Shown here: positions 1 through 64,000 of the stretch, in pieces | How the letters are laid out: each line of letters opens with the position of its first letter | Position numbering within the stretch: the stretch's first letter is position 1 | DNA from: an uncultured Gammaproteobacteria bacterium | GTDB taxonomy: Bacteria; Pseudomonadota; Gammaproteobacteria; Eutrophobiales; Eutrophobiaceae | Direction: 5' to 3' | DNA: 64,000 nt | Assembly: GCA_938084745.1 (NCBI GenBank) | Contig: CALKEZ010000012.1 | Coordinates: forward strand, 62,001 to 126,000 | Made by a program: the position numbers and the translations under genes | The notes under the pieces: generated by a model | Told to the model about the DNA's origin: nothing | The model's input: only the letters and a program-made list of their open reading frames with translations | Databases searched by the model: none

Positions 1-936
1 GGCCTGATCCTTACCGGATGATAATTTGCTTTGCCAACTGGAGGGCAATTGCAATTCATAAAAACCGAACATAGAAAAGGCGAGCAACACGAAGACACCA
101 CTGAAAAGACTCAAGACCCATACGTTTTGTGAAGCTGCTTGCAGGTTGAGGCTAAACAAACCGGCAAGCACGCCAAGCACCGCATAGGTTAACGCCATTG
201 CGATGACATAACTTATCGAGAGCATCACGCCTCGGCTACGGGTAATTCGATCACCCTCGCCAACAATAATACCGGACAAGATCGGAATCATTGGAAAAAC
301 GCAGGGGGTTAGTGACAGCAACAAACCAAAACCAAAAAAAGAAAGCATATTTAAAAACAGGTTTTTATCTTTCAGCGTTTGGGTAATTGCATCCTGTTCA
401 GAGATTAATGCCATTTGTCTGGCGTCAGCACTCGGCGAAGCTGAATCAAACGTTGCAGGCAATTTAATTAGTAAGGTTTTCTTTATCGGTGGATAACAAA
501 CAGAATTTTCCTTACAGCCCTGATAGGCAACATTCAGCCTGAATTCATGTAATGTCTGGTCGTCAAACGAGACCGTTGCCAAGGCGTGATTCTGACCGTA
601 ATAAACCTCGACTTCTCCAAAAGCGGGATCTTCTTTTACTTTGCCCGTCGGAAAATTAAAGTCGCCTATCGTGACAGTCGCGTTATCCGTGCCTGCTGTA
701 AATTTATTCTTATAAAGATAATAGCCCGGTTCTATTTCCCAATACAGGTTCAGTTGGCCGTTAGAGAGCACTTCGGCATCAACCCGAAAGGCAATGTCCG
801 GATCCAGAATGTCATTGTCAGAGGATGATGTTTTAAACGAAAAAAAATCGCTTAACTTGCCAACGGTGTCGCCGGCATGCAAACAAAGAGAAAACAGGAG
901 CGTGATACAAAATAACGCATTACGAATTAAGATCAT
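1..936 (-). CDS. dsbD: Thiol:disulfide interchange protein DsbD, N-terminal part (runs off left edge)
   Basis: First 312 residues of the inner-membrane electron carrier that moves reducing power from cytoplasmic thioredoxin to periplasmic disulfide isomerases and cytochrome c maturation; the rest lies outside the window. Visible parts are a signal peptide (about residues 1-22), the periplasmic alpha domain with its redox pair in YQGCKENSVCYPP, and the first membrane segments with TPCVFPMIP, whose cysteine is one of the two redox cysteines of the membrane domain. The ATG overlaps the cutA stop codon as ATGA, so the two genes are translationally coupled. The cutA-dsbD order is the same as in Escherichia coli. 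Identity is clear; only completeness is unknown. Confidence 0.93.
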   Translation of the reverse strand, partial: MILIRNALFCITLLFSLCLHAGDTVGKLSDFFSFKTSSSDNDILDPDIAFRVDAEVLSNGQLNLYWEIEPGYYLYKNKFTAGTDNATVTIGDFNFPTGKVKEDPAFGEVEVYYGQNHALATVSFDDQTLHEFRLNVAYQGCKENSVCYPPIKKTLLIKLPATFDSASPSADARQMALISEQDAITQTLKDKNLFLNMLSFFGFGLLLSLTPCVFPMIPILSGIIVGEGDRITRSRGVMLSISYVIAMALTYAVLGVLAGLFSLNLQAASQNVWVLSLFSGVFVLLAFSMFGFYELQLPSSWQSKLSSGKDQA

Positions 937-1265
937 GATTTTCCGGTATTTGTACTAATCCAGTCCAGGTACTCGGCAGAGCCAATGTGAATAGGGACAG
1001 CAATAATTTCCGGAAGTTCGTGCGGATGGAGTTTTTTGATACGCTGTTCAAGATCATCATAGGCCGCAACGGTAGTTTTAATAACAAGCATGTATTCATT
1101 CGCTTTATCTACTTTACCGACCCATGAGAAAAAAGACTGAACATCGGAAATAACATTTACACAAGCGGCCAACTTCTCGGTGACCAGATCCTGAGCGATT
1201 TTTTTTGCCGATATTGAGCCCGGACAATTAGTAAGAACCAGTAAATATTCGGGTTTTTTAGCCAT
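933..1265 (-). CDS. cutA: Divalent cation tolerance protein CutA
   Basis: A 110-residue protein of the CutA1 family: small trimeric ferredoxin-like proteins linked to copper and other divalent metal tolerance, with no firmly settled biochemical role. The family pattern is seen in LTNCPGSISAKKIA near the N-terminus, the LAACVNV stretch, the SFFSWVGKV core and HPHELPEIIAVPI near residues 80-92. Length is typical of the family. It is the first gene of a two-gene operon with dsbD (4-nt overlap) and is divergent from fxsA. The ATG start has no strong Shine-Dalgarno sequence. Confidence 0.93.
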   Translation of the reverse strand: MAKKPEYLLVLTNCPGSISAKKIAQDLVTEKLAACVNVISDVQSFFSWVGKVDKANEYMLVIKTTVAAYDDLEQRIKKLHPHELPEIIAVPIHIGSAEYLDWISTNTGKS

Positions 1266-1373
1266 TATGTTCCCTGATACAATTTATATTTGTCCTTGCA
1301 TATTAGTATTCTGCCCATACATCAATAATAATGCCACTCTGGTCAACCAAACCAAGCCTCGGAGCTTCACCTT

Positions 1374-1802
1374 TTGTTTAAATTATTATTTATTCTATTC
1401 CTTACTATTCCATTAATCGAGATCACGATTTTAATCGAGATCGGCAAAGTCGTGGGGGCCGCCTACACCATAGCGCTTGTCATAGGCACGGCAGTACTTG
1501 GCGCAGCCCTGCTACGTCAGCAAGGGATATCAACCCTGATGAAAGTTCAGGCAAGCATCGACCAGGGAAATCTGCCTGCCGCAGAGCTCATAGAAGGCAT
1601 GATGTTACTGGTCGCGGGCGCATTGCTTTTAACACCCGGTTTTTTTACCGATATATTCGGTTTTTTAATCTTAATCCCGACCTTGCGTCATCGCATCGCT
1701 CAAAAATTTCTCATCAGCTTCATACAATCCCGAATCAAGACTCAAGAAACTGATTCAGGCAATATCATTGAAGGTGAACATTGGGAGTCCGACTCAAAAT
1801 AA
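1374..1802 (+). CDS. fxsA: FxsA family inner-membrane protein
   Basis: A 142-residue protein with hydrophobic segments at about residues 1-20, 26-46 and 75-98. It carries the FxsA family pattern: PLIEI near the N-terminus, LRQQG after the second segment, and LLLTPGFFTDIFGFLILIP in the third. In E. coli overproduced FxsA relieves exclusion of phage T7 by the F plasmid; its normal role is unknown. The start is TTG, supported by GGAG at 1361-1364, nine bases upstream, and by the family N-terminus beginning right at this codon. The C-terminal tail is polar. In E. coli fxsA also lies in the cutA-dsbD region, which supports vertical inheritance of this block. Confidence 0.9.
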   Translation: MFKLLFILFLTIPLIEITILIEIGKVVGAAYTIALVIGTAVLGAALLRQQGISTLMKVQASIDQGNLPAAELIEGMMLLVAGALLLTPGFFTDIFGFLILIPTLRHRIAQKFLISFIQSRIKTQETDSGNIIEGEHWESDSK

Positions 1803-1811
1803 AACTTCAAT

Positions 1812-2486
1812 GTGAATACTGAACAACGATCAAACATCATCACTAAACTGGCTGATGTCATTAATGATGATCGCGTCAATCTATTAAAAGAAGTACTTGA
1901 ACATCGCACTCGATACCTGACGGTTGTACTCGACGACATCTATCGCCCCCAAAATGCAAGCGCGATCATACGCACCAGCGAATGTCTCGGCATACAAACC
2001 TTGCATAGCATTCAGGAAAGAAACGAACATAAAATAAACACCGATGTTGTTAAAGGCGCACTGAAATGGATCGAACTCGATTGTTACTCAGGCAGTAGCG
2101 GACGGACAGACTGTATTGAAAAACTTAAACAGCAGGATTACAAGATCGTTGCGATGACACTCAGCGACGGCTGCATGCCACTCGAAGAGTTACCAGTCGA
2201 TGAAAAACTCGCATTATGTTTTGGTTGTGAAGAAACGGGCTTGAGTCATTACATCGAAAATAATGCTGACTATAAAGTGCAGATTCCAATAAGCGGTTTT
2301 ACCCAAAGCTATAACGTTTCGGTTAGCGCTGGCATCGCGCTTTATTATCTAGGCAATAAAATAAAACAGATCCGGCAAGACTGGCAACTAACGAAAGATG
2401 AGAAAGAAAAGTTACTTATCGATTGGCTGAGTAAATCAACCCGTACCGGTGAGGTTTTATTAACGAAGTATCAAAATGAATCTTAA
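1812..2486 (+). CDS. trmH: tRNA (guanosine-2'-O)-methyltransferase TrmH (SpoU family)
   Basis: A 224-residue SPOUT-class methyltransferase, best matched to TrmH, which methylates the ribose of G18 in the tRNA D-loop. SpoU motif 1 is seen in RPQNASAIIRTSE (about residues 45-57), motif 2 in LCFGCEETGLS (about 134-144) and motif 3 in SYNVSVSAGIALYYLG (about 165-180), which together form the trefoil knot that binds S-adenosylmethionine. The start is GTG, 9 bp after the fxsA stop; an overlapping ATG two bases earlier is out of frame. Other SpoU members such as TrmL are shorter, so TrmH is preferred. Confidence 0.88.
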   Translation: MNTEQRSNIITKLADVINDDRVNLLKEVLEHRTRYLTVVLDDIYRPQNASAIIRTSECLGIQTLHSIQERNEHKINTDVVKGALKWIELDCYSGSSGRTDCIEKLKQQDYKIVAMTLSDGCMPLEELPVDEKLALCFGCEETGLSHYIENNADYKVQIPISGFTQSYNVSVSAGIALYYLGNKIKQIRQDWQLTKDEKEKLLIDWLSKSTRTGEVLLTKYQNES

Positions 2487-2492
2487 CTAACG

Positions 2493-3272
2493 TTAAAGTC
2501 CTTTCTCTTTTTTTATTACCTCATAGGCTTTCCTGATTTCATGGGTACGATCAGCCGCTACTTTCATCATTTCTTCCGGTAGTCCTTTTGCAACCAGTTT
2601 ATCGGGATGATGCTGGCTTAGTAAGCGGCGATAGGCTTTCTTAATTTCACTGCTGCTGGCCGATTCTTTTACATCCAGAATTACATAAGCCTGTTTTAAA
2701 GAAGGCGAGCCATCGTTTCTGCCGGCACCTCTGCCCATTCCACCGATCATCGCGCAGAGATGGTCGAACTCATGCCGCGAAATATTAAGTACCTGGCAAA
2801 TCTTTAATAAAACATCTTTCTCTGCCGGATGCATACTGCCATCGGCATAGGCTGCCATGATCTGTACCTCGATAAACATCCTTAACAGATTAGGCCTGAA
2901 ACCTATCTCTTGTTTAAACTGTTTTATGACGTCGTTTAGTGGAAAGCCGTCCTTCTTGCCTTCATTGAACAAGCCGATAGCGGCTTTACGTTGTGCAACG
3001 TCCATATCCATTTGTTGCATAACCTGTTTGGCAAGCGCGATTTCATCATTAGTTACTTGTCCATCGGCTTTGCATACATGTCCCATAACCGAGAAGGTCG
3101 CGGTATAGAACATGGTTTGCGTTCGTTCTTGTTGACCGAAGCCACTCTGCTTTTCTGTTTGTGATAAACCTTTATCGAAATTATGGCCCATCACAGCGCC
3201 TAACAATGCGCCTAGAGGTCCACCGATCATCATGCCAAAGGCGCCACCCAGTATTTTACCCCACCAATTCAT
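2493..3272 (-). CDS. djlA: Co-chaperone DjlA (membrane-anchored J-domain protein)
   Basis: A 259-residue protein with the DjlA architecture. It has an N-terminal glycine-rich membrane segment (about residues 5-30, starting MNWWGKILGG), a TerB-like helical domain (about 50-165), and a C-terminal J domain (about 190-255) with the HPD motif in QHHPDK that stimulates DnaK ATPase. The J domain keeps DVKESASSSEIKKAYRRL, the typical helix I-II sequence. It is convergent with trmH, six bases apart. In E. coli DjlA works with DnaK and influences the Rcs envelope stress system; the same role is inferred here from architecture alone. Confidence 0.92.
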   Translation of the reverse strand: MNWWGKILGGAFGMMIGGPLGALLGAVMGHNFDKGLSQTEKQSGFGQQERTQTMFYTATFSVMGHVCKADGQVTNDEIALAKQVMQQMDMDVAQRKAAIGLFNEGKKDGFPLNDVIKQFKQEIGFRPNLLRMFIEVQIMAAYADGSMHPAEKDVLLKICQVLNISRHEFDHLCAMIGGMGRGAGRNDGSPSLKQAYVILDVKESASSSEIKKAYRRLLSQHHPDKLVAKGLPEEMMKVAADRTHEIRKAYEVIKKEKGL

Positions 3273-3403
3273 TTGATAAATTTCACCAATCTGTAATATA
3301 AGTAATATATGTTAACCTGAATCAGCACTATTCGTTATAATTCTGCTTTTATTCATGATTAACAGTAATAAGCTATTCTCACTCTATCTTAACGGTAATC
3401 AAC

Positions 3404-4237
3404 ATGGCGTCAAAAAATATTAAAAACAAACCCTCGCGTTCAGCCTCAGCAACGATGGCAGAGCTGGCAGACAAACATATCTGTTATGAGCAATCAGTAC
3501 AATGTGTTGAATCAGAGATTGATTTTGTTGATGCGACTTTCAAAAAGTTACGTAAACGCCAGGCAAAGACATTGAGAGAAGACTTCTGCGGTACAACCAA
3601 CACTTCTTGTGAATGGGTCAAACGGCGTAAAACAAATTCGGCCATATGCGTTGATCTTGACGAAGACGTTCTGCAGTGGGGAAGAGAAAATAAAATTGCC
3701 CAACTGACAGATGATCAGAAAAAACGTATTACTGTTATTAATGATAATGTGCTGACCATACAAACCGAGCCAGTTGAAATTGTTTTAGCCATGAATTTCA
3801 GCTATTGGTTATTAAAAGAACGTAAACTAACCATTCAATATTTCAAAAACATCTACAACGCATTAGTCAAAGACGGCATATTTTTCCTGGATGCGTATGG
3901 CGGTTACGAAGCCTTTCAGGAATTGAAAGAGAAAACCAAACAGAAAAATTTTACTTATATCTGGGATCAAAGTCGCTATAACCCGATAAACGGTATCGCC
4001 AGGAATCATATCCACTTCAAGTTTAAAGATGGCTCGAAGATGATGAAGGCTTTTACTTATGAATGGCGCGTCTGGACTCTGCCGGAAATCACAGAGATGC
4101 TTGGCGAGGCCGGTTTTAAAGCAACGGTTTACTGGGAACAGGCTGATGAGGAAGGTGAAGGGAATGGTGTATTTATTCCTCAAACCGAGGGTGATGCTGA
4201 TGCGGGCTGGATTGCTTATATCGTTGCTGAAAAATAG
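3404..4237 (+). CDS. Class I SAM-dependent methyltransferase, substrate unknown
   Basis: A 277-residue soluble protein with a Rossmann-type methyltransferase fold. Motif I is atypical (LREDFCGTTNTSCEW around residues 57-71), followed by an acidic SAM-ribose binding loop ICVDLDEDVLQWG (about 81-93). Motif IV-like ALVKDGIFFLDAYGGYE lies near 150-166. No substrate-specific motif was recognised. It stands alone, divergent from djlA and convergent with the parA-like gene, so context does not help. The ATG start is chosen because upstream codons are closed and the N-terminus is basic and plausible. Confidence 0.8.
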   Translation: MASKNIKNKPSRSASATMAELADKHICYEQSVQCVESEIDFVDATFKKLRKRQAKTLREDFCGTTNTSCEWVKRRKTNSAICVDLDEDVLQWGRENKIAQLTDDQKKRITVINDNVLTIQTEPVEIVLAMNFSYWLLKERKLTIQYFKNIYNALVKDGIFFLDAYGGYEAFQELKEKTKQKNFTYIWDQSRYNPINGIARNHIHFKFKDGSKMMKAFTYEWRVWTLPEITEMLGEAGFKATVYWEQADEEGEGNGVFIPQTEGDADAGWIAYIVAEK

Positions 4238-4401
4238 CGAGTATAAAATATATTTTTCACACAATTATCAGGCACCAGAAAACCACGCTGCTTTTGTCCT
4301 TCTGTAACAGACCATAGTGAAATAAAGAACGACTATTTCGATACCGTCGGTTAATCATATTTAATCAAGTTATCCGGAAAAACCTTGTATATAAAAGAAT
4401 A

Positions 4402-5160
4402 TTAATCCGGTTTCTTCAATGCTCTGTCTTTACGTAACCTGCCCATAATCTCCACCAGCAGATAGCAATATGCTCTTGATGGTTTCGAAGCATTGGCAAA
4501 AACCGGCAACGGCGCTCGCATAATCCCCATTCGTTCTACTTCGGAAGCGTTAGGAATATAGGTATTAAGAAAATCAGGAAATTTTTCAGGAAGACTTTTT
4601 GTTATGTCCTGATGAAGTTTTCGCCGACTATCGACCATGGAAAAAAAAGGCATTAATTGCATATGCGTCAATTCTTTAGTTTGAAGATAATTCGTCAATT
4701 GTTCCAATGTGCGTAAAGACAAGGTTGTCGGAATAACAGGTATAATCATGGCATTACATGCTCTGAAAATATTTTCCGAGACATAAGTTATGTTTGGTGC
4801 ACAATCCAGTAAAATGAGATCATAAGCTTCTCGTAATGGTTCCAGTGCCCGCTTAAGTATCTTTTTGTTTTCAAGCTGGTGATCCATTTTTCGATAAGAA
4901 AAATCGGCCGGTAAAATATCCAAATTGTCATAATCACTCGCCCTGATTGCCTTGAATATTCCGGCATCACTGTGCAGCAATTTCTGGCCACCTCCTTTTA
5001 CTTTTGGTTTAACACGAAAATAAAAGCTGCTGGCAGCCTGAGGATCCAGATCCCATAACAAAACTCGTTGTCCTGACAGAGCCGCCAGGTACGACAGATT
5101 TACAGCCGTTGCTGTTTTTCCAACACCACCCTTGATATGATAAATAGCAACAGTATTCAC
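4402..5160 (-). CDS. ParA/MinD-family partition-like ATPase, coupled to the CHAD protein
   Basis: A 252-residue ParA-family ATPase. The deviant Walker A box KGGVGKTAT sits at residues 10-18, with the signature lysine just before GG, followed by a Walker A' region VLLWDLDPQA (about 34-43) and Walker B LILLDCAPN (about 115-123). There is no helix-turn-helix, so it belongs to the short cargo-positioning or Soj-like class and not to plasmid ParA with an HTH. The start is GTG and overlaps the stop of the upstream CHAD gene (GTGA), so the two are translationally coupled. No parB and no partition site is visible nearby. The setting among sixA, ppx and ppk suggests the cargo is polyphosphate granules (inference). 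Confidence 0.88.
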   Translation of the reverse strand: MNTVAIYHIKGGVGKTATAVNLSYLAALSGQRVLLWDLDPQAASSFYFRVKPKVKGGGQKLLHSDAGIFKAIRASDYDNLDILPADFSYRKMDHQLENKKILKRALEPLREAYDLILLDCAPNITYVSENIFRACNAMIIPVIPTTLSLRTLEQLTNYLQTKELTHMQLMPFFSMVDSRRKLHQDITKSLPEKFPDFLNTYIPNASEVERMGIMRAPLPVFANASKPSRAYCYLLVEIMGRLRKDRALKKPD

Positions 5161-6812
5161 TTTGTTAAGCCGACCGTTTTATTTCTTTTTAATTCTTTTT
5201 TTTTCTTTGGGTCCTTTCTATCTCTGGAAATATCTCGCCTACACAACCTGCGGAATTCTTTTTCCACCTGAGCCGTTGCAAAAAAAGAAAATCGTTGTGC
5301 AAATTCGGCTCGTGCGAGTTTCTTTTTGATAAGCATGTTTTTAATCAGTGCCCTTATCGCAATAAAAACTTCTTTCCGTGTTTCACCTTCTTCACTCATT
5401 ACCTGACTGAAATCTCTAAGCTTTGTTGCCTGGACATACAGATCCTGAAAATCGCCCAGGTTTTCCTGCAAGATCTTTAACGAATTAATGATTTTTTTTA
5501 TCTCTTTTTTGGAATAAAGACTCGCGAATGCCTCCAAAAGATAACGAAGCTTCTTACAAGTTTTACGTAGCTCATGAAGGTCTTCAGCGGGCGAGTCCGG
5601 TGTAATCGATTTACCTTCACGAATAAGCCGACGGTACGTCTTCCAAATACGTTTATCTGCAACTTCGCCTATTGGTTTTGTGCTCAACCCTGCTCTGGGT
5701 CTTATCGGTAATGGCTTTTCCAGGTAGGCTCGCCACTTTGTTCTGAAGTTTGCAAATCGTCTGGAATTAAAATGCTTGATCAAAACAGCCTGTTCTGCTT
5801 TGTGGTGCGTACATAAAAATTCATAAAACGGAGCCAAGTTCGCACGTAGCTCGGGAACTAAGCTATCACGGTTTACAGGGAAATTTATCATAAAGACATC
5901 CAGGTCACGTAACGGCGTCGTTATTTCGCCTACCCAGGCCAGTTCTTTTGAAAAGCGATGACAGATACTTTTCGGAAAAGCATTTTTCATTCTGCTTAAT
6001 AAAGCGCGCGAACGCCTGATTGCGACACGAAGATCATGTAAAAATTCTGTATCCGTATTTGCAATAGTGCCTTCGATATTTTTTTCAAGCTGATTGAGCT
6101 GTGCGAGGAGGATTTCACGACACGCCCTGTCTACTCGCCACTCACTAAGCAAGTGAACTTGAATTTTGGAAGAATAATCACCCGGGGTTCGCCCGGTAAC
6201 TATTACAGCATTTTTGAATATGTCATCCTGGGTGCGCCTCACACCCTTTAATTTTCCAAGAGACTTTGATGCCTTATTGAATACTTTTTCATAGCCAAGC
6301 AATGCTTCGAGGCGCAAACGACAACCTAAATCAATTGATCTATTATGCCCACGCGGTCGAGCATAATTGTGCTCAAGAATTAGCCGGCACCGGGTCTTAT
6401 TTTCCTTATCCAGAATTGCCAGTTTAATCTGCCTTGAATGGACACTGGCCACAGGAAGGAGGGAACGAAAGCCCAATTGTTTATTGATACAATCATACAT
6501 TTGACCAGTGGGTAAATCGGCCGCTGTTTTTGGTAACCGGTCAAGATATAAAACAGCCGGTGATCGTTTTGAACTTCCGCCAGATACCCAGCGTAATAGA
6601 ATCTTCTTGCCGTCAACACCAGAACGACTCTCAGCGAGCAACTGCACACCAGCGCTATAAAACAACCAGTCAAAACTATCCAGGAATGTTATATCAACAA
6701 GCTCTTCATGACTGCTGAGAATTTTGGCATTAGTAGCAATAGCGATTCGTTCCGCCCAATTAGTGAGCTGATCTGCAGAATCGAGCGCATATATTACCGC
6801 TTCTTGAGTCAC
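5157..6812 (-). CDS. CYTH-like/CHAD-domain protein, probable polyphosphate-binding protein
   Basis: A 551-residue protein. Residues 1-200 look like a diverged CYTH (triphosphate tunnel) domain with ILLRWVSGG and RLRLEALLGYE. Residues 215-515 form a CHAD domain with its two helical repeats, each marked by the conserved histidine: LHDLRVAIRRSRALL (His259) and LHELRKTCKKLRYLLEAF (His413). The last 30 residues are very rich in Lys and Arg. CHAD domains are known to bind polyphosphate and to locate to polyphosphate granules, so the gene fits its neighbours sixA, ppx and ppk. The start is GTG, without a clear Shine-Dalgarno sequence. Its stop overlaps the GTG of the ParA-like gene by 4 nt. Enzymatic activity of the N-terminal domain is doubtful because the usual ExExK signature is not obvious. 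Confidence 0.85.
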   Translation of the reverse strand: MTQEAVIYALDSADQLTNWAERIAIATNAKILSSHEELVDITFLDSFDWLFYSAGVQLLAESRSGVDGKKILLRWVSGGSSKRSPAVLYLDRLPKTAADLPTGQMYDCINKQLGFRSLLPVASVHSRQIKLAILDKENKTRCRLILEHNYARPRGHNRSIDLGCRLRLEALLGYEKVFNKASKSLGKLKGVRRTQDDIFKNAVIVTGRTPGDYSSKIQVHLLSEWRVDRACREILLAQLNQLEKNIEGTIANTDTEFLHDLRVAIRRSRALLSRMKNAFPKSICHRFSKELAWVGEITTPLRDLDVFMINFPVNRDSLVPELRANLAPFYEFLCTHHKAEQAVLIKHFNSRRFANFRTKWRAYLEKPLPIRPRAGLSTKPIGEVADKRIWKTYRRLIREGKSITPDSPAEDLHELRKTCKKLRYLLEAFASLYSKKEIKKIINSLKILQENLGDFQDLYVQATKLRDFSQVMSEEGETRKEVFIAIRALIKNMLIKKKLARAEFAQRFSFFATAQVEKEFRRLCRRDISRDRKDPKKKKELKRNKTVGLTK

Positions 6813-6987
6813 TGGTTCAGTTTGGTATAAATATTTTTAGGGACTGTTATAGATTAAGTTATAAATCGCATCCTTTTATTTAACGTTATATAACGATACA
6901 GGTATATTCATCAGGCAAATCTAACATATTTTGACCCTGAATTATTAGTCATGGGCTTTATTATTAAGCTGATTTTATATATTGACT

Positions 6988-7488
6988 CTAATTCAGCTCT
7001 TTTGGCTTGATCAGTGCGATCAATTCTCCCTTATCAATCTCCGGATCAAAATCATTTTTAGAAAATTCAATTATTGCTAAATTTGCTGTCGTCATGCTGA
7101 CCTTCTGTACCTTTGTATTAATCAGATAATTCACTAATTGTTCCATACCTGGATTATGTGCAACCAGCATCAGACTCTTACAGTCATTTTTATATAATTG
7201 TATGCATTCCAGCAAAGTATCAAGGCCGGCGAGATACAAATCCTTGTCATATAAAACAACTCCCGGGGCAAGTTTTAATTTTGCTGTCACCAGTTCTGTT
7301 GTCTGCTTTGCCCTTACAGCCGATGATGAAACTATTTTTTCAGGAATACGGTCATTGTCCAGCATCCAACGTCCAATCCGTTTTGCATTTTTATGACCGC
7401 GCTGATTGATAGGACGATCGAAATCAGAGATACCATGACCTGACCAATCAGACTTGGCATGACGCATAATGTATAAATGAAAACCCAT
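6988..7488 (-). CDS. sixA: Phosphohistidine phosphatase SixA
   Basis: A 166-residue histidine phosphatase of the SixA family. The RHG active-site motif is in LYIMRHAKSDW (catalytic His10), followed by FDRPINQRGHKNAKRIG (about residues 24-40) and the second histidine in LMLVAHNPGME (about 126-136). In E. coli SixA dephosphorylates phosphohistidine on the nitrogen phosphotransferase protein NPr. Here it lies upstream of the CHAD-ParA pair on the same strand, 175 bp away, and divergent from ppx. SixA genes often sit beside CHAD and polyphosphate genes, which hints at a role in phosphate metabolism (inference). Confidence 0.92.
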   Translation of the reverse strand: MGFHLYIMRHAKSDWSGHGISDFDRPINQRGHKNAKRIGRWMLDNDRIPEKIVSSSAVRAKQTTELVTAKLKLAPGVVLYDKDLYLAGLDTLLECIQLYKNDCKSLMLVAHNPGMEQLVNYLINTKVQKVSMTTANLAIIEFSKNDFDPEIDKGELIALIKPKELN

Positions 7489-7606
7489 AAATAATTTTCT
7501 CGATTAATAATATGTTAATTATGCTACATTTTACTTTAAACTAACTCGATCATTAAGCAGCCAGATTAATAATGGCGCATATAATTAAAATAGCTGATTA
7601 TTACTC

Positions 7607-9100
7607 TTGCAAAACGATAACGAAACTTACGCTGCTGTTGATTTAGGATCAAACAGTTTTCATATGGTTGTTGCCACTGTAGTTGACGGCCGCGCACTGA
7701 TAGTTGACCGTATAAAAGAAATGGTTCGACTGGCGGGTGGTCTTGACGACAAAAGATGTTTAACCAATGAAGCCATGAATACTGCCATCCAGTGCCTGGA
7801 AAAATTTGGGCAACGCATTAAAACCATACCCTCATCAAATATTCGTGCTGTCGGTACAAACACGCTGCGACAAGCCAGAAACAGCGCAGAGTTTCTCTCC
7901 AAAGCAAATACCGCATTGGGTCATGAAATTGAAATAATCTCTGGCCGTGAAGAAGCACGTCTGGTCTATCTTGGCGTCGCAAATACTGTTTTTAATGATA
8001 AGGATAAACGCCTGGTTGTTGACATTGGCGGTGGCAGCACAGAACTCATCATAGGCAAGGGGTTTAATGCAGATATCACGGAAAGTTTATTCATGGGCTG
8101 CGTTAACGTCAGCCAACGTTTCTTTAAAGATGGCGAAATCACATCCAAACGTTTTCGCAATGCGCATATTGCCGCATTACAGGAACTGGAAAATGTACAA
8201 GCGATCTATCGTATTTACGGTTGGGATACCGCCATAGGCAGCTCTGGGACAATCCGGGCCATTCTTGATGTCGTTATTGCTAACGGTTGGAGTGACCGTG
8301 TTATAACCGCTGAGTCTTTAACTGAATTAAAGAAACTGCTTATTTCTTTTGGAAGTATCACGAAAATTAATTTTCCGACGCTTACCGAAAACCGCCTACC
8401 GGTTTTTGTAGGCGGTGTTGTTGTATTATCCGCCGTATTTGAAGCGCTGGAAATTAAATCAATGGAGTACTCTGAAGGCGCACTGCGTGAAGGTTTATTA
8501 TATGACCAGATCGGCCGACAGCATGATCTGGATGTGCGTGACAAAACTGTTAACCGCTTAATGGATCGTTATAGTGTTGACATTGCTCATGCTGAACGCA
8601 TTGAAAAAACAACCCGCCAAATCTTTAAAAAACTGAAAGCTGCCTGGAAACTCGACAAAAGAGAAGACTTGAAAATGATCCGCTGGGCTGCGCGCTTACA
8701 TGAGATCGGTCTAGCGATTGCACACAACCAGTATCACAAACATGCGGCTTATCTCCTGAGCTACTCTGATATGCCCGGGTTTTCTCGCCAGGAACAAACG
8801 CTATTGAGCATACTGGTCAGATTACATCGCCGGAAAATCAGTCTGGTTCTTTTTGATCAAGTAACTGATGACATTAAAAACAAACTTATAAAGTTAATCA
8901 TTATCTTGCGTCTGGCAATAGTATTAAACCGAAGTCGAAACGTAATCAACATCCCTGATATCGACATCAAGATAAAAGACAAGATTATAGAAATCTATTT
9001 TCAAAAAAAATGGTTGGCCGATCACCCGCTCACTGAAGCTGATCTGCAAACAGAAGCGAACTATCTTTTGGTTACTGGTTACAAGCTCGTTTACAGTTAG
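7607..9100 (+). CDS. ppx: Exopolyphosphatase (Ppx/GppA family)
   Basis: A 497-residue protein of the ASKHA (actin-like) phosphatase superfamily that releases orthophosphate from polyphosphate or hydrolyses pppGpp. The first phosphate loop is YAAVDLGSNSFHMVVA (residues 7-22), the second is VVDIGGGSTELIIG (about 141-154), with SEGALREGLLYD near 290 and a C-terminal HD-like helical domain. Position opposite ppk favours Ppx over GppA. The start is TTG; no upstream in-frame ATG exists and the family N-terminus begins here. The stop is only five bases from the ppk stop, so the two genes are tail to tail. Confidence 0.93.
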   Translation: MQNDNETYAAVDLGSNSFHMVVATVVDGRALIVDRIKEMVRLAGGLDDKRCLTNEAMNTAIQCLEKFGQRIKTIPSSNIRAVGTNTLRQARNSAEFLSKANTALGHEIEIISGREEARLVYLGVANTVFNDKDKRLVVDIGGGSTELIIGKGFNADITESLFMGCVNVSQRFFKDGEITSKRFRNAHIAALQELENVQAIYRIYGWDTAIGSSGTIRAILDVVIANGWSDRVITAESLTELKKLLISFGSITKINFPTLTENRLPVFVGGVVVLSAVFEALEIKSMEYSEGALREGLLYDQIGRQHDLDVRDKTVNRLMDRYSVDIAHAERIEKTTRQIFKKLKAAWKLDKREDLKMIRWAARLHEIGLAIAHNQYHKHAAYLLSYSDMPGFSRQEQTLLSILVRLHRRKISLVLFDQVTDDIKNKLIKLIIILRLAIVLNRSRNVINIPDIDIKIKDKIIEIYFQKKWLADHPLTEADLQTEANYLLVTGYKLVYS

Positions 9101-9105
9101 GCTTA

Positions 9106-11172
9106 CTAGCAGTATTGATCAAGCAGTACCTGCTGTGCTGATCTCGGCTTGGCATTGCCGGGTTTAGTGTGCCGATAACTTCCATCTGCCTGTAGTATCC
9201 ATGCCTGCGTGTTGTCGGACAGGTAATTCAATAAACCAAATTTAATGATTTGATCGCGTGGACGTTTTTCTTCTATCGGGAAGCAGGCCTCGACCCGATG
9301 AAAAAGGTTTCTCGGCATCCAGTCAGCACTGGCGCAATAAAGGTTGGGATTCCCGTCATTATGAAAATAATAGACACGTGTATGTTCGAGGAAACGACCG
9401 ATAATAGAACGCACCTGTATATTCTCGGAAATGCCTTTTATGCCCGGTCGTAGACAACAAATGCCACGAATAATGAGATCTACTTTCACACCCGCTATGG
9501 AAGCCTCGTATAAAGTACGAATAATTTCAGGTTCAACCAGTGCATTCATCTTGGCAATCACACGGGCTTCCTTGCCCTGTTTTGCATTTTTTATTTCCTG
9601 ATGGATGTAATCAAGAATCGCTTTGTGCAGACTAAACGGTGATTGTAGTAATTTTTTTAATTTAGTTGCCCGGCCAAGCCCTGTCATTTGGTGAAACAAC
9701 TTATTAACATCTTCACCTACTGCCTGATCTGCTGTTAGTAAGCCATAGTCTGTATAGAGCCGCGCAGTGCGTGCATGATAATTACCGGTGCCAAGATGCA
9801 CATACCGACGCAAGGCTCGTCCCTCTCGACGCACAACCATAATCATCTTGGCATGGGTCTTATAGCCAACAACACCATAGACAACATGCGCACCGGCTTC
9901 CTGCAGATCACTGGCCATTCCGATATTGGCCTCTTCATCAAACCGCGCCAGTAATTCAATAACGACGGTGACTTCTTTACCACTACGCGCAGCATCTTTT
10001 AAAGCCTTTACAATGGCAGAATCATCACCCGTGCGATAGAGCGTCTGTTTGATTGACAAGACCGCTGGATCATTTGCGGCCTGCCGTAAAAAATCGACTA
10101 CCGGTGCAAATGATTGAAACGGATGCGAGAGTAAAATATCGCCATTATGCAAAGTATCAAAAATATTGGTGGTCTTTAACAATCGTGGCGGGATGTCAGG
10201 TGTAAAACCGGGATAGACCAAATCCGGTCTATCAACCAGATCATGCAACTGCAGCAAACGATTCAGGTTTACCGGACCATTCACCGTATACAGTGCATCG
10301 GGCAATAATTTAAATTGATCCAGTAAAAACTGACTGATTTCTTCAGGACAATTGTCCGCCACCTCAAGACGCACCGCATCATTATAACGTCGCGAAGGTA
10401 ATTCACCTTCCAGCGCACGCAACAAATCATCTATTTCTTCATCATCAACAAACAGATCGCTATTACGCGTGACCCGGAATTGATAACAGCCTTTTACTTT
10501 CATGCCGGGAAATAATTCACCAACATGCGCATGCAGGACAGACGACAATAAAATGAAATCATGCGTTTTTGATGCATGCTCTTTTGGAACCTCAATGACC
10601 CGCGGTAATGAACGTGGTGCCTGGACTATGGCATAGCCACTTTCCCTGCCGAAGGCATCTTTACCCTCAAGCGTAACGATGAAATACAGGTTTTTGTTTA
10701 ATACGCGTGGAAAGGGATGCGATGGGTCGAGGCCTATCGGACTTAGAATAGGACTCAATTCACGATTAAAGTAGCGCTTAATCCAACGTGATAATTTTGG
10801 CTTCCAGTAGGCGCGCCGTAATATGCGTATTTTTTGCTTGGCTAACTCCGGTATAAGAACATCATTCAATATTTTATATTGCTCTTCGACCAGTTCATGC
10901 GCCATTTCGCTAATTTTTTTCAATACTTCAACAGGCGTCATATTATCCGCGCCTGTTTGTACCGAGCCATATTTAACCTGCTGGTTTAAGCCGGCAACAC
11001 GGATCTCAAAAAATTCATCCAGGTTGGTACTGGCAATACACAGAAAGCGAAGTCGCTCCAGCAATGGATTATTAACATCCTTGGCCTGTTCAAAGACGCG
11101 TCGATTGAACTCCAACAGACTCAACTCACGATTGATATACAGCTCGGGTAGTTTTAAATTAATATTATCCAT
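9106..11172 (-). CDS. ppk1: Polyphosphate kinase Ppk1
   Basis: A 688-residue polyphosphate kinase 1, which polymerises the gamma phosphate of ATP into polyphosphate reversibly. It has the N-terminal helical domain (YINRELSLLEFNRRVFEQA at residues 12-30), the head domain, and two phospholipase-D-like catalytic domains. The autophosphorylated histidine lies in YVHLGTGNYHARTARLYTD (about residues 460-478), and the second catalytic histidine region is seen in GRFLEHTRVYYFHNDG. Length matches the family. Convergent with ppx. A possible but poorly spaced PhoB-like pair (CTGTAAT and CTGTAAC, 21 bp apart) lies about 170-200 bp upstream. Confidence 0.95.
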   Translation of the reverse strand: MDNINLKLPELYINRELSLLEFNRRVFEQAKDVNNPLLERLRFLCIASTNLDEFFEIRVAGLNQQVKYGSVQTGADNMTPVEVLKKISEMAHELVEEQYKILNDVLIPELAKQKIRILRRAYWKPKLSRWIKRYFNRELSPILSPIGLDPSHPFPRVLNKNLYFIVTLEGKDAFGRESGYAIVQAPRSLPRVIEVPKEHASKTHDFILLSSVLHAHVGELFPGMKVKGCYQFRVTRNSDLFVDDEEIDDLLRALEGELPSRRYNDAVRLEVADNCPEEISQFLLDQFKLLPDALYTVNGPVNLNRLLQLHDLVDRPDLVYPGFTPDIPPRLLKTTNIFDTLHNGDILLSHPFQSFAPVVDFLRQAANDPAVLSIKQTLYRTGDDSAIVKALKDAARSGKEVTVVIELLARFDEEANIGMASDLQEAGAHVVYGVVGYKTHAKMIMVVRREGRALRRYVHLGTGNYHARTARLYTDYGLLTADQAVGEDVNKLFHQMTGLGRATKLKKLLQSPFSLHKAILDYIHQEIKNAKQGKEARVIAKMNALVEPEIIRTLYEASIAGVKVDLIIRGICCLRPGIKGISENIQVRSIIGRFLEHTRVYYFHNDGNPNLYCASADWMPRNLFHRVEACFPIEEKRPRDQIIKFGLLNYLSDNTQAWILQADGSYRHTKPGNAKPRSAQQVLLDQYC

Positions 11173-11455
11173 AAAATATATTTTTAATAAATCGAATCAC
11201 TGCATTGCCACATTATTGTGGTCATAGTTAATCACCTTGATACAGATCAAATTGATTATAAATTACTTCCCATTATTGCACGCAGGCTAATTCAGACTAT
11301 ACAAAAACACCGCTTACAACATACAATTAGCAAATGTTACAGTTTAGCTTTTGTATATTACAGCTTCGTGAAATGCTATGGACCGGTTAATTTCGATATC
11401 GGGCATTATAAATCCCCATTTAATGCCCTGGTTCAATCGACAGGATTCATAATTA

Positions 11456-12136
11456 ATGGCTCAATCAAGTTATTTTTCCCGCATCTTTGGCAGTTCACCT
11501 GTAACCCCGCTACAGAAACACATCGATAAAGTCGTCCTTTGTGTAGAACAACTAATTCCGTATTTTGAGTGTGTAAACAGTAATGACTGGGAGCATGCGG
11601 CACAAATCCAGTCCAAACTGGTTCAGCTTGAACATGAAGCGGATGAAATCAAAAACGAATTACGCCTGCATCTTCCATCAAGTCTCTTTATGCCTATCGA
11701 TAGAAGAGATGTACTGGAAGTCCTCGATCTACAGGATCATATCGCAAACAAGGCCAAGGATATTTCAGGCTTAACACTGGGCCGAAAAATGTCCCTGCCA
11801 AAATCTATCAGCGACGGTTATATGCAATTTCTGAAACGTTGCATTGACGCGACCCGACAAGCGCAGGTGGCTATCAATGAGCTTGATGAATTGGTCGTAA
11901 CGGGATTTCGTGGCGATGAAGCAACACGCGTAAAAAAGATGATCGAGGAATTGCATACCATTGAAGGCGAGACCGATGAGATTCAGGTCAAACTGCGTGC
12001 AGAGCTCTATAAAATTGAAAACGAACAGTCACCTATAGACGTGATGTTTATCTATAAAATCATTGAGTGGACTGGCGATCTTGCAGATTCAGCTCAGAGC
12101 ACCGGCAACCGCCTACAATTAATGCTGGCTAAATAA
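11456..12136 (+). CDS. DUF47 family PhoU-like protein, Pit accessory
   Basis: A 226-residue all-helical protein of the DUF47 (TIGR00153) family, structurally related to PhoU and nearly always encoded beside a Pit phosphate transporter. Family marks are SSYFSRIFGSSP at the N-terminus, QLEHEADEIKNELRLHLP (about residues 58-75), PIDRRDVLEVLDLQDHIA (about 82-99) and IYKIIEWTGDLADSAQSTGNRLQLML at the end, of which the acidic and Asn residues are probable metal or phosphate ligands. It lies 14 bp upstream of pit on the same strand and is probably co-transcribed. The role is inferred to be regulation of the transporter. Confidence 0.9.
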   Translation: MAQSSYFSRIFGSSPVTPLQKHIDKVVLCVEQLIPYFECVNSNDWEHAAQIQSKLVQLEHEADEIKNELRLHLPSSLFMPIDRRDVLEVLDLQDHIANKAKDISGLTLGRKMSLPKSISDGYMQFLKRCIDATRQAQVAINELDELVVTGFRGDEATRVKKMIEELHTIEGETDEIQVKLRAELYKIENEQSPIDVMFIYKIIEWTGDLADSAQSTGNRLQLMLAK

Positions 12137-12150
12137 GAATAACAATTACT

Positions 12151-13404
12151 ATGGAACATACGACAATATATCTTATATTGGCGGGCTGCTTTGGCCTGTT
12201 TATGGCCTGGGGTATTGGCGCGAATGATGTTGCAAATGCCATGGCAACATCGGTGGGTTCCAAGGCACTAACGCTTAAACGCGCCGTACTGGTTGCTGCT
12301 GTGTTTGAATTCGCCGGAGCTTTTCTTGCAGGAGGCCAGGTTACATCAACCATCCGCAAAGGCATCATCGATGCCAATTTACTTTCAGGCACACCGGAGT
12401 TACTGGTCTTTGGCATGCTGGCCGCCCTATTAGCTGCCGGCATATGGTTGTTAATTGCGACACGATATGGTTTGCCCGTTTCAACGACGCACTCGATAGT
12501 GGGTGCTATCGTTGGCTTTGGCGCTGTTGGCATTGGCATAGAAGCCGTCAAATGGGATAAGGTCGGATCAATTGCCGCAAGCTGGATTATTTCACCAGTG
12601 ATTGCCGGGACACTGGCTTACGCATTATTCCGTAGCGTGCAAAAATTAATTCTCGACACCACCAACCCGATGAAAAATGCCAAACGTTATGTTCCTGCCT
12701 ATATTTTTCTTACCGGATGCATAATTTCACTGGTCACCATGTTTAAGGGACTTAAACATATTGGGCTAGAGCTATCAAAATACCAATGTTATGGCATCAG
12801 CATCATTATAGGTTTGCTATGTGCGATTGTTGGTGCCTACCTTATTAGGCGGATTACTTTTGATAAAGAGGATAATCCCTCATACCATTTTCAAAATGTT
12901 GAGCTTGTATTTGGTGTGTTAATGATCTTTACCGCATGCGGAATGGCATTCGCACATGGCTCAAATGATGTCGCCAATGCCGTCGGACCGGTAGCGGCTA
13001 TCGTCAGTATTGTAACCAGCGGTGGTGAGATTGGACAAAAATCTGCTATGCCGATCTGGGTATTACTGCTGGGTGCTGTAGGGATCGTTGCTGGTTTATT
13101 AATGTATGGCCATAAAGTGATTGCCACTGTCGGCTCAGGCATCACCGATCTTACTCCGAGTCGTGGCTTTTGTGCAGAACTCGCCGCATCCACAACAGTT
13201 GTACTGGCCTCCGGCACAGGCATCCCGATATCAACAACTCACACACTGGTTGGTGCCGTTCTGGGGGTTGGTTTTGCACGTGGCATATCGGCACTGAACT
13301 TGCGTGTGATCGGTTCGATATTTATGTCATGGATTATAACGTTACCCGCCGGTGGTATTCTGGCGATAATCTTTTTCTATATCCTGTCTGCGCTCTTTGG
13401 TTAA
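12151..13404 (+). CDS. pit: Inorganic phosphate transporter, Pit family
   Basis: A 417-residue inner-membrane metal-phosphate:H+ symporter of the PHO4 family, with about ten hydrophobic segments. The two inverted PHO4 signatures are present: GIGANDVANAMATSVGSKAL (about residues 26-45) and HGSNDVANAVGPVAAI (about 269-284). Each is followed later by a ProIle/Val-Ser-Thr-Thr-His motif (LPVSTTHSIVGA and IPISTTHTLVGA). It gives low-affinity, high-capacity phosphate uptake and sits in an operon with its DUF47 partner. Convergent with phoU, whose stop is 24 bp away. Presence next to the Pst system means both uptake modes are in one locus. Confidence 0.94.
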   Translation: MEHTTIYLILAGCFGLFMAWGIGANDVANAMATSVGSKALTLKRAVLVAAVFEFAGAFLAGGQVTSTIRKGIIDANLLSGTPELLVFGMLAALLAAGIWLLIATRYGLPVSTTHSIVGAIVGFGAVGIGIEAVKWDKVGSIAASWIISPVIAGTLAYALFRSVQKLILDTTNPMKNAKRYVPAYIFLTGCIISLVTMFKGLKHIGLELSKYQCYGISIIIGLLCAIVGAYLIRRITFDKEDNPSYHFQNVELVFGVLMIFTACGMAFAHGSNDVANAVGPVAAIVSIVTSGGEIGQKSAMPIWVLLLGAVGIVAGLLMYGHKVIATVGSGITDLTPSRGFCAELAASTTVVLASGTGIPISTTHTLVGAVLGVGFARGISALNLRVIGSIFMSWIITLPAGGILAIIFFYILSALFG

Positions 13405-13428
13405 ACAGCCGTTTCACGCAAGAATAAA

Positions 13429-14151
13429 CTACCGGTTACTGTTTGAAACAATTTCCTCCATACGCTCGATACTGATGTGACGCACATCCTTGCCTTCAAC
13501 AAGATAGATAATATTCTCGCAGATATTACGTGAATGATCGCCGATACGTTCCAATGCGCGTGCAACCCATACCGCATCAAGCGTACCACTGATATTTCGG
13601 GCATCTTCCATCATATAAGTAATCAGTTGGCGTAAAATAGCACTATATTGGTCATCCGATTCAGGCTCCTTACTCGCGACTTCCACTGCGCGTATTGAGT
13701 CCATTCTGGCAAAGGCATCCAGTACATCGTGTAACATACGGCTAACCAAATTACCCATCGCATTGATACCAACATAATATGATTTTGGACCCTGCTTTTC
13801 GGTTAACTCAAGCCCCATTTTCGCTATCTTCTCTGCCTCATCCCCAACCCGTTCCAGGTCTGTGATAGTTTTTGATATTGCTGTAACCAGACGCAAATCA
13901 CTCGCGGCCGGTTGACGTCTGGCCAGGATCTTTGTGCACTCCTGATCAATGGTGACTTCATAGGTATTGACCTGGATCTCGGTTTCGATAACCACTGTAG
14001 CAAGCTCCGTATCACCATCGATAAGCGACTTGAGCGCGTTGTTTAGTTGCTGCTCGACCAAGCCGCCCATGGCAAGTACCTTACCAAGAACGTTTTCCAG
14101 TTCATCATCGAACTGTCTTGAAATATGTTGGTTTTTTACGCCATTACCCAT
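13429..14151 (-). CDS. phoU: Phosphate signalling protein PhoU
   Basis: A 240-residue PhoU, two three-helix bundles that bind metal clusters and couple the Pst transporter to PhoR. The paired signatures are ATVVIETEIQVNTYEVTIDQ and ISKTITDLERVGDEAEKIA in the first half, and VARALERIGDHSRNICENIIYLVEGKD in the second (about residues 190-216). The E(R)xGD(E/H) metal ligands are visible in both halves. The ATG is preceded by AAAGGAG at good spacing. It is the last gene of pstC-pstA-pstB-phoU, 27 bp after pstB. Confidence 0.95.
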   Translation of the reverse strand: MGNGVKNQHISRQFDDELENVLGKVLAMGGLVEQQLNNALKSLIDGDTELATVVIETEIQVNTYEVTIDQECTKILARRQPAASDLRLVTAISKTITDLERVGDEAEKIAKMGLELTEKQGPKSYYVGINAMGNLVSRMLHDVLDAFARMDSIRAVEVASKEPESDDQYSAILRQLITYMMEDARNISGTLDAVWVARALERIGDHSRNICENIIYLVEGKDVRHISIERMEEIVSNSNR

Positions 14152-14178
14152 TTATGCTTCTCCTTTGGAATGACATCA

Positions 14179-15081
14179 TTAGCCATAACGCCCCGTAATA
14201 TAATCCTCGGTCATCTTTTTATTCGGATTAGTAAACAACGTGCTCGTGTCATTAAACTCAACCATCTCGCCCATATACATATAGGCAGTGTAGTCTGACA
14301 CTCGTGCAGCTTGTTGCATATTGTGCGTTACGATGACAATCGTGAATTTATCTTTCAACTCATAAATCAGCTCTTCAATCTTCAGTGTAGAGATCGGATC
14401 CAGGGCGGATGCAGGTTCATCCAATAAGATGACTTCCGGTTCAATCGCAATCGCTCGGGCAATAACCAGACGTTGTTGTTGGCCACCGGACAGTCCCATG
14501 GCTAAATCATCAAGTCGATCTTTCACTTCATCCCAAAGCGCGGCACCTTTTAATGAACGCTCCACAACAGTATCAATAGTGCGTCGATCGCGGATACCCT
14601 GAATACGTAAGCCGTAGGCTACGTTTTCATAAATCGATTTCGGAAAAGGATTGGGTTTTTGAAAAACCATACCTACACGTCGGCGCAGATCAGCCACATT
14701 GACATTTTTATCAAAAATGTCGTTGCCCTCGAGCTTAATGTTACCTTCAATCGTGACACCATCAACCAGATCATTCATACGATTAAAACAACGTAATAAA
14801 GTTGATTTACCGCAACCACTGGGACCAATAAAGGCGGTAACCCGTTTATCGGGGATAGTCATATTGATATCTTTCAATGCCTGTTTACCGCTATAAAAAA
14901 GGTTGAAATCAGTAATCTCTATACACACTTTTTCATCGGCAAGTTTCGCATCAACGTCTGATTTTACGATGTTGCTCATATCAATCGCATGAGTTTTTGT
15001 CGTTGTTCCTGGTTCAGTCACTACTTTTTCCTCTGCGTATGCTTTAATTATTTTAGCGGTATTAGGATTGTTCTGCTGCAC
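14179..15081 (-). CDS. pstB: Phosphate ABC transporter ATP-binding protein PstB
   Basis: A 300-residue ATPase of the high-affinity phosphate transporter. Walker A is [13 protein letters not shown] (about residues 90-102), the Q-loop is in [11 protein letters not shown], the signature is LSGGQQQRL (about 203-211) and Walker B is [13 protein letters not shown]. It ends with the characteristic YITGRYG. The N-terminal 45 residues are an extra, weakly conserved extension. The start is GTG at 15081, supported by GGGAG at 15089-15093, and it lies inside the end of pstA (20-bp overlap), so translation is coupled. The extension could be shorter if an internal ATG is used, but the ribosome site favours this start. 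Confidence 0.95.
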
Positions 15082-16723
15082 GATATTTCTCCCTAAGGCT
15101 ATTACGAATTCGTATAGCTGTCAGGTTTAACACTATGATTAACATTACAAGTAACAAGGCAGTGGCATAAACCAGAGGCCTTGCTGCTTCAACATTCGGA
15201 CTTTGGAAACCGACATCATATATATGAAAACCGAGATGCATGAATTTTCTATCCAGATGCAGAAACGGAGCGTTGCCATCAAGACCTAATGACGGCGCCA
15301 GTTTCACCACACCCACCAACATCAACGGTGCGACTTCACCCGCGGCTCTCGCTACCGCGAGAATCAAACCGGTGATCATAGCTGACGCCGTCATCGGTAA
15401 CACTGTGCGCCACATTGTCTCGGCCTTGGTCGCGCCTAACGCCAGACTGCCCTCGCGCACAGCGCGAGGTACGCGCGAAAGCCCTTCTTCGGTTGCCACA
15501 ATAACCACCGGCACGGTCAATATAGCCAGTGTTAAGGAAGCCCAAAGCAATCCCGGTGTACCAAATGTCGGTGCCGGCAAAGCCTCCGGAAACAGCAATT
15601 GGTCGATAGACCCGCCGAGAAAATAAACAAAAAAGCCAAGACCAAACACCCCGTAAACAACCGACGGGACACCGGCCAGATTATTCACCGCAATTCGTAT
15701 TAGCCGGGTAGTCGGACCTTGGGTAGCGTATTCACGCAGATAGACCGCCGCAATTACACCAAAAGGCGTCACCATCACAGCCATGATCATCACCATTAAT
15801 ACGGTGCCAAATATTGCAGGAAAGATGCCGCCTTCCGTGTTGGCTTCGCGCGGATCGTCTGACAAAAACTCCCAAAACTTTTCCAGGTAAAAAATTGATT
15901 TATCGAAAATGTCCATGGCATTGGGTTGATAAGCACGAACAATCTTGGCTAAAGCAATCTTGATTTCTTTTCCCTCTGCTGTTTTAGCCGTGAAGCTGGA
16001 ACCATTCAAGATGCCATACAGCCGCTCCAATTCCGCCGTATAACTGTCGTATTCAAGTTGCAGTACTTCTCGTTGCTGGACCAGTGCGGCTACTTTCTCT
16101 GGCGTCTTTTGTGATTTTAACTCCAGGCCGCGCTCCTTTAGACGTAAACGCTCCATCTTGTAATTGATAGCACCAATCAAGTCTTTTTCAATGTGCTTAA
16201 TATCTGCATAGATGCCGTTATTTTTTGTAATGGTCTCCTGAAACCTATCCCAGAGATTGCCACTTTCATTGTTGTATTGCTGGCCATCCAGCTCAATAGA
16301 GGTCAAAAACGCATAGAGATTTCCCCATTCGCGACGTTCTACCACCATAGAATTATCGGGATAGGCTTTGTTCTTTATGCCTGCATCAAGTATCCAGCGA
16401 AAATCCAGACCTGATATATCCCGGTTGCCGGTCTTGATTAAATTACGCTGGATAGTCTCGCCTTCATAACCCGGATTGCCCGCGCGTGATCGTGACACGA
16501 CTTCTTCATCGACCATTTCACCCATTAGTCGAACGGGTGCATCGCCAGGCTCAGCATAATAGTCAAACACGGCAACATCAGCAGGCCAGAAATGACCGAG
16601 GCCACGCACCGCGATCAATAAAATCAGACCGACCACCATAATGATAGAAATAGACACCGCGCCGGCATTTAACCAGACGAACGGCGCTCCTGTATCAAAC
16701 CAGTTTTTTATTTTTAGTTTCAT
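15062..16723 (-). CDS. pstA: Phosphate ABC transporter permease PstA (long form)
   Basis: A 553-residue permease, about twice the E. coli length. The first membrane segment (about residues 18-42) is followed by a periplasmic/coiled-coil insert of roughly 230 residues (e.g. [16 protein letters not shown]), then the MetI-like permease domain (about 280-540). The EAA loop lies in [16 protein letters not shown] (about 425-440), before [18 protein letters not shown]. Long PstA and PstC pairs are usual in many marine gammaproteobacteria and Pseudomonas. The ATG overlaps the pstC TAA by one base (TAATG), so translation is coupled. Confidence 0.94.
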
Positions 16724-19005
16724 TAAAGTGAGCTGTATTTAGTACGTAAGCGTTGTCGAACAACTTCGGCAATCGTATTGAAGAAAAAGGTAACCGCAAA
16801 CAGGACCAGTGCGCCAAGGAACAAAATTCGATAATGCGTACTGTTCACTTCTGTTTCTGGCATCTCAACTGCGATATTTGCCGACATGGCGCGAAAGCCT
16901 TCGAAGATGCTCATATCCATGATGGCGGTATTACCAGTCGCCATAACCACGATCATCGTTTCTCCGACAGCACGACCAAGGCCGATCATGATGGCCGAAA
17001 AAATTCCCGGGCTTGCTGTTAGTAAGACAACGCGCACCATGGTTTGCCACGAGGTAGCGCCCAATGCTAACGAGCCGGTGGTTAAATGCTTGGGGACACT
17101 ATAGATCGCATCCTCGCTGATAGAAAAAATCGTGGGGATTACCGCGAAACCCATGGCAAAGCCAACAACCAGTGAGTTTCTTTGATCATAGGTTATTCCC
17201 ATTTCACGGCTCAGCCACAAGGGTAAATTGCCACCAAAAAACAGGCTTTCAATCGGGAAGCTGATTTGAATTGAGATTGTTACAGCAAGAATTATCACCG
17301 GGATGAGGAGCGCCGCTTCCCAACCCTCAGGCACCCTGTGCTTAATATGGTCGGGAATACATTCCCAGGCTGCCGCAGCTAGCAAGACACTTAATGGCAC
17401 GAGGAAGAGCATGATAAACATACCCGGCAAATGTAACTCAACAAACGGTGCCAGCCACAGACCAGCCAGAAACCCAAGAATAACCGTGGGTAAGGCCTCC
17501 ATGATTTCGATCGTTGGCTTGACAATTTGGCGCATCTTTGGCGCCATAAAGTAAGCCGTAAACATCGCGCCTAATATCGCCAAAGGCACCGCAAACAACA
17601 TCGCATAAAATGCGGCTTTGAAGGTGCCATAAGCGAGTGGCGTTAGACTGAATTTAGGTTCGAAATCACTGCTGGCTGAAGATGATTGCCAGATGTATTC
17701 AGGTTGATCGCGGCTTTCATACCAAACCTTGCCCCAGATAGACTGCCAGGATATTTCCGGATGCTCATTATGTAAGTGCCAAAATTGAATTTGTTTCTTA
17801 TCATTTTCGATCAGTGCCGCGTTGGCTCTCGGAGACAACACAATCGAATTTAACGCATGCTCATCAACCTGTTCGAGTAATACAGTGCGGTGTGCCGTTG
17901 TATGGTAAATACCCATCTCACCTCTTTTATCAACAGCAACAAAACCCTTGCGCGCATATTCAGGCGCAATCGCGGTAATAGGTGTTGTTTGCTCTTCAAA
18001 CGTCCTGATCTTCTGCAACGTGTAGTTGTTTTCATCATCTCTGACCGGAAACCATTGCGTAATTTTCCCGTTTGAATCACCGACTAATATAGAGATGCCG
18101 CCGGCTAAAAATTCGATTGCAGTAATGTTAATACCGTCTTTAACCGCTTTAACTTTTTGAATTAAATGTGGCGCTGATTTATTAGTGACATCGTAATAAT
18201 ATATATTGCCCGATTGATCAGCGACATAAAGTTCACGTTGTTCAACATCAAGCCGTAGCCCAACGACACCCGCTGTATCAAGCTTAAGTTCACTATCCTC
18301 ACGCGTAATCTCAACCTCGTCACTCAACATTGATTCTTCTTTCAGGAGATTCACAATCCTGACGCTGGTATCGGATCCATGCGCAGTGAGCGTTGCCTGC
18401 TCACTATCATATTGCACACTGAGATGTTTTACCGGATCGCCCGCTTGATTAACCTGAATAGCTTGCGCACCAAACGGATAGTAAATGCCGGGCGTAATCA
18501 AACGCACATCATCAGGAAAGGTCACCTTATAATTGTGTTGAAAAAATAATACGCTGCCATCTGACAAACCCAGACCAATCATCCTCTGGGTTAAATCGCC
18601 ATTTGCTATAGTCGAAATTGAGGTATCGGGAGGCAGGGGCAGTGTAACAATGTCTCTGATTTCACCATCGCTGGTATTGAAAAAGATGGCCTGGCCCAGG
18701 TCATTAATCCGCAAACCCACTTCCCGCTGTTCTTCCATCGCGTAATAGAGCGTTTCGGTATTGCTGTCACCTGGCACGCTATAAGCGGCAATGTGTTCTA
18801 TTTCCGCCGATTTAAACATCGGGATCACGACATAAAGCAGGTAAAACGCGATCAGAACAATGGCGATAATGACACTAACACCGCCAAGCGCCATTAAATA
18901 GCGCGTAGCAACGTCCTTTACATGGCGCCATTTGCGGTATTTTAGCGATGCCGGCGAATTAAAATCATGCCGCAAGGGCTCGATCAGATTTTCATCTGTA
19001 TTCAT
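16723..19005 (-). CDS. pstC: Phosphate ABC transporter permease PstC (long form)
   Basis: A 760-residue permease. One membrane segment (about residues 38-64) is followed by a periplasmic domain of about 390 residues with beta-propeller-like repeats, then the MetI-like permease domain (about 460-750). The EAA motif is in LALGATSWQTMVRVVLLTASPG and is followed by IGLGRAVGETMIVVMATGN. It is the first gene of pstC-pstA-pstB-phoU. A PhoB box and -10 hexamer lie immediately upstream and place the transcription start almost on the ATG, so the mRNA may be leaderless. No Shine-Dalgarno sequence is visible, in line with that. Confidence 0.93.
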   Translation of the reverse strand: MNTDENLIEPLRHDFNSPASLKYRKWRHVKDVATRYLMALGGVSVIIAIVLIAFYLLYVVIPMFKSAEIEHIAAYSVPGDSNTETLYYAMEEQREVGLRINDLGQAIFFNTSDGEIRDIVTLPLPPDTSISTIANGDLTQRMIGLGLSDGSVLFFQHNYKVTFPDDVRLITPGIYYPFGAQAIQVNQAGDPVKHLSVQYDSEQATLTAHGSDTSVRIVNLLKEESMLSDEVEITREDSELKLDTAGVVGLRLDVEQRELYVADQSGNIYYYDVTNKSAPHLIQKVKAVKDGINITAIEFLAGGISILVGDSNGKITQWFPVRDDENNYTLQKIRTFEEQTTPITAIAPEYARKGFVAVDKRGEMGIYHTTAHRTVLLEQVDEHALNSIVLSPRANAALIENDKKQIQFWHLHNEHPEISWQSIWGKVWYESRDQPEYIWQSSSASSDFEPKFSLTPLAYGTFKAAFYAMLFAVPLAILGAMFTAYFMAPKMRQIVKPTIEIMEALPTVILGFLAGLWLAPFVELHLPGMFIMLFLVPLSVLLAAAAWECIPDHIKHRVPEGWEAALLIPVIILAVTISIQISFPIESLFFGGNLPLWLSREMGITYDQRNSLVVGFAMGFAVIPTIFSISEDAIYSVPKHLTTGSLALGATSWQTMVRVVLLTASPGIFSAIMIGLGRAVGETMIVVMATGNTAIMDMSIFEGFRAMSANIAVEMPETEVNSTHYRILFLGALVLFAVTFFFNTIAEVVRQRLRTKYSSL

Positions 19006-19011
19006 GCCGAC

Positions 19012-19045
19012 ATTCTAGATTTGGTTTGTGACAGTCTTGTTACAA
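19012..19045 (-). promoter_or_regulatory. PhoB-dependent promoter of pstC
   Basis: Reading on the minus strand, a PhoB box TTGTAAC AAGA CTGTCAC lies at 19045-19028. Ten bases later comes a -10-like TAGAAT (19017-19012). PhoB boxes are direct repeats of a 7-mer like CTGTCAT spaced by 4 bases, and replace the -35 element about 10 bases before the -10. The predicted start of transcription falls at about 19005, the A of the pstC ATG. Confidence 0.75.
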
Positions 19046-19116
19046 GTCAAATATAAAGCGGCGAAATCGGTGGTTCAGGCGTTATTAGGCAGCTGCATGG
19101 GGTTATTTGCTGCACA

Positions 19117-19869
19117 TTATAGCCCTCCGGCAGGATCGACAAAGGTTCCGGTGACATAAGATGACTTATCCGATGCCAGCCATAAAATAGCTTCAGCTAC
19201 TTCTATAGCGTTACCGCCTCTTTGCATAGGGACTCTATTCTTGAGTCTATCAACACGATCCGGTTCACCGCCAGAGGCATGCATATCGGTATAAATCAAA
19301 CCGGGACGGACGGCATTAACGCGGATTCCTTCATCTGCGACTTCAAGCGCAAGCCCTTTAGTCAGCGTATCGATTGCGCCCTTGGAGGCGGCATAGTCTA
19401 CGTACTCGTTTGGGGAACCCGTCGTGGACGCACGCGAAGATACATTTACAATAGCGCCTCCCATACCGCCCTGCTTTTTCGACATGCGCTTGACAGCTTC
19501 CTTGCTACAGAGAAAACAGCTCATTACATTGGTAAGAAGAACGTCTATAAAGCGATCTTCAGAGATAGCTTCCAATCGAGATTGCTTGCGCAGGATTCCG
19601 ACATTATTTACTAATACGGATAATGGCCCGAATTCATCATCAACCGCCCTGAATAATGTTTCGACTTCAGCGGCGACAGCAACATTTGCTTTTACGGCAA
19701 TACATTTTCCGCCTTTTTCCAGTATCTCAGACTTAACTTTATCTGCGGCAGAATCATTTGAAATATAGTTTAAACAAACAGCATATCCATGCTCTGAAAA
19801 GAGTTTGGCCGTTTCAGCGCCGATACCTCGGCTACTTCCTGTAATGATTGCGATTTTGTTTAGGGGCAT
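19117..19869 (-). CDS. SDR family NAD(P)-dependent oxidoreductase
   Basis: A 250-residue classical short-chain dehydrogenase/reductase. The nucleotide-binding motif is IITGSSRGIGAETA (residues 8-21), the structural NNVG motif is in LVNNVGILR (about 86-94), and the catalytic Ser-Tyr-Lys set is in VNVSSRAS and EYVDYAASKGA (about 142-165). Substrate unknown; FabG-like sugar or 3-oxoacyl reductases share this pattern. It lies between pstC and pstS on the same strand but has no PhoB box of its own, and it separates the transporter genes from pstS. It is probably an unrelated gene between Pho-regulated units. Confidence 0.88.
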   Translation of the reverse strand: MPLNKIAIITGSSRGIGAETAKLFSEHGYAVCLNYISNDSAADKVKSEILEKGGKCIAVKANVAVAAEVETLFRAVDDEFGPLSVLVNNVGILRKQSRLEAISEDRFIDVLLTNVMSCFLCSKEAVKRMSKKQGGMGGAIVNVSSRASTTGSPNEYVDYAASKGAIDTLTKGLALEVADEGIRVNAVRPGLIYTDMHASGGEPDRVDRLKNRVPMQRGGNAIEVAEAILWLASDKSSYVTGTFVDPAGGL

Positions 19870-19974
19870 TTGCTTAGCTTATTGGAGAAACAAGGGTTAA
19901 AGGAAAATTTGTCGGGTTAGTAATTATGCAATTTTATAGATGGCATCATTCAAACTATTGTAGTTCAACAAAGA

Positions 19975-20207
19975 GGATGCTGAAAGACGTCGCTTCGGAC
20001 TCCTGTCAACGTTACTTTTTAACGGACCACTATCTGAGAGAAGCCGCTCCTGCGCATCCAGATTTCACATCGCGGATGCTGAAAGACGTCGCTTCGGACT
20101 CCTGTCAGCGTTACTTTTTAACATGCCGCCATCCTGAAAGACGCCGCTCCTGCGCATCCTGAATTTAACATCGAGGTTGCTGAAAGATGTCGCTTCGGAC
20201 TCCTGTC
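19975..20207. repeat. Imperfect tandem repeat, 99-101 bp unit, 2.3 copies
   Basis: A core of about 33 bases beginning GGATGCTGAAAGACGTCGCT recurs at 19975, 20074 and 20175 (the third with two or three changes, GGTTGC and GATGTC). The spacer in units 1 and 2 is also related, with CCGCTCCTGCGCATCC and a run like AACGTTACTTTTTAAC. Each unit starts with GGATGC and carries the inverted GCATCC about 80 bases later, so each can fold. An open frame runs through the plus strand because the unit is near a multiple of three, but its product is only the repeat and is not credible as a gene. It fills the 430-bp gap between pstS and the SDR gene. Confidence 0.85.
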
Positions 20208-20238
20208 CTCTCGCGACATACTCTCCATCCATGGAGAT

Positions 20239-20261
20239 AAAAAAACCCCGCCGGGGCGGGG
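20239..20261 (-). terminator. Rho-independent terminator of pstS
   Basis: On the minus strand a GC stem CCCCGC/GCGGGG with a 4-base loop is followed by seven T. It lies about 40 bp after the pstS stop codon, so pstS is transcribed on its own. Confidence 0.88.
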
Positions 20262-20299
20262 TGATATTACTTTAAGGGAAAGCTTTTAAAATACAGTAA

Positions 20300-21274
20300 T
20301 CAGTTGGCTATTTTTGCCAATTCTCTCTCAGCGACCTTGGCAGGCAGTGGAATATAGCCGTCTTTCACGACGACGAGTTGACCCGCTTTAGAAAGAATCA
20401 TCTTGATAAATTCGCTTTCCAGAGGAGCCAACGGTCTATTGGGCCGTTTGTTCACATAGACGTACAGGAAACGACCTAATGGATAGGTACCTGCCGAAGC
20501 ATTGATTGGGGTTGCCGCAATAAATTCACCGCCGTCTTTTTTGCTTAATGGCACAGCTTTAACGCCTGAAGTCATGTAACCTATACCGGAATAACCAAGG
20601 CCATTTAAGGATTTGGTTATACCCTGCACAACAGAAGCTGAACCTGGCTGCTCATTAACACTGTCCTTATAGTCACCTTTACATAGCGCTTTCTTTTTAA
20701 AGTAACCATAGGTACCTGACACTGAATTACGTCCATAGAGTTGAACTGGACGACTGGCCCAGTCACCGGTTAAACCCAGTTGACCCCAGGTGGAAATGTC
20801 ATTGGCATAACCACATTTACGCGTTGCCGAAAACATGGCATCGACTTGTGGGATAGATAAACCTTCGACTGGATTGTCTTTATTGACGTATACAGCAAGC
20901 GCATCGATAGCGACGGCAATCGCTGTTGGTTTATAACCAAACTTGGATTCAAACGACGCTAGCTCCTTGTCTTTCATTTTGCGACTCATCGGTCCGAAAT
21001 TCGACGTGCCCTCGGTTAAAGCGGGTGGCGCAGTAGACGAACCTGCCGCTTGTATCTGAACATTAACGTTAGGATAGAGACGTTTAAATTCTTCGGCCCA
21101 AAACGTCATTAAGTTCGCGAGAGTATCGGAACCGACGCTGCTAATGTTGCCGGAAACACCGCTAGCCTTGGTATAATCAGGCAATCCAGCATCAATCTTG
21201 TCTTGCGCCATGGACGATAATGGCAGTGTTACTGAGAGCGCAATAAAAATTGCAGAGAGCCTCTTAATAGTCAT
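20300..21274 (-). CDS. pstS: Phosphate ABC transporter substrate-binding protein PstS
   Basis: A 324-residue periplasmic phosphate-binding protein with a signal peptide ([10 protein letters not shown] to SSMAQ, cleavage near residue 23). The phosphate-binding loop elements are [16 protein letters not shown] (about residues 47-62), [12 protein letters not shown] (about 74-85) and [12 protein letters not shown] (about 180-191). It is the variant common in Vibrio and other marine gammaproteobacteria. The ATG is preceded by AAGGAGAT at 21283-21290. Transcription is from a PhoB-controlled promoter upstream and ends at a clear terminator, which allows more PstS than permease. Confidence 0.94.
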
Positions 21275-21334
21275 TTAAATTTATCTCCTTGAGATATAGA
21301 ACGAATTTCATGTGATCTTTAAATTGATGGAAGG

Positions 21335-21390
21335 ATTATTGAGCAGGGAAATGACAAGGTAGTGTAAATAGTATTACAGTTTCATTACAA
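21335..21390 (-). promoter_or_regulatory. PhoB-dependent promoter of pstS with four 11-bp units
   Basis: On the minus strand four consecutive 11-bp units begin TTGTAAT, CTGTAAT, TTTACAC and TTGTCAT (21390 down to 21351, the last 7-mer ending there). Exactly ten bases after the last 7-mer comes AATAAT (21340-21335), a -10-like hexamer. The start of transcription would be near 21328, giving a leader of about 54 nt. The first two units are the best match to a PhoB box (TTGTAAT GAAA CTGTAAT). Confidence 0.78.
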
Positions 21391-21442
21391 AACGCTGAAA
21401 ACCAAATACTAATCGGTCAAAACCATGCACGCCTGAAGTGTG

Positions 21443-22759
21443 TTATGCGCTCAAGGTTCTCTTTGTCTGATTGTTTGAGCGCACTATATGCGATTTCGGC
21501 AGATCGCAGCAGAAGAGACTACCTTTATTCAAATCGCTTTCGATAACCAGGTTACCGTCATAACGGGCCAAGGCATGTTTAACGATGGCCAAACCCAGGC
21601 CGGTACCGCCTTTTTCCCTGGACCGACCCGCATCAATGCGATAAAAACGCTCGGTTAATCTTGGTATATGCTCAGGCGCAATACCCGGCCCGTTATCACG
21701 AACGCTAAAATGTGCACCGGCTTCATCTTCATACCACGCCAGAGCTATGTGTCCATACTCGGGGGTATATTGGACCGCATTAAACACCAGGTTAGAAAAT
21801 ATACTGTATATTTCCTGTTGATTAGCTTTTAGAAATAATTCGTTATCGATATCAAGCGTGAGCTCATGGTTCATAAAGCCGCTTAATGACCGTGCTTCGT
21901 TTGCTATCGATAGCAGCATGTCAGGGACCGGAATAACATCATGAATGGCGTTGCTTGAACCTGACTCCAAACTCGAAAGCTGCATAAGGTCTTGAATCAG
22001 ACGTTGCATACGTGTTGCTTGCGATCGCATTTGTTTAATATAAGTGACCCACTCAGGTGGGCATTGCGCATCATCAATGAAGCTTTCGAGATAGCCGGAT
22101 ATTACCGTCAAGGGGGTACGCAATTCATGTGACGCATTGGCAATAAAATCCTTGCGCATCTGGTGCGTGCGCGAGATTGCCGTAACGTCTCTGGCAACCA
22201 GTAATTTTTGTGTATCGCCATATGGCGAAATACGAATCTCAAGCACAAGCTTGATATTTACTGGCGAAGTAATTTGTAAGCCTTTTTCAAGTTCAGCATC
22301 ACTTGCATTCAGGTATTTGATTAGGCGTGGGTAACGCACCAGATTGGATAAGCGCAAACCACCGTCCTTAGGCCAGATAACACCCATATATTCCTGGGCT
22401 TTGGCATTAGCCCACTCAATCTCGCCATGTTCACCGAGGATGATTACCCCATCAGGTATGGCCGCGGTGCCTTCCTGAAAGCGTTTTAAATAACCCGAAA
22501 GTTTAAGTTTGCGTGATTTATTTCTGTCTCGAAGGTAATCAATTTCACGACACGTTTCGTCAACAATGCCTGTTTGCGAGGGACTACTGACTTCCTGGCG
22601 TTTTTTTAACCAGCGCAGTATTTTCGAGAACTCCCGGTATTGCCACCAGATAAAAAACAACAAACCCGCGATTAAACACAAGGAAAAATGATTGGTAACA
22701 ATACCCGCAAGGCTACTAAGAAAAAGTACGCTCAGGAAACGCCAGATATCGTACTTCAT
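21443..22759 (-). CDS. phoR: Phosphate regulon sensor histidine kinase PhoR
   Basis: A 438-residue PhoR. Two adjacent membrane segments (about residues 8-40) have almost no periplasmic loop. Next come a PAS domain (about 95-195), a HisKA domain with the phosphorylated histidine in NASHELRTPLTV (His211), and a HATPase domain with N-box FNAVQY (about 330), DNGPGI and GGTGLGLAIVKH (about 386-397). It controls PhoB phosphorylation in response to phosphate through PhoU and PstSCAB. It is 12 bp downstream of phoB and surely co-transcribed. Length and order match E. coli. Confidence 0.95.
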   Translation of the reverse strand: MKYDIWRFLSVLFLSSLAGIVTNHFSLCLIAGLLFFIWWQYREFSKILRWLKKRQEVSSPSQTGIVDETCREIDYLRDRNKSRKLKLSGYLKRFQEGTAAIPDGVIILGEHGEIEWANAKAQEYMGVIWPKDGGLRLSNLVRYPRLIKYLNASDAELEKGLQITSPVNIKLVLEIRISPYGDTQKLLVARDVTAISRTHQMRKDFIANASHELRTPLTVISGYLESFIDDAQCPPEWVTYIKQMRSQATRMQRLIQDLMQLSSLESGSSNAIHDVIPVPDMLLSIANEARSLSGFMNHELTLDIDNELFLKANQQEIYSIFSNLVFNAVQYTPEYGHIALAWYEDEAGAHFSVRDNGPGIAPEHIPRLTERFYRIDAGRSREKGGTGLGLAIVKHALARYDGNLVIESDLNKGSLFCCDLPKSHIVRSNNQTKRTLSA

Positions 22760-22771
22760 GATCTTGCTAGA

Positions 22772-23458
22772 TTAACGTGTTGAAAAACGATAGCCCACAC
22801 TACGTACGGTCTGGATGTATTTATCAAATCCAAAGGGTTCAAGCGTTTTCCTGAGTCGGCGTATATGGACATCCACCGTACGTTCCTCAACGTAAACATT
22901 TTCACCCCAAACATGATCCAGTAACTGGGAACGACTATACACCCGTTCCGGATGGGTGATAAAGAAATGTAGCAACTTAAATTCAGTTGGACTGATTTCG
23001 ATCACCTGATTATCCGCTGATACACGATAGGTCTCGGAGTCCAGCAGTAAACCATTAACCTCGATCACACCGGAGGCGGCACCATCCGAGTAACGTCTTA
23101 ACACTGCTTTTACTCTGGCGATGAGCTCTTTTGTGGAAAATGGCTTGGTAATGTAATCGTCGGCACCGGTATCCAGGGCTTTAACTTTATCGGCTTCTTC
23201 ACCTTTTGCTGTAAGCATGATGAGGGGAATATCCCGGGTTTCCCGCACACTGCGTAAACGCCGGGCATAATCAATACCGCTCATGCCGGGCAGCATCCAG
23301 TCGAGCAATATCAAGTTAGGCCGATTTACCTCTATTGTAGTCCTTGCCTGTTCGACATCGCCAACCTCATCACAGAGAAACCCTTCTTTCATCAGGGCAT
23401 AGCCCAACATGTCACGAATAGCTTCCTCATCTTCGATGATCAGTATCTTGTTTTTCAC
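22772..23458 (-). CDS. phoB: Phosphate regulon response regulator PhoB
   Basis: An OmpR-type regulator. The receiver domain has an acidic pocket IIEDEE and the phosphorylated aspartate in ILLDWMLPG; the C-terminal winged helix includes [14 protein letters not shown] and [15 protein letters not shown]. An upstream in-frame ATG at 23482 would add eight residues (MYESEINI). The GTG at 23458 is preferred for two reasons. It aligns [11 protein letters not shown] with E. coli MARRILVVEDE and puts the phosphorylated residue at Asp53 in a 228-residue protein. Also, the PhoB promoter upstream would start transcription almost on the upstream ATG, leaving a 24-nt leader for the GTG. Autoregulated by its own box. 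Confidence 0.93.
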
Positions 23459-23489
23459 AATATTTATTTCGGACTCATACATGCAACGT

Positions 23490-23523
23490 ATTAGAAAGGA
23501 TGAATATTACAACTTCATTACAC
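23490..23523 (-). promoter_or_regulatory. PhoB-dependent (autoregulated) promoter of phoBR
   Basis: On the minus strand GTGTAAT GAAG TTGTAAT (23523-23506) is followed after ten bases by the -10-like TCTAAT (23495-23490). It has the same layout as at pstS and pstC. The predicted start of transcription is at about 23483. Confidence 0.75.
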
Positions 23524-23699
23524 AAAAGACCTTAATAATGAAAGAAGACATCTAGCTTAAAGCACGATAGACAGAATTAACGACTTTAATACGCGCGATT
23601 GAAATCGGATCAGTTGCAGCAATATCAAACCGCGGCCTATTTGCTTCCTCTTCCAACCGCAAAAAACGACATTGCCGGGAAGTCGGCCTATCAAATTAT

Positions 23700-23742
23700 C
23701 CAGGCTGGCAGGCTAAAGAGATGGTCAGGCCTGCCAGCCTGG
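23700..23742. terminator. Perfect 14-bp stem-loop after the porin gene
   Basis: Arms CCAGGCTGGCAGGC (23700-23713) and its exact reverse complement (23729-23742) enclose a 15-base loop, 10 bp after the porin stop codon. There is no T-run on the minus strand, so it may stabilise the 3' end of the transcript or end transcription with help from Rho; it is not a classical intrinsic terminator. Confidence 0.6.
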
Positions 23743-23751
23743 CATGGTGGC

Positions 23752-25257
23752 TTAGAACGATACATCCCACTGTACGCGAAACCGATTGTCATTAACTTGT
23801 CGGTTTACTACAGCGTCATCCAAAGACAGGTACGAAAAGTCGGCGGTAAGCTTGTTGTTATGCCCGGCAAAAAACCAGTTTGCGCCGATGGTGACCTCTT
23901 CACGCCTATTATTAACAAGGACATTAGCCGAGTTAGGCTCATCTACGAAGGCGTAGCGCGCCGCAAGCTCGAGTTCCTTAGGTATAGCTGGAATGAGGTG
24001 GTGGAAAAAGTAACCGGATTGCACGTAAGCACCTTCCATATCGCTGGTGGTGTTATTAGCGGTATCGTCAATTTCTTTCCAGTGATATTCCTGTTGGATG
24101 GATAATCCTTTCCACTTGAATGCAAAGCCCTGCGTATATTGCTCGACTTCGAATTGCCCATTGGTGGCAGTACCCGGGCTAGCGAAACCACTAAGATTGC
24201 CGCAACCACTGGATGACCAACGGGTGCAGCGGCCTTTGTTTGTCGCTGCGCCAAATGAAAGACTTCCGGTGGGCAATTCCGTATATTCCACGTCCGTTTG
24301 TTTCCATTTAAGGTCACGACCAAGAAAGTTCCATTGCAGTCGACCCATGTACATCAAATCTTCATCATCGTTACGTACACCACGGCCCTCACCAGTAAAA
24401 GCGCCGACGTAGTAGCGCAAATCAGCAGGCGTTTCTTTGAACAAACGACCACGTAATTGCACACCAACCTGGCGATCGATTGTGAATTGTCGATTGACTA
24501 TAGAACGCTCGACAAACTGCTGCCGACCAGAGGAATCAACACGCTCTCGGTTGTAATCGATTTTCCACTGACCAACTCGTAGAGCCAACTCTTCCCATTT
24601 ATCCAATGTTATACGCCAATCGATAACGCGTGAACTCGCGCTAGAACTGCTGTTACTGGTACTACGCGTTGGTTCCAGATCGACCTCAAAATAATAGCCA
24701 ATCCAGGGGCGAAATCCGTAGCCACCAATCTTCATTCGAAGCCGGCGTGCTTCGAAAGTGTTTTGTGTATCATCATTTTCAAAATTGGCGATACTGCGAG
24801 GATCACTTCTGTATGGGCTGGTATAGCGTAGCTGTGCACGCCACTGCAGGTTCGTCTGCCAGTTACCATCGCGCGATTCAAACCGAAATCCTTTACTACC
24901 GTGGCTGACTTTCACGGGGAACTCGTTATCTACCTTCTTTGCGACCTGGTCATTGACGGTTTTTTCAACTTTAGTGTCGATATGCTTATCGAGTTTTTGA
25001 TCCATTGCCTCGCTAACTTTGCGATCAACGATTTCTTCCACTTCAGCCTCTGTAGCAGCAGTCGATACACCGAAATCCTTGCTACTCAGGCTGGGTTTCT
25101 GCATCAGCTCTTTATGTTGGCTCTCGGTAATGGCGCCATTGTTTAATAAAATATCAAGCAGTGCCTTATCCGCAGCATTTGCAGAAAAACTCACTGCTGC
25201 GAGGATAAAAACAACGCTCGTGCGAAAAAACTTCGTGTATGTTCGGAACGATTTCAT
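23752..25257 (-). CDS. Phosphate-selective porin, OprP/OprO family
   Basis: A 501-residue outer-membrane porin. It has a signal peptide (MKSFRTYTKFF to SANA, cleavage near residue 28), a predicted coiled-coil region (about 45-110, rich in Glu/Lys/Val, e.g. DRKVSEAMDQKLDKHIDTKV) and a porin barrel with alternating beta strands that ends in phenylalanine (VQWDVSF), the usual outer-membrane assembly signal. The barrel shows the family strand FRFESRDGNWQTNLQWRAQLRY. OprP and OprO take up phosphate and polyphosphate under starvation. A PhoB-controlled promoter lies upstream, in agreement. Confidence 0.9.
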   Translation of the reverse strand: MKSFRTYTKFFRTSVVFILAAVSFSANAADKALLDILLNNGAITESQHKELMQKPSLSSKDFGVSTAATEAEVEEIVDRKVSEAMDQKLDKHIDTKVEKTVNDQVAKKVDNEFPVKVSHGSKGFRFESRDGNWQTNLQWRAQLRYTSPYRSDPRSIANFENDDTQNTFEARRLRMKIGGYGFRPWIGYYFEVDLEPTRSTSNSSSSASSRVIDWRITLDKWEELALRVGQWKIDYNRERVDSSGRQQFVERSIVNRQFTIDRQVGVQLRGRLFKETPADLRYYVGAFTGEGRGVRNDDEDLMYMGRLQWNFLGRDLKWKQTDVEYTELPTGSLSFGAATNKGRCTRWSSSGCGNLSGFASPGTATNGQFEVEQYTQGFAFKWKGLSIQQEYHWKEIDDTANNTTSDMEGAYVQSGYFFHHLIPAIPKELELAARYAFVDEPNSANVLVNNRREEVTIGANWFFAGHNNKLTADFSYLSLDDAVVNRQVNDNRFRVQWDVSF

Positions 25258-25894
25258 ATTTAAATCCTACAATTAATTAATTTTGTTAAAATAATCTATG
25301 GCAAAAGTCTTTTAACCAGTTCTACTTATTCCCCATAGTTAAATAACGTGTGTCAGGCGTATTTCTATGAAATAACCTTGATGGCATTCTCGTGTGTTTG
25401 CATGACAAGCTAGCGTCAGAAATATTACATTTTTATGACTGTCTGCTCAGAGCGGCATAATGCCCACGGTGCTGTGAAAGAGCAGATTGAATCGAATCTA
25501 TGGTTGGTCTGGCAGAATCTCTGGATTTGGCTATTTAATAATGACGCGTAAGGATCCGCTAATATCAATGACAGGACGTCATTAAGATGAGAGAGTCGGG
25601 ATGCTAAAGATGCCTTGAAGAGCATAAGGTCGGTAGGCGGGGGCTGAAAATGTTGTTACATCACAGCGCACACGAATAACTTGCCTGGCGTAACAGCAAA
25701 TGGGATTGGGATTCTGGCACCACTGGTAGTGGCGAATCAGGCATACTCCTCTTTAGAGCACTAACCTCCGATTCCAGACCGCCTTCAGAAATATAATCAA
25801 AATCCGCTAGAACAGGGGTTTAATTGGGTGAAAATAGATCATCGAAGTTAAGGCTAATGAAACCCGGAATTCTCTGATAAATAACAATGTATGT
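25258..25894. other. Intergenic region upstream of the porin, no gene seen
   Basis: This 637-bp stretch holds the PhoB-dependent porin promoter near 25.4 kb. A minus-strand open frame at 25425-25625 lies over that promoter and has no coding character. The remaining part (about 25450-25890) shows no repeat, RNA gene or protein that I can support. Confidence 0.6.
25386..25441 (-). promoter_or_regulatory. PhoB-dependent promoter of the porin with four 11-bp units
   Basis: On the minus strand, units begin CAGTCAT, ATGTAAT, CTGACGC and TTGTCAT at 11-bp steps from 25441. Ten bases after the last 7-mer lies GAGAAT (25391-25386), a weaker -10. The leader to the porin ATG would be about 120 nt. Confidence 0.65.
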
Positions 25895-26599
25895 TTAATC
25901 GATTAAAGAAAAGCTTGATTGCATACCGATAAAGGCAATGTGATTGACTACATCATCTGCGCTACCCTGACCTGCTACATATTGATTTTGATAACCCGTC
26001 TCAAAAGCGAAGTTTTTCGATATTCTGTAATTCAATCCAATAAAAAAACGATTTTGATTGAATCCTGACCGGGGTCCACCATCCGTATCATTTAAATGTA
26101 TAAACACCTCTTCATTAATAGCTAATGATAGATTGTCATGTATTCCATTCAAAGGGTAAATGAAACGAGCAAAATACCTAAAACGCAGAGAGACGTCATC
26201 AACGCCCTCGATAAAGCGTTGCTCCAGGCGTATACGGTGCATCAGTTCATGAGTACCCGTTAAAGATTGCTTTGCAAGCAACTCCTGAAATGAACGATGC
26301 TCAACTTTATCCGGATCATAGGTAGGAATAATCGCATAACCTTGATAGATGCCAATATCAGGGTTGAGTTGATAACCCAACGCGCCCCTGATCAATACTG
26401 TATCGATACTGCCATTATCGCCCCCGGGAATATCAGCAACAGTAAATCGTGGCTGAATATCCAGAAACCCGCGATATTGTTCAGTGAACTGAAACCGGTT
26501 CAGCGACATCGTCCATAAGCTTGACCTGGTATCTGTATCCGCAAAAACAATCGCCGGCAACAGCAAACACAACGCCAAAGAGACACGAATATTGAGCAT
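25895..26599 (-). CDS. DUF2490 domain outer-membrane protein
   Basis: A 234-residue secreted protein with a signal peptide (MLNIRVSLALCLLLPAIVFA). The DUF2490 pattern follows: LWTMSLNRFQFTEQYRGFLDIQPRF near residue 30, LIRGALGYQLNPDIGIYQGY, ELMHRIRLEQRF (about 118-129), FIYPLN and FNQNRFFIGLNYRISKNFAFETGYQNQY. This is a predicted outer-membrane beta barrel of unknown function. A GTG sits directly before the chosen ATG and could also start the protein, adding one residue. It stands alone between the porin and the SulP transporter, with no PhoB box, so it may not belong to the Pho regulon. Confidence 0.85.
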   Translation of the reverse strand: MLNIRVSLALCLLLPAIVFADTDTRSSLWTMSLNRFQFTEQYRGFLDIQPRFTVADIPGGDNGSIDTVLIRGALGYQLNPDIGIYQGYAIIPTYDPDKVEHRSFQELLAKQSLTGTHELMHRIRLEQRFIEGVDDVSLRFRYFARFIYPLNGIHDNLSLAINEEVFIHLNDTDGGPRSGFNQNRFFIGLNYRISKNFAFETGYQNQYVAGQGSADDVVNHIAFIGMQSSFSLID

Positions 26600-26858
26600 C
26601 ACAACATGGTCCAGAATTTATCAACAACCCGGCTAGAAAATTTGTTTACCATTATCTTTCGTTTAGGTGTTCCTGTTTACGATACCTGAACCGGGAATGG
26701 AGGCATTCCTTATGATCCCCGCTTTTACGTTTTATTGCGCTATTGATTGATGCGTCCTCTCAAATGACGCCTTATCTACGTGGCCATATGCGTGACGATC
26801 CATCAATTACTCTAAAATTTATAGATACCTTTCTAGTACGCGTTTTCAGGAGAGTTTT

Positions 26859-28487
26859 TTATTTTGGTAGATTCGCAAATGCGGCTTCCAGGGCCTGCTC
26901 TCGCGTAGCGAAGTGATCCGATTCTGGAACGTGCTTGTCAGCCTCTAGCGCTTTCAAGACACCTAAAACTTCATCATTCATTCCGCATTTATAAACTTTA
27001 CGGTTTTGGTGCTTAGCGTCACCAGTAATGGTTTCGATTGCTAATGCGGCGGAAACATCCAGAGTAGGCATGCGCGTAAAATCGAGAATGATTGAGTGCG
27101 CCCCACCTTCTAATTGGGAACGTGCATGGTGACCTAAATCAGCGGCGGCACCAAAACTAAGAGGACCATTAAAATCGAAGATAGTGATGAGATCTTCGGC
27201 CTGTTCGAGTATTTCTTTTTCTCTACCGGTCGCGGAATGAAGGATGAGATCTGTCTGTTTTAAACGTTCCATTTGTGTTCTTGCAATTTGTCTAACAAAT
27301 GCGATGGAAGCGAGTATTACGCCAACCGCTACTGCAGTAATAAGGTCAACAAAAATCGTTAGCCCCAAGACGATGACCATCAAGGCCAGATCCCAGGCCG
27401 GGCCTTTATGAGAATTTTTGATATAGTTCCAGTCAATAATATCTAAACCGACCTTAACCAGAATACCGGCGAGCACAGCATTGGGTATATATGAGGCTTG
27501 TGCCCCAAGCCCAAGAACTACCGCCAGGAGAAAAAGGGCGTGTATCATGCCTGATATTTTTGTGCGGCCGCCGGTCCTGATATTAACGACTGTTCGCATC
27601 GTTGCGCCGGCACCCGGTGCGCCACCAAACAATCCGGCGAATGCATTACCAATGCCTTGACCAATCAGCTCTTTATTTGAGTCATGTCTCGTTCGCGTCA
27701 TATTATCGGCGACCAATGACGTAAGCAGACTATCGATAGAACCAAGTAGCGCGAGCACAAAAGCCGCTTCAATTATGATAAATAAAGATACTGTCGTGAT
27801 TTGCGGCAAATGGATTTGTGGCAATCCGCTAGGGATATTCCCCAGGATGGGAACTGCGCCGAAGAACAAACTCAAAACAGTACCAATTATAAGCGCCGCT
27901 AATGGTCCGGGAATAAATTTACCCAACTTTGCCGGCCATTTCATGGCGATAAATAACGTCAAAGCGCCAAGAAAAAGCGTCATGATATTCATGTCACTGG
28001 CTGCTGTAGGCGCATAAAACAAAGCATCGACAGTCCCTGCTGGTGCGGCATGCCCAAGCAGAGGGCTTATCTGCAGTATAATAATAATACCGCCTATACC
28101 ACTCATAAAACCGCTAATGACCGGGTAAGGCACTAACCTTATATAGTCACCAAGCTTAAAGACACCCATGAAAACCTGGAAAACACCGGCCAACATAATT
28201 GCAGTAAAGATCAATGCTACGTTACCACTCAGATCTGGATGAGCTGCAATACTGGCCACGAGTCCTGCGACAACCACGGTCATCGGTCCGGTAGGGCCCG
28301 ATATCTGAGATTCGGTTCCGCCAAATAGTGCGGCAAAAAACCCAACGAAAATTGCACCGTATAAACCGGCAATAGGACCAAGACCTGAAGCTACCCCCAT
28401 AGCTAATGCGAGTGGAAGAGCTACCACGCCGGCCGTTAGACCGCCAAAAATATCACCACGTAGATGGGAAGTGTTTAATTTAATCAT
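26859..28487 (-). CDS. SulP family inorganic anion transporter with STAS domain
   Basis: A 542-residue transporter of the SulP/SLC26 family. The membrane domain (about residues 1-410) begins GDIFGGLTAGVVALPLALAMG, which includes the family Pro, and contains GLYGAIFVGFFAALFGGTESQISGPTGPM in the second half of the anion site. A cytoplasmic STAS domain follows (about 430-540, HSIILDFTRMPTLDVSAALAI). SulP proteins move sulfate, bicarbonate or other anions. The beta-carbonic anhydrase 44 bp upstream on the same strand favours bicarbonate. Confidence 0.92.
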   Translation of the reverse strand: MIKLNTSHLRGDIFGGLTAGVVALPLALAMGVASGLGPIAGLYGAIFVGFFAALFGGTESQISGPTGPMTVVVAGLVASIAAHPDLSGNVALIFTAIMLAGVFQVFMGVFKLGDYIRLVPYPVISGFMSGIGGIIIILQISPLLGHAAPAGTVDALFYAPTAASDMNIMTLFLGALTLFIAMKWPAKLGKFIPGPLAALIIGTVLSLFFGAVPILGNIPSGLPQIHLPQITTVSLFIIIEAAFVLALLGSIDSLLTSLVADNMTRTRHDSNKELIGQGIGNAFAGLFGGAPGAGATMRTVVNIRTGGRTKISGMIHALFLLAVVLGLGAQASYIPNAVLAGILVKVGLDIIDWNYIKNSHKGPAWDLALMVIVLGLTIFVDLITAVAVGVILASIAFVRQIARTQMERLKQTDLILHSATGREKEILEQAEDLITIFDFNGPLSFGAAADLGHHARSQLEGGAHSIILDFTRMPTLDVSAALAIETITGDAKHQNRKVYKCGMNDEVLGVLKALEADKHVPESDHFATREQALEAAFANLPK

Positions 28488-28531
28488 GGATGAGGATGTC
28501 CGTTACTTAATTTATAAATGCAATAGTTTGT

Positions 28532-29185
28532 TTATGCGCTATTTTTTTTAGCGCTGTAAAACCTGTCGTAGTACTTTTGTATGGAGATAAATTCCTGCTG
28601 TATCGGATCGTAACAACTGACTTCCCCATTAGGGATGTCGTAAACCCAACCATGGATATCCAATTCACCGGACGCCATTTTGGACGCGACAGACGGATGC
28701 GTCGCCAGGTGCTTGATTTGCATTAATACATTTTCTTGAGTCACTTCAGGCAAATGTGCATGACTTAGCTTACCGTTCTTGGCCTTAACAATCTCTATCG
28801 CCGCTGAGCAATTGGACAGCCAATTTGAAACATGCGGAAGAGAGGCAACGCTTTCAGGATTCATTGCCCCTTTCATCGCGCCACAGTCAGTATGCCCACA
28901 GATAATTATGTGTTTAACACCTAAAACCATCACCGCAAATTCGATGGAGGCTGTGATTCCCCCAGTAACTAATGAATGTGGCGGGACGATATTGCCTGCG
29001 TTACGGCATATAAACAGTTCACCGGGATCTGTTTGCGTGATCAAATTAGGATCTATTCGAGAGTCAGAGCAAGTGATAAAGAGAGTTTCAGGTTCTTGTT
29101 TATTCGCCAGTTTTTTGAATAGTGATTTATTTTTTTGAAACTCGGTTTTTTGAAATTTTGCTAGTCCTGATATTAATTTTTCCAT
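28532..29185 (-). CDS. Beta-carbonic anhydrase
   Basis: A 217-residue beta-class carbonic anhydrase interconverting CO2 and bicarbonate. Zinc ligands are seen in CSDSRID (Cys and Asp/Arg dyad, about residues 40-46) and HTDCGAM (His and Cys, about 98-104), with the substrate loop GELFICRNAGNIV between. The ATG at 29185 is chosen over one 39 bases upstream because AAGAGGA (29192-29198) lies six bases before it and the family N-terminus MEKLISGLAKFQ starts here. It precedes the SulP transporter, so the pair is probably an operon for bicarbonate supply. Confidence 0.94.
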   Translation of the reverse strand: MEKLISGLAKFQKTEFQKNKSLFKKLANKQEPETLFITCSDSRIDPNLITQTDPGELFICRNAGNIVPPHSLVTGGITASIEFAVMVLGVKHIIICGHTDCGAMKGAMNPESVASLPHVSNWLSNCSAAIEIVKAKNGKLSHAHLPEVTQENVLMQIKHLATHPSVASKMASGELDIHGWVYDIPNGEVSCYDPIQQEFISIQKYYDRFYSAKKNSA

Positions 29186-29214
29186 TCTTGGTCCTCTTAT
29201 CTTGATTAGCCATA

Positions 29215-29254
29215 CTATGAACAAGTTTGATCGCTATTTAGGTCATGTTCATAG
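29215..29254. promoter_or_regulatory. Inverted repeat in the divergent carbonic anhydrase/LysR promoter
   Basis: Perfect 9-bp arms CTATGAACA (29215-29223) and TGTTCATAG (29246-29254) are separated by 22 bp. A further CTAT at 29234-29237 gives CTAT/CTAT/ATAG spacing of the kind seen in OxyR-type sites. This is a likely operator for the LysR-type regulator encoded 93 bp to the right. Confidence 0.55.
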
Positions 29255-29346
29255 ACAACTATAAAGATAAAATTTTATTAAAAATATGTGATTTATGATA
29301 GGATAATCCTTTCACACCAATAAACTGACGAGATGCTATACATGGC

Positions 29347-30279
29347 ATGAAGGAATTAAATATCTCTCTAAAGCAGCTCAGATATTATCTGGTTGCGGCC
29401 AAGCACAAAAGTTTGCGGCAAGCGGCAAGAGAGCTGAAAATTTCTCAACCCTCCCTGAGTGCACAACTAAAAGGCCTGGAAAATGCGCTAGGCATAGTGT
29501 TGTTCGAACGAAACAGAGGCGGAGTTTTACTAACACCGATAGGCAGACAATTAATTGGTGAAGCGAATCAGGCTATAAATGCAGCTGAATCGATAATTGA
29601 TGCAGCAAATTATGTAAAAAATGGCCCATCAGGTACTTTTCGACTAGGCACTAGCCCTTCGTTAGGCCCTTATAGTTTGCCGAGAGTCTTGCCTTCACTA
29701 CATAAAAAATTTAGAGGTGTAAAATTTTTTGTTCGTGAACAAGTGCCTACGCTACTTCATGAAGGCCTCATGGCGGGTGATTATGATTTGGTTTTAACGA
29801 CACTGCCCGTCGATAACTTATCTATAACCGTAAAGACCTTGTTTAGAGAACCCATTTATTTAGTGTTGAATAAAGACCATCGCCTGGCGAAAGGTAAAAC
29901 GATAAAAGCTTATCAGCTTGAAGGACTAGAAGTCCTGACTATCGAAACACATCACCTTTTTTATGCCCAAGTAGAGGAGCTTTGCAAAAAATTCAATGCT
30001 AGATTAATGAGAGATTACGAAGGGACAAGTCTTGATGCTATCAGGCAAATGGTGCAGATGGGTATGGGTGTTGCATTTTTACCAGCCTTGTATGTCCGCT
30101 CAGAAATAAGAAGCAAAGACAAGCTGCACGTGCTTAAACTGGAAGACGAAACCATATATCGTGACAATGCATTATGTTGGCGTAACACATCTCCGCTAAG
30201 ATCATTCTATCGTAGCTTAAGTGTATTTTTTCAGGATGCTCTTGAGAAAGAATTTAGAGGAGAAATCGACATACTTTAA
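29347..30279 (+). CDS. LysR-type transcriptional regulator, OxyR-like but without the peroxidatic cysteine
   Basis: A 310-residue LysR-type regulator. The winged helix lies at residues 6-65 (LKQLRYYLVAAKHKSLRQAA, SQPSLSAQLKGLE) and the effector domain at about 92-295 (LGTSPSLGPYSLPRVLPSL, TSLDAIRQMVQMGMGVAFLPALYV). The sequence follows E. coli OxyR well, yet the place of OxyR Cys199 is a non-cysteine (ETHHLFYAQVEELC) while the second cysteine seems kept. So it may not sense peroxide. It is divergent from the carbonic anhydrase and its intergenic region has an inverted repeat, so it probably controls the anhydrase-SulP operon. Confidence 0.88.
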   Translation: MKELNISLKQLRYYLVAAKHKSLRQAARELKISQPSLSAQLKGLENALGIVLFERNRGGVLLTPIGRQLIGEANQAINAAESIIDAANYVKNGPSGTFRLGTSPSLGPYSLPRVLPSLHKKFRGVKFFVREQVPTLLHEGLMAGDYDLVLTTLPVDNLSITVKTLFREPIYLVLNKDHRLAKGKTIKAYQLEGLEVLTIETHHLFYAQVEELCKKFNARLMRDYEGTSLDAIRQMVQMGMGVAFLPALYVRSEIRSKDKLHVLKLEDETIYRDNALCWRNTSPLRSFYRSLSVFFQDALEKEFRGEIDIL

Positions 30280-30486
30280 TAATCAAACTGCGCTATTGTA
30301 TTGCTGATTTTCAACATCCTCACCTCACAGTAAAGTTTTTATTTAGTCGCGTTAAAAATAATCCAAAACTATGAGTTATTAACTCATATAAATTACCCAA
30401 AACAGGGAATGTTGCTATAAGCGGGGCAATGCTAGTATCGAGACGTGTTAATTGAATAACACATAAATAATATAAGGAGATTTACT

Positions 30487-30753
30487 ATGAAACTGTTTAA
30501 CTCGATATTACTCAGCCTATTACTCGCATTACCCGTAGTTAGTTTCAGTGCGGAATCTATTAATATTAATACCGCTAACAAGGAAGCCTTGATGTCTGTC
30601 ATCAAGGGCGTTGGAGAAAAAAAGGCAGAAGCCATTATCCTTTACCGTGAAGAAAACGGCCCCTTCAAATCGATAGATGAGTTGACTAATGTCAAAGGCG
30701 TCGGGCAAGGCATGGTTGATAAACACCGAGAAATGCTAAGTACCTCAGAATAA
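30487..30753 (+). CDS. ComEA-like helix-hairpin-helix protein
   Basis: An 88-residue exported protein. It has a signal peptide (MKLFNSILLSLLLALPVVSFSA) and two helix-hairpin-helix units in ESININTANKEALMSVIKGVG and FKSIDELTNVKGVGQGMV. Short ComEA-like proteins bind DNA in the periplasm and help draw it in during transformation. AAGGAGA lies seven bases before the ATG and an intrinsic terminator follows, so it is a single-gene transcription unit. No other competence gene is visible in the window, so the role is only inferred. Confidence 0.88.
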   Translation: MKLFNSILLSLLLALPVVSFSAESININTANKEALMSVIKGVGEKKAEAIILYREENGPFKSIDELTNVKGVGQGMVDKHREMLSTSE

Positions 30754-30783
30754 CCCCACACACTCTAGGTAGTTCTAATAATC

Positions 30784-30807
30784 AAGGTCTCTTCGGAGGC
30801 CTTTTTT
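30784..30807 (+). terminator. Rho-independent terminator of the ComEA-like gene
   Basis: Stem AAGGTCTC/GAGGCCTT (one G-T pair) with a TTCG tetraloop, followed by further T residues, 31 bp after the stop codon. Confidence 0.85.
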
Positions 30808-31193
30808 GATGGACTCAGACCTTAATTACTAAACTAGTACTATTGATGAATTAAATACGCTCATGAACTTCATAGTATATAATAATGTCTATTGATTTCA
30901 GTATATAAAGAGTGCATTAAATAGACGCCGCTCTCGAACAAGATATATAAATTAAGACTTTTCTTTAAAGAACTATAACGCTACTACTAATTAGAGAGGG
31001 CGGGATATTATTGAATATGTCAAAATACAATATCGTTAAAGGTGAGACATCCCGAGACGTGGCTTGCACGCACTTTATAAAACTCTATGTAACAATATTT
31101 TGTTGAGCTTGAGATAACTTGATTTAGTCAAATCTAAACCGCCACATTCCTGCAGACGCAAAGAAAAAACTGACCTTTGGCGACGTTATTGGA
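30808..31193. other. Intergenic region before the export operon; 3' end appears coding
   Basis: No repeat, RNA or full gene is seen up to about 31127. From 31128 to 31193 the frame of the ABC-like gene is open and reads SNLNRHIPADAKKKLTFGDVIG, which looks like genuine N-terminal protein sequence, but has no ATG, GTG or TTG; a TAG closes the frame at 31125. So the true start of the gene, or an N-terminal frameshift, is unresolved. Confidence 0.5.
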
Positions 31194-32840
31194 ATGATGC
31201 ATTCCATACTGTCTGATGAAAAACCGTATTATTTTCTGGCTGTCATCTACGGGATAGGCATTAGTGTGCTGTCTCTAGCAACACCCATAACCGTTCAAAT
31301 GCTGGTAAATACCGTAGCAAATACCGGACTAAGAACACCTCTCATTGTTTTATCAGTAACACTTTTCGTATTGCTCATATTTGCTTCCCTGGTAGTCGCT
31401 CTTCGACTTCATCTTATGGATATGTTCAGTCGAAGATTTTATGCGCGCATGGTTGCCAAAATTGCGTTAAGAACAATTTATGCTACCAACCCTTTTTTTG
31501 ATAATGCCGGAAAGAGGGCTCTATTTAATCGGTATTTCGATATCATCATAGTGCAAAAAATGATGCCTGGTTTACTTGTTGGCGGATTTACGGTTGTCTT
31601 GCAAGCTATTGTCGGGTTTGTTGTCGTCTCCCTCTACCACCCCTACTTTTTGATCTTTAATCTTACAATTATATTATTGCTGTGGTTAGTTTGGGCCATA
31701 TGGGGTCAACGTGCTGTATTAAGTGCTGTCCAACTGTCACACCATAAACATGCAACAGCCGAATGGCTGGAAGAAATTGGTAGCTCTGACGGTTTTTATA
31801 AATCTGAACTCCAGGTAGCAACCGCCTTAAAGAAAACGGATTACTTTACATCGAAATATATTCAAGAACATATTCGTCATTTTCGACAGTACTTTAGTCA
31901 GACGCTATGCTTCCTGTTTATTTATGCTGCGGGTAGCGCAATACTTCTAGGTTTAGGCGGATGGCTAGTGATGCAAGGACAGCTCAATCTGGGCCAGTTA
32001 GTCGCGGCGGAATTGGTTCTCTCGGTAGTTTTTTATGGCATCTCTCAATTCGGCATATACCTCGTGTACTTTTATGACCTATGTGGTGCCATTGATGAGC
32101 TTAATAACTTCCAATTGATCGATCAAGAGGACTCGGTTACTGAATCGTCGCGTATTAAAGGAGACGCATCATTAAAATTTGTTAATGCCAGCGGTACTTT
32201 TGCTAGGCAAAAATTAAATCTGAATTTCGAGATACCTAGTGGCGCTAGAGTTTTAATCAAAGACAAACAATATAACGTCAAACAGGTATTAACTGGCTTC
32301 CTTAAAGGACAGGAAACTCCTCAATCCGGCTTTTTTATGATCGGTGGCAGAGATGTGCACTCCATTCCCGCTATCGTCCTACGCCGAGAAATAATGATGC
32401 TAGATCAACCCAGAGTAGTTGAAATGACAATTCGTGAATATTTGGAAGTTCAGAGTGACAACTTACAAAACGATAACTTACTGGACGTCATTGATCTTAC
32501 CGGACTGGAAGCGGTCATTGTCCAACTGGAAGACGGTATAGATACACGGATCACAGAAAGTGGCTGGCCGCTTTCTGTCAGTGAGATAGCGCAACTCAAA
32601 TTGGCAGCAGCAATACTAGCGCAGCCAAAAGTGCTTATATTGGGAGAAATGTTTGATATCGTGTCGGAAATAGTTTTAGAGCGGTCATTTGAAAAAATAC
32701 AACAATCATCCGTGACATCAATAATTCATTTTTCCAATCATAGTTGGGATCTTGGATATACACATGAATTGGAGCTTCAGGTTGATAGCCAAACATTGAG
32801 TCTTCTGAATTCAGTGAATAACGTTGACACAGCAAGTTAA
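31194..32840 (+). CDS. ABC exporter-like protein with degenerate nucleotide-binding domain
   Basis: A 548-residue protein with the layout of a type-I-secretion half transporter: a membrane domain of about six segments (residues 12-300) and an ABC-like domain (about 325-545). The ATP-binding motifs are lost. The Walker A place reads KDKQYNVKQ (residues 356-364), with none of its glycines and only one Lys kept. The signature is LSVSE (460-464) in place of LSGGQ. Walker B is VLILGE, with Gly for Asp but the catalytic Glu kept. It is followed by genes for an HlyD-like adaptor and a TolC-like channel. It may assemble without ATP hydrolysis or be a relic. The start is uncertain (see upstream region). 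Confidence 0.75.
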   Translation: MMHSILSDEKPYYFLAVIYGIGISVLSLATPITVQMLVNTVANTGLRTPLIVLSVTLFVLLIFASLVVALRLHLMDMFSRRFYARMVAKIALRTIYATNPFFDNAGKRALFNRYFDIIIVQKMMPGLLVGGFTVVLQAIVGFVVVSLYHPYFLIFNLTIILLLWLVWAIWGQRAVLSAVQLSHHKHATAEWLEEIGSSDGFYKSELQVATALKKTDYFTSKYIQEHIRHFRQYFSQTLCFLFIYAAGSAILLGLGGWLVMQGQLNLGQLVAAELVLSVVFYGISQFGIYLVYFYDLCGAIDELNNFQLIDQEDSVTESSRIKGDASLKFVNASGTFARQKLNLNFEIPSGARVLIKDKQYNVKQVLTGFLKGQETPQSGFFMIGGRDVHSIPAIVLRREIMMLDQPRVVEMTIREYLEVQSDNLQNDNLLDVIDLTGLEAVIVQLEDGIDTRITESGWPLSVSEIAQLKLAAAILAQPKVLILGEMFDIVSEIVLERSFEKIQQSSVTSIIHFSNHSWDLGYTHELELQVDSQTLSLLNSVNNVDTAS

Positions 32841-32844
32841 GTAC

Positions 32845-33870
32845 ATGTTTCACGAACGTCATCAACACCACTTTAAGACACTTGCCCGTATTCAATTACC
32901 GCATCCGATGAGGATAATCGCATTACTGATTATTCTTATTATCACTGCAACCACTGCATTTCTAACAATGACTCCCTGGGTACAAACTTCGCCCGGAGTG
33001 GGCTCGATTACTGCCTTGAATCCGGATGATCTGACACAAGAAATAAATGCCTTTGTTTCCGGACGTATACAAAAATGGTATATCCGTGACGGCAGCCATG
33101 TAAAAGCAAACGATCCTATCGCTAAAATTGTCGATAACGACCCGCAGCTTATTGAGCGCCTCCAGGCTGAACGCAATCAGGTTTTAGCTCAGCTTGCGGC
33201 AGCCGAAGCTGTGGCTGAAACAGCCAAGATAGACGCAAAACGCACAGAGGAGTTATTCAATGAAGGACTCGCTGCCAAAAGAGATTATGAACAAGCAAAA
33301 ATAAAACTTCAGGAACGGCTTGCAACTGTCGCTGTAGCGGCTGCTAAATTAACTCGTGCTGATGTCAATTTATCACGCCAATCTACACAAATAGTGCGTG
33401 CACCTCGTGATGGCATTATTTTACGTGTCAATGCGGGTGATTCGTCAACCTTTGTATCTACTGGTGACAGCATAGCGACCTTTGTCCCTGATAATGTCGT
33501 TCGCGTTGCGGAACTCTATATTGATGGACGTGACGTTTCTTTAGTAAAAGTAGGCGATAAGGCTCGTCTCCAGTTTGAAGGTTGGCCGGTAGTGCAATTC
33601 AGTGGATGGCCCTCCGTAGCCATTGGCACTTTCGGCGGAATCGTTATTGCTGTTGACCCATCAGCACAAACTAATGGTCGTTTCAGAATACTGATAAAAG
33701 AGGATCCGGAGGATCACAATCCCTGGCCTAGCAATAACTATGTTCGATTTGGCTCAAAAGTCCGAGGCTGGATACAGCTTGAAACTGTTATCGTAGGGTA
33801 TGAATTATGGCGTCTGTTCAATAATTTTCCGCCTGATTTTCGTGACAGCAACATCAGGGCTAAAAAATAG
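32845..33870 (+). CDS. HlyD-family periplasmic adaptor (membrane fusion protein)
   Basis: A 341-residue adaptor. It has one membrane segment near the N-terminus (about residues 21-42), a half lipoyl domain (INAFVSGRIQKWYIRDGSHVKANDPIAKI), a coiled-coil hairpin (about 105-175, LAAAEAVAETAKIDAKRTEEL), a second lipoyl half (IVRAPRDGIILRVNAGDSSTF) and a beta-barrel. It bridges the inner-membrane exporter and the TolC-like channel. The ATG lies 4 bp after the ABC stop; a TTG 21 bases upstream would overlap that gene and is less likely. Together with its neighbours it makes a three-gene operon. Confidence 0.87.
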   Translation: MFHERHQHHFKTLARIQLPHPMRIIALLIILIITATTAFLTMTPWVQTSPGVGSITALNPDDLTQEINAFVSGRIQKWYIRDGSHVKANDPIAKIVDNDPQLIERLQAERNQVLAQLAAAEAVAETAKIDAKRTEELFNEGLAAKRDYEQAKIKLQERLATVAVAAAKLTRADVNLSRQSTQIVRAPRDGIILRVNAGDSSTFVSTGDSIATFVPDNVVRVAELYIDGRDVSLVKVGDKARLQFEGWPVVQFSGWPSVAIGTFGGIVIAVDPSAQTNGRFRILIKEDPEDHNPWPSNNYVRFGSKVRGWIQLETVIVGYELWRLFNNFPPDFRDSNIRAKK

Positions 33871-33873
33871 GCG

Positions 33874-35325
33874 ATGAGAATAGCGATAGCATGGCTTTTT
33901 TACTGTGTCTCTTTTTTTGCGTATGCAGAAGATAATGAAGCCATACCTGAAACCAGTCCGCTTTCTGTAGAGAAAGTACTGCAATCAGCCGCAATGCATT
34001 ACCCGAAGATACTTGCAAATATTGCCAGATATCGTGCAGCAGAGGCGAGAATCTTAAGTGCAGAAGGCGCTTTTGATCTGATCTTCGAAGTTGACAGCTA
34101 CAACTGGGCTGAAGGTTACTATGATGGACGAAGCCTTGAAGGCACGGCTTCACGTTACCTAAATTTAAACAGTGGGGCACAAGTTTACGGTGGTTATAAA
34201 CTCTCCAATGGGACGTTCCCTGTTTACGAGGATAAAAGATTCACCAATACGGGCGGTCAACTTAATCTAGGCGTGCTTTTTTCGCTGCTAAGAGACCGAA
34301 ACATAGATCCCAGACGGTTCGATGTAAGCGATGCCCGATTAGCAGCTCGTGAGGCAGAGTTTGACATATTGCTGACAAAGATAGGTATTGCACAAAAAGC
34401 CATTATTGCTTATTGGCGTTGGGTTGCACTAGGACAAAAAACCGAGGTTTATAGCAACCTGTTATCTATCGCACTGGAACGGGAAGTCGGTCTGAAAAGA
34501 GAAGTTGAACAAGGCGCACGCGCAGCGATTGTTTTAACTGAAAGTCTGCAGAACATTACCCAAAGAAAGTCTTTATTAGCAAATGCTGAGCGCGATTTTG
34601 GCATCGCTGCAAATGAACTGAGCCTATTTTATCGCGATGACACGGGCAACCCTGTTATTGTCTCAGAGAAGGAGTTGCCTGATTACGAGCCCAGCATAAA
34701 CTCTATTGATAAATTCTACGCGCTACAGGATTTGAACGCTTTGTATGCATCAAGACCGGAACTAAAGCAACTCAGAAACAGTATTACTCGAGCAATGCGT
34801 CGTATTGAGCTCAATCAAAACTCTTTGCTACCGCGATTGGATTTGGACTTTGGAATCTATCAGCCTTTAGGCACGCCTGGAGAGGGCGGTTCTTCTCGTG
34901 ATGAAACGGATGTGATAATCGGCCTTAAATTTACTATCCCATTAGAGCAGCGCGCTGCACGAGGAGCATTGGCTGAAAATGAGGCAAAATTTGATGCGCT
35001 GAGACAAGAACAAAGGTTGATGCAAGATCAAATAGAGCTTGGGGTAAGAAACATTCTGCTCGAACTTAGAACGGCGGAAAAGCTGCTTATGCTTGCGAAA
35101 AACGAGGTTAATCAATCAGACGTATTACGCGAAGCAGAAATAAGACGTTTCAAGAAAGGCGCTAGCGACTTTTTCCTGGTCAATATTAGAGAAAATACTG
35201 CTGCGGAGGCTAAAATCCGCTTTTTCCTTGCTGGACTTCAACGTGAAGTAGCGCAGACCAACTTTGATGCCGCAACGGCTAACCTGGAAAAGCTCGGCAT
35301 TAGTGAAAACATAATTAATAATTAA
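33874..35325 (+). CDS. TolC-family outer-membrane efflux channel
   Basis: A 483-residue outer-membrane channel protein. It has a signal peptide (MRIAIAWLFYCVSFFAYA) and two TolC-type repeats of long helices with short strands (e.g. ARYRAAEARILSAEGAFDLIFEV and LNQNSLLPRLDLDFGIY). It starts 3 bp after the stop of the adaptor gene and completes the tripartite set. It is encoded as the last gene of the operon; no terminator with a clear stem was found before leuS. Confidence 0.87.
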   Translation: MRIAIAWLFYCVSFFAYAEDNEAIPETSPLSVEKVLQSAAMHYPKILANIARYRAAEARILSAEGAFDLIFEVDSYNWAEGYYDGRSLEGTASRYLNLNSGAQVYGGYKLSNGTFPVYEDKRFTNTGGQLNLGVLFSLLRDRNIDPRRFDVSDARLAAREAEFDILLTKIGIAQKAIIAYWRWVALGQKTEVYSNLLSIALEREVGLKREVEQGARAAIVLTESLQNITQRKSLLANAERDFGIAANELSLFYRDDTGNPVIVSEKELPDYEPSINSIDKFYALQDLNALYASRPELKQLRNSITRAMRRIELNQNSLLPRLDLDFGIYQPLGTPGEGGSSRDETDVIIGLKFTIPLEQRAARGALAENEAKFDALRQEQRLMQDQIELGVRNILLELRTAEKLLMLAKNEVNQSDVLREAEIRRFKKGASDFFLVNIRENTAAEAKIRFFLAGLQREVAQTNFDAATANLEKLGISENIINN

Positions 35326-35434
35326 CCGTTAAAAGCTAAAAAATTTTCAGGCGTCGACCTTCGCGGCTGGAAGGAAGTTTCTTGTCCGTTTGATTTGCGC
35401 TATGTATGCTTGCACAAATTTACATAATGAATAA

Positions 35435-37894
<2,460 letters not shown>

Positions 37895-37943
37895 GGTAAG
37901 ATGCAAAGAAAGACATGAATAACAACCTGCACGAGGATATTGG

Positions 37944-38441
37944 ATGAAAGCCCGTTTGATAATGATATGCCTGCTGTTATCAACCACAGCATGTGGATTT
38001 CATCTGCGTGGTTCACAGTTGACCAACTTTGATATCGCGAATATCTATATCAAACCATCCAGTGCGCCGAAACTCGCCAAGGAAGTTACCGCTCAACTGG
38101 CAGGCTCGGGAGTTACTCTGGCCAATTCCGTTCAGAATGCGGATTACATTGTCACGTTAAAAGAAGAACGCTTTGATAAAGCTGTCCTAAGTGTCTCCGC
38201 AGCGACAGGTAAGGTCGGGGAATTCCGGATTACCTACAATGCCCAGATGGATGCGACACAAAAAGATGGAAAAAGCATTGTCGAAGATGATCCTGTTAAT
38301 GTAACCCGTGATTTTACCTTCGATGAAAATGCAGTACTGGGTAAATTTACAGAAGAGGGCGTCGTTCAGGAAGACCTGATTCGTACTGCAGCAAGTCAGG
38401 TTCTACGCCGATTACAAGCTTTATTGCGTAACAATAAATAA
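37944..38441 (+). CDS. lptE: LPS-assembly lipoprotein LptE
   Basis: A 165-residue outer-membrane lipoprotein. The signal ends in a lipobox-like LSTTAC with the lipidated cysteine at 17, followed by GFHLRG, the hallmark of LptE. LptE plugs the LptD barrel for lipopolysaccharide insertion. GAGGA lies seven bases before the ATG. It is 50 bp after leuS and 15 bp before holA, the order found in E. coli and Pseudomonas. Confidence 0.93.
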   Translation: MKARLIMICLLLSTTACGFHLRGSQLTNFDIANIYIKPSSAPKLAKEVTAQLAGSGVTLANSVQNADYIVTLKEERFDKAVLSVSAATGKVGEFRITYNAQMDATQKDGKSIVEDDPVNVTRDFTFDENAVLGKFTEEGVVQEDLIRTAASQVLRRLQALLRNNK

Positions 38442-38456
38442 AGATAATCCGAAAAA

Positions 38457-39488
38457 ATGCGCTTACGCTCTGACCAACTTGAGATGCATTTGCAGCGCTC
38501 AAAGTTGGCTCCAATCTATTTTGTCAGCGGTGACGAACCATTACAAAAACTCGAGTGCATCGACCAAATACGAACAGCCGGTCGCCAACAGGGTTACGAT
38601 GAACGACTGGTATTCAATGTCGACAAATCGTTTGATTGGGATTCCATTAATCAGGCCACCGGCAATCTTTCACTATTTTCCAATCGTCGCATAATCGAAC
38701 TTCGCATGGCGGCACCCAAACCCGGTAAAGAAGGTGGTCGCGTTTTACTGGAATATGCTGAACAGCTGAATGAAGATAACCTGCTCATCATCAGCTCAGA
38801 TAAAATGGATAAAAGCACACAAAATAACAAGTGGTTAAAAGCCGTAGAAAAAGCAGGTGCCTTAATACAAGTTTGGCCTGTAAATCCGGCACAACTTCCG
38901 GGCTGGATACAAAACCGGGTACAAGCCAGGCAAAAACGTCTGACACTTGATGCAGCAAGACTCATTGCGCAGAAAGTTGAAGGGAATCTGCTCGCGGCTC
39001 GTCAGGAAATAGAAAAACTGGTTTTATTAGTTGATAAAGCCAATATTGATATTGAAGATGTTATCAATGCCGTTGCCGACAGTTCCCGGTTTGATGTGTT
39101 CGATATGATCGAAAGTGCATTTCTGGGTAATGCCGACAGGACCTTGCTTATGCTTAACGGTTTACGCAACGAAGGCACGGAACCGATGGCGCTGTTTGGT
39201 GCCTTAATGTGGGAGTTTAGAAGACTGTGTTCGATAGCGCATCAGCATGAGGCCGGCACAAATCTGGAGACCCTTTTTAATTCTTACCGCATTTGGGATC
39301 AAAAAAAGCGACCGATGAATGCCGTATTAAAGCGCCATAGCAGCAGATCGTTGGATAAATTGCTGAATTATTGTGCCTCAATAGACAAGACCCTGAAAAG
39401 CAGTCAAAAATTACAAGTATGGGATCAGTTCAATACATTATTATTAGCCATCGCAGGCGTGAACACATCAAAATTTCAACAAGCATAA
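38457..39488 (+). CDS. holA: DNA polymerase III delta subunit
   Basis: A 343-residue delta subunit of the clamp-loader complex, which opens the beta clamp. The N-terminal domain has LAPIYFVSGDEPL (about residues 17-29), followed by the QKVEGNLLAARQEIEKLVLL segment (about 170-190) and the C-terminal collar domain. Although related to AAA+ proteins it needs no ATP site, and none is seen. It follows lptE by 15 bp, the usual gene order. Confidence 0.94.
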   Translation: MRLRSDQLEMHLQRSKLAPIYFVSGDEPLQKLECIDQIRTAGRQQGYDERLVFNVDKSFDWDSINQATGNLSLFSNRRIIELRMAAPKPGKEGGRVLLEYAEQLNEDNLLIISSDKMDKSTQNNKWLKAVEKAGALIQVWPVNPAQLPGWIQNRVQARQKRLTLDAARLIAQKVEGNLLAARQEIEKLVLLVDKANIDIEDVINAVADSSRFDVFDMIESAFLGNADRTLLMLNGLRNEGTEPMALFGALMWEFRRLCSIAHQHEAGTNLETLFNSYRIWDQKKRPMNAVLKRHSSRSLDKLLNYCASIDKTLKSSQKLQVWDQFNTLLLAIAGVNTSKFQQA

Positions 39489-39511
39489 TTGACAAAAGAA
39501 CATAGCGAAAA

Positions 39512-40768
39512 ATGGATATAAAACACTACATGCAAGAGCTTGGTCAACTCGCAAGATCGTCTGCGGGGTTGATGGCGCGCGCAACAACCGCACAGAAAAA
39601 CAAGGCATTAATCGCTATTGCTGAAAACATAAACAAGCAACGTTCAATATTGATCAAGGCCAATGAGGAAGATCTGAAGTTGGCGCAAGAGAAGAAACTT
39701 GATACAGCATTGCTTGATCGACTGGTACTGACTGAAGCACGTATTGATGATATGTCTGAAGGGCTCAATCAAATTGCAAACCTGGCCGATCCGATTGGCA
39801 TCATCACCGATCTGGCAATGCGCCCAAGCGGTATCCAGGTAGGTAATATGCGCGTTCCTTTAGGTGTCGTTGGTATCATCTATGAATCACGACCCAATGT
39901 AACAGCCGATGCAGCAGGCCTATGTTTAAAATCCGGTAACGCGACCATCTTGCGTGGTGGTTCTGAGGCGTTGAATTCAAATCAGGCAATTGCGGAATGT
40001 ATACACAAGGGATTGGTCGCTGCCGATTTGCCGCGAGAAGCCGTGCAGGTTATTTCCACTGTCGACCGTGCCGCGGTTGGCGAATTACTACGCATGTCGA
40101 AATATGTTGACGTTATCGTGCCACGTGGCGGCAAGAGCCTGATCGAACGAGTCAGCAGTGAAGCGCGGATGCCAGTAATAAAACATCTCGATGGCATTTG
40201 TCATGTTTATATTGATAGCAATGCTGATATCGATAAAGCGGCTCGTATTGCATTGAATGCAAAAACCCAACGTTATGGTACCTGTAATACCATGGAATGC
40301 TTATTAATTGCTGATAGCATTGCTGCAGACGTCCTCGATAAACTCGCGCCCTTGTATAAAGCAGCCGGCGTCGAAATTCGTGGCTGTAAAGCATCAGCAA
40401 AGTTATTGAATGACATCAAGTTAGCCACAGAAGAAGATTACGCGACCGAATACCTCGCGCCTATCTTATCTTTGAAAATCGTGCATGATGTCGATGAAGC
40501 CATGCAACACATTGCCAAGTACGGTTCGCAACACACCGATGCCATCGTCACAGAAAACCTGACAACCGCCCGGCGCTTTTTACGAGAAGTCGATTCAAGC
40601 TCGGTCATAGTCAATGCATCGACCCGTTTCGCAGACGGGTTTGAATATGGCCTTGGCGCTGAGATTGGGATCAGTACGGATAAATTTCACGCTCGCGGAC
40701 CGGTCGGATTGGAAGGCCTAACCTCGAAAAAATACATTGTCCTCGGAGACGGACATATTCGAACCTGA
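39512..40768 (+). CDS. proA: Gamma-glutamyl phosphate reductase
   Basis: A 418-residue aldehyde-dehydrogenase-fold enzyme of proline synthesis that reduces gamma-glutamyl phosphate with NADPH. Visible signs are the NADP loop [20 protein letters not shown] (about residues 114-133), [12 protein letters not shown] (about 203-214), and the catalytic cysteine in [14 protein letters not shown] (about 251-264). It is 23 bp from holA and 66 bp before nadD; no proB is in the window. Confidence 0.95.
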
Positions 40769-40834
40769 ACATTAACGTTTGATTATCGCCTTGTTTCTTA
40801 CCATACTTAATCCGATGCCTGTATTTTCTATAAC

Positions 40835-41479
40835 ATGCCATTAATCGGTATTCTGGGTGGCACATTTGATCCAATTCACTATGGACATATACGCCTCGCA
40901 CTTGAAGCGATGCAACAGCTCAAGCTGGATCAGGTGAGATTAATTCCCCTTAATATTCCGCCGCATCGTTCCAGACCTGTCGCCTCTGCAGCCCATCGAT
41001 ATGCAATGCTGGAATTAGCGATTCATGATGAAGCGCAGCTGAGTATTGATTTACGTGAACTGGACAGTAACGAAGTCTCCTATACGATCAACACCCTGAA
41101 ATCATTACGACAGGAATTTAAAAACGATAGCTTATGTTTAATTCTTGGCGATGACGCTTTCAATAAAATTGATAGCTGGAAAGAGTGGGAAAGACTATTA
41201 GACTACGCTCACATCATAGTGGCGAATCGTCCGGGCGAATCCGTGGGCATTGCTTCTTCAAGACTTAAGGATTGGATAGAACGACATCAAACTAAAGAAA
41301 TTGAGACTTTAAGAAAGAATCTATCGGGCAATATTTACTTTATTGAAATACCCATGCTGGATATCTCATCCAGCATGATTCGACAGTTGCTTTCAAACAA
41401 TGAATCTGTCGAAAAACTATTACCACCTGCGACGCTAACTTATATTAAAAACAATCACCTTTATATGGACACTGCATGA
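40835..41479 (+). CDS. nadD: Nicotinate-nucleotide adenylyltransferase
   Basis: A 214-residue nucleotidyltransferase making deamido-NAD from nicotinate mononucleotide and ATP. The phosphate-binding GGTFDPIHYGH (residues 8-18) and the ISSSMIRQLL motif (about 182-191) are present, along with RLIPLNIPPHR and GDDAFNKIDSWKEWE. Its stop overlaps the rsfS ATG (ATGA), so translation is coupled. Confidence 0.95.
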   Translation: MPLIGILGGTFDPIHYGHIRLALEAMQQLKLDQVRLIPLNIPPHRSRPVASAAHRYAMLELAIHDEAQLSIDLRELDSNEVSYTINTLKSLRQEFKNDSLCLILGDDAFNKIDSWKEWERLLDYAHIIVANRPGESVGIASSRLKDWIERHQTKEIETLRKNLSGNIYFIEIPMLDISSSMIRQLLSNNESVEKLLPPATLTYIKNNHLYMDTA

Positions 41480-41829
41480 ATATTAAAAAAATAATCGATA
41501 TTATTCTTAAAACGCTGGACGATGCCAAGGCACTTGATGTTACGGTCTTTGAAGTCAGCAAGCTTACCAGCATATCCGACTACATGATTATCGCCAGCGG
41601 GCGTTCAACCCGTCAGGTCAATTCAATGGCGGACCGAGTCGTCGAAGCGGCTAAAGAACATGGCATTCAACCTTTAGGCGTAGAGGGCAAGAAAGAAGGT
41701 GAATGGGTGCTGGTTGATCTGGGCGATATTATTGTCCACATCATGCATCCCGACACCCGCGAGTATTATCAGCTGGAAAAACTCTGGGGCGCAGATGCTA
41801 TAGAATCTGAGAAAGCTGAAAACAGCTAA
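41476..41829 (+). CDS. rsfS: Ribosomal silencing factor RsfS
   Basis: A 117-residue RsfS (Iojap family), which binds ribosomal protein L14 (uL14) and blocks joining of subunits in starvation. The family pattern is DYMIIASGRSTRQVNSMADRV (about residues 35-55) and LVDLGDIIVHIMHPDTREYYQLEKLW (about 78-103). It overlaps nadD by 4 nt and is 2 bp from rlmH, a nearly universal order. Confidence 0.95.
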   Translation: MNIKKIIDIILKTLDDAKALDVTVFEVSKLTSISDYMIIASGRSTRQVNSMADRVVEAAKEHGIQPLGVEGKKEGEWVLVDLGDIIVHIMHPDTREYYQLEKLWGADAIESEKAENS

Positions 41830-41831
41830 GC

Positions 41832-42302
41832 ATGCAGATCGATTTAATTGCTGTTGGCAAACGTATGCCGGCATGGATTGAAACGGCAGTTAATGAATAT
41901 AAAAAACGTTTGCCCAGGAATATTCCATTTAATTTAATTGAGATTACACCCGCGATACGCAGTAAAAATAATAACGCTGAAAACTATAAACAAAAAGAGC
42001 AAGACAATATCGAAACGGCACTAGCATCAAACAGCACAATTATTTGTTTAGATGAAAGAGGCACATCCATCAGCAGCCAACAACTCGCCGTTCAATTACA
42101 AAGCTGGAATGACGAACAACAACACGTCAGCATTATCATCGGCGGTGCCGATGGCTTAAGTGATGGTCTAAAAAAGAAAGCACATCAAATGTGGTCGTTA
42201 TCAAAAATGACCCTGCCACATGGATTAGTACGCGTGATGCTAGTTGAGCAACTTTATCGCGCCTGGACGATTACGCAAAACCATCCCTATCACAGAGAAT
42301 AA
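41832..42302 (+). CDS. rlmH: 23S rRNA pseudouridine1915 N3-methyltransferase RlmH
   Basis: A 156-residue SPOUT methyltransferase acting on pseudouridine 1915 in 70S ribosomes. The N-terminus IAVGKRMPAWIETAVNEYKKR, the Gly-rich loop IIIGGADGLSDGL (about residues 101-113) and the C-terminal LVRVMLVEQLYRAW with NHPYHRE are all family marks. It is the last gene of the leuS-rlmH row and is convergent with the next gene by one base. Confidence 0.96.
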   Translation: MQIDLIAVGKRMPAWIETAVNEYKKRLPRNIPFNLIEITPAIRSKNNNAENYKQKEQDNIETALASNSTIICLDERGTSISSQQLAVQLQSWNDEQQHVSIIIGGADGLSDGLKKKAHQMWSLSKMTLPHGLVRVMLVEQLYRAWTITQNHPYHRE

Positions 42303-42303
42303 T

Positions 42304-43476
42304 TTATGCCAGTAAATGTGGACCTACATCTTCCAGTGATCGACAACCAGTTTGGCCAAGCACACGATCAATCTCGGTCGTCAAAATAGAGAGCGCATGT
42401 GTCACGCCGTCTTCACCGCCAGCAGCGAGTCCATATAAAGTTGGTCTTCCTATCATTACCGCATCGGCACCCGTTGCGATGGCCTTGATGACATCTGTTC
42501 CGCGGCGAAAACCACTGTCGATAATCACAGTCATCCTGTTACCAACCGCTTCGACAATTTCAGGTAATACTTCTATTGGCGCTACCGCACTATCGAGTTG
42601 TCTGCCACCATGATTAGTAACCACTATACCGTCACAACCTAACTCGGCGGCATGTCTCGCATCGGCCGCACTCAGGATGCCTTTTATGATTAACTTACGT
42701 GGCCATCTCTCACGCAGCCAGGCAACATCTTCCCATGAAATGCTTGCATCAAATAATTTTGGCACGAACGCAACACCGCCTTGTGCGCTTTGTGCTTCGG
42801 GCGGCATGAAATCGATAATGTTTTCGAAACGGGGGACTCCATGTGGTACAAGCACATCAAACACCCATCGCGGATGTTGGGCGACATCAATCATATTTCG
42901 CAGGCTCAACTTTCCGGGCTGGCGATAGTTACGTTGATCCCATTCGCGGTGTCCAAATACATTTGCATCTGACGTGAAGACTAATGCTTCGTAACCGGCT
43001 TCATCCGCACGAGCGATGATATTGCTTGTCAATTCACGATCACTCATCACATAAAGTTGCATCCATAAGCGACCAGCCACATTCCTGGCAACATCTTCCA
43101 GACGCACGTTTGACAGGGTGCTTAAACTAAAAGGAATACCCAGTTTTGTCGCCGCACGTGCCAGCGCGATGTCGCCCCGCTGCGATAACATACCGTTAAG
43201 GCCGGTTGGCGCTATGATCAATGGTGAGTTTATCTCTTGTCCAAATAAATTAGTGCGCTGGTGGCGCGTACTCGTATCGATTAGTGTATTCGGAACTAAA
43301 CGAATGGCACCCAGTGCTTCACTATTCCAGTGCAATGTTCTTTCTGATTCAGAACCACCCTCTACATACTCAAAAGCAAAGTTGGGAACTTGTCGCCGGG
43401 CAACCCGGCGTAATTCCTCAATAGAATTTGTTCTACGAAAATTATTGCCTGAATAGTATTTACGTTTTAGTGTCAT
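42304..43476 (-). CDS. FMN-dependent alpha-hydroxy-acid dehydrogenase/oxidase (LldD/MdlB type)
   Basis: A 390-residue TIM-barrel flavoenzyme that oxidises 2-hydroxy acids such as lactate, glycolate or mandelate. Family marks are RRQVPNFAFEYVEGGSES (about residues 27-44), the phosphate-binding IIDSGFRRGTDVIKA, and the catalytic histidine in VVTNHGGRQLDSA (His about 285). The first Tyr of the active site is in LYVMSDRE. No membrane-anchoring segment is visible. It stands alone between rlmH and a small gene, so the substrate cannot be told from context. Confidence 0.9.
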   Translation of the reverse strand: MTLKRKYYSGNNFRRTNSIEELRRVARRQVPNFAFEYVEGGSESERTLHWNSEALGAIRLVPNTLIDTSTRHQRTNLFGQEINSPLIIAPTGLNGMLSQRGDIALARAATKLGIPFSLSTLSNVRLEDVARNVAGRLWMQLYVMSDRELTSNIIARADEAGYEALVFTSDANVFGHREWDQRNYRQPGKLSLRNMIDVAQHPRWVFDVLVPHGVPRFENIIDFMPPEAQSAQGGVAFVPKLFDASISWEDVAWLRERWPRKLIIKGILSAADARHAAELGCDGIVVTNHGGRQLDSAVAPIEVLPEIVEAVGNRMTVIIDSGFRRGTDVIKAIATGADAVMIGRPTLYGLAAGGEDGVTHALSILTTEIDRVLGQTGCRSLEDVGPHLLA

Positions 43477-43490
43477 AAATTCAGCTTCTG

Positions 43491-43772
43491 CTATGCCTGC
43501 CTGATACGCACCACATTCATCACCTCAACATCAAATCCTGCAACATTTTCAACACCGGCATAATAAGTCAGGTTTACGCGCGCACCTTTAAGATTTCGGT
43601 ACTGTTTTTTTCGTTTGAATCTGAAGGGCACATCATAGCCATCCAGCGTTAGTGTATTCACAATCCATTCTGAATTTTTTTCATCTCTTTGTACATGCGA
43701 ATTAACTTTCATCATCTCGGAATGGATAAGCTCCCGATTCTTTTTTAACAGTTTATCGACCGGTGATTTCAT
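43491..43772 (-). CDS. Conserved-looking small protein of unknown function
   Basis: A 93-residue soluble protein, basic, not recognised. It contains WIVNTLTLDGYDVPFRFKRK and YRNLKGARVNLTYYAGVE, a beta-rich pattern with a likely strand-turn-strand core. It lies 14 bp upstream of the hydroxy-acid dehydrogenase on the same strand, so they may be co-transcribed. Codon use looks like that of neighbours and the ATG start has no strong ribosome site. No function is assigned. Confidence 0.7.
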   Translation of the reverse strand: MKSPVDKLLKKNRELIHSEMMKVNSHVQRDEKNSEWIVNTLTLDGYDVPFRFKRKKQYRNLKGARVNLTYYAGVENVAGFDVEVMNVVRIRQA

Positions 43773-43923
43773 GCTGATCTGTATTAATGCATTTAATATT
43801 ATTTTTAAAAGATTAACACATTGGCGTTACGAGCTGGAAATATCAAGCAAATTGCCTTGCTTGTGTAAGGACAGGTGCGAGATAATCCGCCTCTTTTTAT
43901 AACAAGCTTAAATAATAATCATC

Positions 43924-44829
43924 ATGTGGTTCAAAAACCTCCGTATATATCGACTCACTAAAGACATAGACCTCTCCCCGGAAACACTGGAAATAGCCCT
44001 GCATCAACAGGACTTCACGCCTTGTTCAAATATGGACTTTTCAAGGTATGGCTGGGTCCCACCACTGGGTAAAAATAGCGAACTGTACACACACAGTTGC
44101 GCGGGCTACATCATGATATGCGCGCGTAAACAGGAAAAAATATTACCGCCAGCGGCAATCAATGAAATGGTTGACGAAAAGATTGTCGATTTCGAAGCGG
44201 CCCAGGCACGCAGTGTTTACCGTAATGAAAAACGCACGATCAAGGAAGATGTCATACATACTTTGCTTCCTCGTGCGTTAACACGTTCGTATCTGGTTTA
44301 TGCCTATTTCGATCCAAAAAATAAATTACTGGTTATTGATTCAGCCAGTTCGAATAAAGCCGAGGAATTCATGGATCACCTGCGCGCTACGTTGGGCAGC
44401 TTGCCCGTAGTGCCACTAAAATGTCATGGCGATGCAGCTAATGTGATGACGCACTGGCTGCAAGACACTGCGCCAAAGAGTTTTGAGCTTGATAATGAGT
44501 GTGAATTACAAAATCCGCGTGAGAGTAAAAATATAGTTCGTTGTAAAAATCAGGAACTGGAGAGCGCTGAAATTCTGAGTCATTTAAAAGCGGGGAAACG
44601 CGTTATTCAACTGGCATTAATCTGGCGCGACGCAATTCGTTTTGTCCTGGCTGATGATTTTTCGATCAAACGTTTACGTTTCGAAGATATTATTCAAGAG
44701 CAGGCTGAAGACGACACCAATGACAAAGCGACCCAGTTTGATCAGGATTTCGCGGTTATGACGCTACAAATACATGAGTTTATAAAAGAGTTGCTGGAAG
44801 AATTCGGTGGACTAGAAAAGTCCGCCTAG
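43924..44829 (+). CDS. rdgC: Recombination-associated protein RdgC
   Basis: A 301-residue ring-shaped DNA-binding protein. It begins MWFKNLRIYRLT, the RdgC N-terminus, and has GWVPPLG (about residues 44-50), ILPPAAINEMVDEKI and KEDVIHTLLPRALTRS. RdgC limits RecA activity at replication forks in E. coli. It is a single gene, 9 bp before maf, on the same strand; both may be one transcript. Confidence 0.95.
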   Translation: MWFKNLRIYRLTKDIDLSPETLEIALHQQDFTPCSNMDFSRYGWVPPLGKNSELYTHSCAGYIMICARKQEKILPPAAINEMVDEKIVDFEAAQARSVYRNEKRTIKEDVIHTLLPRALTRSYLVYAYFDPKNKLLVIDSASSNKAEEFMDHLRATLGSLPVVPLKCHGDAANVMTHWLQDTAPKSFELDNECELQNPRESKNIVRCKNQELESAEILSHLKAGKRVIQLALIWRDAIRFVLADDFSIKRLRFEDIIQEQAEDDTNDKATQFDQDFAVMTLQIHEFIKELLEEFGGLEKSA

Positions 44830-44838
44830 GTTATTTCC

Positions 44839-45396
44839 ATGAAAATTTACCTAGCCTCAAGGTCGCCACGACGTCAGGAATTGCTAAAGCAAATCGACGT
44901 GCCATTCGAGGTGATTGATATCGATATTGACGAATCCTGGGATGGAATAGAAGCACCCCTGGATTATGTGCAACGTATTGCTTTGCAAAAAGCACGTGCG
45001 GGCACAGGAATAATTAACGAAGACAGTCCGCTATTGGCAGCAGACACGGCTGTCGTATTAAATGGCCATATATTAGGGAAAGCCGAGAATAAAGAAGAGG
45101 CTGCTTCCATGCTTACAAAACTATCCGGAAAAACTCACACTGTACTCACCGCCGTCAGCTTGATTCATAAACATGAAAAAACATTATTGAGTAAGAGTAA
45201 TGTTACTTTTAAAAAATTATCAGCAGCGGAAATTGCTGATTATTGTGAGACGGATGAACCCATCGGTAAAGCCGGTGGTTACGCTATTCAGGGCAGGGCA
45301 GCGGCATTTATAACACACCTGGACGGAAGCTATAGTGGTGTGATGGGTTTGCCTCTCTATGAGTCTATGCGTTTACTGTCAGAATTAAATCAATGA
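44839..45396 (+). CDS. maf: Maf-like nucleoside triphosphate pyrophosphatase (dTTP/UTP type)
   Basis: A 185-residue Maf-family enzyme that removes pyrophosphate from dTTP, UTP or modified nucleotides. The N-terminal YLASRSPRRQELL (residues 4-16), central LLAADTAVVLNG (about 66-77) with its catalytic Asp, LSGKTHTVLTAVSL and YAIQGRAAAFI are present. The pattern IQGRAA is closer to the YhdE subgroup than to YceF. It is 9 bp after rdgC. Confidence 0.92.
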   Translation: MKIYLASRSPRRQELLKQIDVPFEVIDIDIDESWDGIEAPLDYVQRIALQKARAGTGIINEDSPLLAADTAVVLNGHILGKAENKEEAASMLTKLSGKTHTVLTAVSLIHKHEKTLLSKSNVTFKKLSAAEIADYCETDEPIGKAGGYAIQGRAAAFITHLDGSYSGVMGLPLYESMRLLSELNQ

Positions 45397-45497
45397 TGGT
45401 ACCAAAATCATAATCGTTTTCCTTTTCTCTATAGCTAAAAGCCTGTCGTTATCAAAACCTCTGCTTAATTGGGCACAGAAATTGCGTTTTGCTAAGT

Positions 45498-46139
45498 ATG
45501 ATTCAAAACAACCACACCGAGCAACGTCCGTTTTTTGCATTAGCGGCAACAGTTGCGGGCACATTAGAATCGGTAATGCAGATTGCGCGTGAAATTTCGA
45601 TTGCGGCAAAAAATGCCAAGGCCATTGCCGAACGTGCCGGCGAAAAGGCAAATGGTTTCCGCCCCATCACTGATTATATCAATGAGATTGGCCAGGAAAT
45701 GATAACGTTGGTAAAAGCTATCAATAAGAGTGCACTGAAAGTCTCGCGTATCGCGGTTGATGAACTTCGTGCCGAAGATGCCTATCAACGACTGATTTCT
45801 GCCAAAGCCTATTCAGCTGAAAATACACCTGAATCAATACACCAACTTATATTGGAAGCAACTGAAGCTCTTTCAATAAATAGAGCAGCTTTGGAAAATG
45901 AAAAAAATAAACTGATTGAGTTATTAATGGCAATTAAGATTCAGATGCGTGCCACAGCGGTCATATCGACCTGCTCCAGAGTTGAGGCAACACGAGCTGA
46001 CGAGTACGAAACTAATCTGGAAGCAGTTGCTGTAAACGTTGAAATCGCATCGGATAAAATTAAGCATATTATTAAAGAATGTGATGATCTATTAAACACA
46101 TCATCAGTATCCCGTGATTTTGTAAGGAACTTTAAATGA
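45498..46139 (+). CDS. Chemoreceptor-tip-like helical protein, coupled to a diiron ODP-like protein
   Basis: A 213-residue all-helical soluble protein without membrane segment or signal peptide. Residues about 23-55 (ISIAAKNAKAIAERAGEKAN with GFRPITDYINEIG) resemble the hairpin-tip half of methyl-accepting chemotaxis proteins (the A-x-A-R-A-G-E-x-G-x-G-F stretch). Full MCP hallmarks such as HAMP and methylation helices are missing. A TTG nine bases upstream is possible, but the ATG is preferred. Its TGA overlaps the ATG of the metallo-beta-lactamase-fold gene. A sensor-signalling role is inferred; it might bind CheW/CheA or act alone. Confidence 0.65.
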   Translation: MIQNNHTEQRPFFALAATVAGTLESVMQIAREISIAAKNAKAIAERAGEKANGFRPITDYINEIGQEMITLVKAINKSALKVSRIAVDELRAEDAYQRLISAKAYSAENTPESIHQLILEATEALSINRAALENEKNKLIELLMAIKIQMRATAVISTCSRVEATRADEYETNLEAVAVNVEIASDKIKHIIKECDDLLNTSSVSRDFVRNFK

Positions 46140-46891
46140 AAGAAACTATATTATTTGATCAAGGATACGAATGGATCTATTTTGGCCGGGATTTGGATAA
46201 ACCTGAAAAGATAATCGATACTAATCAATACCTAATAAAGGACGGGAATCGCTGTCTATTGCTCGATCCAGGCGGCATCGAGACGTTTTCTTCAATGTTG
46301 GCATCAATAACCAGACATGTTCGACTTGAGGACATCTCTGATCTGTTTGCTTCTCACCAGGATCCAGACATCATTTCTTCTCTTAGGCTGTGGGATAAAG
46401 CCTTACCCCACACACGCTTACATGCGCCCTGGCTATGGGAAGGTTTCATTCGACACTTTGGTTGTAACAATATTGAGTATGTGGGCATTCCGGATGATGG
46501 GGGCGTATTACAACTGAACAGGGCCAAAATTCATTTTATCCCGGCACATTATCTACATTCTTCTGGCAATTTTCATATTTATGATCCGAAAGCCAAACTG
46601 TTAATGAGCGGTGATGTAGGTGCGGCACTGGAACCAATAGATTCAGGCATTTTTGTTGAAGATTTCAGTGAACATACGAAGAAAATGACTCTGTTTCATC
46701 AACGCTGGATGCCATCTAACAAAGCAAAAAATGATTGGATCTCTCGGGTGCGTGAACTAGATATTGAAATGATGGCGCCCCAACATGGCCGTATCTTCAA
46801 AGGAGAGGACGTCAAACGATTTCTTGACTGGTTTGAAGAACTTGATGTTGGTATTGCTATAAAGCCTTTTGATAAAGAAGAAGCTGCCTAA
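46136..46891 (+). CDS. Metallo-beta-lactamase-fold protein, ODP-like diiron oxygen-binding protein
   Basis: A 251-residue metallo-beta-lactamase-fold protein close to the diiron domain of flavodiiron proteins and to stand-alone ODP sensors. The metal ligands are suggested by SHQDPDII (His/Asp/Asp, about residues 73-80), PAHYLHSSGN (about 137-146), LLMSGDVGAAL (about 156-166) and PQHGRIFKG (His about 219). No flavodoxin domain follows, so it is unlikely to be an oxygen reductase. AAGGA lies seven bases before the ATG, which overlaps the stop of the chemoreceptor-tip-like gene by 4 nt. Oxygen or NO sensing is the likely role. Confidence 0.8.
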   Translation: MKETILFDQGYEWIYFGRDLDKPEKIIDTNQYLIKDGNRCLLLDPGGIETFSSMLASITRHVRLEDISDLFASHQDPDIISSLRLWDKALPHTRLHAPWLWEGFIRHFGCNNIEYVGIPDDGGVLQLNRAKIHFIPAHYLHSSGNFHIYDPKAKLLMSGDVGAALEPIDSGIFVEDFSEHTKKMTLFHQRWMPSNKAKNDWISRVRELDIEMMAPQHGRIFKGEDVKRFLDWFEELDVGIAIKPFDKEEAA

Positions 46892-46938
46892 ACTAAACGT
46901 TCACACTATACAACGCGCTAACTTACCCAAAGCATCTT

Positions 46939-47445
46939 TTAAGGGGATTGTCGCAAGCAATAACCGTAGTAATGCTCAACAATATAATAATAAATCGTTG
47001 GCCAGTCAGGCTGGCCCAGATCATTCGTCGGCCACCACATCTTTCGATTACGCCAATAATCAGCATAATGTTCCGCACATAAATTGATTACATCATCCGT
47101 CAGGGCAGGCTTAATTCCATGCTCCGCTTCAGCCTTGAAGTAATCATCCAGCATCTTGGTATAGGCATCTTTTAACAACGGCTTGTTGTCTTCTTCCATT
47201 ACTGAACGATCAACTGCTAATGCAAACTTATCGCCGAGCTCCACTATACGTGCCGCATGTTCTTCGCCTTCCAGCATGTCAGCTGCGCGTTTACAACTTT
47301 CAGTATTTCCCTGTTCACATTGTCTTTGATGATATTCACGCACAGATTCAGAAGCAGCAGGTAATGCCAGGAGGAAAAGAAAAACGAGAACGAACGCGTT
47401 AAAACCAGGAAGGAACTGTTTTCGATCAGGCGGATCCATGAACAT
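46939..47445 (-). CDS. Secreted hypothetical protein with cysteines
   Basis: A 168-residue protein with an N-terminal hydrophobic segment (about residues 12-28, FLPGFNAFVLVFLFLLALPAA), which reads as a signal peptide or anchor. The mature part is helical, contains paired cysteines (CEQGNTESC, near 39-47) like the start of a Sel1-like repeat, and ends with a Trp- and Tyr-rich tail. The longer open frame from 47619 lacks a sensible N-terminus, so this ATG is preferred; another ATG lies six bases downstream. Function unknown. It sits after the hppA remnant, on the same strand. Confidence 0.6.
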   Translation of the reverse strand: MFMDPPDRKQFLPGFNAFVLVFLFLLALPAASESVREYHQRQCEQGNTESCKRAADMLEGEEHAARIVELGDKFALAVDRSVMEEDNKPLLKDAYTKMLDDYFKAEAEHGIKPALTDDVINLCAEHYADYWRNRKMWWPTNDLGQPDWPTIYYYIVEHYYGYCLRQSP

Positions 47446-47527
47446 CTTCACTTCGGGTCTCGACGGCTTTGTCTTTTCATTTGCTCTACTGCTTGTGTCG
47501 CTGGAATCGTAGCATTCAGTGACATCG

Positions 47528-47573
47528 CCTACATGGATGTAGGTACTTATGATTCGTCTGCAACGAGAATCAT
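47528..47573. other. Two short inverted repeats upstream of the secreted hypothetical gene
   Basis: CCTACAT GG ATGTAGG (47528-47543) and ATGATTC ... GAATCAT with an 11-base gap (47549-47573) stand side by side. They could be protein-binding sites or 5' leader hairpins. Nothing in the sequence tells which. Confidence 0.35.
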
Positions 47574-47648
47574 GATAGCTCATCGATGAACATAAAAAAT
47601 GCGCCAGAGCGTTAACCATGGCGTATTACTTTAAATGAAGAACTGCGG

Positions 47649-48020
47649 TCAGATCAATGAGATGATCAATAATGCAACAATGTTAATGATCTTGATCAAG
47701 GGGTTAATTGCAGGGTTTGTCGTATCTTTATACGGATCGCCTACGGTGTCACCCGTTACTGCAGCCTTATGCGCTTCAGAACCTTTACCACCACAATTAC
47801 CATCTTCGATATATTTCTTGGCCTTATCCCATGCACCACCACCGGTGGTCATGGAAATAGCAACAAACAAACCGGTAATAATCGTGCCGAGTAACAAACC
47901 TATAATCACCATCGGATCAGATAAAGAAACTCAGCAGCTTTAGTGGTGTTACCTACTGCATCAAGTGGATCGGTAAAGTTACGGCATTTCTCATCTGGAT
48001 TTTGTTCTACTTCGAATCTC
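47649..48020 (-). pseudogene. hppA: Remnant of a K+-independent H+-translocating pyrophosphatase gene
   Basis: The last 87 codons read as the C-terminal end of a membrane pyrophosphatase ([35 protein letters not shown]). Upstream, in another frame, a fragment encodes FTDPLDAVGNTTKA, the mid-protein region, and then runs into a stop. More than 100 residues between these two parts, and the whole N-terminus, are missing, so this is a decayed gene. The fragment keeps Lys in GNTTKA, the mark of K+-independent enzymes, in contrast to the intact neighbour. Nothing shows it is translated. Confidence 0.78.
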
Positions 48021-48048
48021 GTAGAGAACTATGACACTACCAGGCATT

Positions 48049-48079
48049 AAAAAAGGGAGTCAATTGACTCCCTTTTTTT
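48049..48079. terminator. Rho-independent terminator after hppA (bidirectional)
   Basis: A perfect 18-base palindrome GGGAGTCAATTGACTCCC is flanked by six A on the left and seven T on the right, so it can end transcription in both directions. It stands 19 bp after the hppA stop and separates hppA from the pyrophosphatase remnant. Confidence 0.9.
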
Positions 48080-48097
48080 CGAACGCTTTATACTCAC

Positions 48098-50224
48098 TTA
48101 TAGCAAGATACCACCATACTGAACGAAGAATGGTGTGAATACCAAACTCAGAATCGCCGATAGTTTGATAAGGATGTTCAGTGAAGGACCTGAAGTATCT
48201 TTCATCGGGTCACCCACAGTATCACCAACAACAGCTGCAGTGTGACAATCCGAGCCTTTGCCACCGAGGTTACCTGCTTCGATGTATTTCTTAGCATTGT
48301 CCCAGGCTCCACCACTGTTAGATGATGCGATGGCCAGGACGCCACCAGCAACCAGCGAGCCGATCAACATGGCCGCTACAGCTTCAACACCGAATAGGAA
48401 GCCTACAACGAGAGGCGAGCCCATGATCAACACGCCAGGAGCGATCATTTCTTTTAGCGCTGCCTGCGTCGATATAGCTACACACTTCGCGTAGTCAGGA
48501 GTGCCCGAGCCATCCATGATACCTGGAATAGTCTTGAACTGATGACGCACTTCTTCAATCATGGCGTATGCCGCAGCACCTACCGATTTCATCGTCATAG
48601 CAGAGAACAGGAATGGCAGAACCGCACCAATGAAAAGGAAAGTGAAAACCAGGGGCTCTAACAAGCTCATAGTAATCGGCTCACCGCGCAATGTTTCGGC
48701 AGTCGTAATAAAGGCCGCAAACAAAGCTAGTGAAGTCAATATTGCAGCACCGATGGCAAATCCTTTACCAATCGCTGCAGTAGTATTACCAGCAGAGTCT
48801 AAGATGTCAGTTCTACGTCTAACTTCTGACTCCAGGCCAACCATCTCAGCAATACCGCCGGCGTTGTCTGCAACAGGCCCATAAGCATCAATAGTAAGAG
48901 TGAGGACTAAGCTACCCAGCATACCCAGAGAGGCGATAGCGATGCCGTACATGCCCGCAAGCTCCCAGGAGATGAAGATGCTTGCCGCAATAGCTAAGTA
49001 AGGAAGAACCGTACTCTTATACCCCAGAGCTAGACCGTAAATGATATTGGTAGCAACACCAGTCTCACAGGACTTGGCGACTTCCTGAACGGGGGCAAAT
49101 TTTTCGGAGGTGTAATAACCGGTTAATAAACCAACCGTTAAGCCCGATACCAGACCGGCCAAGAAGCAGAAGTAAACGCCTATATTCGTATAGTCCGCAC
49201 CGTTTAACACGAAGTTTTCCGGGATCAGAGCAACAGTAAAGAAGTACATAACCACTGCCATGATGGCGCTGGAGATGATTAACAGCTTCATTAAAGCAGG
49301 AGCAACATCGTCTTCAGTCTTTACGCCAACCATTAGCTTAGTGAGCAGGGCTATTGGAATGCCTACAGCACTGATCAAAATTGGGAACAGCAATGCATCC
49401 GGGTTACCGGCAAAAACTACCGCACTTATAACCATCGCAGCACAGGTGCTTTCTGCACAAGAACCGAAAAGGTCCGCGCCCATACCAGCAACATCGCCCA
49501 CGTTGTCACCAACGTTGTCTGCAATTACCGCTGGGTTACGTGGGTCATCTTCGGGGATGCCCTGCTCAACCTTACCTACAAGGTCAGCGCCAACGTCAGC
49601 AGCCTTAGTAAAGATACCACCGCCAACACGTGCAAAGAGAGCTATTGTAGAACCACCCAGTCCAAAGCCTGCAATCACTTCCATAAGGATGTGATTATTT
49701 TCGGGGCCAAGATCAACAAGCAACCAGCTCATCACCACATAGATGATAACCAGTCCAAGCGTCGCTAGTCCGACAAGCGCAAAACCCATTACAGCGCCAG
49801 AGTTAATCGCCACATCATACGCAGCCGAGATGTCTTTCTTCGCTGAAACCGTAGTTCGCGCATTGCCTTGAGTCGCTACCTTCATACCGATATAGCCAGA
49901 AGCTATGGATATCGCACCACCAAACAGGAAGGCCATAGCAGTATAGATACCCTCATGGATATCCGGGGTATGAGTATTGTCGATCAGAATGGCGATAATA
50001 GCGGCGAAAACCACCATGAATATCGTCAGGACTTTGTATTCCTGCTTCAAGAAGGCCATCGCTCCTTTGGAGATAGCGCCGTGGATGAAAGTTAGCTTCT
50101 TTGACTGTTCTTCATCCAGCCCTAGATCAAGCGGTATACTTACAACCTTCTTCATGTAAAAGAAGGCTATACCCAAGCCCATCAGCGACAGGATTGTAGT
50201 TACCCAAATTGTTATGCCTGACAT
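48098..50224 (-). CDS. hppA: Membrane-bound, K+-dependent ion-translocating pyrophosphatase
   Basis: A 708-residue M-PPase with about 16 membrane segments that hydrolyses pyrophosphate to pump H+ or Na+. Conserved catalytic loops are [21 protein letters not shown] (PPi-binding, split here), [20 protein letters not shown], and [12 protein letters not shown] and [11 protein letters not shown] at the end. The sequence [14 protein letters not shown] has Ala where K+-independent enzymes have Lys, so this one needs K+. Whether it pumps Na+ cannot be told. It is a single gene with its own terminator. Confidence 0.95.
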
Positions 50225-50416
50225 CGAAATTCTTCCTCTTGAAATGGAATGTTTAATTTAAAGGCGCGCACTTTACCATAATGAACGCCGCAAAAAAAGC
50301 CGAGAACCCACTGTGAAAGCGGTATTTCCGTGCTTATCGATAGATTGAAGGAGAAGCAATAACTAGCCGACTTCGCGGGATGTGGGACGGGGACTAAAAA
50401 CGGCCTGCCTGGGGTA

Positions 50417-50590
50417 TTATTTCTTAGATTTACGGTTCTTCTTTTTAGAGATTGAGCTGTTAGCTGCCGCCTTATCAGCCTCACCGCGAGCCAATCGAAA
50501 GGCTTGGCGCATCTCGTCGAGCTTTGCCTCCTTGCGCTTGTGTAGCTGGTTTTCCTTACCTGCTTGAAAATCGACTATTTTATTATTCAT
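50417..50590 (-). CDS. Small basic protein (57 residues)
   Basis: A 57-residue protein that begins MNNKIVDFQAGKEN and contains KLDEMRQAFRLARGEAD, ending in a Lys-rich tail (SKKKNRKSKK). The helical middle and basic tail suggest binding to RNA, DNA or ribosomes. It lies 192 bp upstream of hppA on the same strand and 25 bp after the coiled-coil lipoprotein gene. I do not recognise the family. It is supported by its clean codon structure and by the ATG and stop; no strong Shine-Dalgarno sequence is visible. Confidence 0.6.
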   Translation of the reverse strand: MNNKIVDFQAGKENQLHKRKEAKLDEMRQAFRLARGEADKAAANSSISKKKNRKSKK

Positions 50591-50615
50591 ATCGAGATAG
50601 TAACCCCAAAACTGT

Positions 50616-51269
50616 CTATGGAGAATTAGCCTGACGCACTAATTCATTCTTACGGGATTCTAATTCCGCTATTAATTCCTTCGCCAGAGGCTCTACAGTA
50701 TTGCCCTGTTCATCGGTATTTGGGTATTTGGCCTGCTCTTGTGCCAACGTCGTCAACAGTTCTTCCGCTGTCTCGACAGCTCGCGCCAGCATAGCAACTC
50801 TCGACGCCTCTTCACCTCTTCTCGTCTCGATCGAGGCAATCTGTTGTTCCAGCTCTGTGATTCTGTCTAACCTATCCTGTTTACCAGCTTCAGCTGCCAC
50901 TATCGCAGCACTTCGCTCACGCTCCGCTTGCTCGCGTGCTTGCTGCTCTTGCCGCTCCGCCTCGTCTTGGGCTCTAGCCTCGGCAACCTGCCGCTCTCTT
51001 GCCTCTCGCTCTTGACGCCGTTCCGCAGCCGCTCGTTCTCTTTGCTGTTGAAGCTCAGCAGCTTGGGCGCGCTCTTGATCTGCCACGACTTGCGCCGCTT
51101 CCTTCTCCAACGCCACGCGCTCGGCTTCGACAACGGCGATCTCTGCGTCTTTCGCAGCCTGAGAGGCACAAGATCCCAGCAGCAGTAGCATTAAAGTGGC
51201 AACGACAACACGAATTTTTGCGGCACTTAGTAGTAAATATGCTTCGCGATCCCGCAAACGGTTTTTCAT
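50616..51269 (-). CDS. Predicted coiled-coil lipoprotein
   Basis: A 217-residue protein. An N-terminal hydrophobic segment leads to a lipobox (LLGSC, Cys about residue 34), followed by a long Ala/Glu/Arg/Gln-rich coiled coil (about 40-170, e.g. QQQRERAAAERRQEREA) and a short C-terminal domain. It would be anchored to the outer or inner membrane and reach into the periplasm. AAGGAG lies seven bases before the ATG. No enzymatic motif. Low-complexity composition makes homology calls unsafe. Confidence 0.75.
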   Translation of the reverse strand: MKNRLRDREAYLLLSAAKIRVVVATLMLLLLGSCASQAAKDAEIAVVEAERVALEKEAAQVVADQERAQAAELQQQRERAAAERRQEREARERQVAEARAQDEAERQEQQAREQAERERSAAIVAAEAGKQDRLDRITELEQQIASIETRRGEEASRVAMLARAVETAEELLTTLAQEQAKYPNTDEQGNTVEPLAKELIAELESRKNELVRQANSP

Positions 51270-51511
51270 GGCAATCTCCTTCAGACTAAGTGCATAGTAT
51301 CGAGTGCACTCTTTACTTCGAGGGATACTAACTCCAAGCCCTTGATTAATAAATTATTTTCACTATAAATCGTAAATTTTATCGCTTTTTCCGTAGTTTA
51401 TAGCGATAAACACGCTGTTTGTCAGTAAAATCAAAATCTACACCTGCTATCGGCAGGATCGAAATGATTTTTATCTTGGTGGTTTAATCCAGCGAGCAAT
51501 ACCAACTGATC

Positions 51512-52870
51512 ATGAGCAGGCAAGTCACATTGGACTCTAGACCTTCAGCGCGCCCGAAGCTCACTACAATTTTGCTGCGAACCCTTGTAGTGCTGCTACT
51601 CAGCACGCCGGTAATAGTGCTGCTACTTGCTATAGAGAGTTCTCCCAGTCTCGTCGTTGAACAACAGTTAAGTGATGAAGAGCTTTCCAAAATTCAAACC
51701 CTGTTGCTGGAAAGTACCCCACAGTCCCCTAGCTATGCGAGCCGGCATGAACTGCAGCTCAACTCCCAAGAACTGAGCTTACTACTGCGCTATGCGGTTA
51801 ACATAATGAACCTCTCTTCTGACTGGGCAGCACAAACTCAACTATCCCAAGGCAATCTAAATACACAATTAAGTGTTCAGCTAGGCGCCGGGCCTCTGCC
51901 CATCTACATGAACGTAGAGGCCGATTTCATCGAGGATGCCAACCTGCTAACGCTGAATGCACTGCGAATAGGCAGAATTGATGTGCCCAATAGACTTCTA
52001 CAATTCACACTACAGCGGCTACGAGGAGACCTCGCAACTGAAAACGTCGCCTATCAGGATTTCAGCGAACTGATCAACACTATTGAACGTGTCGATCTCG
52101 AGATAAACCAAATGACCGTTGCACTGCAGTGGAACCGGAATCTAATTAGTCGCATCGGCAGTCAGGCGCAGCAGCTTTTTATATCCGAGCAAGATCAGCA
52201 GCGCATAATCAACTACTACGCTATCATCACAAATATTGCTGCAGCAGTGCCCATCGACATTCGGGCTGTATCGGTCAATGCTTTTCTATCGCCACTGTTT
52301 GCCGCGGCAGCGGAGAAGACCTTAGCGGGCAGTGACCCTATTGCAGAGAACCGAACTGCCTTTCAAACCCTAGCCGCCTATTTAAATAAAGAATCGATCG
52401 CACAACTCATCGGAAAAGAATCCGCCGCCGAAATCGAACCAGCCCCCTTCATAGAAGCAAGGCTGCTTCGACGTCAGGATCTGGCACAGCATCTAGTTTC
52501 GGTAGCAGCAATAACCGCTTCGGCTGGCGCGGACCTCGCACAGATGCTGTCCACAACGAAGGAAGCCTATGATGCGCGCTACCGTTCCGGGTTCAGTTTT
52601 TCTGATCTTACTGCCAATAATGTGGGTGTCAGCATCGCGCGGCTGGCAACGAGAGACCCTGAAACTGCCAAAATCATGCAGGGCCGACTGGCAAACCTAC
52701 AAAATGAATCTGACTATATGCCTCAGGTAGGCAACAACCAAGATGGCCTATCCGAAACCGATTTCAATGCAATGTATACGGATAGAAGCAGTCCACAATA
52801 CGCAAAGCGACTCGCCGAAATTCAAACACTTATCGACAGCCGACCGCTATTTTCAGAATTGTTTCAATAG
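51512..52870 (+). CDS. Membrane-anchored protein of unknown function
   Basis: A 452-residue protein with one N-terminal membrane segment (about residues 17-42, ILLRTLVVLLLSTPVIVLLLA) and a large periplasmic part. The first half includes LQLNSQELSLLLRYAVNIMN and NALRIGRIDVPNRLLQFTLQ, a beta-rich layout resembling lipid-binding-like families, but I make no assignment. The second half is helical. It is divergent from the coiled-coil lipoprotein and upstream of the DksA-like gene. Function unknown. Confidence 0.72.
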   Translation: MSRQVTLDSRPSARPKLTTILLRTLVVLLLSTPVIVLLLAIESSPSLVVEQQLSDEELSKIQTLLLESTPQSPSYASRHELQLNSQELSLLLRYAVNIMNLSSDWAAQTQLSQGNLNTQLSVQLGAGPLPIYMNVEADFIEDANLLTLNALRIGRIDVPNRLLQFTLQRLRGDLATENVAYQDFSELINTIERVDLEINQMTVALQWNRNLISRIGSQAQQLFISEQDQQRIINYYAIITNIAAAVPIDIRAVSVNAFLSPLFAAAAEKTLAGSDPIAENRTAFQTLAAYLNKESIAQLIGKESAAEIEPAPFIEARLLRRQDLAQHLVSVAAITASAGADLAQMLSTTKEAYDARYRSGFSFSDLTANNVGVSIARLATRDPETAKIMQGRLANLQNESDYMPQVGNNQDGLSETDFNAMYTDRSSPQYAKRLAEIQTLIDSRPLFSELFQ

Positions 52871-52894
52871 AAGATTCGTTCAGCTAATGTAACT

Positions 52895-53272
52895 TTGAAG
52901 GCAGCAACCATTTTGGTCCAACTCACGCCCAAGCAAAAACAAGAACTGCTCTCAGTGCTGCTATCCAACAAAACCAAATTGGAACAGCAGCTACTTGATG
53001 CTGAATCAGCGACAGGCGTTGTGACCCTCGATCAAAGCTCTGTAGGCAGGGTTTCTCGAGTTGATGCTATGCAACAACAGAGCATGGCCGTATCAACTCG
53101 CGCGATAGCAGAGGCTAGTTTGAGAAAAGTCCTAAAAACCCTGAAACGAATGGATGCAGAGGATTTTGGCTACTGCGGCGAGTGCGACAAGCCAATACAG
53201 TTCAACCGACTCAAAGTGCAGCCCCAGGCAAGCCATTGCCTGAAGTGTCAAGATCAACTAGATCAGGCCTAA
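52895..53272 (+). CDS. TraR/DksA-family zinc-finger protein
   Basis: A 125-residue protein of the short DksA-like class. The region LDQSSVGRVSRVDAMQQQ (about residues 49-66) carries the acidic loop residue typical of TraR/YbiI-type proteins, and the C-terminal zinc finger has four cysteines in CGECDKPIQFNRL and HCLKCQ. These proteins bind the RNA polymerase secondary channel. The start is TTG; another in-frame TTG lies six codons downstream, so the start is unsure. It is distinct from the genuine dksA at 57.3 kb. Confidence 0.82.
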   Translation: MKAATILVQLTPKQKQELLSVLLSNKTKLEQQLLDAESATGVVTLDQSSVGRVSRVDAMQQQSMAVSTRAIAEASLRKVLKTLKRMDAEDFGYCGECDKPIQFNRLKVQPQASHCLKCQDQLDQA

Positions 53273-53362
53273 GCAAGGCGTTATCATTAGCCCATAGCTT
53301 CCAAAATGCTGGTGTATAACACCGCCAATATTTTGTCCCGTGAACTAATTTGAGCCACCATC

Positions 53363-54592
53363 ATGCCGAAAAAAGGCTTTAACACGACAAACCTGCACTC
53401 CGACCGCAGAGACAACCCGGAACATGGCGTATTGCACAAGGCCATTCACCCGTCCGTCGCCTATGGCTATGAAGATGCGAGAGAGCTAGCTGAAGTCTTT
53501 CAAGGGAAGCGCGCTGGCTATAACTATGGTCGGCAGCTAAATCCTACCGTTACTGCTCTGCAAAATAAAATTACAGCAATGGAAGATGGTATTGCAACCG
53601 CGGCCTTCGCAACTGGCATGGCCGCCATCGCATCGACTATGCTGTCGCTGCTTAGACAGGGAGACCACATCGTCTCCAGCGCCTACCTATTTGGCAATAC
53701 AAATAGCCTATTTGGTACATTTCAGAATCTTGGCATTGAGGTAACGTTCGTCGATGCAACTGACGTCAACAAGGTGCAAGCCGCGATCAGGGGAAACACC
53801 CGCCTGGTGTTCGTCGAAACGATTGCAAACCCAGTCACGCAGATCGCAGACTTAACCGCGATTGGCGCGCTGTGCAAAAGCGAAAACCTAATCTTTTGTG
53901 TCGACAACACGATGACCTCGCCGCATCTATTCCGACCAAAATCGGTTGGCGCGAGCTTCAGCGTTAATTCCCTGACGAAATACATAGGCGGCCATGGCAA
54001 CGCGCTCGGAGGCACGATCACCGATACCGGCCTCTACGACTGGACCGGCTTCGCGAATATCTACGACAATTACAAGAGTCAGGATACCGCGCTATGGGGC
54101 ATCACTCAGGTGAAGAAAAAGGGTCTGCGCGACATCGGTGCCTCTTTAGGCCCGGAAGCCGCCCACCATCTGGCAGTGGGCTCTGAGACGTTGAGCCTAC
54201 GCATGGATAAAGCGTGCAATAACGCCCAGAAAATCGCCGAATTCTGCGAACAACACCCTAAGGTGAAGCAGGTCAACTACCCTGGGCTGCCTGCCCACCC
54301 ACAGCATGAGCGTGCCAAAAAACTATTCAAGGGTTTCGGCTCAATTATGAGCATCGATCTCGTAGCCGGCGTCGATTGTTTTGACGTGCTAAATGCTATG
54401 GAGAATATAGTTTCATCAAGCAATCTAGGCGATACCCGCACTCTAGCCATTCCAGTTGCCCATACCATCTATTATGAGATGGGAGCGGAGCGCCGTGCCT
54501 CTATGGGCATCGCTGACTCCATGCTTCGCTTCTCTATCGGTATAGAAGAGGCCGAAGATCTGTTGGCAGATTTTGAAAAGGCCCTCACTTAA
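53363..54592 (+). CDS. Cys/Met metabolism PLP-dependent enzyme
   Basis: A 409-residue enzyme of the trans-sulfuration family (cystathionine gamma-synthase, O-acylhomoserine sulfhydrylase or methionine gamma-lyase). PLP lysine is in SVNSLTKYIGGHGN (about residues 193-206); Tyr and Arg for the phosphate are seen in AGYNYGRQLNPTV; CVDNTMTSPHLF is the aspartate that contacts the pyridine N. Subfamily cannot be fixed by eye. It follows the DksA-like gene by 90 bp and precedes a Rieske gene by 21 bp. Confidence 0.88.
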   Translation: MPKKGFNTTNLHSDRRDNPEHGVLHKAIHPSVAYGYEDARELAEVFQGKRAGYNYGRQLNPTVTALQNKITAMEDGIATAAFATGMAAIASTMLSLLRQGDHIVSSAYLFGNTNSLFGTFQNLGIEVTFVDATDVNKVQAAIRGNTRLVFVETIANPVTQIADLTAIGALCKSENLIFCVDNTMTSPHLFRPKSVGASFSVNSLTKYIGGHGNALGGTITDTGLYDWTGFANIYDNYKSQDTALWGITQVKKKGLRDIGASLGPEAAHHLAVGSETLSLRMDKACNNAQKIAEFCEQHPKVKQVNYPGLPAHPQHERAKKLFKGFGSIMSIDLVAGVDCFDVLNAMENIVSSSNLGDTRTLAIPVAHTIYYEMGAERRASMGIADSMLRFSIGIEEAEDLLADFEKALT

Positions 54593-54613
54593 TAACTGAG
54601 TAATGGATACTTC

Positions 54614-54961
54614 ATGATTAGTCTTATTAGCGCAGATGAAATTAAAGAAGGCACCTCGAAGGGAATTGAGCTTAACAATTTCTATATGTTTGCTGTTAAA
54701 AAAGATGCTGAGGTATTTTTGTATTGGAATCGTTGCCCGCATCTGGGCACTCCGCTCGAGTGGGAGGAAGATCGGTTTCTGGACCCCGAAGGCGCCTTAA
54801 TCATCTGCTCTACACACGGAGCACTTTTCGAAATTGAGGGTGGTCGCTGTCTTGCAGGGCCCTGCAAGGGCAAACACCTGCAAGCTATACCGTTTGTCTT
54901 AGACAATGGCATGGTCATGATCGAAGAATCGACACTACGTGTTTCGCCCCCCCTGCAGTAA
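54614..54961 (+). CDS. Rieske [2Fe-2S] protein
   Basis: A 115-residue soluble ferredoxin-like protein. The two cluster-binding motifs are CPHLGTPLEW (Cys and His about residues 41-43) and CSTHGALFE (Cys and His, about 63-66), spaced as in Rieske ferredoxins. No membrane segment. Likely an electron donor or a nitrite-reductase-small-subunit-like protein. It lies 21 bp after the PLP enzyme gene and may be co-transcribed. Confidence 0.9.
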   Translation: MISLISADEIKEGTSKGIELNNFYMFAVKKDAEVFLYWNRCPHLGTPLEWEEDRFLDPEGALIICSTHGALFEIEGGRCLAGPCKGKHLQAIPFVLDNGMVMIEESTLRVSPPLQ

Positions 54962-54995
54962 GGCATCTTGAACACTTACTAGCTTTTACCCAGTT

Positions 54996-55721
54996 CTAAC
55001 TTAAAAGTACCGACACCTTATCGCGCAATGTGACTCGCGAATTTGGTAGATCAAACTCCGCCCGATAGGCGAGCACTTCCACGCCCTTCGACACTACCTC
55101 TCTAAGCAAACGCCCATACTCGGGATCTACATTGTCTGCAGGCGTGATATGTTGTATGCCGCTGTGCTGCACACAAAACAGCAATACCGCTCGATGGCCT
55201 AGGGTACGCATATGGAGCAACTCTTGCAGATGCTTCTGACCGCGAGTCGTTACAGCATCAGGAAAGCTGCCTAGCCCGTCGCCCAAGCCGAGGCTCACAT
55301 TCTTTACTTCGACATAACACAGTGCAGCCGGATCGCTAGCTGTTCCCTCGAGAAGCAAGTCGATGCGACTTTTCTGCTCTCCGTAGGCTACCTCGGTACG
55401 CAGTGATTCATAACCCGTCAGTTCGTCGATCCGATCCGATGCAATGGCTTCGTAAACAAGCTTGTTCGCCAATCCAGTGTTAATGCCAACAATGTGACTC
55501 TTATCAACCTCAACAAAATCCCAGGTGCAGGCATACTTTCTCTTCGGATTTTCGGAGTCGGAATACCAAATTTTGCTGCCGGATTCCTGGCAATTTTTCA
55601 TAGACCCTGTGTTCGGACAGTGAATTGTTATGGACTCCCCCGCCTCTGTTGTAATATCAGCCAGAAAACGTTTATAGCGCTTTCGTAATACACCTACCTG
55701 TAATTTTTTTTGCAGCTGCAT
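54996..55721 (-). CDS. sfsA: SfsA, sugar fermentation stimulation protein / nuclease-like fold
   Basis: A 241-residue protein with the SfsA sequence: an N-terminal OB-like region (GVLRKRYKRFLADI, HCPNTGSMKNC) and a PD-(D/E)XK-like region in RIDLLLEG and CYVEVKNVSL (about residues 118-146). SfsA is a putative DNA-binding protein in E. coli. It is next to an aminotransferase on the same strand, as in Pseudomonas near dksA. Confidence 0.93.
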   Translation of the reverse strand: MQLQKKLQVGVLRKRYKRFLADITTEAGESITIHCPNTGSMKNCQESGSKIWYSDSENPKRKYACTWDFVEVDKSHIVGINTGLANKLVYEAIASDRIDELTGYESLRTEVAYGEQKSRIDLLLEGTASDPAALCYVEVKNVSLGLGDGLGSFPDAVTTRGQKHLQELLHMRTLGHRAVLLFCVQHSGIQHITPADNVDPEYGRLLREVVSKGVEVLAYRAEFDLPNSRVTLRDKVSVLLS

Positions 55722-55755
55722 CGAAAAAATACCTGCCGGCTGAGAGAGAGAAAGC

Positions 55756-56925
55756 TTATAGCAAGGCGTTCTGAAGCCTTTCTACACCAAGCTCTAAGCT
55801 CTCCATGTCTGTTGTAAATGCAATACGCACGTGGCTCTTGCTTTCGAAATCACCAAAATCTGTACCTGGAGTCAGGGCAACCCCATGCTTTTCTAACATC
55901 TCATGACAAAATTTTTCACAGTCATCGGAGAATTTAGAAATATTGGCATAGACGTAAAATGCTCCCTGGATATTTTCAGAGAGTGAGAAACCCATACTTT
56001 TAAGCGCCCCAGCAAGGAAGTCTTTTCTGAGGCGAAACGCTTCTCTGCGCTCATCGAAAATGTGTTTGGCTTCGGGTGTGAACGCTGCCAGAGCCGCATA
56101 TTGCGAAATGGAGGATGCCGATATATACATATTCTGAGCAAGTACAGTGGCCATCTCGACATGCTCTTGTGGCACTACGATCCAACCCAAACGCCACCCA
56201 GTCATACCGAAGTATTTGGAGAAACTATTCACTACAAAGGCCGATTGATCTAACTCCAGAACACTTGGCAGATCGTCAACGTAGTGCAGCCCATGATAAA
56301 TCTCATCAACCAACAGGTGCTTCTTCCTCGCTGCCGCCCAGTCACAAGCCGCCTTAAGTTCCGAACGCTCCAGTATTGTACCGGTAGGGTTGCTTGGAGA
56401 CGCCAACCAAAGCCCGCTGGTTTTGTCTGTGCAGTATTTATCCAACTGTTCTAGCGTAGGCTGAAAATTCTGCTTAATACCTACCGGAATTAGCTGCGGC
56501 TGCGCCGACATCATATGAATGAAGTTGCGCACACAGGGATAGGCAGGATCGCTAAGCAAGACGCCATCGCCAGCTCGTACCAGCAGATTCGCTAAAAGGC
56601 TTAGCCCGCCACTCGCGCCTGGCGTAATCAGTATACGATCTGCGCCAACCTTTACATTGTAGTTTTCCCGATAGTGGACAGACAAGCATTCTCTTAACTC
56701 GGCAAGGCCTATCGCTTCCGTGTACTTAGTCAGCCCGTCATCAAGCGCCCTCTTTCCCGCGTCTATGATTGGTTGAGCTGAAGAGAAATCGGGTTCACCA
56801 ACTTCCATGTGCACGATTTGACGCCCCTGGGATTCCAAGTGTCGCGCTCTGGCCATGACCGTCATCACACGAAAAGGGTTTACCTTTGAGAGTGGGTCTT
56901 GAACCGCTATTCGGTTATTGGGCAT
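55756..56925 (-). CDS. Class I/II PLP-dependent aminotransferase
   Basis: A 389-residue fold-type I aminotransferase. HMEVGEPDFSSAQPI (about residues 39-53) is the N-terminal substrate loop, SNPTG the cofactor Asn site, and VNSFSKYFGMTGWRLGWIV holds the PLP Lys (about 231-249). The C-terminal Arg is in SHVRIAFTTD. Probably aspartate/alanine-type; the specific substrate cannot be read. It lies divergent from dksA, in the arrangement known from Pseudomonas, and 34 bp upstream of sfsA. Confidence 0.92.
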   Translation of the reverse strand: MPNNRIAVQDPLSKVNPFRVMTVMARARHLESQGRQIVHMEVGEPDFSSAQPIIDAGKRALDDGLTKYTEAIGLAELRECLSVHYRENYNVKVGADRILITPGASGGLSLLANLLVRAGDGVLLSDPAYPCVRNFIHMMSAQPQLIPVGIKQNFQPTLEQLDKYCTDKTSGLWLASPSNPTGTILERSELKAACDWAAARKKHLLVDEIYHGLHYVDDLPSVLELDQSAFVVNSFSKYFGMTGWRLGWIVVPQEHVEMATVLAQNMYISASSISQYAALAAFTPEAKHIFDERREAFRLRKDFLAGALKSMGFSLSENIQGAFYVYANISKFSDDCEKFCHEMLEKHGVALTPGTDFGDFESKSHVRIAFTTDMESLELGVERLQNALL

Positions 56926-57280
56926 GTTAGGGTTCCTGGAGGGAGATAGAGTGCTACAATCGGGCCATTATAGTTGATCAATTTTAAAAACCACTAGGTA
57001 TAAATAGCTTTAAGCGTAGCTCGAGGCCTTGCCTAATCAACTGGTGATTTTTATAGCATCCCCACAAAGAATCTGTTAGCTTACCCAGCTTTCTGAAAAC
57101 TGCACATTTCAACGCGAAGAACACGCACTGAAAGCATGTGAAATTCCATCATCAAACTCTATCTATACACGTTTCACAGAGTTTGTTTTATAAATGAAAA
57201 ATCCTCATTTACGCGGCAGCTTGTCGACAACACAAGCAAAATAATTCGCTAAATGGGGATGCACAGAGGCATTAGCGATC
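56926..57280. other. Divergent promoter region between the aminotransferase gene and dksA
   Basis: 355 bp without a gene. It must hold the aminotransferase and dksA promoters; an AT-rich block around 57180-57215 is a candidate for the latter. I see no repeat, riboswitch or sRNA in it. Confidence 0.5.
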
Positions 57281-57724
57281 ATGGCTAACTCTCAGAACTT
57301 AGAATCACAACCGGTTCTAAAGAATTTCGTACCGTACAAGCCGAAGAAAAACGAAGTGTACATGAACGAGAAGCAGCGTGAGCACTTCAAGGTGATACTG
57401 CTAGACTGGCGCGAGCAATTGATGCAGGAAGTTGATCGCACGGTGCATCACATGCAAGACGATGCTGCTAACTACCCAGATCCCGCCGATCGTGCAACTC
57501 AGGAAGAAGAGTTTAGCCTCGAGCTGCGCACACGCGACCGAGAACGCAAGCTAATCAAGAAGATCGATCGCACCATCGAGCTCATCGCTCAGGATGACTA
57601 TGGCTACTGTGATTCTTGCGGGATCGATATAGGTATCCGCCGCTTAGAAGCTAGACCAACTGCTATTAAGTGCATCGATTGTAAGACCCTAGACGAGATT
57701 AAAGAAAAGCAACTCGGTAGCTAA
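57281..57724 (+). CDS. dksA: RNA polymerase-binding transcription factor DksA
   Basis: A 147-residue DksA, which binds in the secondary channel of RNA polymerase and with ppGpp alters transcription. The coiled-coil tip residues are in NYPDPADRA (Asp pair, about residues 65-73). The C4 zinc finger is [18 protein letters not shown] with CIDC (about 111-135). It is upstream of gluQ, the common order in gammaproteobacteria. Confidence 0.96.
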
Positions 57725-57868
57725 GCTACTACTTGTAGCTGCATGCGCTAATTCAACAAGCAGCGCATTGCGGCCAATCTCATCATCTGGGGCGCCTCAG
57801 AACCCGCTATTTTGTGTCTTCCAAATTGAGGGAGAATTACGGATCCAATCCGTATTAAACTACTCAAT

Positions 57869-58783
57869 ATGCAAAAACCAGCCACTTCTCAGGCCGATAC
57901 GGAATCCGAATCAGGCTATATCGGTCGCTTCGCTCCCTCGCCCACAGGCCCTCTTCATTTTGGTTCGCTGCTTGCTGCATTAGCGAGTTTTCTCGATGCG
58001 CGCGCAAACCAAGGTAAGTGGCTAATGCGCATAGAAGACTTGGACCCACCCAGAGAGCCCGCTGGTAGCGCCGAGCTAATCCTGCAGCAACTGCAAGATT
58101 TTGGCATGAATTGGGATGATGAAGTGCTCTATCAGAGCGCGCGCCTGGGGATCTATGAAGAGATTGTGGATCAGCTTCAAGATAAAGGCCTCGCCTATCC
58201 CTGCGATTGTACTCGGCCACAGATTAGAGAAATGGGACTAGTCTATAATGGCTCCTGTCGTGAGCGGAGCACTCCACCAGAGAGGCCGTATGCACTGCGC
58301 TTAAAAACCGAGGCGCTAGAAATAGGCTTCGATGATAAAATTCAGGGCCATTTCAGCCAACAACTCGAGCTTGATGCCGGCGATTTCGTAATACGTCGAA
58401 AAGACGAGCTATATGCCTATCAACTAGCTGTCGTTGTGGACGATGAATTTCAGAACATCACTCATGTAGTAAGGGGCTGGGATTTACTCGACTCAACCCC
58501 GCGACAAATCTATTTACAAAGAGTGCTCAATTACCAAGAAATGAGCTACATCCACATCCCGATAATTGTCGATGGAAAGGGCCAAAAACTCAGTAAGCAG
58601 ACATTTGCACCATCAATTGAAACTGATAGAGCATCAGAGGCAATATACAAGGCGCTGATTTTTCTCGGCCAAGTACCACCAGTGGAAATAGCAATCGAGC
58701 GCCCCGAGTCGCAATTGCAGTGGGCTATAGCGAACTGGGACTCTCAGGCGGTAGCAAAAGTCAGCAGCCTACCCTTAGAATAG
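57869..58783 (+). CDS. gluQ: Glutamyl-Q tRNA(Asp) synthetase
   Basis: A 304-residue glutamyl-tRNA-synthetase-like enzyme without an anticodon-binding domain, which attaches glutamate to queuosine 34 of tRNA-Asp. HIGH-like FAPSPTGPLHFGSLLAAL (about residues 24-41), the zinc site CDCTRPQ...GSCRE (about 111-131), and the KLSKQ motif (about 244-248) are all seen. It is 144 bp from dksA and 94 bp before cbrX. Confidence 0.95.
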   Translation: MQKPATSQADTESESGYIGRFAPSPTGPLHFGSLLAALASFLDARANQGKWLMRIEDLDPPREPAGSAELILQQLQDFGMNWDDEVLYQSARLGIYEEIVDQLQDKGLAYPCDCTRPQIREMGLVYNGSCRERSTPPERPYALRLKTEALEIGFDDKIQGHFSQQLELDAGDFVIRRKDELYAYQLAVVVDDEFQNITHVVRGWDLLDSTPRQIYLQRVLNYQEMSYIHIPIIVDGKGQKLSKQTFAPSIETDRASEAIYKALIFLGQVPPVEIAIERPESQLQWAIANWDSQAVAKVSSLPLE

Positions 58784-58877
58784 CGAGTCAATTCCATGTG
58801 GCTGATAGCGTAGCCATAGACTTCACCAGGCGCTCCTTATAACATCCAACAGGTGTTATCACTGGCAAGGAATTTTT

Positions 58878-59054
58878 GTGTACATTCCCCGTTCAATCTT
58901 GGTCCTATTACTCATAATCTATCTGCTTTTCCTGCTCAGTATAGATTGGATCAACCAGAGTGCTGGGGCCTGGTACCGCCCATTCTTCGTGGGTTTCATA
59001 GTAATCCTAATCGCGAGCTGGTCTCATCGGGAACAGGATTCCGATGAATTTTGA
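58878..59054 (+). CDS. cbrX: Small membrane protein CbrX, upstream of and overlapping cbrA
   Basis: A 58-residue protein with a GTG start and AAGGA six bases upstream. It has two hydrophobic segments (ILVLLLIIYLLFLLSI, and FFVGFIVILIASW) and a short polar C-terminus. Its stop lies 11 bases inside cbrA, so translation is coupled. In Pseudomonas a small open frame, cbrX, stands in exactly this place. Identity rests on position, size and membrane layout. Confidence 0.82.
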   Translation: MYIPRSILVLLLIIYLLFLLSIDWINQSAGAWYRPFFVGFIVILIASWSHREQDSDEF

Positions 59055-61965
59055 ACTAAGCACAATCATCGCGCTTGGAAGCGGCTATCTCGCGCTGCTG
59101 TTTGGCATAGCGTTCGTGACGGAACGCGGTTGGATTCCCGAAAAAATCGTCCGCCATCCGATTGTCTATGTTCTCTCTCTCGGCGTATTCGCCAGCGTCT
59201 GGGCTTACTACACCTCCATCGGCAATGCCCTGCGTGATGGCTATGGTTATCTCGCCAACTCTATTGGTATCTCTCTAGCATTTCTACTATCACCATTATT
59301 ATTACGCCCGTTGCTACAGCTGACTCGCACCTACCAACTGAGCTCTCTGGCGGATTTAATGGCGTTCCGCTACCGCTCTCCTTGGGCGGGAACCGTTACC
59401 ACTTTGGTCATTCTAATCACAGTTATACCGCTTATCGCGCTGCAGATAAGAGCAGTTTCAGATACAGCATTTTTACTCTCCCCACAGGCGGTGCAAGGCT
59501 CACTCGCTATCGGTTTCTGCGTGATAATTACACTATTTTCGATCCTATTCGGCACGTCCAGAAGGGCTGGGCGGACACAATATGACGGCCTCGTCATGGC
59601 GATTGCCTTCGAATCACTAGTAAAACTAATAGCGTTCCTTGTAGTAGGAGCCTTCGCGGTGTACGGCGCCTTCGGCAGTTTCGATGGCCTCGATCGCTGG
59701 CTGCAGGAGCAACCCGAGCTAGTGGCCAGCCTGAAGAACACCGATTACTTTTCTTCTTTCCATGTCATGGTGTTATTGTTTTTTACTGCGGCTGTCGCGA
59801 TGCCACACATGTTCTACGTGACCTTAACCGGTAATAATGGGCAGAAAGCTCTCTCGTTTGCGAGCTGGGGATTGCCTCTTTATTTCTTACTGCTTAGTCT
59901 GCCAGTCCTTCCCATTCTCTGGGCCGGCCTACAGTCAGGCAGCAGTGTACAGGTGGAATACTTCCCGATAGTTATCGGTGCCGCCTATCAAGTTCCAATG
60001 ATCAGCCTACTCGCCTACCTAGGAGGATTGTCTGCAGCGAGCGGTTTGATCATCGTCATCACCCTAGCACTTTCAAATATGTGCTTGAATCATTTGATAC
60101 TTCCGATCTATCAACCGAAGGCGAATGAGGACATTTACCGCTGGTTGCTTTGGAAGCGGCGCACTCTTATAACAGCTATTATATGGCTTGGATTTCTCTT
60201 TCATTACCTACCGAGCGAGCAAATAAGCATTCAGGTGATCGGCATTGTTGCATTCACTGCCTGCTTGCAATTTATGCCGGGCATAATCGCGATCCTTTAC
60301 TGGCCAACTGCAAATAAAAAAGGATTCTTATGGGGGCTGGGCACCGGTGTGCTCGTTTGGTTTCTATTCCTAATGCTACCGCTGCTATCCGACGCTGACC
60401 CCCTAGCTCTGGTTTCAGTCAACTGGCGTGAGATCACCGCCCTTTCACTCATTAGCAACTGTGTAATTTTCGTTGCCACCTCCCTGCTCAGCACCAGCAG
60501 CGACGAAGACCGCAGCTCTGCTGATATCTGCACGCTCGATACCATTAAGCGCCGCAAACGCAGCGGTCTGGTCGCAAAGTCTCCACGCGACTTTATTAAA
60601 AGTCTTAGCAAGCCGCTGGGTGAAAGAACCGCAAATCGAGAAGTAGGCCAAGCACTAAAGAATCTAAATATTAGCGAGAACGATCGTCGACCATACGCGA
60701 TGCAACAACTGCGCGGAAAGCTGGAAGCGAACCTATCGGGATTGCTCGGCCCTTCGATCGCACGAGAGATAATTGATGGCTACCTTCCCTATAGCATCGT
60801 CTCTGAACACGGCAGCTCGGATCTTAATGTTATCGAGAGTCGTATTGAAGCCTATCGCAGCAACTTATTTGGCATGGCGGCCGATCTCGACAATCTAAGG
60901 CGCTATCATCGTCAGATCCTACTCGACCTACCTTTAGGGGTCTGCTCGCTTAGTACCGAAGGCGAAGTCATCATGTGGAATCGAGCAATGGAGCAGTTCA
61001 CAGAGTTGAATAGTGCCGATGTCGTTGGCTCCCAACTTATCGATTTGTCAGAACCCTGGCTAAGCCTGTTTGCCAATTTTATCGATGACGGCGCCAGTCA
61101 TTCCTATAAGTATGTATTTGAATTAGAAAGCCAGAAGCGGACCGTCAACCTGCACAAGGCTCTTATAGAACAAACCAGTAACCCAGATTCTATTCACGAA
61201 GGCGTCATCATTCTTCTAGAAGACATTACCGAAATGGAAATTTTGGAAGCAGGGCTTACACACAGTGAAAGGCTTGCCTCCATTGGAAGGTTAGCCGCCG
61301 GCGTAGCTCATGAGGTTGGAAACCCGATCACCGGTATTGCCTGCCTCGCACAAACCATTAGAGACGAATACGACGACAAAGAGTTGCTCGATCTAACCGA
61401 GCAAATTATCGAGCAAACCGATCGCACATCAACGATTCTGCAATCATTGGTCAACTTTGCGCATGCCGGAACTAACAAGACTCAATACGAAAGCGAAATA
61501 GTAACTATTAGTGAATGTATGGCACAAGCTCAAACTCTGGTATCGCTCGATAGAAAGAGCAAAGAATTGAATCTACGCATTGATTGCGACTCCAATGCAA
61601 GAATTCTCGGTGACTCACAGCGTCTCCTGCAAGTATTAATTAACCTAATCAATAACGCTCGCGATGCAAGCCAAGCAAATGGCGAAGTCCTCTTGCAGAC
61701 GTTAGTAAAAGGCGAGATGGTCGAAATCGCTGTCGTCGACGAAGGAATAGGCATTCCCGTAGCGATAAGGGACCGCGTCTTCGACCCCTTTTTCACCACC
61801 AAAGAGGCGGGTGAAGGCACTGGCTTAGGGCTCTCCCTCGTTTTCAGTATAATTGAAGACTTAGGTGGTGATATTGATATAATCAGTCCCGCAAACGAAG
61901 ACACAGGCGGCACGCGGGTATTACTGCGATTTCCTTGCTACCATAGCGATCCAGCTACGCACTAA
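59044..61965 (+). CDS. cbrA: Sensor histidine kinase CbrA with sodium/solute symporter domain
   Basis: A 973-residue hybrid. Residues 1-480 have about 13 membrane segments of an SSS-type transporter (LGSGYLALLFGIAFVTERG at the start). Next come a linker, a PAS domain (about 630-740, LGVCSLSTEGEVIMWNRAM), and a HisKA domain with the histidine in GVAHEVGNPITGI (about 756). The HATPase has INNARDASQANG, DEGIGIP and GEGTGLGLSLVFSI. CbrA senses carbon/nitrogen balance and, with CbrB, controls catabolite repression. It is 47 bp before cbrB. Confidence 0.93.
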   Translation: MNFELSTIIALGSGYLALLFGIAFVTERGWIPEKIVRHPIVYVLSLGVFASVWAYYTSIGNALRDGYGYLANSIGISLAFLLSPLLLRPLLQLTRTYQLSSLADLMAFRYRSPWAGTVTTLVILITVIPLIALQIRAVSDTAFLLSPQAVQGSLAIGFCVIITLFSILFGTSRRAGRTQYDGLVMAIAFESLVKLIAFLVVGAFAVYGAFGSFDGLDRWLQEQPELVASLKNTDYFSSFHVMVLLFFTAAVAMPHMFYVTLTGNNGQKALSFASWGLPLYFLLLSLPVLPILWAGLQSGSSVQVEYFPIVIGAAYQVPMISLLAYLGGLSAASGLIIVITLALSNMCLNHLILPIYQPKANEDIYRWLLWKRRTLITAIIWLGFLFHYLPSEQISIQVIGIVAFTACLQFMPGIIAILYWPTANKKGFLWGLGTGVLVWFLFLMLPLLSDADPLALVSVNWREITALSLISNCVIFVATSLLSTSSDEDRSSADICTLDTIKRRKRSGLVAKSPRDFIKSLSKPLGERTANREVGQALKNLNISENDRRPYAMQQLRGKLEANLSGLLGPSIAREIIDGYLPYSIVSEHGSSDLNVIESRIEAYRSNLFGMAADLDNLRRYHRQILLDLPLGVCSLSTEGEVIMWNRAMEQFTELNSADVVGSQLIDLSEPWLSLFANFIDDGASHSYKYVFELESQKRTVNLHKALIEQTSNPDSIHEGVIILLEDITEMEILEAGLTHSERLASIGRLAAGVAHEVGNPITGIACLAQTIRDEYDDKELLDLTEQIIEQTDRTSTILQSLVNFAHAGTNKTQYESEIVTISECMAQAQTLVSLDRKSKELNLRIDCDSNARILGDSQRLLQVLINLINNARDASQANGEVLLQTLVKGEMVEIAVVDEGIGIPVAIRDRVFDPFFTTKEAGEGTGLGLSLVFSIIEDLGGDIDIISPANEDTGGTRVLLRFPCYHSDPATH

Positions 61966-62012
61966 CGCAACCGATTAGTGATTCAACAACCACAACCGAA
62001 TTAAGTAGTCAC

Positions 62013-63386
62013 ATGACAGAAATGAAACAAGTTTTAGTAGTGGAAGATGAAGTAGTTATTCGAACTGCTTTGAAGCGATTACTAGAGCGCCACACCTACA
62101 AAGTTAGCGAAGCGGGAACAGTCAAAGAGTCGATAGACAATTTCGACATGGATGACTTCGACGTAATAATCAGCGACCTGCGTCTGCCCGGTGCACCCGG
62201 AACCGATCTAATCAAGGCTACTACCACGCCGGTTTTGATCATGACCAGTTACTCCAGTATTCGTTCTGCCATAGATTCTATGAAACTTGGCGCCGTCGAC
62301 TATATCGCCAAACCGTTTGAACACAGCGAGCTCATCGAGTCCGTCGCCAAAGTAATTCGTGAACACGCTAAAACGCCACAACAATCTACTGATGCACCTA
62401 TCGAATTTGAGCCACCCGTTCATGGCATGATCGGTAGCTGCCCGCAGATGATGGAATTGTTTCGGCGAATTCGTAAAGTAGCTCTTACCAATTCTACCGT
62501 CTTAATCAATGGAGAATCGGGAACGGGGAAAGAACTTGTTGCTCGAGCGATTCATAACTTAAGCAATCGCTGTGCACAGGAAATGATTTCTGTGAATTGC
62601 GCTGCAATTCCAGAAAACCTAATTGAGTCTGAATTATTCGGCCACGAGAAGGGAGCCTTTACCGGCGCCACTGCAACCAGAACCGGTTTAGTCGAAGCCG
62701 CTAATGGCAGCACGCTTTTCCTCGATGAAATAGGTGAGCTACCGCTTGAGGCTCAGGCTAGACTACTACGAGTTCTGCAAGAAAGTGAGATTCGCAAAGT
62801 CGGCTCTGTGCAGTCCAAGAAAGTCGACGTGCGCCTCGTCGTTGCTACTCATCGCGATCTAAAGCAATTGGTAGTAGATGGCCACTTTCGTGAAGACCTC
62901 TATTACCGCATTAATGTGATGACACTACTGATCCCGCCACTTAGAGACCGCGGTGACGATATCTTGGAGCTTGGCGAAGCTATTTTGCAGCGGACCTGCA
63001 AGCGCCTTAAAACCAAGATGCTCAGTTTGAGTGAAGGTGCTAGAGGTGCCATATTTAATTATGGCTGGCCAGGAAATGTGCGTGAGCTGGAAAATGCGAT
63101 AGAACGCGCCGTTGTGCTGGCAGAAGAATTGGAAATTTCAGAAGAGCTGCTTGCTATTGACGACGAACAGAGACCCATCTCGACCCGAGAGCTAGAATTA
63201 CAGAGCCCGCAGACTGCCCCCGAACCTACCGAAGAGCTCTCTTTGGAAGACTATTTTCAGCGCTTTGTAATTGAGCACCAGGATGCCATGAATGAAACCC
63301 AACTCGCGAAAAAATTAGGCATAAGCCGCAAGTGTCTTTGGGAGCGCCGCCAGCGCTTCGGCATTCCCCGCACGAAGAAGCACTAA
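62013..63386 (+). CDS. cbrB: Sigma-54-dependent response regulator CbrB
   Basis: A 457-residue NtrC-type regulator. It has a receiver domain with the phosphorylated Asp55 in [11 protein letters not shown], a sigma-54 AAA+ domain with Walker A GESGTGKE (about residues 168-175) and the sigma-54 contact loop GAFTGA (about 212-217), and a C-terminal Fis-type helix-turn-helix ([20 protein letters not shown]). With cbrA it makes a two-component system. Its likely main target is the sRNA locus just downstream. Confidence 0.94.
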
Positions 63387-63508
63387 GGCAAAAAACCGCC
63401 CTTTACTCGGCTCCACTACCCCCCCTCAGCAGCACAGAACTAGCTTTTCCTTACTTCTAAAACACTAACTAATGAGCAGCAACTTTACACGCGTGCTAGG
63501 TCGCAATT

Positions 63509-63642
63509 TGTTACTGCTACCTTCTTACCCAGGAAAAAGGGAGTATTTGTAACAAAAGTGGGTATTTAGAATAAAGTTACTAATTTTCAAAACTCTAAGC
63601 CTCTGATAATTAGGGAATTGTCTAGCTTGGCACAATAAGTGC
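63509..63642 (+). promoter_or_regulatory. Sigma-54 promoter and possible CbrB sites upstream of the CrcZ-like RNA
   Basis: TGGCAC AATAA GTGC at 63628-63642 has the GG and GC pairs 12 bases apart, as in sigma-54 promoters (TGGCAC-N5-TTGC; one mismatch). Upstream are TGTTAC (63509-63514), GTAACA (63549-63554) and GTTAC (63576-63580), half-sites like those I recall for CbrB. The predicted start of transcription is near 63653. From the cbrB stop to here I see no other gene. Confidence 0.72.
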
Positions 63643-63652
63643 AACTGTTGGA

Positions 63653-63885
63653 GCGATAATAACAATAAACAATAATAATAAATCTCAATAAAAATAAAAA
63701 TCGCATTACTGAGTTAAAAACTAAGGTTAATGCACTAAATAATAAAAGGTCGGATTGTAGTCTGGATTTGGCGATTGTCATCTAACTGCATAATTACCAC
63801 CTTAATACTTATGCAGTACCGATGTGGGTACGCACTTAATAATAAAATCTAGCTTCCTATTGAGGGGTGGTTTTCACCCCTCAAT
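63653..63885 (+). ncRNA. crcZ: CrcZ-like small regulatory RNA with A-rich CA motifs
   Basis: Downstream of cbrB and of a sigma-54 promoter is an AT-rich transcript region with repeated AAnAAn motifs: 63656-63683 (AATAACAATAAACAATAATA), about 63686-63702, 63734-63749 and 63834-63849. These resemble the CA motifs by which CrcZ/CrcY of Pseudomonas bind Hfq and Crc. A stem-loop closes the region. Length, about 230 nt, is shorter than P. aeruginosa CrcZ, and the 3' end is not certain. Confidence 0.62.
63859..63885 (+). terminator. Stem-loop at the 3' end of the CrcZ-like RNA
   Basis: Perfect 11-bp arms ATTGAGGGGTG / CACCCCTCAAT enclose a GTTTT loop. There is no U-run after it, so it may be an end structure and not a full intrinsic terminator. 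No gene is seen from here to the window end. Confidence 0.55.
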
Positions 63886-64000
63886 AATATCTCCTAACCA
63901 CCAAAATCATCCATGCTACTTGAGAGTTCCCTATTCTACTTGTGCCGTGCCTGTAGTTTTCTCTAGTTCCGTGTATCATGCCGATTGATGTTTACAATCC

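Follow-up and report, generated by a model that had tools for sequence, protein, structure and literature searches.

In Pseudomonas, the small RNA CrcZ acts as an RNA sponge for Hfq, for which Crc is the usual partner protein. CrcZ is part of the CbrAB circuit, in which carbon limitation leads to phosphorylation of CbrB and, with the aid of IHF, to sigma-54-dependent transcription of a CA-rich RNA that occupies Hfq. Part of this background on CbrAB, CrcZ, and Hfq comes from PMC4063720 and other papers. According to reviews, the CbrAB-CrcZ system is confined to two genera, Pseudomonas and Azotobacter (PMC8871633, PMC6296734). At crcZ of P. putida, both the CbrB subsites and IHF matter, and TGTTAC is the F subsite as defined for crcZ and crcY (PMC6296734). 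Here we describe what is, as judged from sequence, a real and conserved CrcZ-like RNA gene in a different lineage, and in many families where it is undescribed.

The window, a 64,000-nt stretch of DNA of a marine bacterium, carries the gene order cbrA-cbrB-RNA-pcnB (Table 1), with the RNA directly 3' of cbrB and 5' of pcnB, which is the position of CrcZ. The upstream neighbors are taken to be dksA and gluQRS, presumably in their Pseudomonas order. CbrA possesses HisKA and HATPase_c domains, its N-terminal 552 aa gave no Pfam match, and over residues 2-966 it is 49% identical to CbrA of a genome positive for Rfam CrcZ (G221). CbrB, with Response_reg and Sigma54_activat domains by Pfam and GAFTGA visible in its translation, is 63-64% identical to its G221 counterpart. 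On these identities, the full-length CbrA-type kinase and NtrC-type CbrB are orthologous to the Pseudomonas pair, and pcnB sits downstream of both the window locus and that of G221. The relatives referred to below are 59 loci obtained from a CbrA scan, mostly from marine metagenome-assembled Pseudomonadales (including Pseudohongiella sp. and OM182).

Table 1. Features of the cbrA-cbrB-RNA-pcnB locus, in window coordinates.
Feature	Position	Strand	Basis or remark
dksA (presumed)	57281-57724	+	Pfam DksA_N / zf-dskA; upstream neighbor
gluQRS (presumed)	57869-58783	+	Pfam tRNA-synt_1c; upstream neighbor
cbrA	59044-61965	+	sensor kinase; CbrA-type membrane N-terminus, then HisKA/HATPase
cbrB	62013-63386	+	response regulator of NtrC type; GAFTGA-bearing sigma-54 activator
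CbrB half-site F, TGTTAC	63509-63514	+	-119 from TGG
CbrB half-site R, GTAACA	63549-63554	+	-79 from TGG
IHF-like site YAANNNNTTGATW	63596-63608	-	one mismatch
Sigma-54 (-24/-12) promoter TGGCACAATAAGTGCA	63628-63643	+	GG-N10-GC
Predicted CrcZ-like small RNA	about 63655-63892 (~235 nt)	+	conservation in alignment A2; fold z
5' CA tracts	63658-63697	+	six overlapping AANAAYAA; near-invariant in alignment A2
Hairpin 1	63703-63733	+	conserved GCAUUAC...GUUAGUGC; fold and alignment
CA motif AATAATAA	63738-63745	+	between hairpins
Hairpin 2	63746-63803	+	single-sequence fold only
Hairpin 3 (GUACC...GGUAC)	63812-63834	+	single-sequence fold only
CA motif AATAATAA	63838-63845	+	ahead of terminator stem
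Terminator-like GC-rich stem-loop	63858-63886	+	compensatory changes in most pairs
pcnB	starts ~64166, beyond window end (L003:1167-2528)	+	downstream neighbor; identified by Pfam

The promoter is the sole site scoring at least 7/8 on either strand of the 64-kb window, and the chance of such a sigma-54 site in a 504-nt stretch is 0.004 by dinucleotide shuffling. Upstream of it lie TGTTAC/GTAACA subsites for CbrB and an IHF-like site, a combination which, by comparison with PMC6296734, is that of CrcZ. A strict sigma-54 site is present at 39 loci, one of them cut by a contig end, and was not found in seven relatives. Positions of the upstream elements are nearly fixed among the 39: TGTTAC falls within -140 to -105 in 37 (nearly all at -118 to -121; 1.2% of shuffles), GTAACA within -86 to -74 in 33 (at -79 to -81; 0.4% of shuffles), and an IHF-like match with no more than one mismatch occurs in the interval of 30, mostly at exactly -32 (13.5% of shuffles).

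The putative RNA is taken to start approximately 12 nt past the GC element and to end at or just after the closing hairpin. Its strand bears eight AANAAYAA motifs, the opposite strand none, and shuffled sequences a mean of 0.56-0.67 with a maximum of 5 (2000 shuffles). The predicted fold of 63656-63892 comprises four hairpins and leaves every CA tract single-stranded (z = -4.54); several unpaired CA motifs are thus predicted, as in CrcZ. The terminator of the window is poor in U, with no clear U-run, and a U-run is present in relatives L031, L036-L038, L040, and L053. The stem itself covaries, pairing being kept through compensatory changes across the 34 aligned RNAs of relatives that make up alignment A2. 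A preliminary description of this DNA had noted a correctly spaced sigma-54 promoter, upstream half-sites, and a closing stem-loop, all of which are borne out here; of its four A-rich motifs, the four tracts stand, while the motifs within them overlap and number eight.

Of the 47 relatives in which the cbrB-pcnB interval is complete, 45 show the arrangement cbrA-cbrB-gap-pcnB with a gap of 521-969 nt, and these 45 carry 5-16 AANAAYAA motifs on the RNA strand versus 0-2 on the other. Half-sites, promoter, and CA tracts are the most conserved blocks in the alignment of close relatives. The two exceptions (L051 and L061) keep cbrAB and pcnB, but the cbrB-pcnB gap has shrunk to 12-29 nt, which leaves no RNA there; they are apparent natural losses.

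The window RNA resembles CrcZ of Pseudomonas and Azotobacter in its cbrB-pcnB position, CbrB half-sites, IHF-like site, and sigma-54 promoter, as well as in starting with CA repeats, bearing further CA motifs between hairpins, and closing with a GC-rich stem. It differs in length (about 235 nt versus ~400), in F-R half-site spacing (40 versus 44, without a middle GTAACA), and in that its host family is without a recognizable Crc. The layout is shared by the G221 locus, where TGTTAC, GTAACA, and GTAACG are present and the sigma-54 site lies 81 nt past the last of these (79 nt in the window). CrcY and CrcX, the additional Pseudomonas copies, share the promoter and CA motif logic, but lie elsewhere in Pseudomonas, whereas genomes of the host family (f224) show a single locus by pattern.

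A-rich composition can raise the scores of RNA models, and the following values are to be read accordingly: with the Rfam CrcZ model (RF01675), the window scored 12.3 bits against a gathering threshold of 95; among 49 genomes searched with the model, G221 scored 306.8 bits and is therefore taken as Pseudomonas-type, and the best scores in relatives, 31.0 bits for G066 (E 2e-6) and 23.5 bits for G076 (E 3e-4), are below gathering, still significant, and come from matches located exactly in the cbrB-pcnB gaps of L032 and L052, respectively; a covariance model built from the window's clade (R1) detected the corresponding RNA at the majority of order-wide loci, that of G221 weakly (20.6 bits, E 0.002), and gave no match at cbrAB loci without pcnB. 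At the gathering threshold, the window has no Rfam match; the RNA is consequently termed CrcZ-like rather than filed as RF01675, and sequence homology is not significant for the window copy alone. The case for homology to CrcZ rests jointly on synteny, promoter, and Rfam/R1 matches. As the RNA lies outside the Rfam family bounds and its host lacks a recognizable Crc, we count it as a variant of CrcZ. The earlier suggestion of a CrcZ-like RNA under CbrB and sigma-54 outside the Pseudomonadaceae is supported by synteny, promoter, CA motifs, conservation, and the weak but well-placed Rfam matches.

It is important to note that the contig of which the window is part (C12) is very probably misbinned in its assembly (G000). 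Genome G058 (L007) matches it at 99.97% identity along 14.9 kb, and the crc relative of G058 is 63% identical to that of G000 and 94% to that of the neighboring genome G059. The pyrE genes of G000 and G058 are 55% identical, and no comparable cbrB was found in the genus and family of G000. We therefore place the host in the group of G058, whose family code, f224, was assigned through G811, a genome with promoter and RNA start equal to those of L009. Given the probable misbinning, the crc-like gene of G000 is taken not to be that of the window organism, and this match (L001) was discarded as evidence.

Homologues of PAO1 Crc (query sequence verified against PDB 4jg3) were classed by their ExoIII active-site residues in PAO1 Crc numbering, the ExoIII active site being lost in Pseudomonas Crc (PMC6422490). 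The degenerate type forms one clade that includes Acinetobacter proteins (support 99, quick tree), adjoins pyrE wherever this could be checked, and occurs in most of the sampled CrcZ-bearing families; the active type (QETK, [AG]DWN, SDH) falls outside this clade. Among the inspected sequences of f224, no degenerate Crc was found. Each inspected f224 genome encodes one active ExoIII-type Crc relative, ~47% identical to PAO1 Crc, and one genus encodes a more distant ExoIII in addition. This relative keeps N7, E35, D148, N150, D220, and D245/H246, groups outside the Crc clade, and is encoded away from the pyrE locus. That a degenerate Crc was overlooked for low similarity was considered and rejected: an 18-sequence Crc profile (A1) still returned only the active type, plus distant ExoIII. 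In G058, G504, G647, and G778, pyrE is followed directly by rph, and the crc slot is therefore empty. Hfq was detected in 21 of 22 genomes tested, G058 included. The preliminary description had proposed a search for crc, holding that lack of the gene together with lack of Hfq binding would count against it, and no recognizable crc was found in f224. Its wider suggestion, an extension of the CbrAB-CrcZ-Crc system, stands in part: Hfq is present in f224, whereas a recognizable Crc is not.

We infer transcription of the RNA, its dependence on CbrB and sigma-54, its Hfq binding, and its physiological role from the features above. Under carbon limitation, CbrA would phosphorylate CbrB, which would bind the TGTTAC/GTAACA half-sites; with the DNA bent by IHF, sigma-54 polymerase would initiate an RNA of ~235 nt some 12 nt past 63642. 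This RNA would present unpaired AANAAYAA tracts between its hairpins, bind the distal face of Hfq, and draw Hfq off catabolic mRNAs, thereby lifting translational repression. Since no Crc was found in f224, the decoy there would act on Hfq alone, or an ExoIII-type protein would replace Crc. In our view, 63509-63890 is very likely a CrcZ-type regulatory RNA gene, specifying a CbrB/sigma-54-driven Hfq decoy that works in one of these two ways; the most likely form is a decoy working without canonical Crc. The broader proposition, that the RNA acts as a decoy order-wide and in f224 titrates Hfq without any Crc, Crc having either been lost there or elsewhere been recruited from the active ExoIII that some genomes still carry beside pyrE, we regard as evenly poised between right and wrong.

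That the f224 ExoIII-type relative is itself the Hfq partner, so that the RNA has canonical CrcZ function and the CbrAB-CrcZ-Hfq-Crc circuit is complete, appears unlikely. The protein is single-copy and shares ~47% identity with PAO1 Crc, and many f224 members keep an R-R-K-R-R-E stretch spanning Crc R140/R141/E142, residues that contact RNA or the Crc dimer (PMC6422490). However, every inspected active-site position is intact, conservation is lost at dimer positions R229/R230/F231 and W255, the grouping outside the degenerate clade has a support of 99, and the gene lies elsewhere than at the pyrE-adjacent crc locus. Furthermore, equivalents of the protein coexist with true degenerate Crc in other families, which suggests that the ExoIII-type proteins are repair enzymes. 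Given the intact nuclease site and the missing dimer residues, action on Hfq alone is judged likelier than an ExoIII-type stand-in for Crc.

Two further readings concern the RNA rather than its partner. The CA tracts might merely recruit Hfq to a base-pairing, Hfq-dependent sRNA that acts through its conserved hairpins or their loops, and conserved stretches that are not A-rich do exist among relatives (e.g. GCATTAC...GTTAGTGC and GCTTATGCGGCGCC); in alignment A2, however, the A-rich tracts are the most conserved columns and the hairpin 2/3 region varies strongly, while subgroups L027/L028 and L036-L038/L060 have unrelated middle parts and yet retain CA tracts and terminator, which makes this reading quite improbable. 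The least credible is that there is no gene here, only a long pcnB 5' leader or a chance A-rich intergenic stretch. The stretch is indeed A-rich, 5' of pcnB, and on the same strand, but promoter spacing is conserved, CA motifs are far above shuffles, and the terminator stem covaries. Moreover, a distinct conserved promoter-like block of its own precedes pcnB in the alignment of relatives, and cbrB and the RNA occur without an adjacent pcnB in L196 and L218. If a decoy without Crc is correct, Hfq and decoy RNA alone would constitute a working, simpler form of Pseudomonas carbon catabolite control, and Crc-less families offer a natural test of whether the two suffice.

Of 369 gammaproteobacterial genomes sampled, 38 encode CbrA-like proteins; among readable cbrB neighborhoods, the gap-pcnB layout with CA motifs was confined to G221, G422, and the window's clade. 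A pattern joining the sigma-54 site to CA repeats (TGGCAYN6TGCN{8,30}AAYAAYAAYAA) matched 109 of 392 genomes in the order of G221 (that of Pseudomonas), versus 1 among the genomes listed for the reversed-pattern control in the same order, and 12 of 369 genomes class-wide; the pattern being strict, 28% is a lower bound. For 30 of 40 fetched matches, cbrB immediately precedes the site, and in 27 of these pcnB also follows it; matches without a nearby cbrB were left out of the CrcZ-like count. The 30 span 19 family codes, which together with the families of Pseudomonas, G422, and the window gives 22. Putative CrcZ-like loci thus extend over no fewer than 20 families of the order, uncultured marine groups included, and this opens the main carbon-priority circuit of Pseudomonas to comparative study. 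In the open-access literature, no earlier report of this was found, either for CrcZ in Cellvibrio or Oceanospirillales or for CbrA/CbrB in Marinobacter or other orders.

CbrAB-like pairs of other gammaproteobacteria likewise consist of a CbrA-type kinase and an NtrC-type regulator, but unlike the window pair, almost all are without a pcnB neighbor and without a CA-motif RNA. A good sigma-54-like site after cbrB is frequent at CbrAB-like loci elsewhere in the class, lying 90-220 nt past cbrB in L130, L132, L133, L136, L137, L144, and L146; in L133, a CBS/nucleotidyltransferase-like gene and a sodium:solute symporter-like gene are found downstream of cbrB.

Several loci depart from the single-unit layout. 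Between cbrB and pcnB, L191, L200, L203, L204, and L206 carry 2-3 tandem CrcZ-like units, each with a sigma-54 site or model match. At ~5500 in L202 (G438), GTAACA/TGTTAC half-sites accompany nine CA motifs in a CrcZ-like unit that lies away from cbrB and is possibly a CrcY-like second copy. In L208 (G629), a CrcZ-like unit with half-sites lies at ~5500 upstream of pcnB, no cbrB is present within the fetched stretch, and cbrAB seems to have moved.

The slot beside pyrE that holds degenerate crc in Pseudomonas is occupied by an active-type ExoIII gene in L067 (G050), L088 (G043), L236 (G486), and L251 (G450). These genes possibly represent the ancestral state of Crc, and may illuminate how the co-repressor Crc arose from a repair nuclease. 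Within the window, a PiT phosphate transporter-like ORF at 12151 (+) carries AAGAATAACAA across its ribosome-binding region and is a candidate Hfq target.
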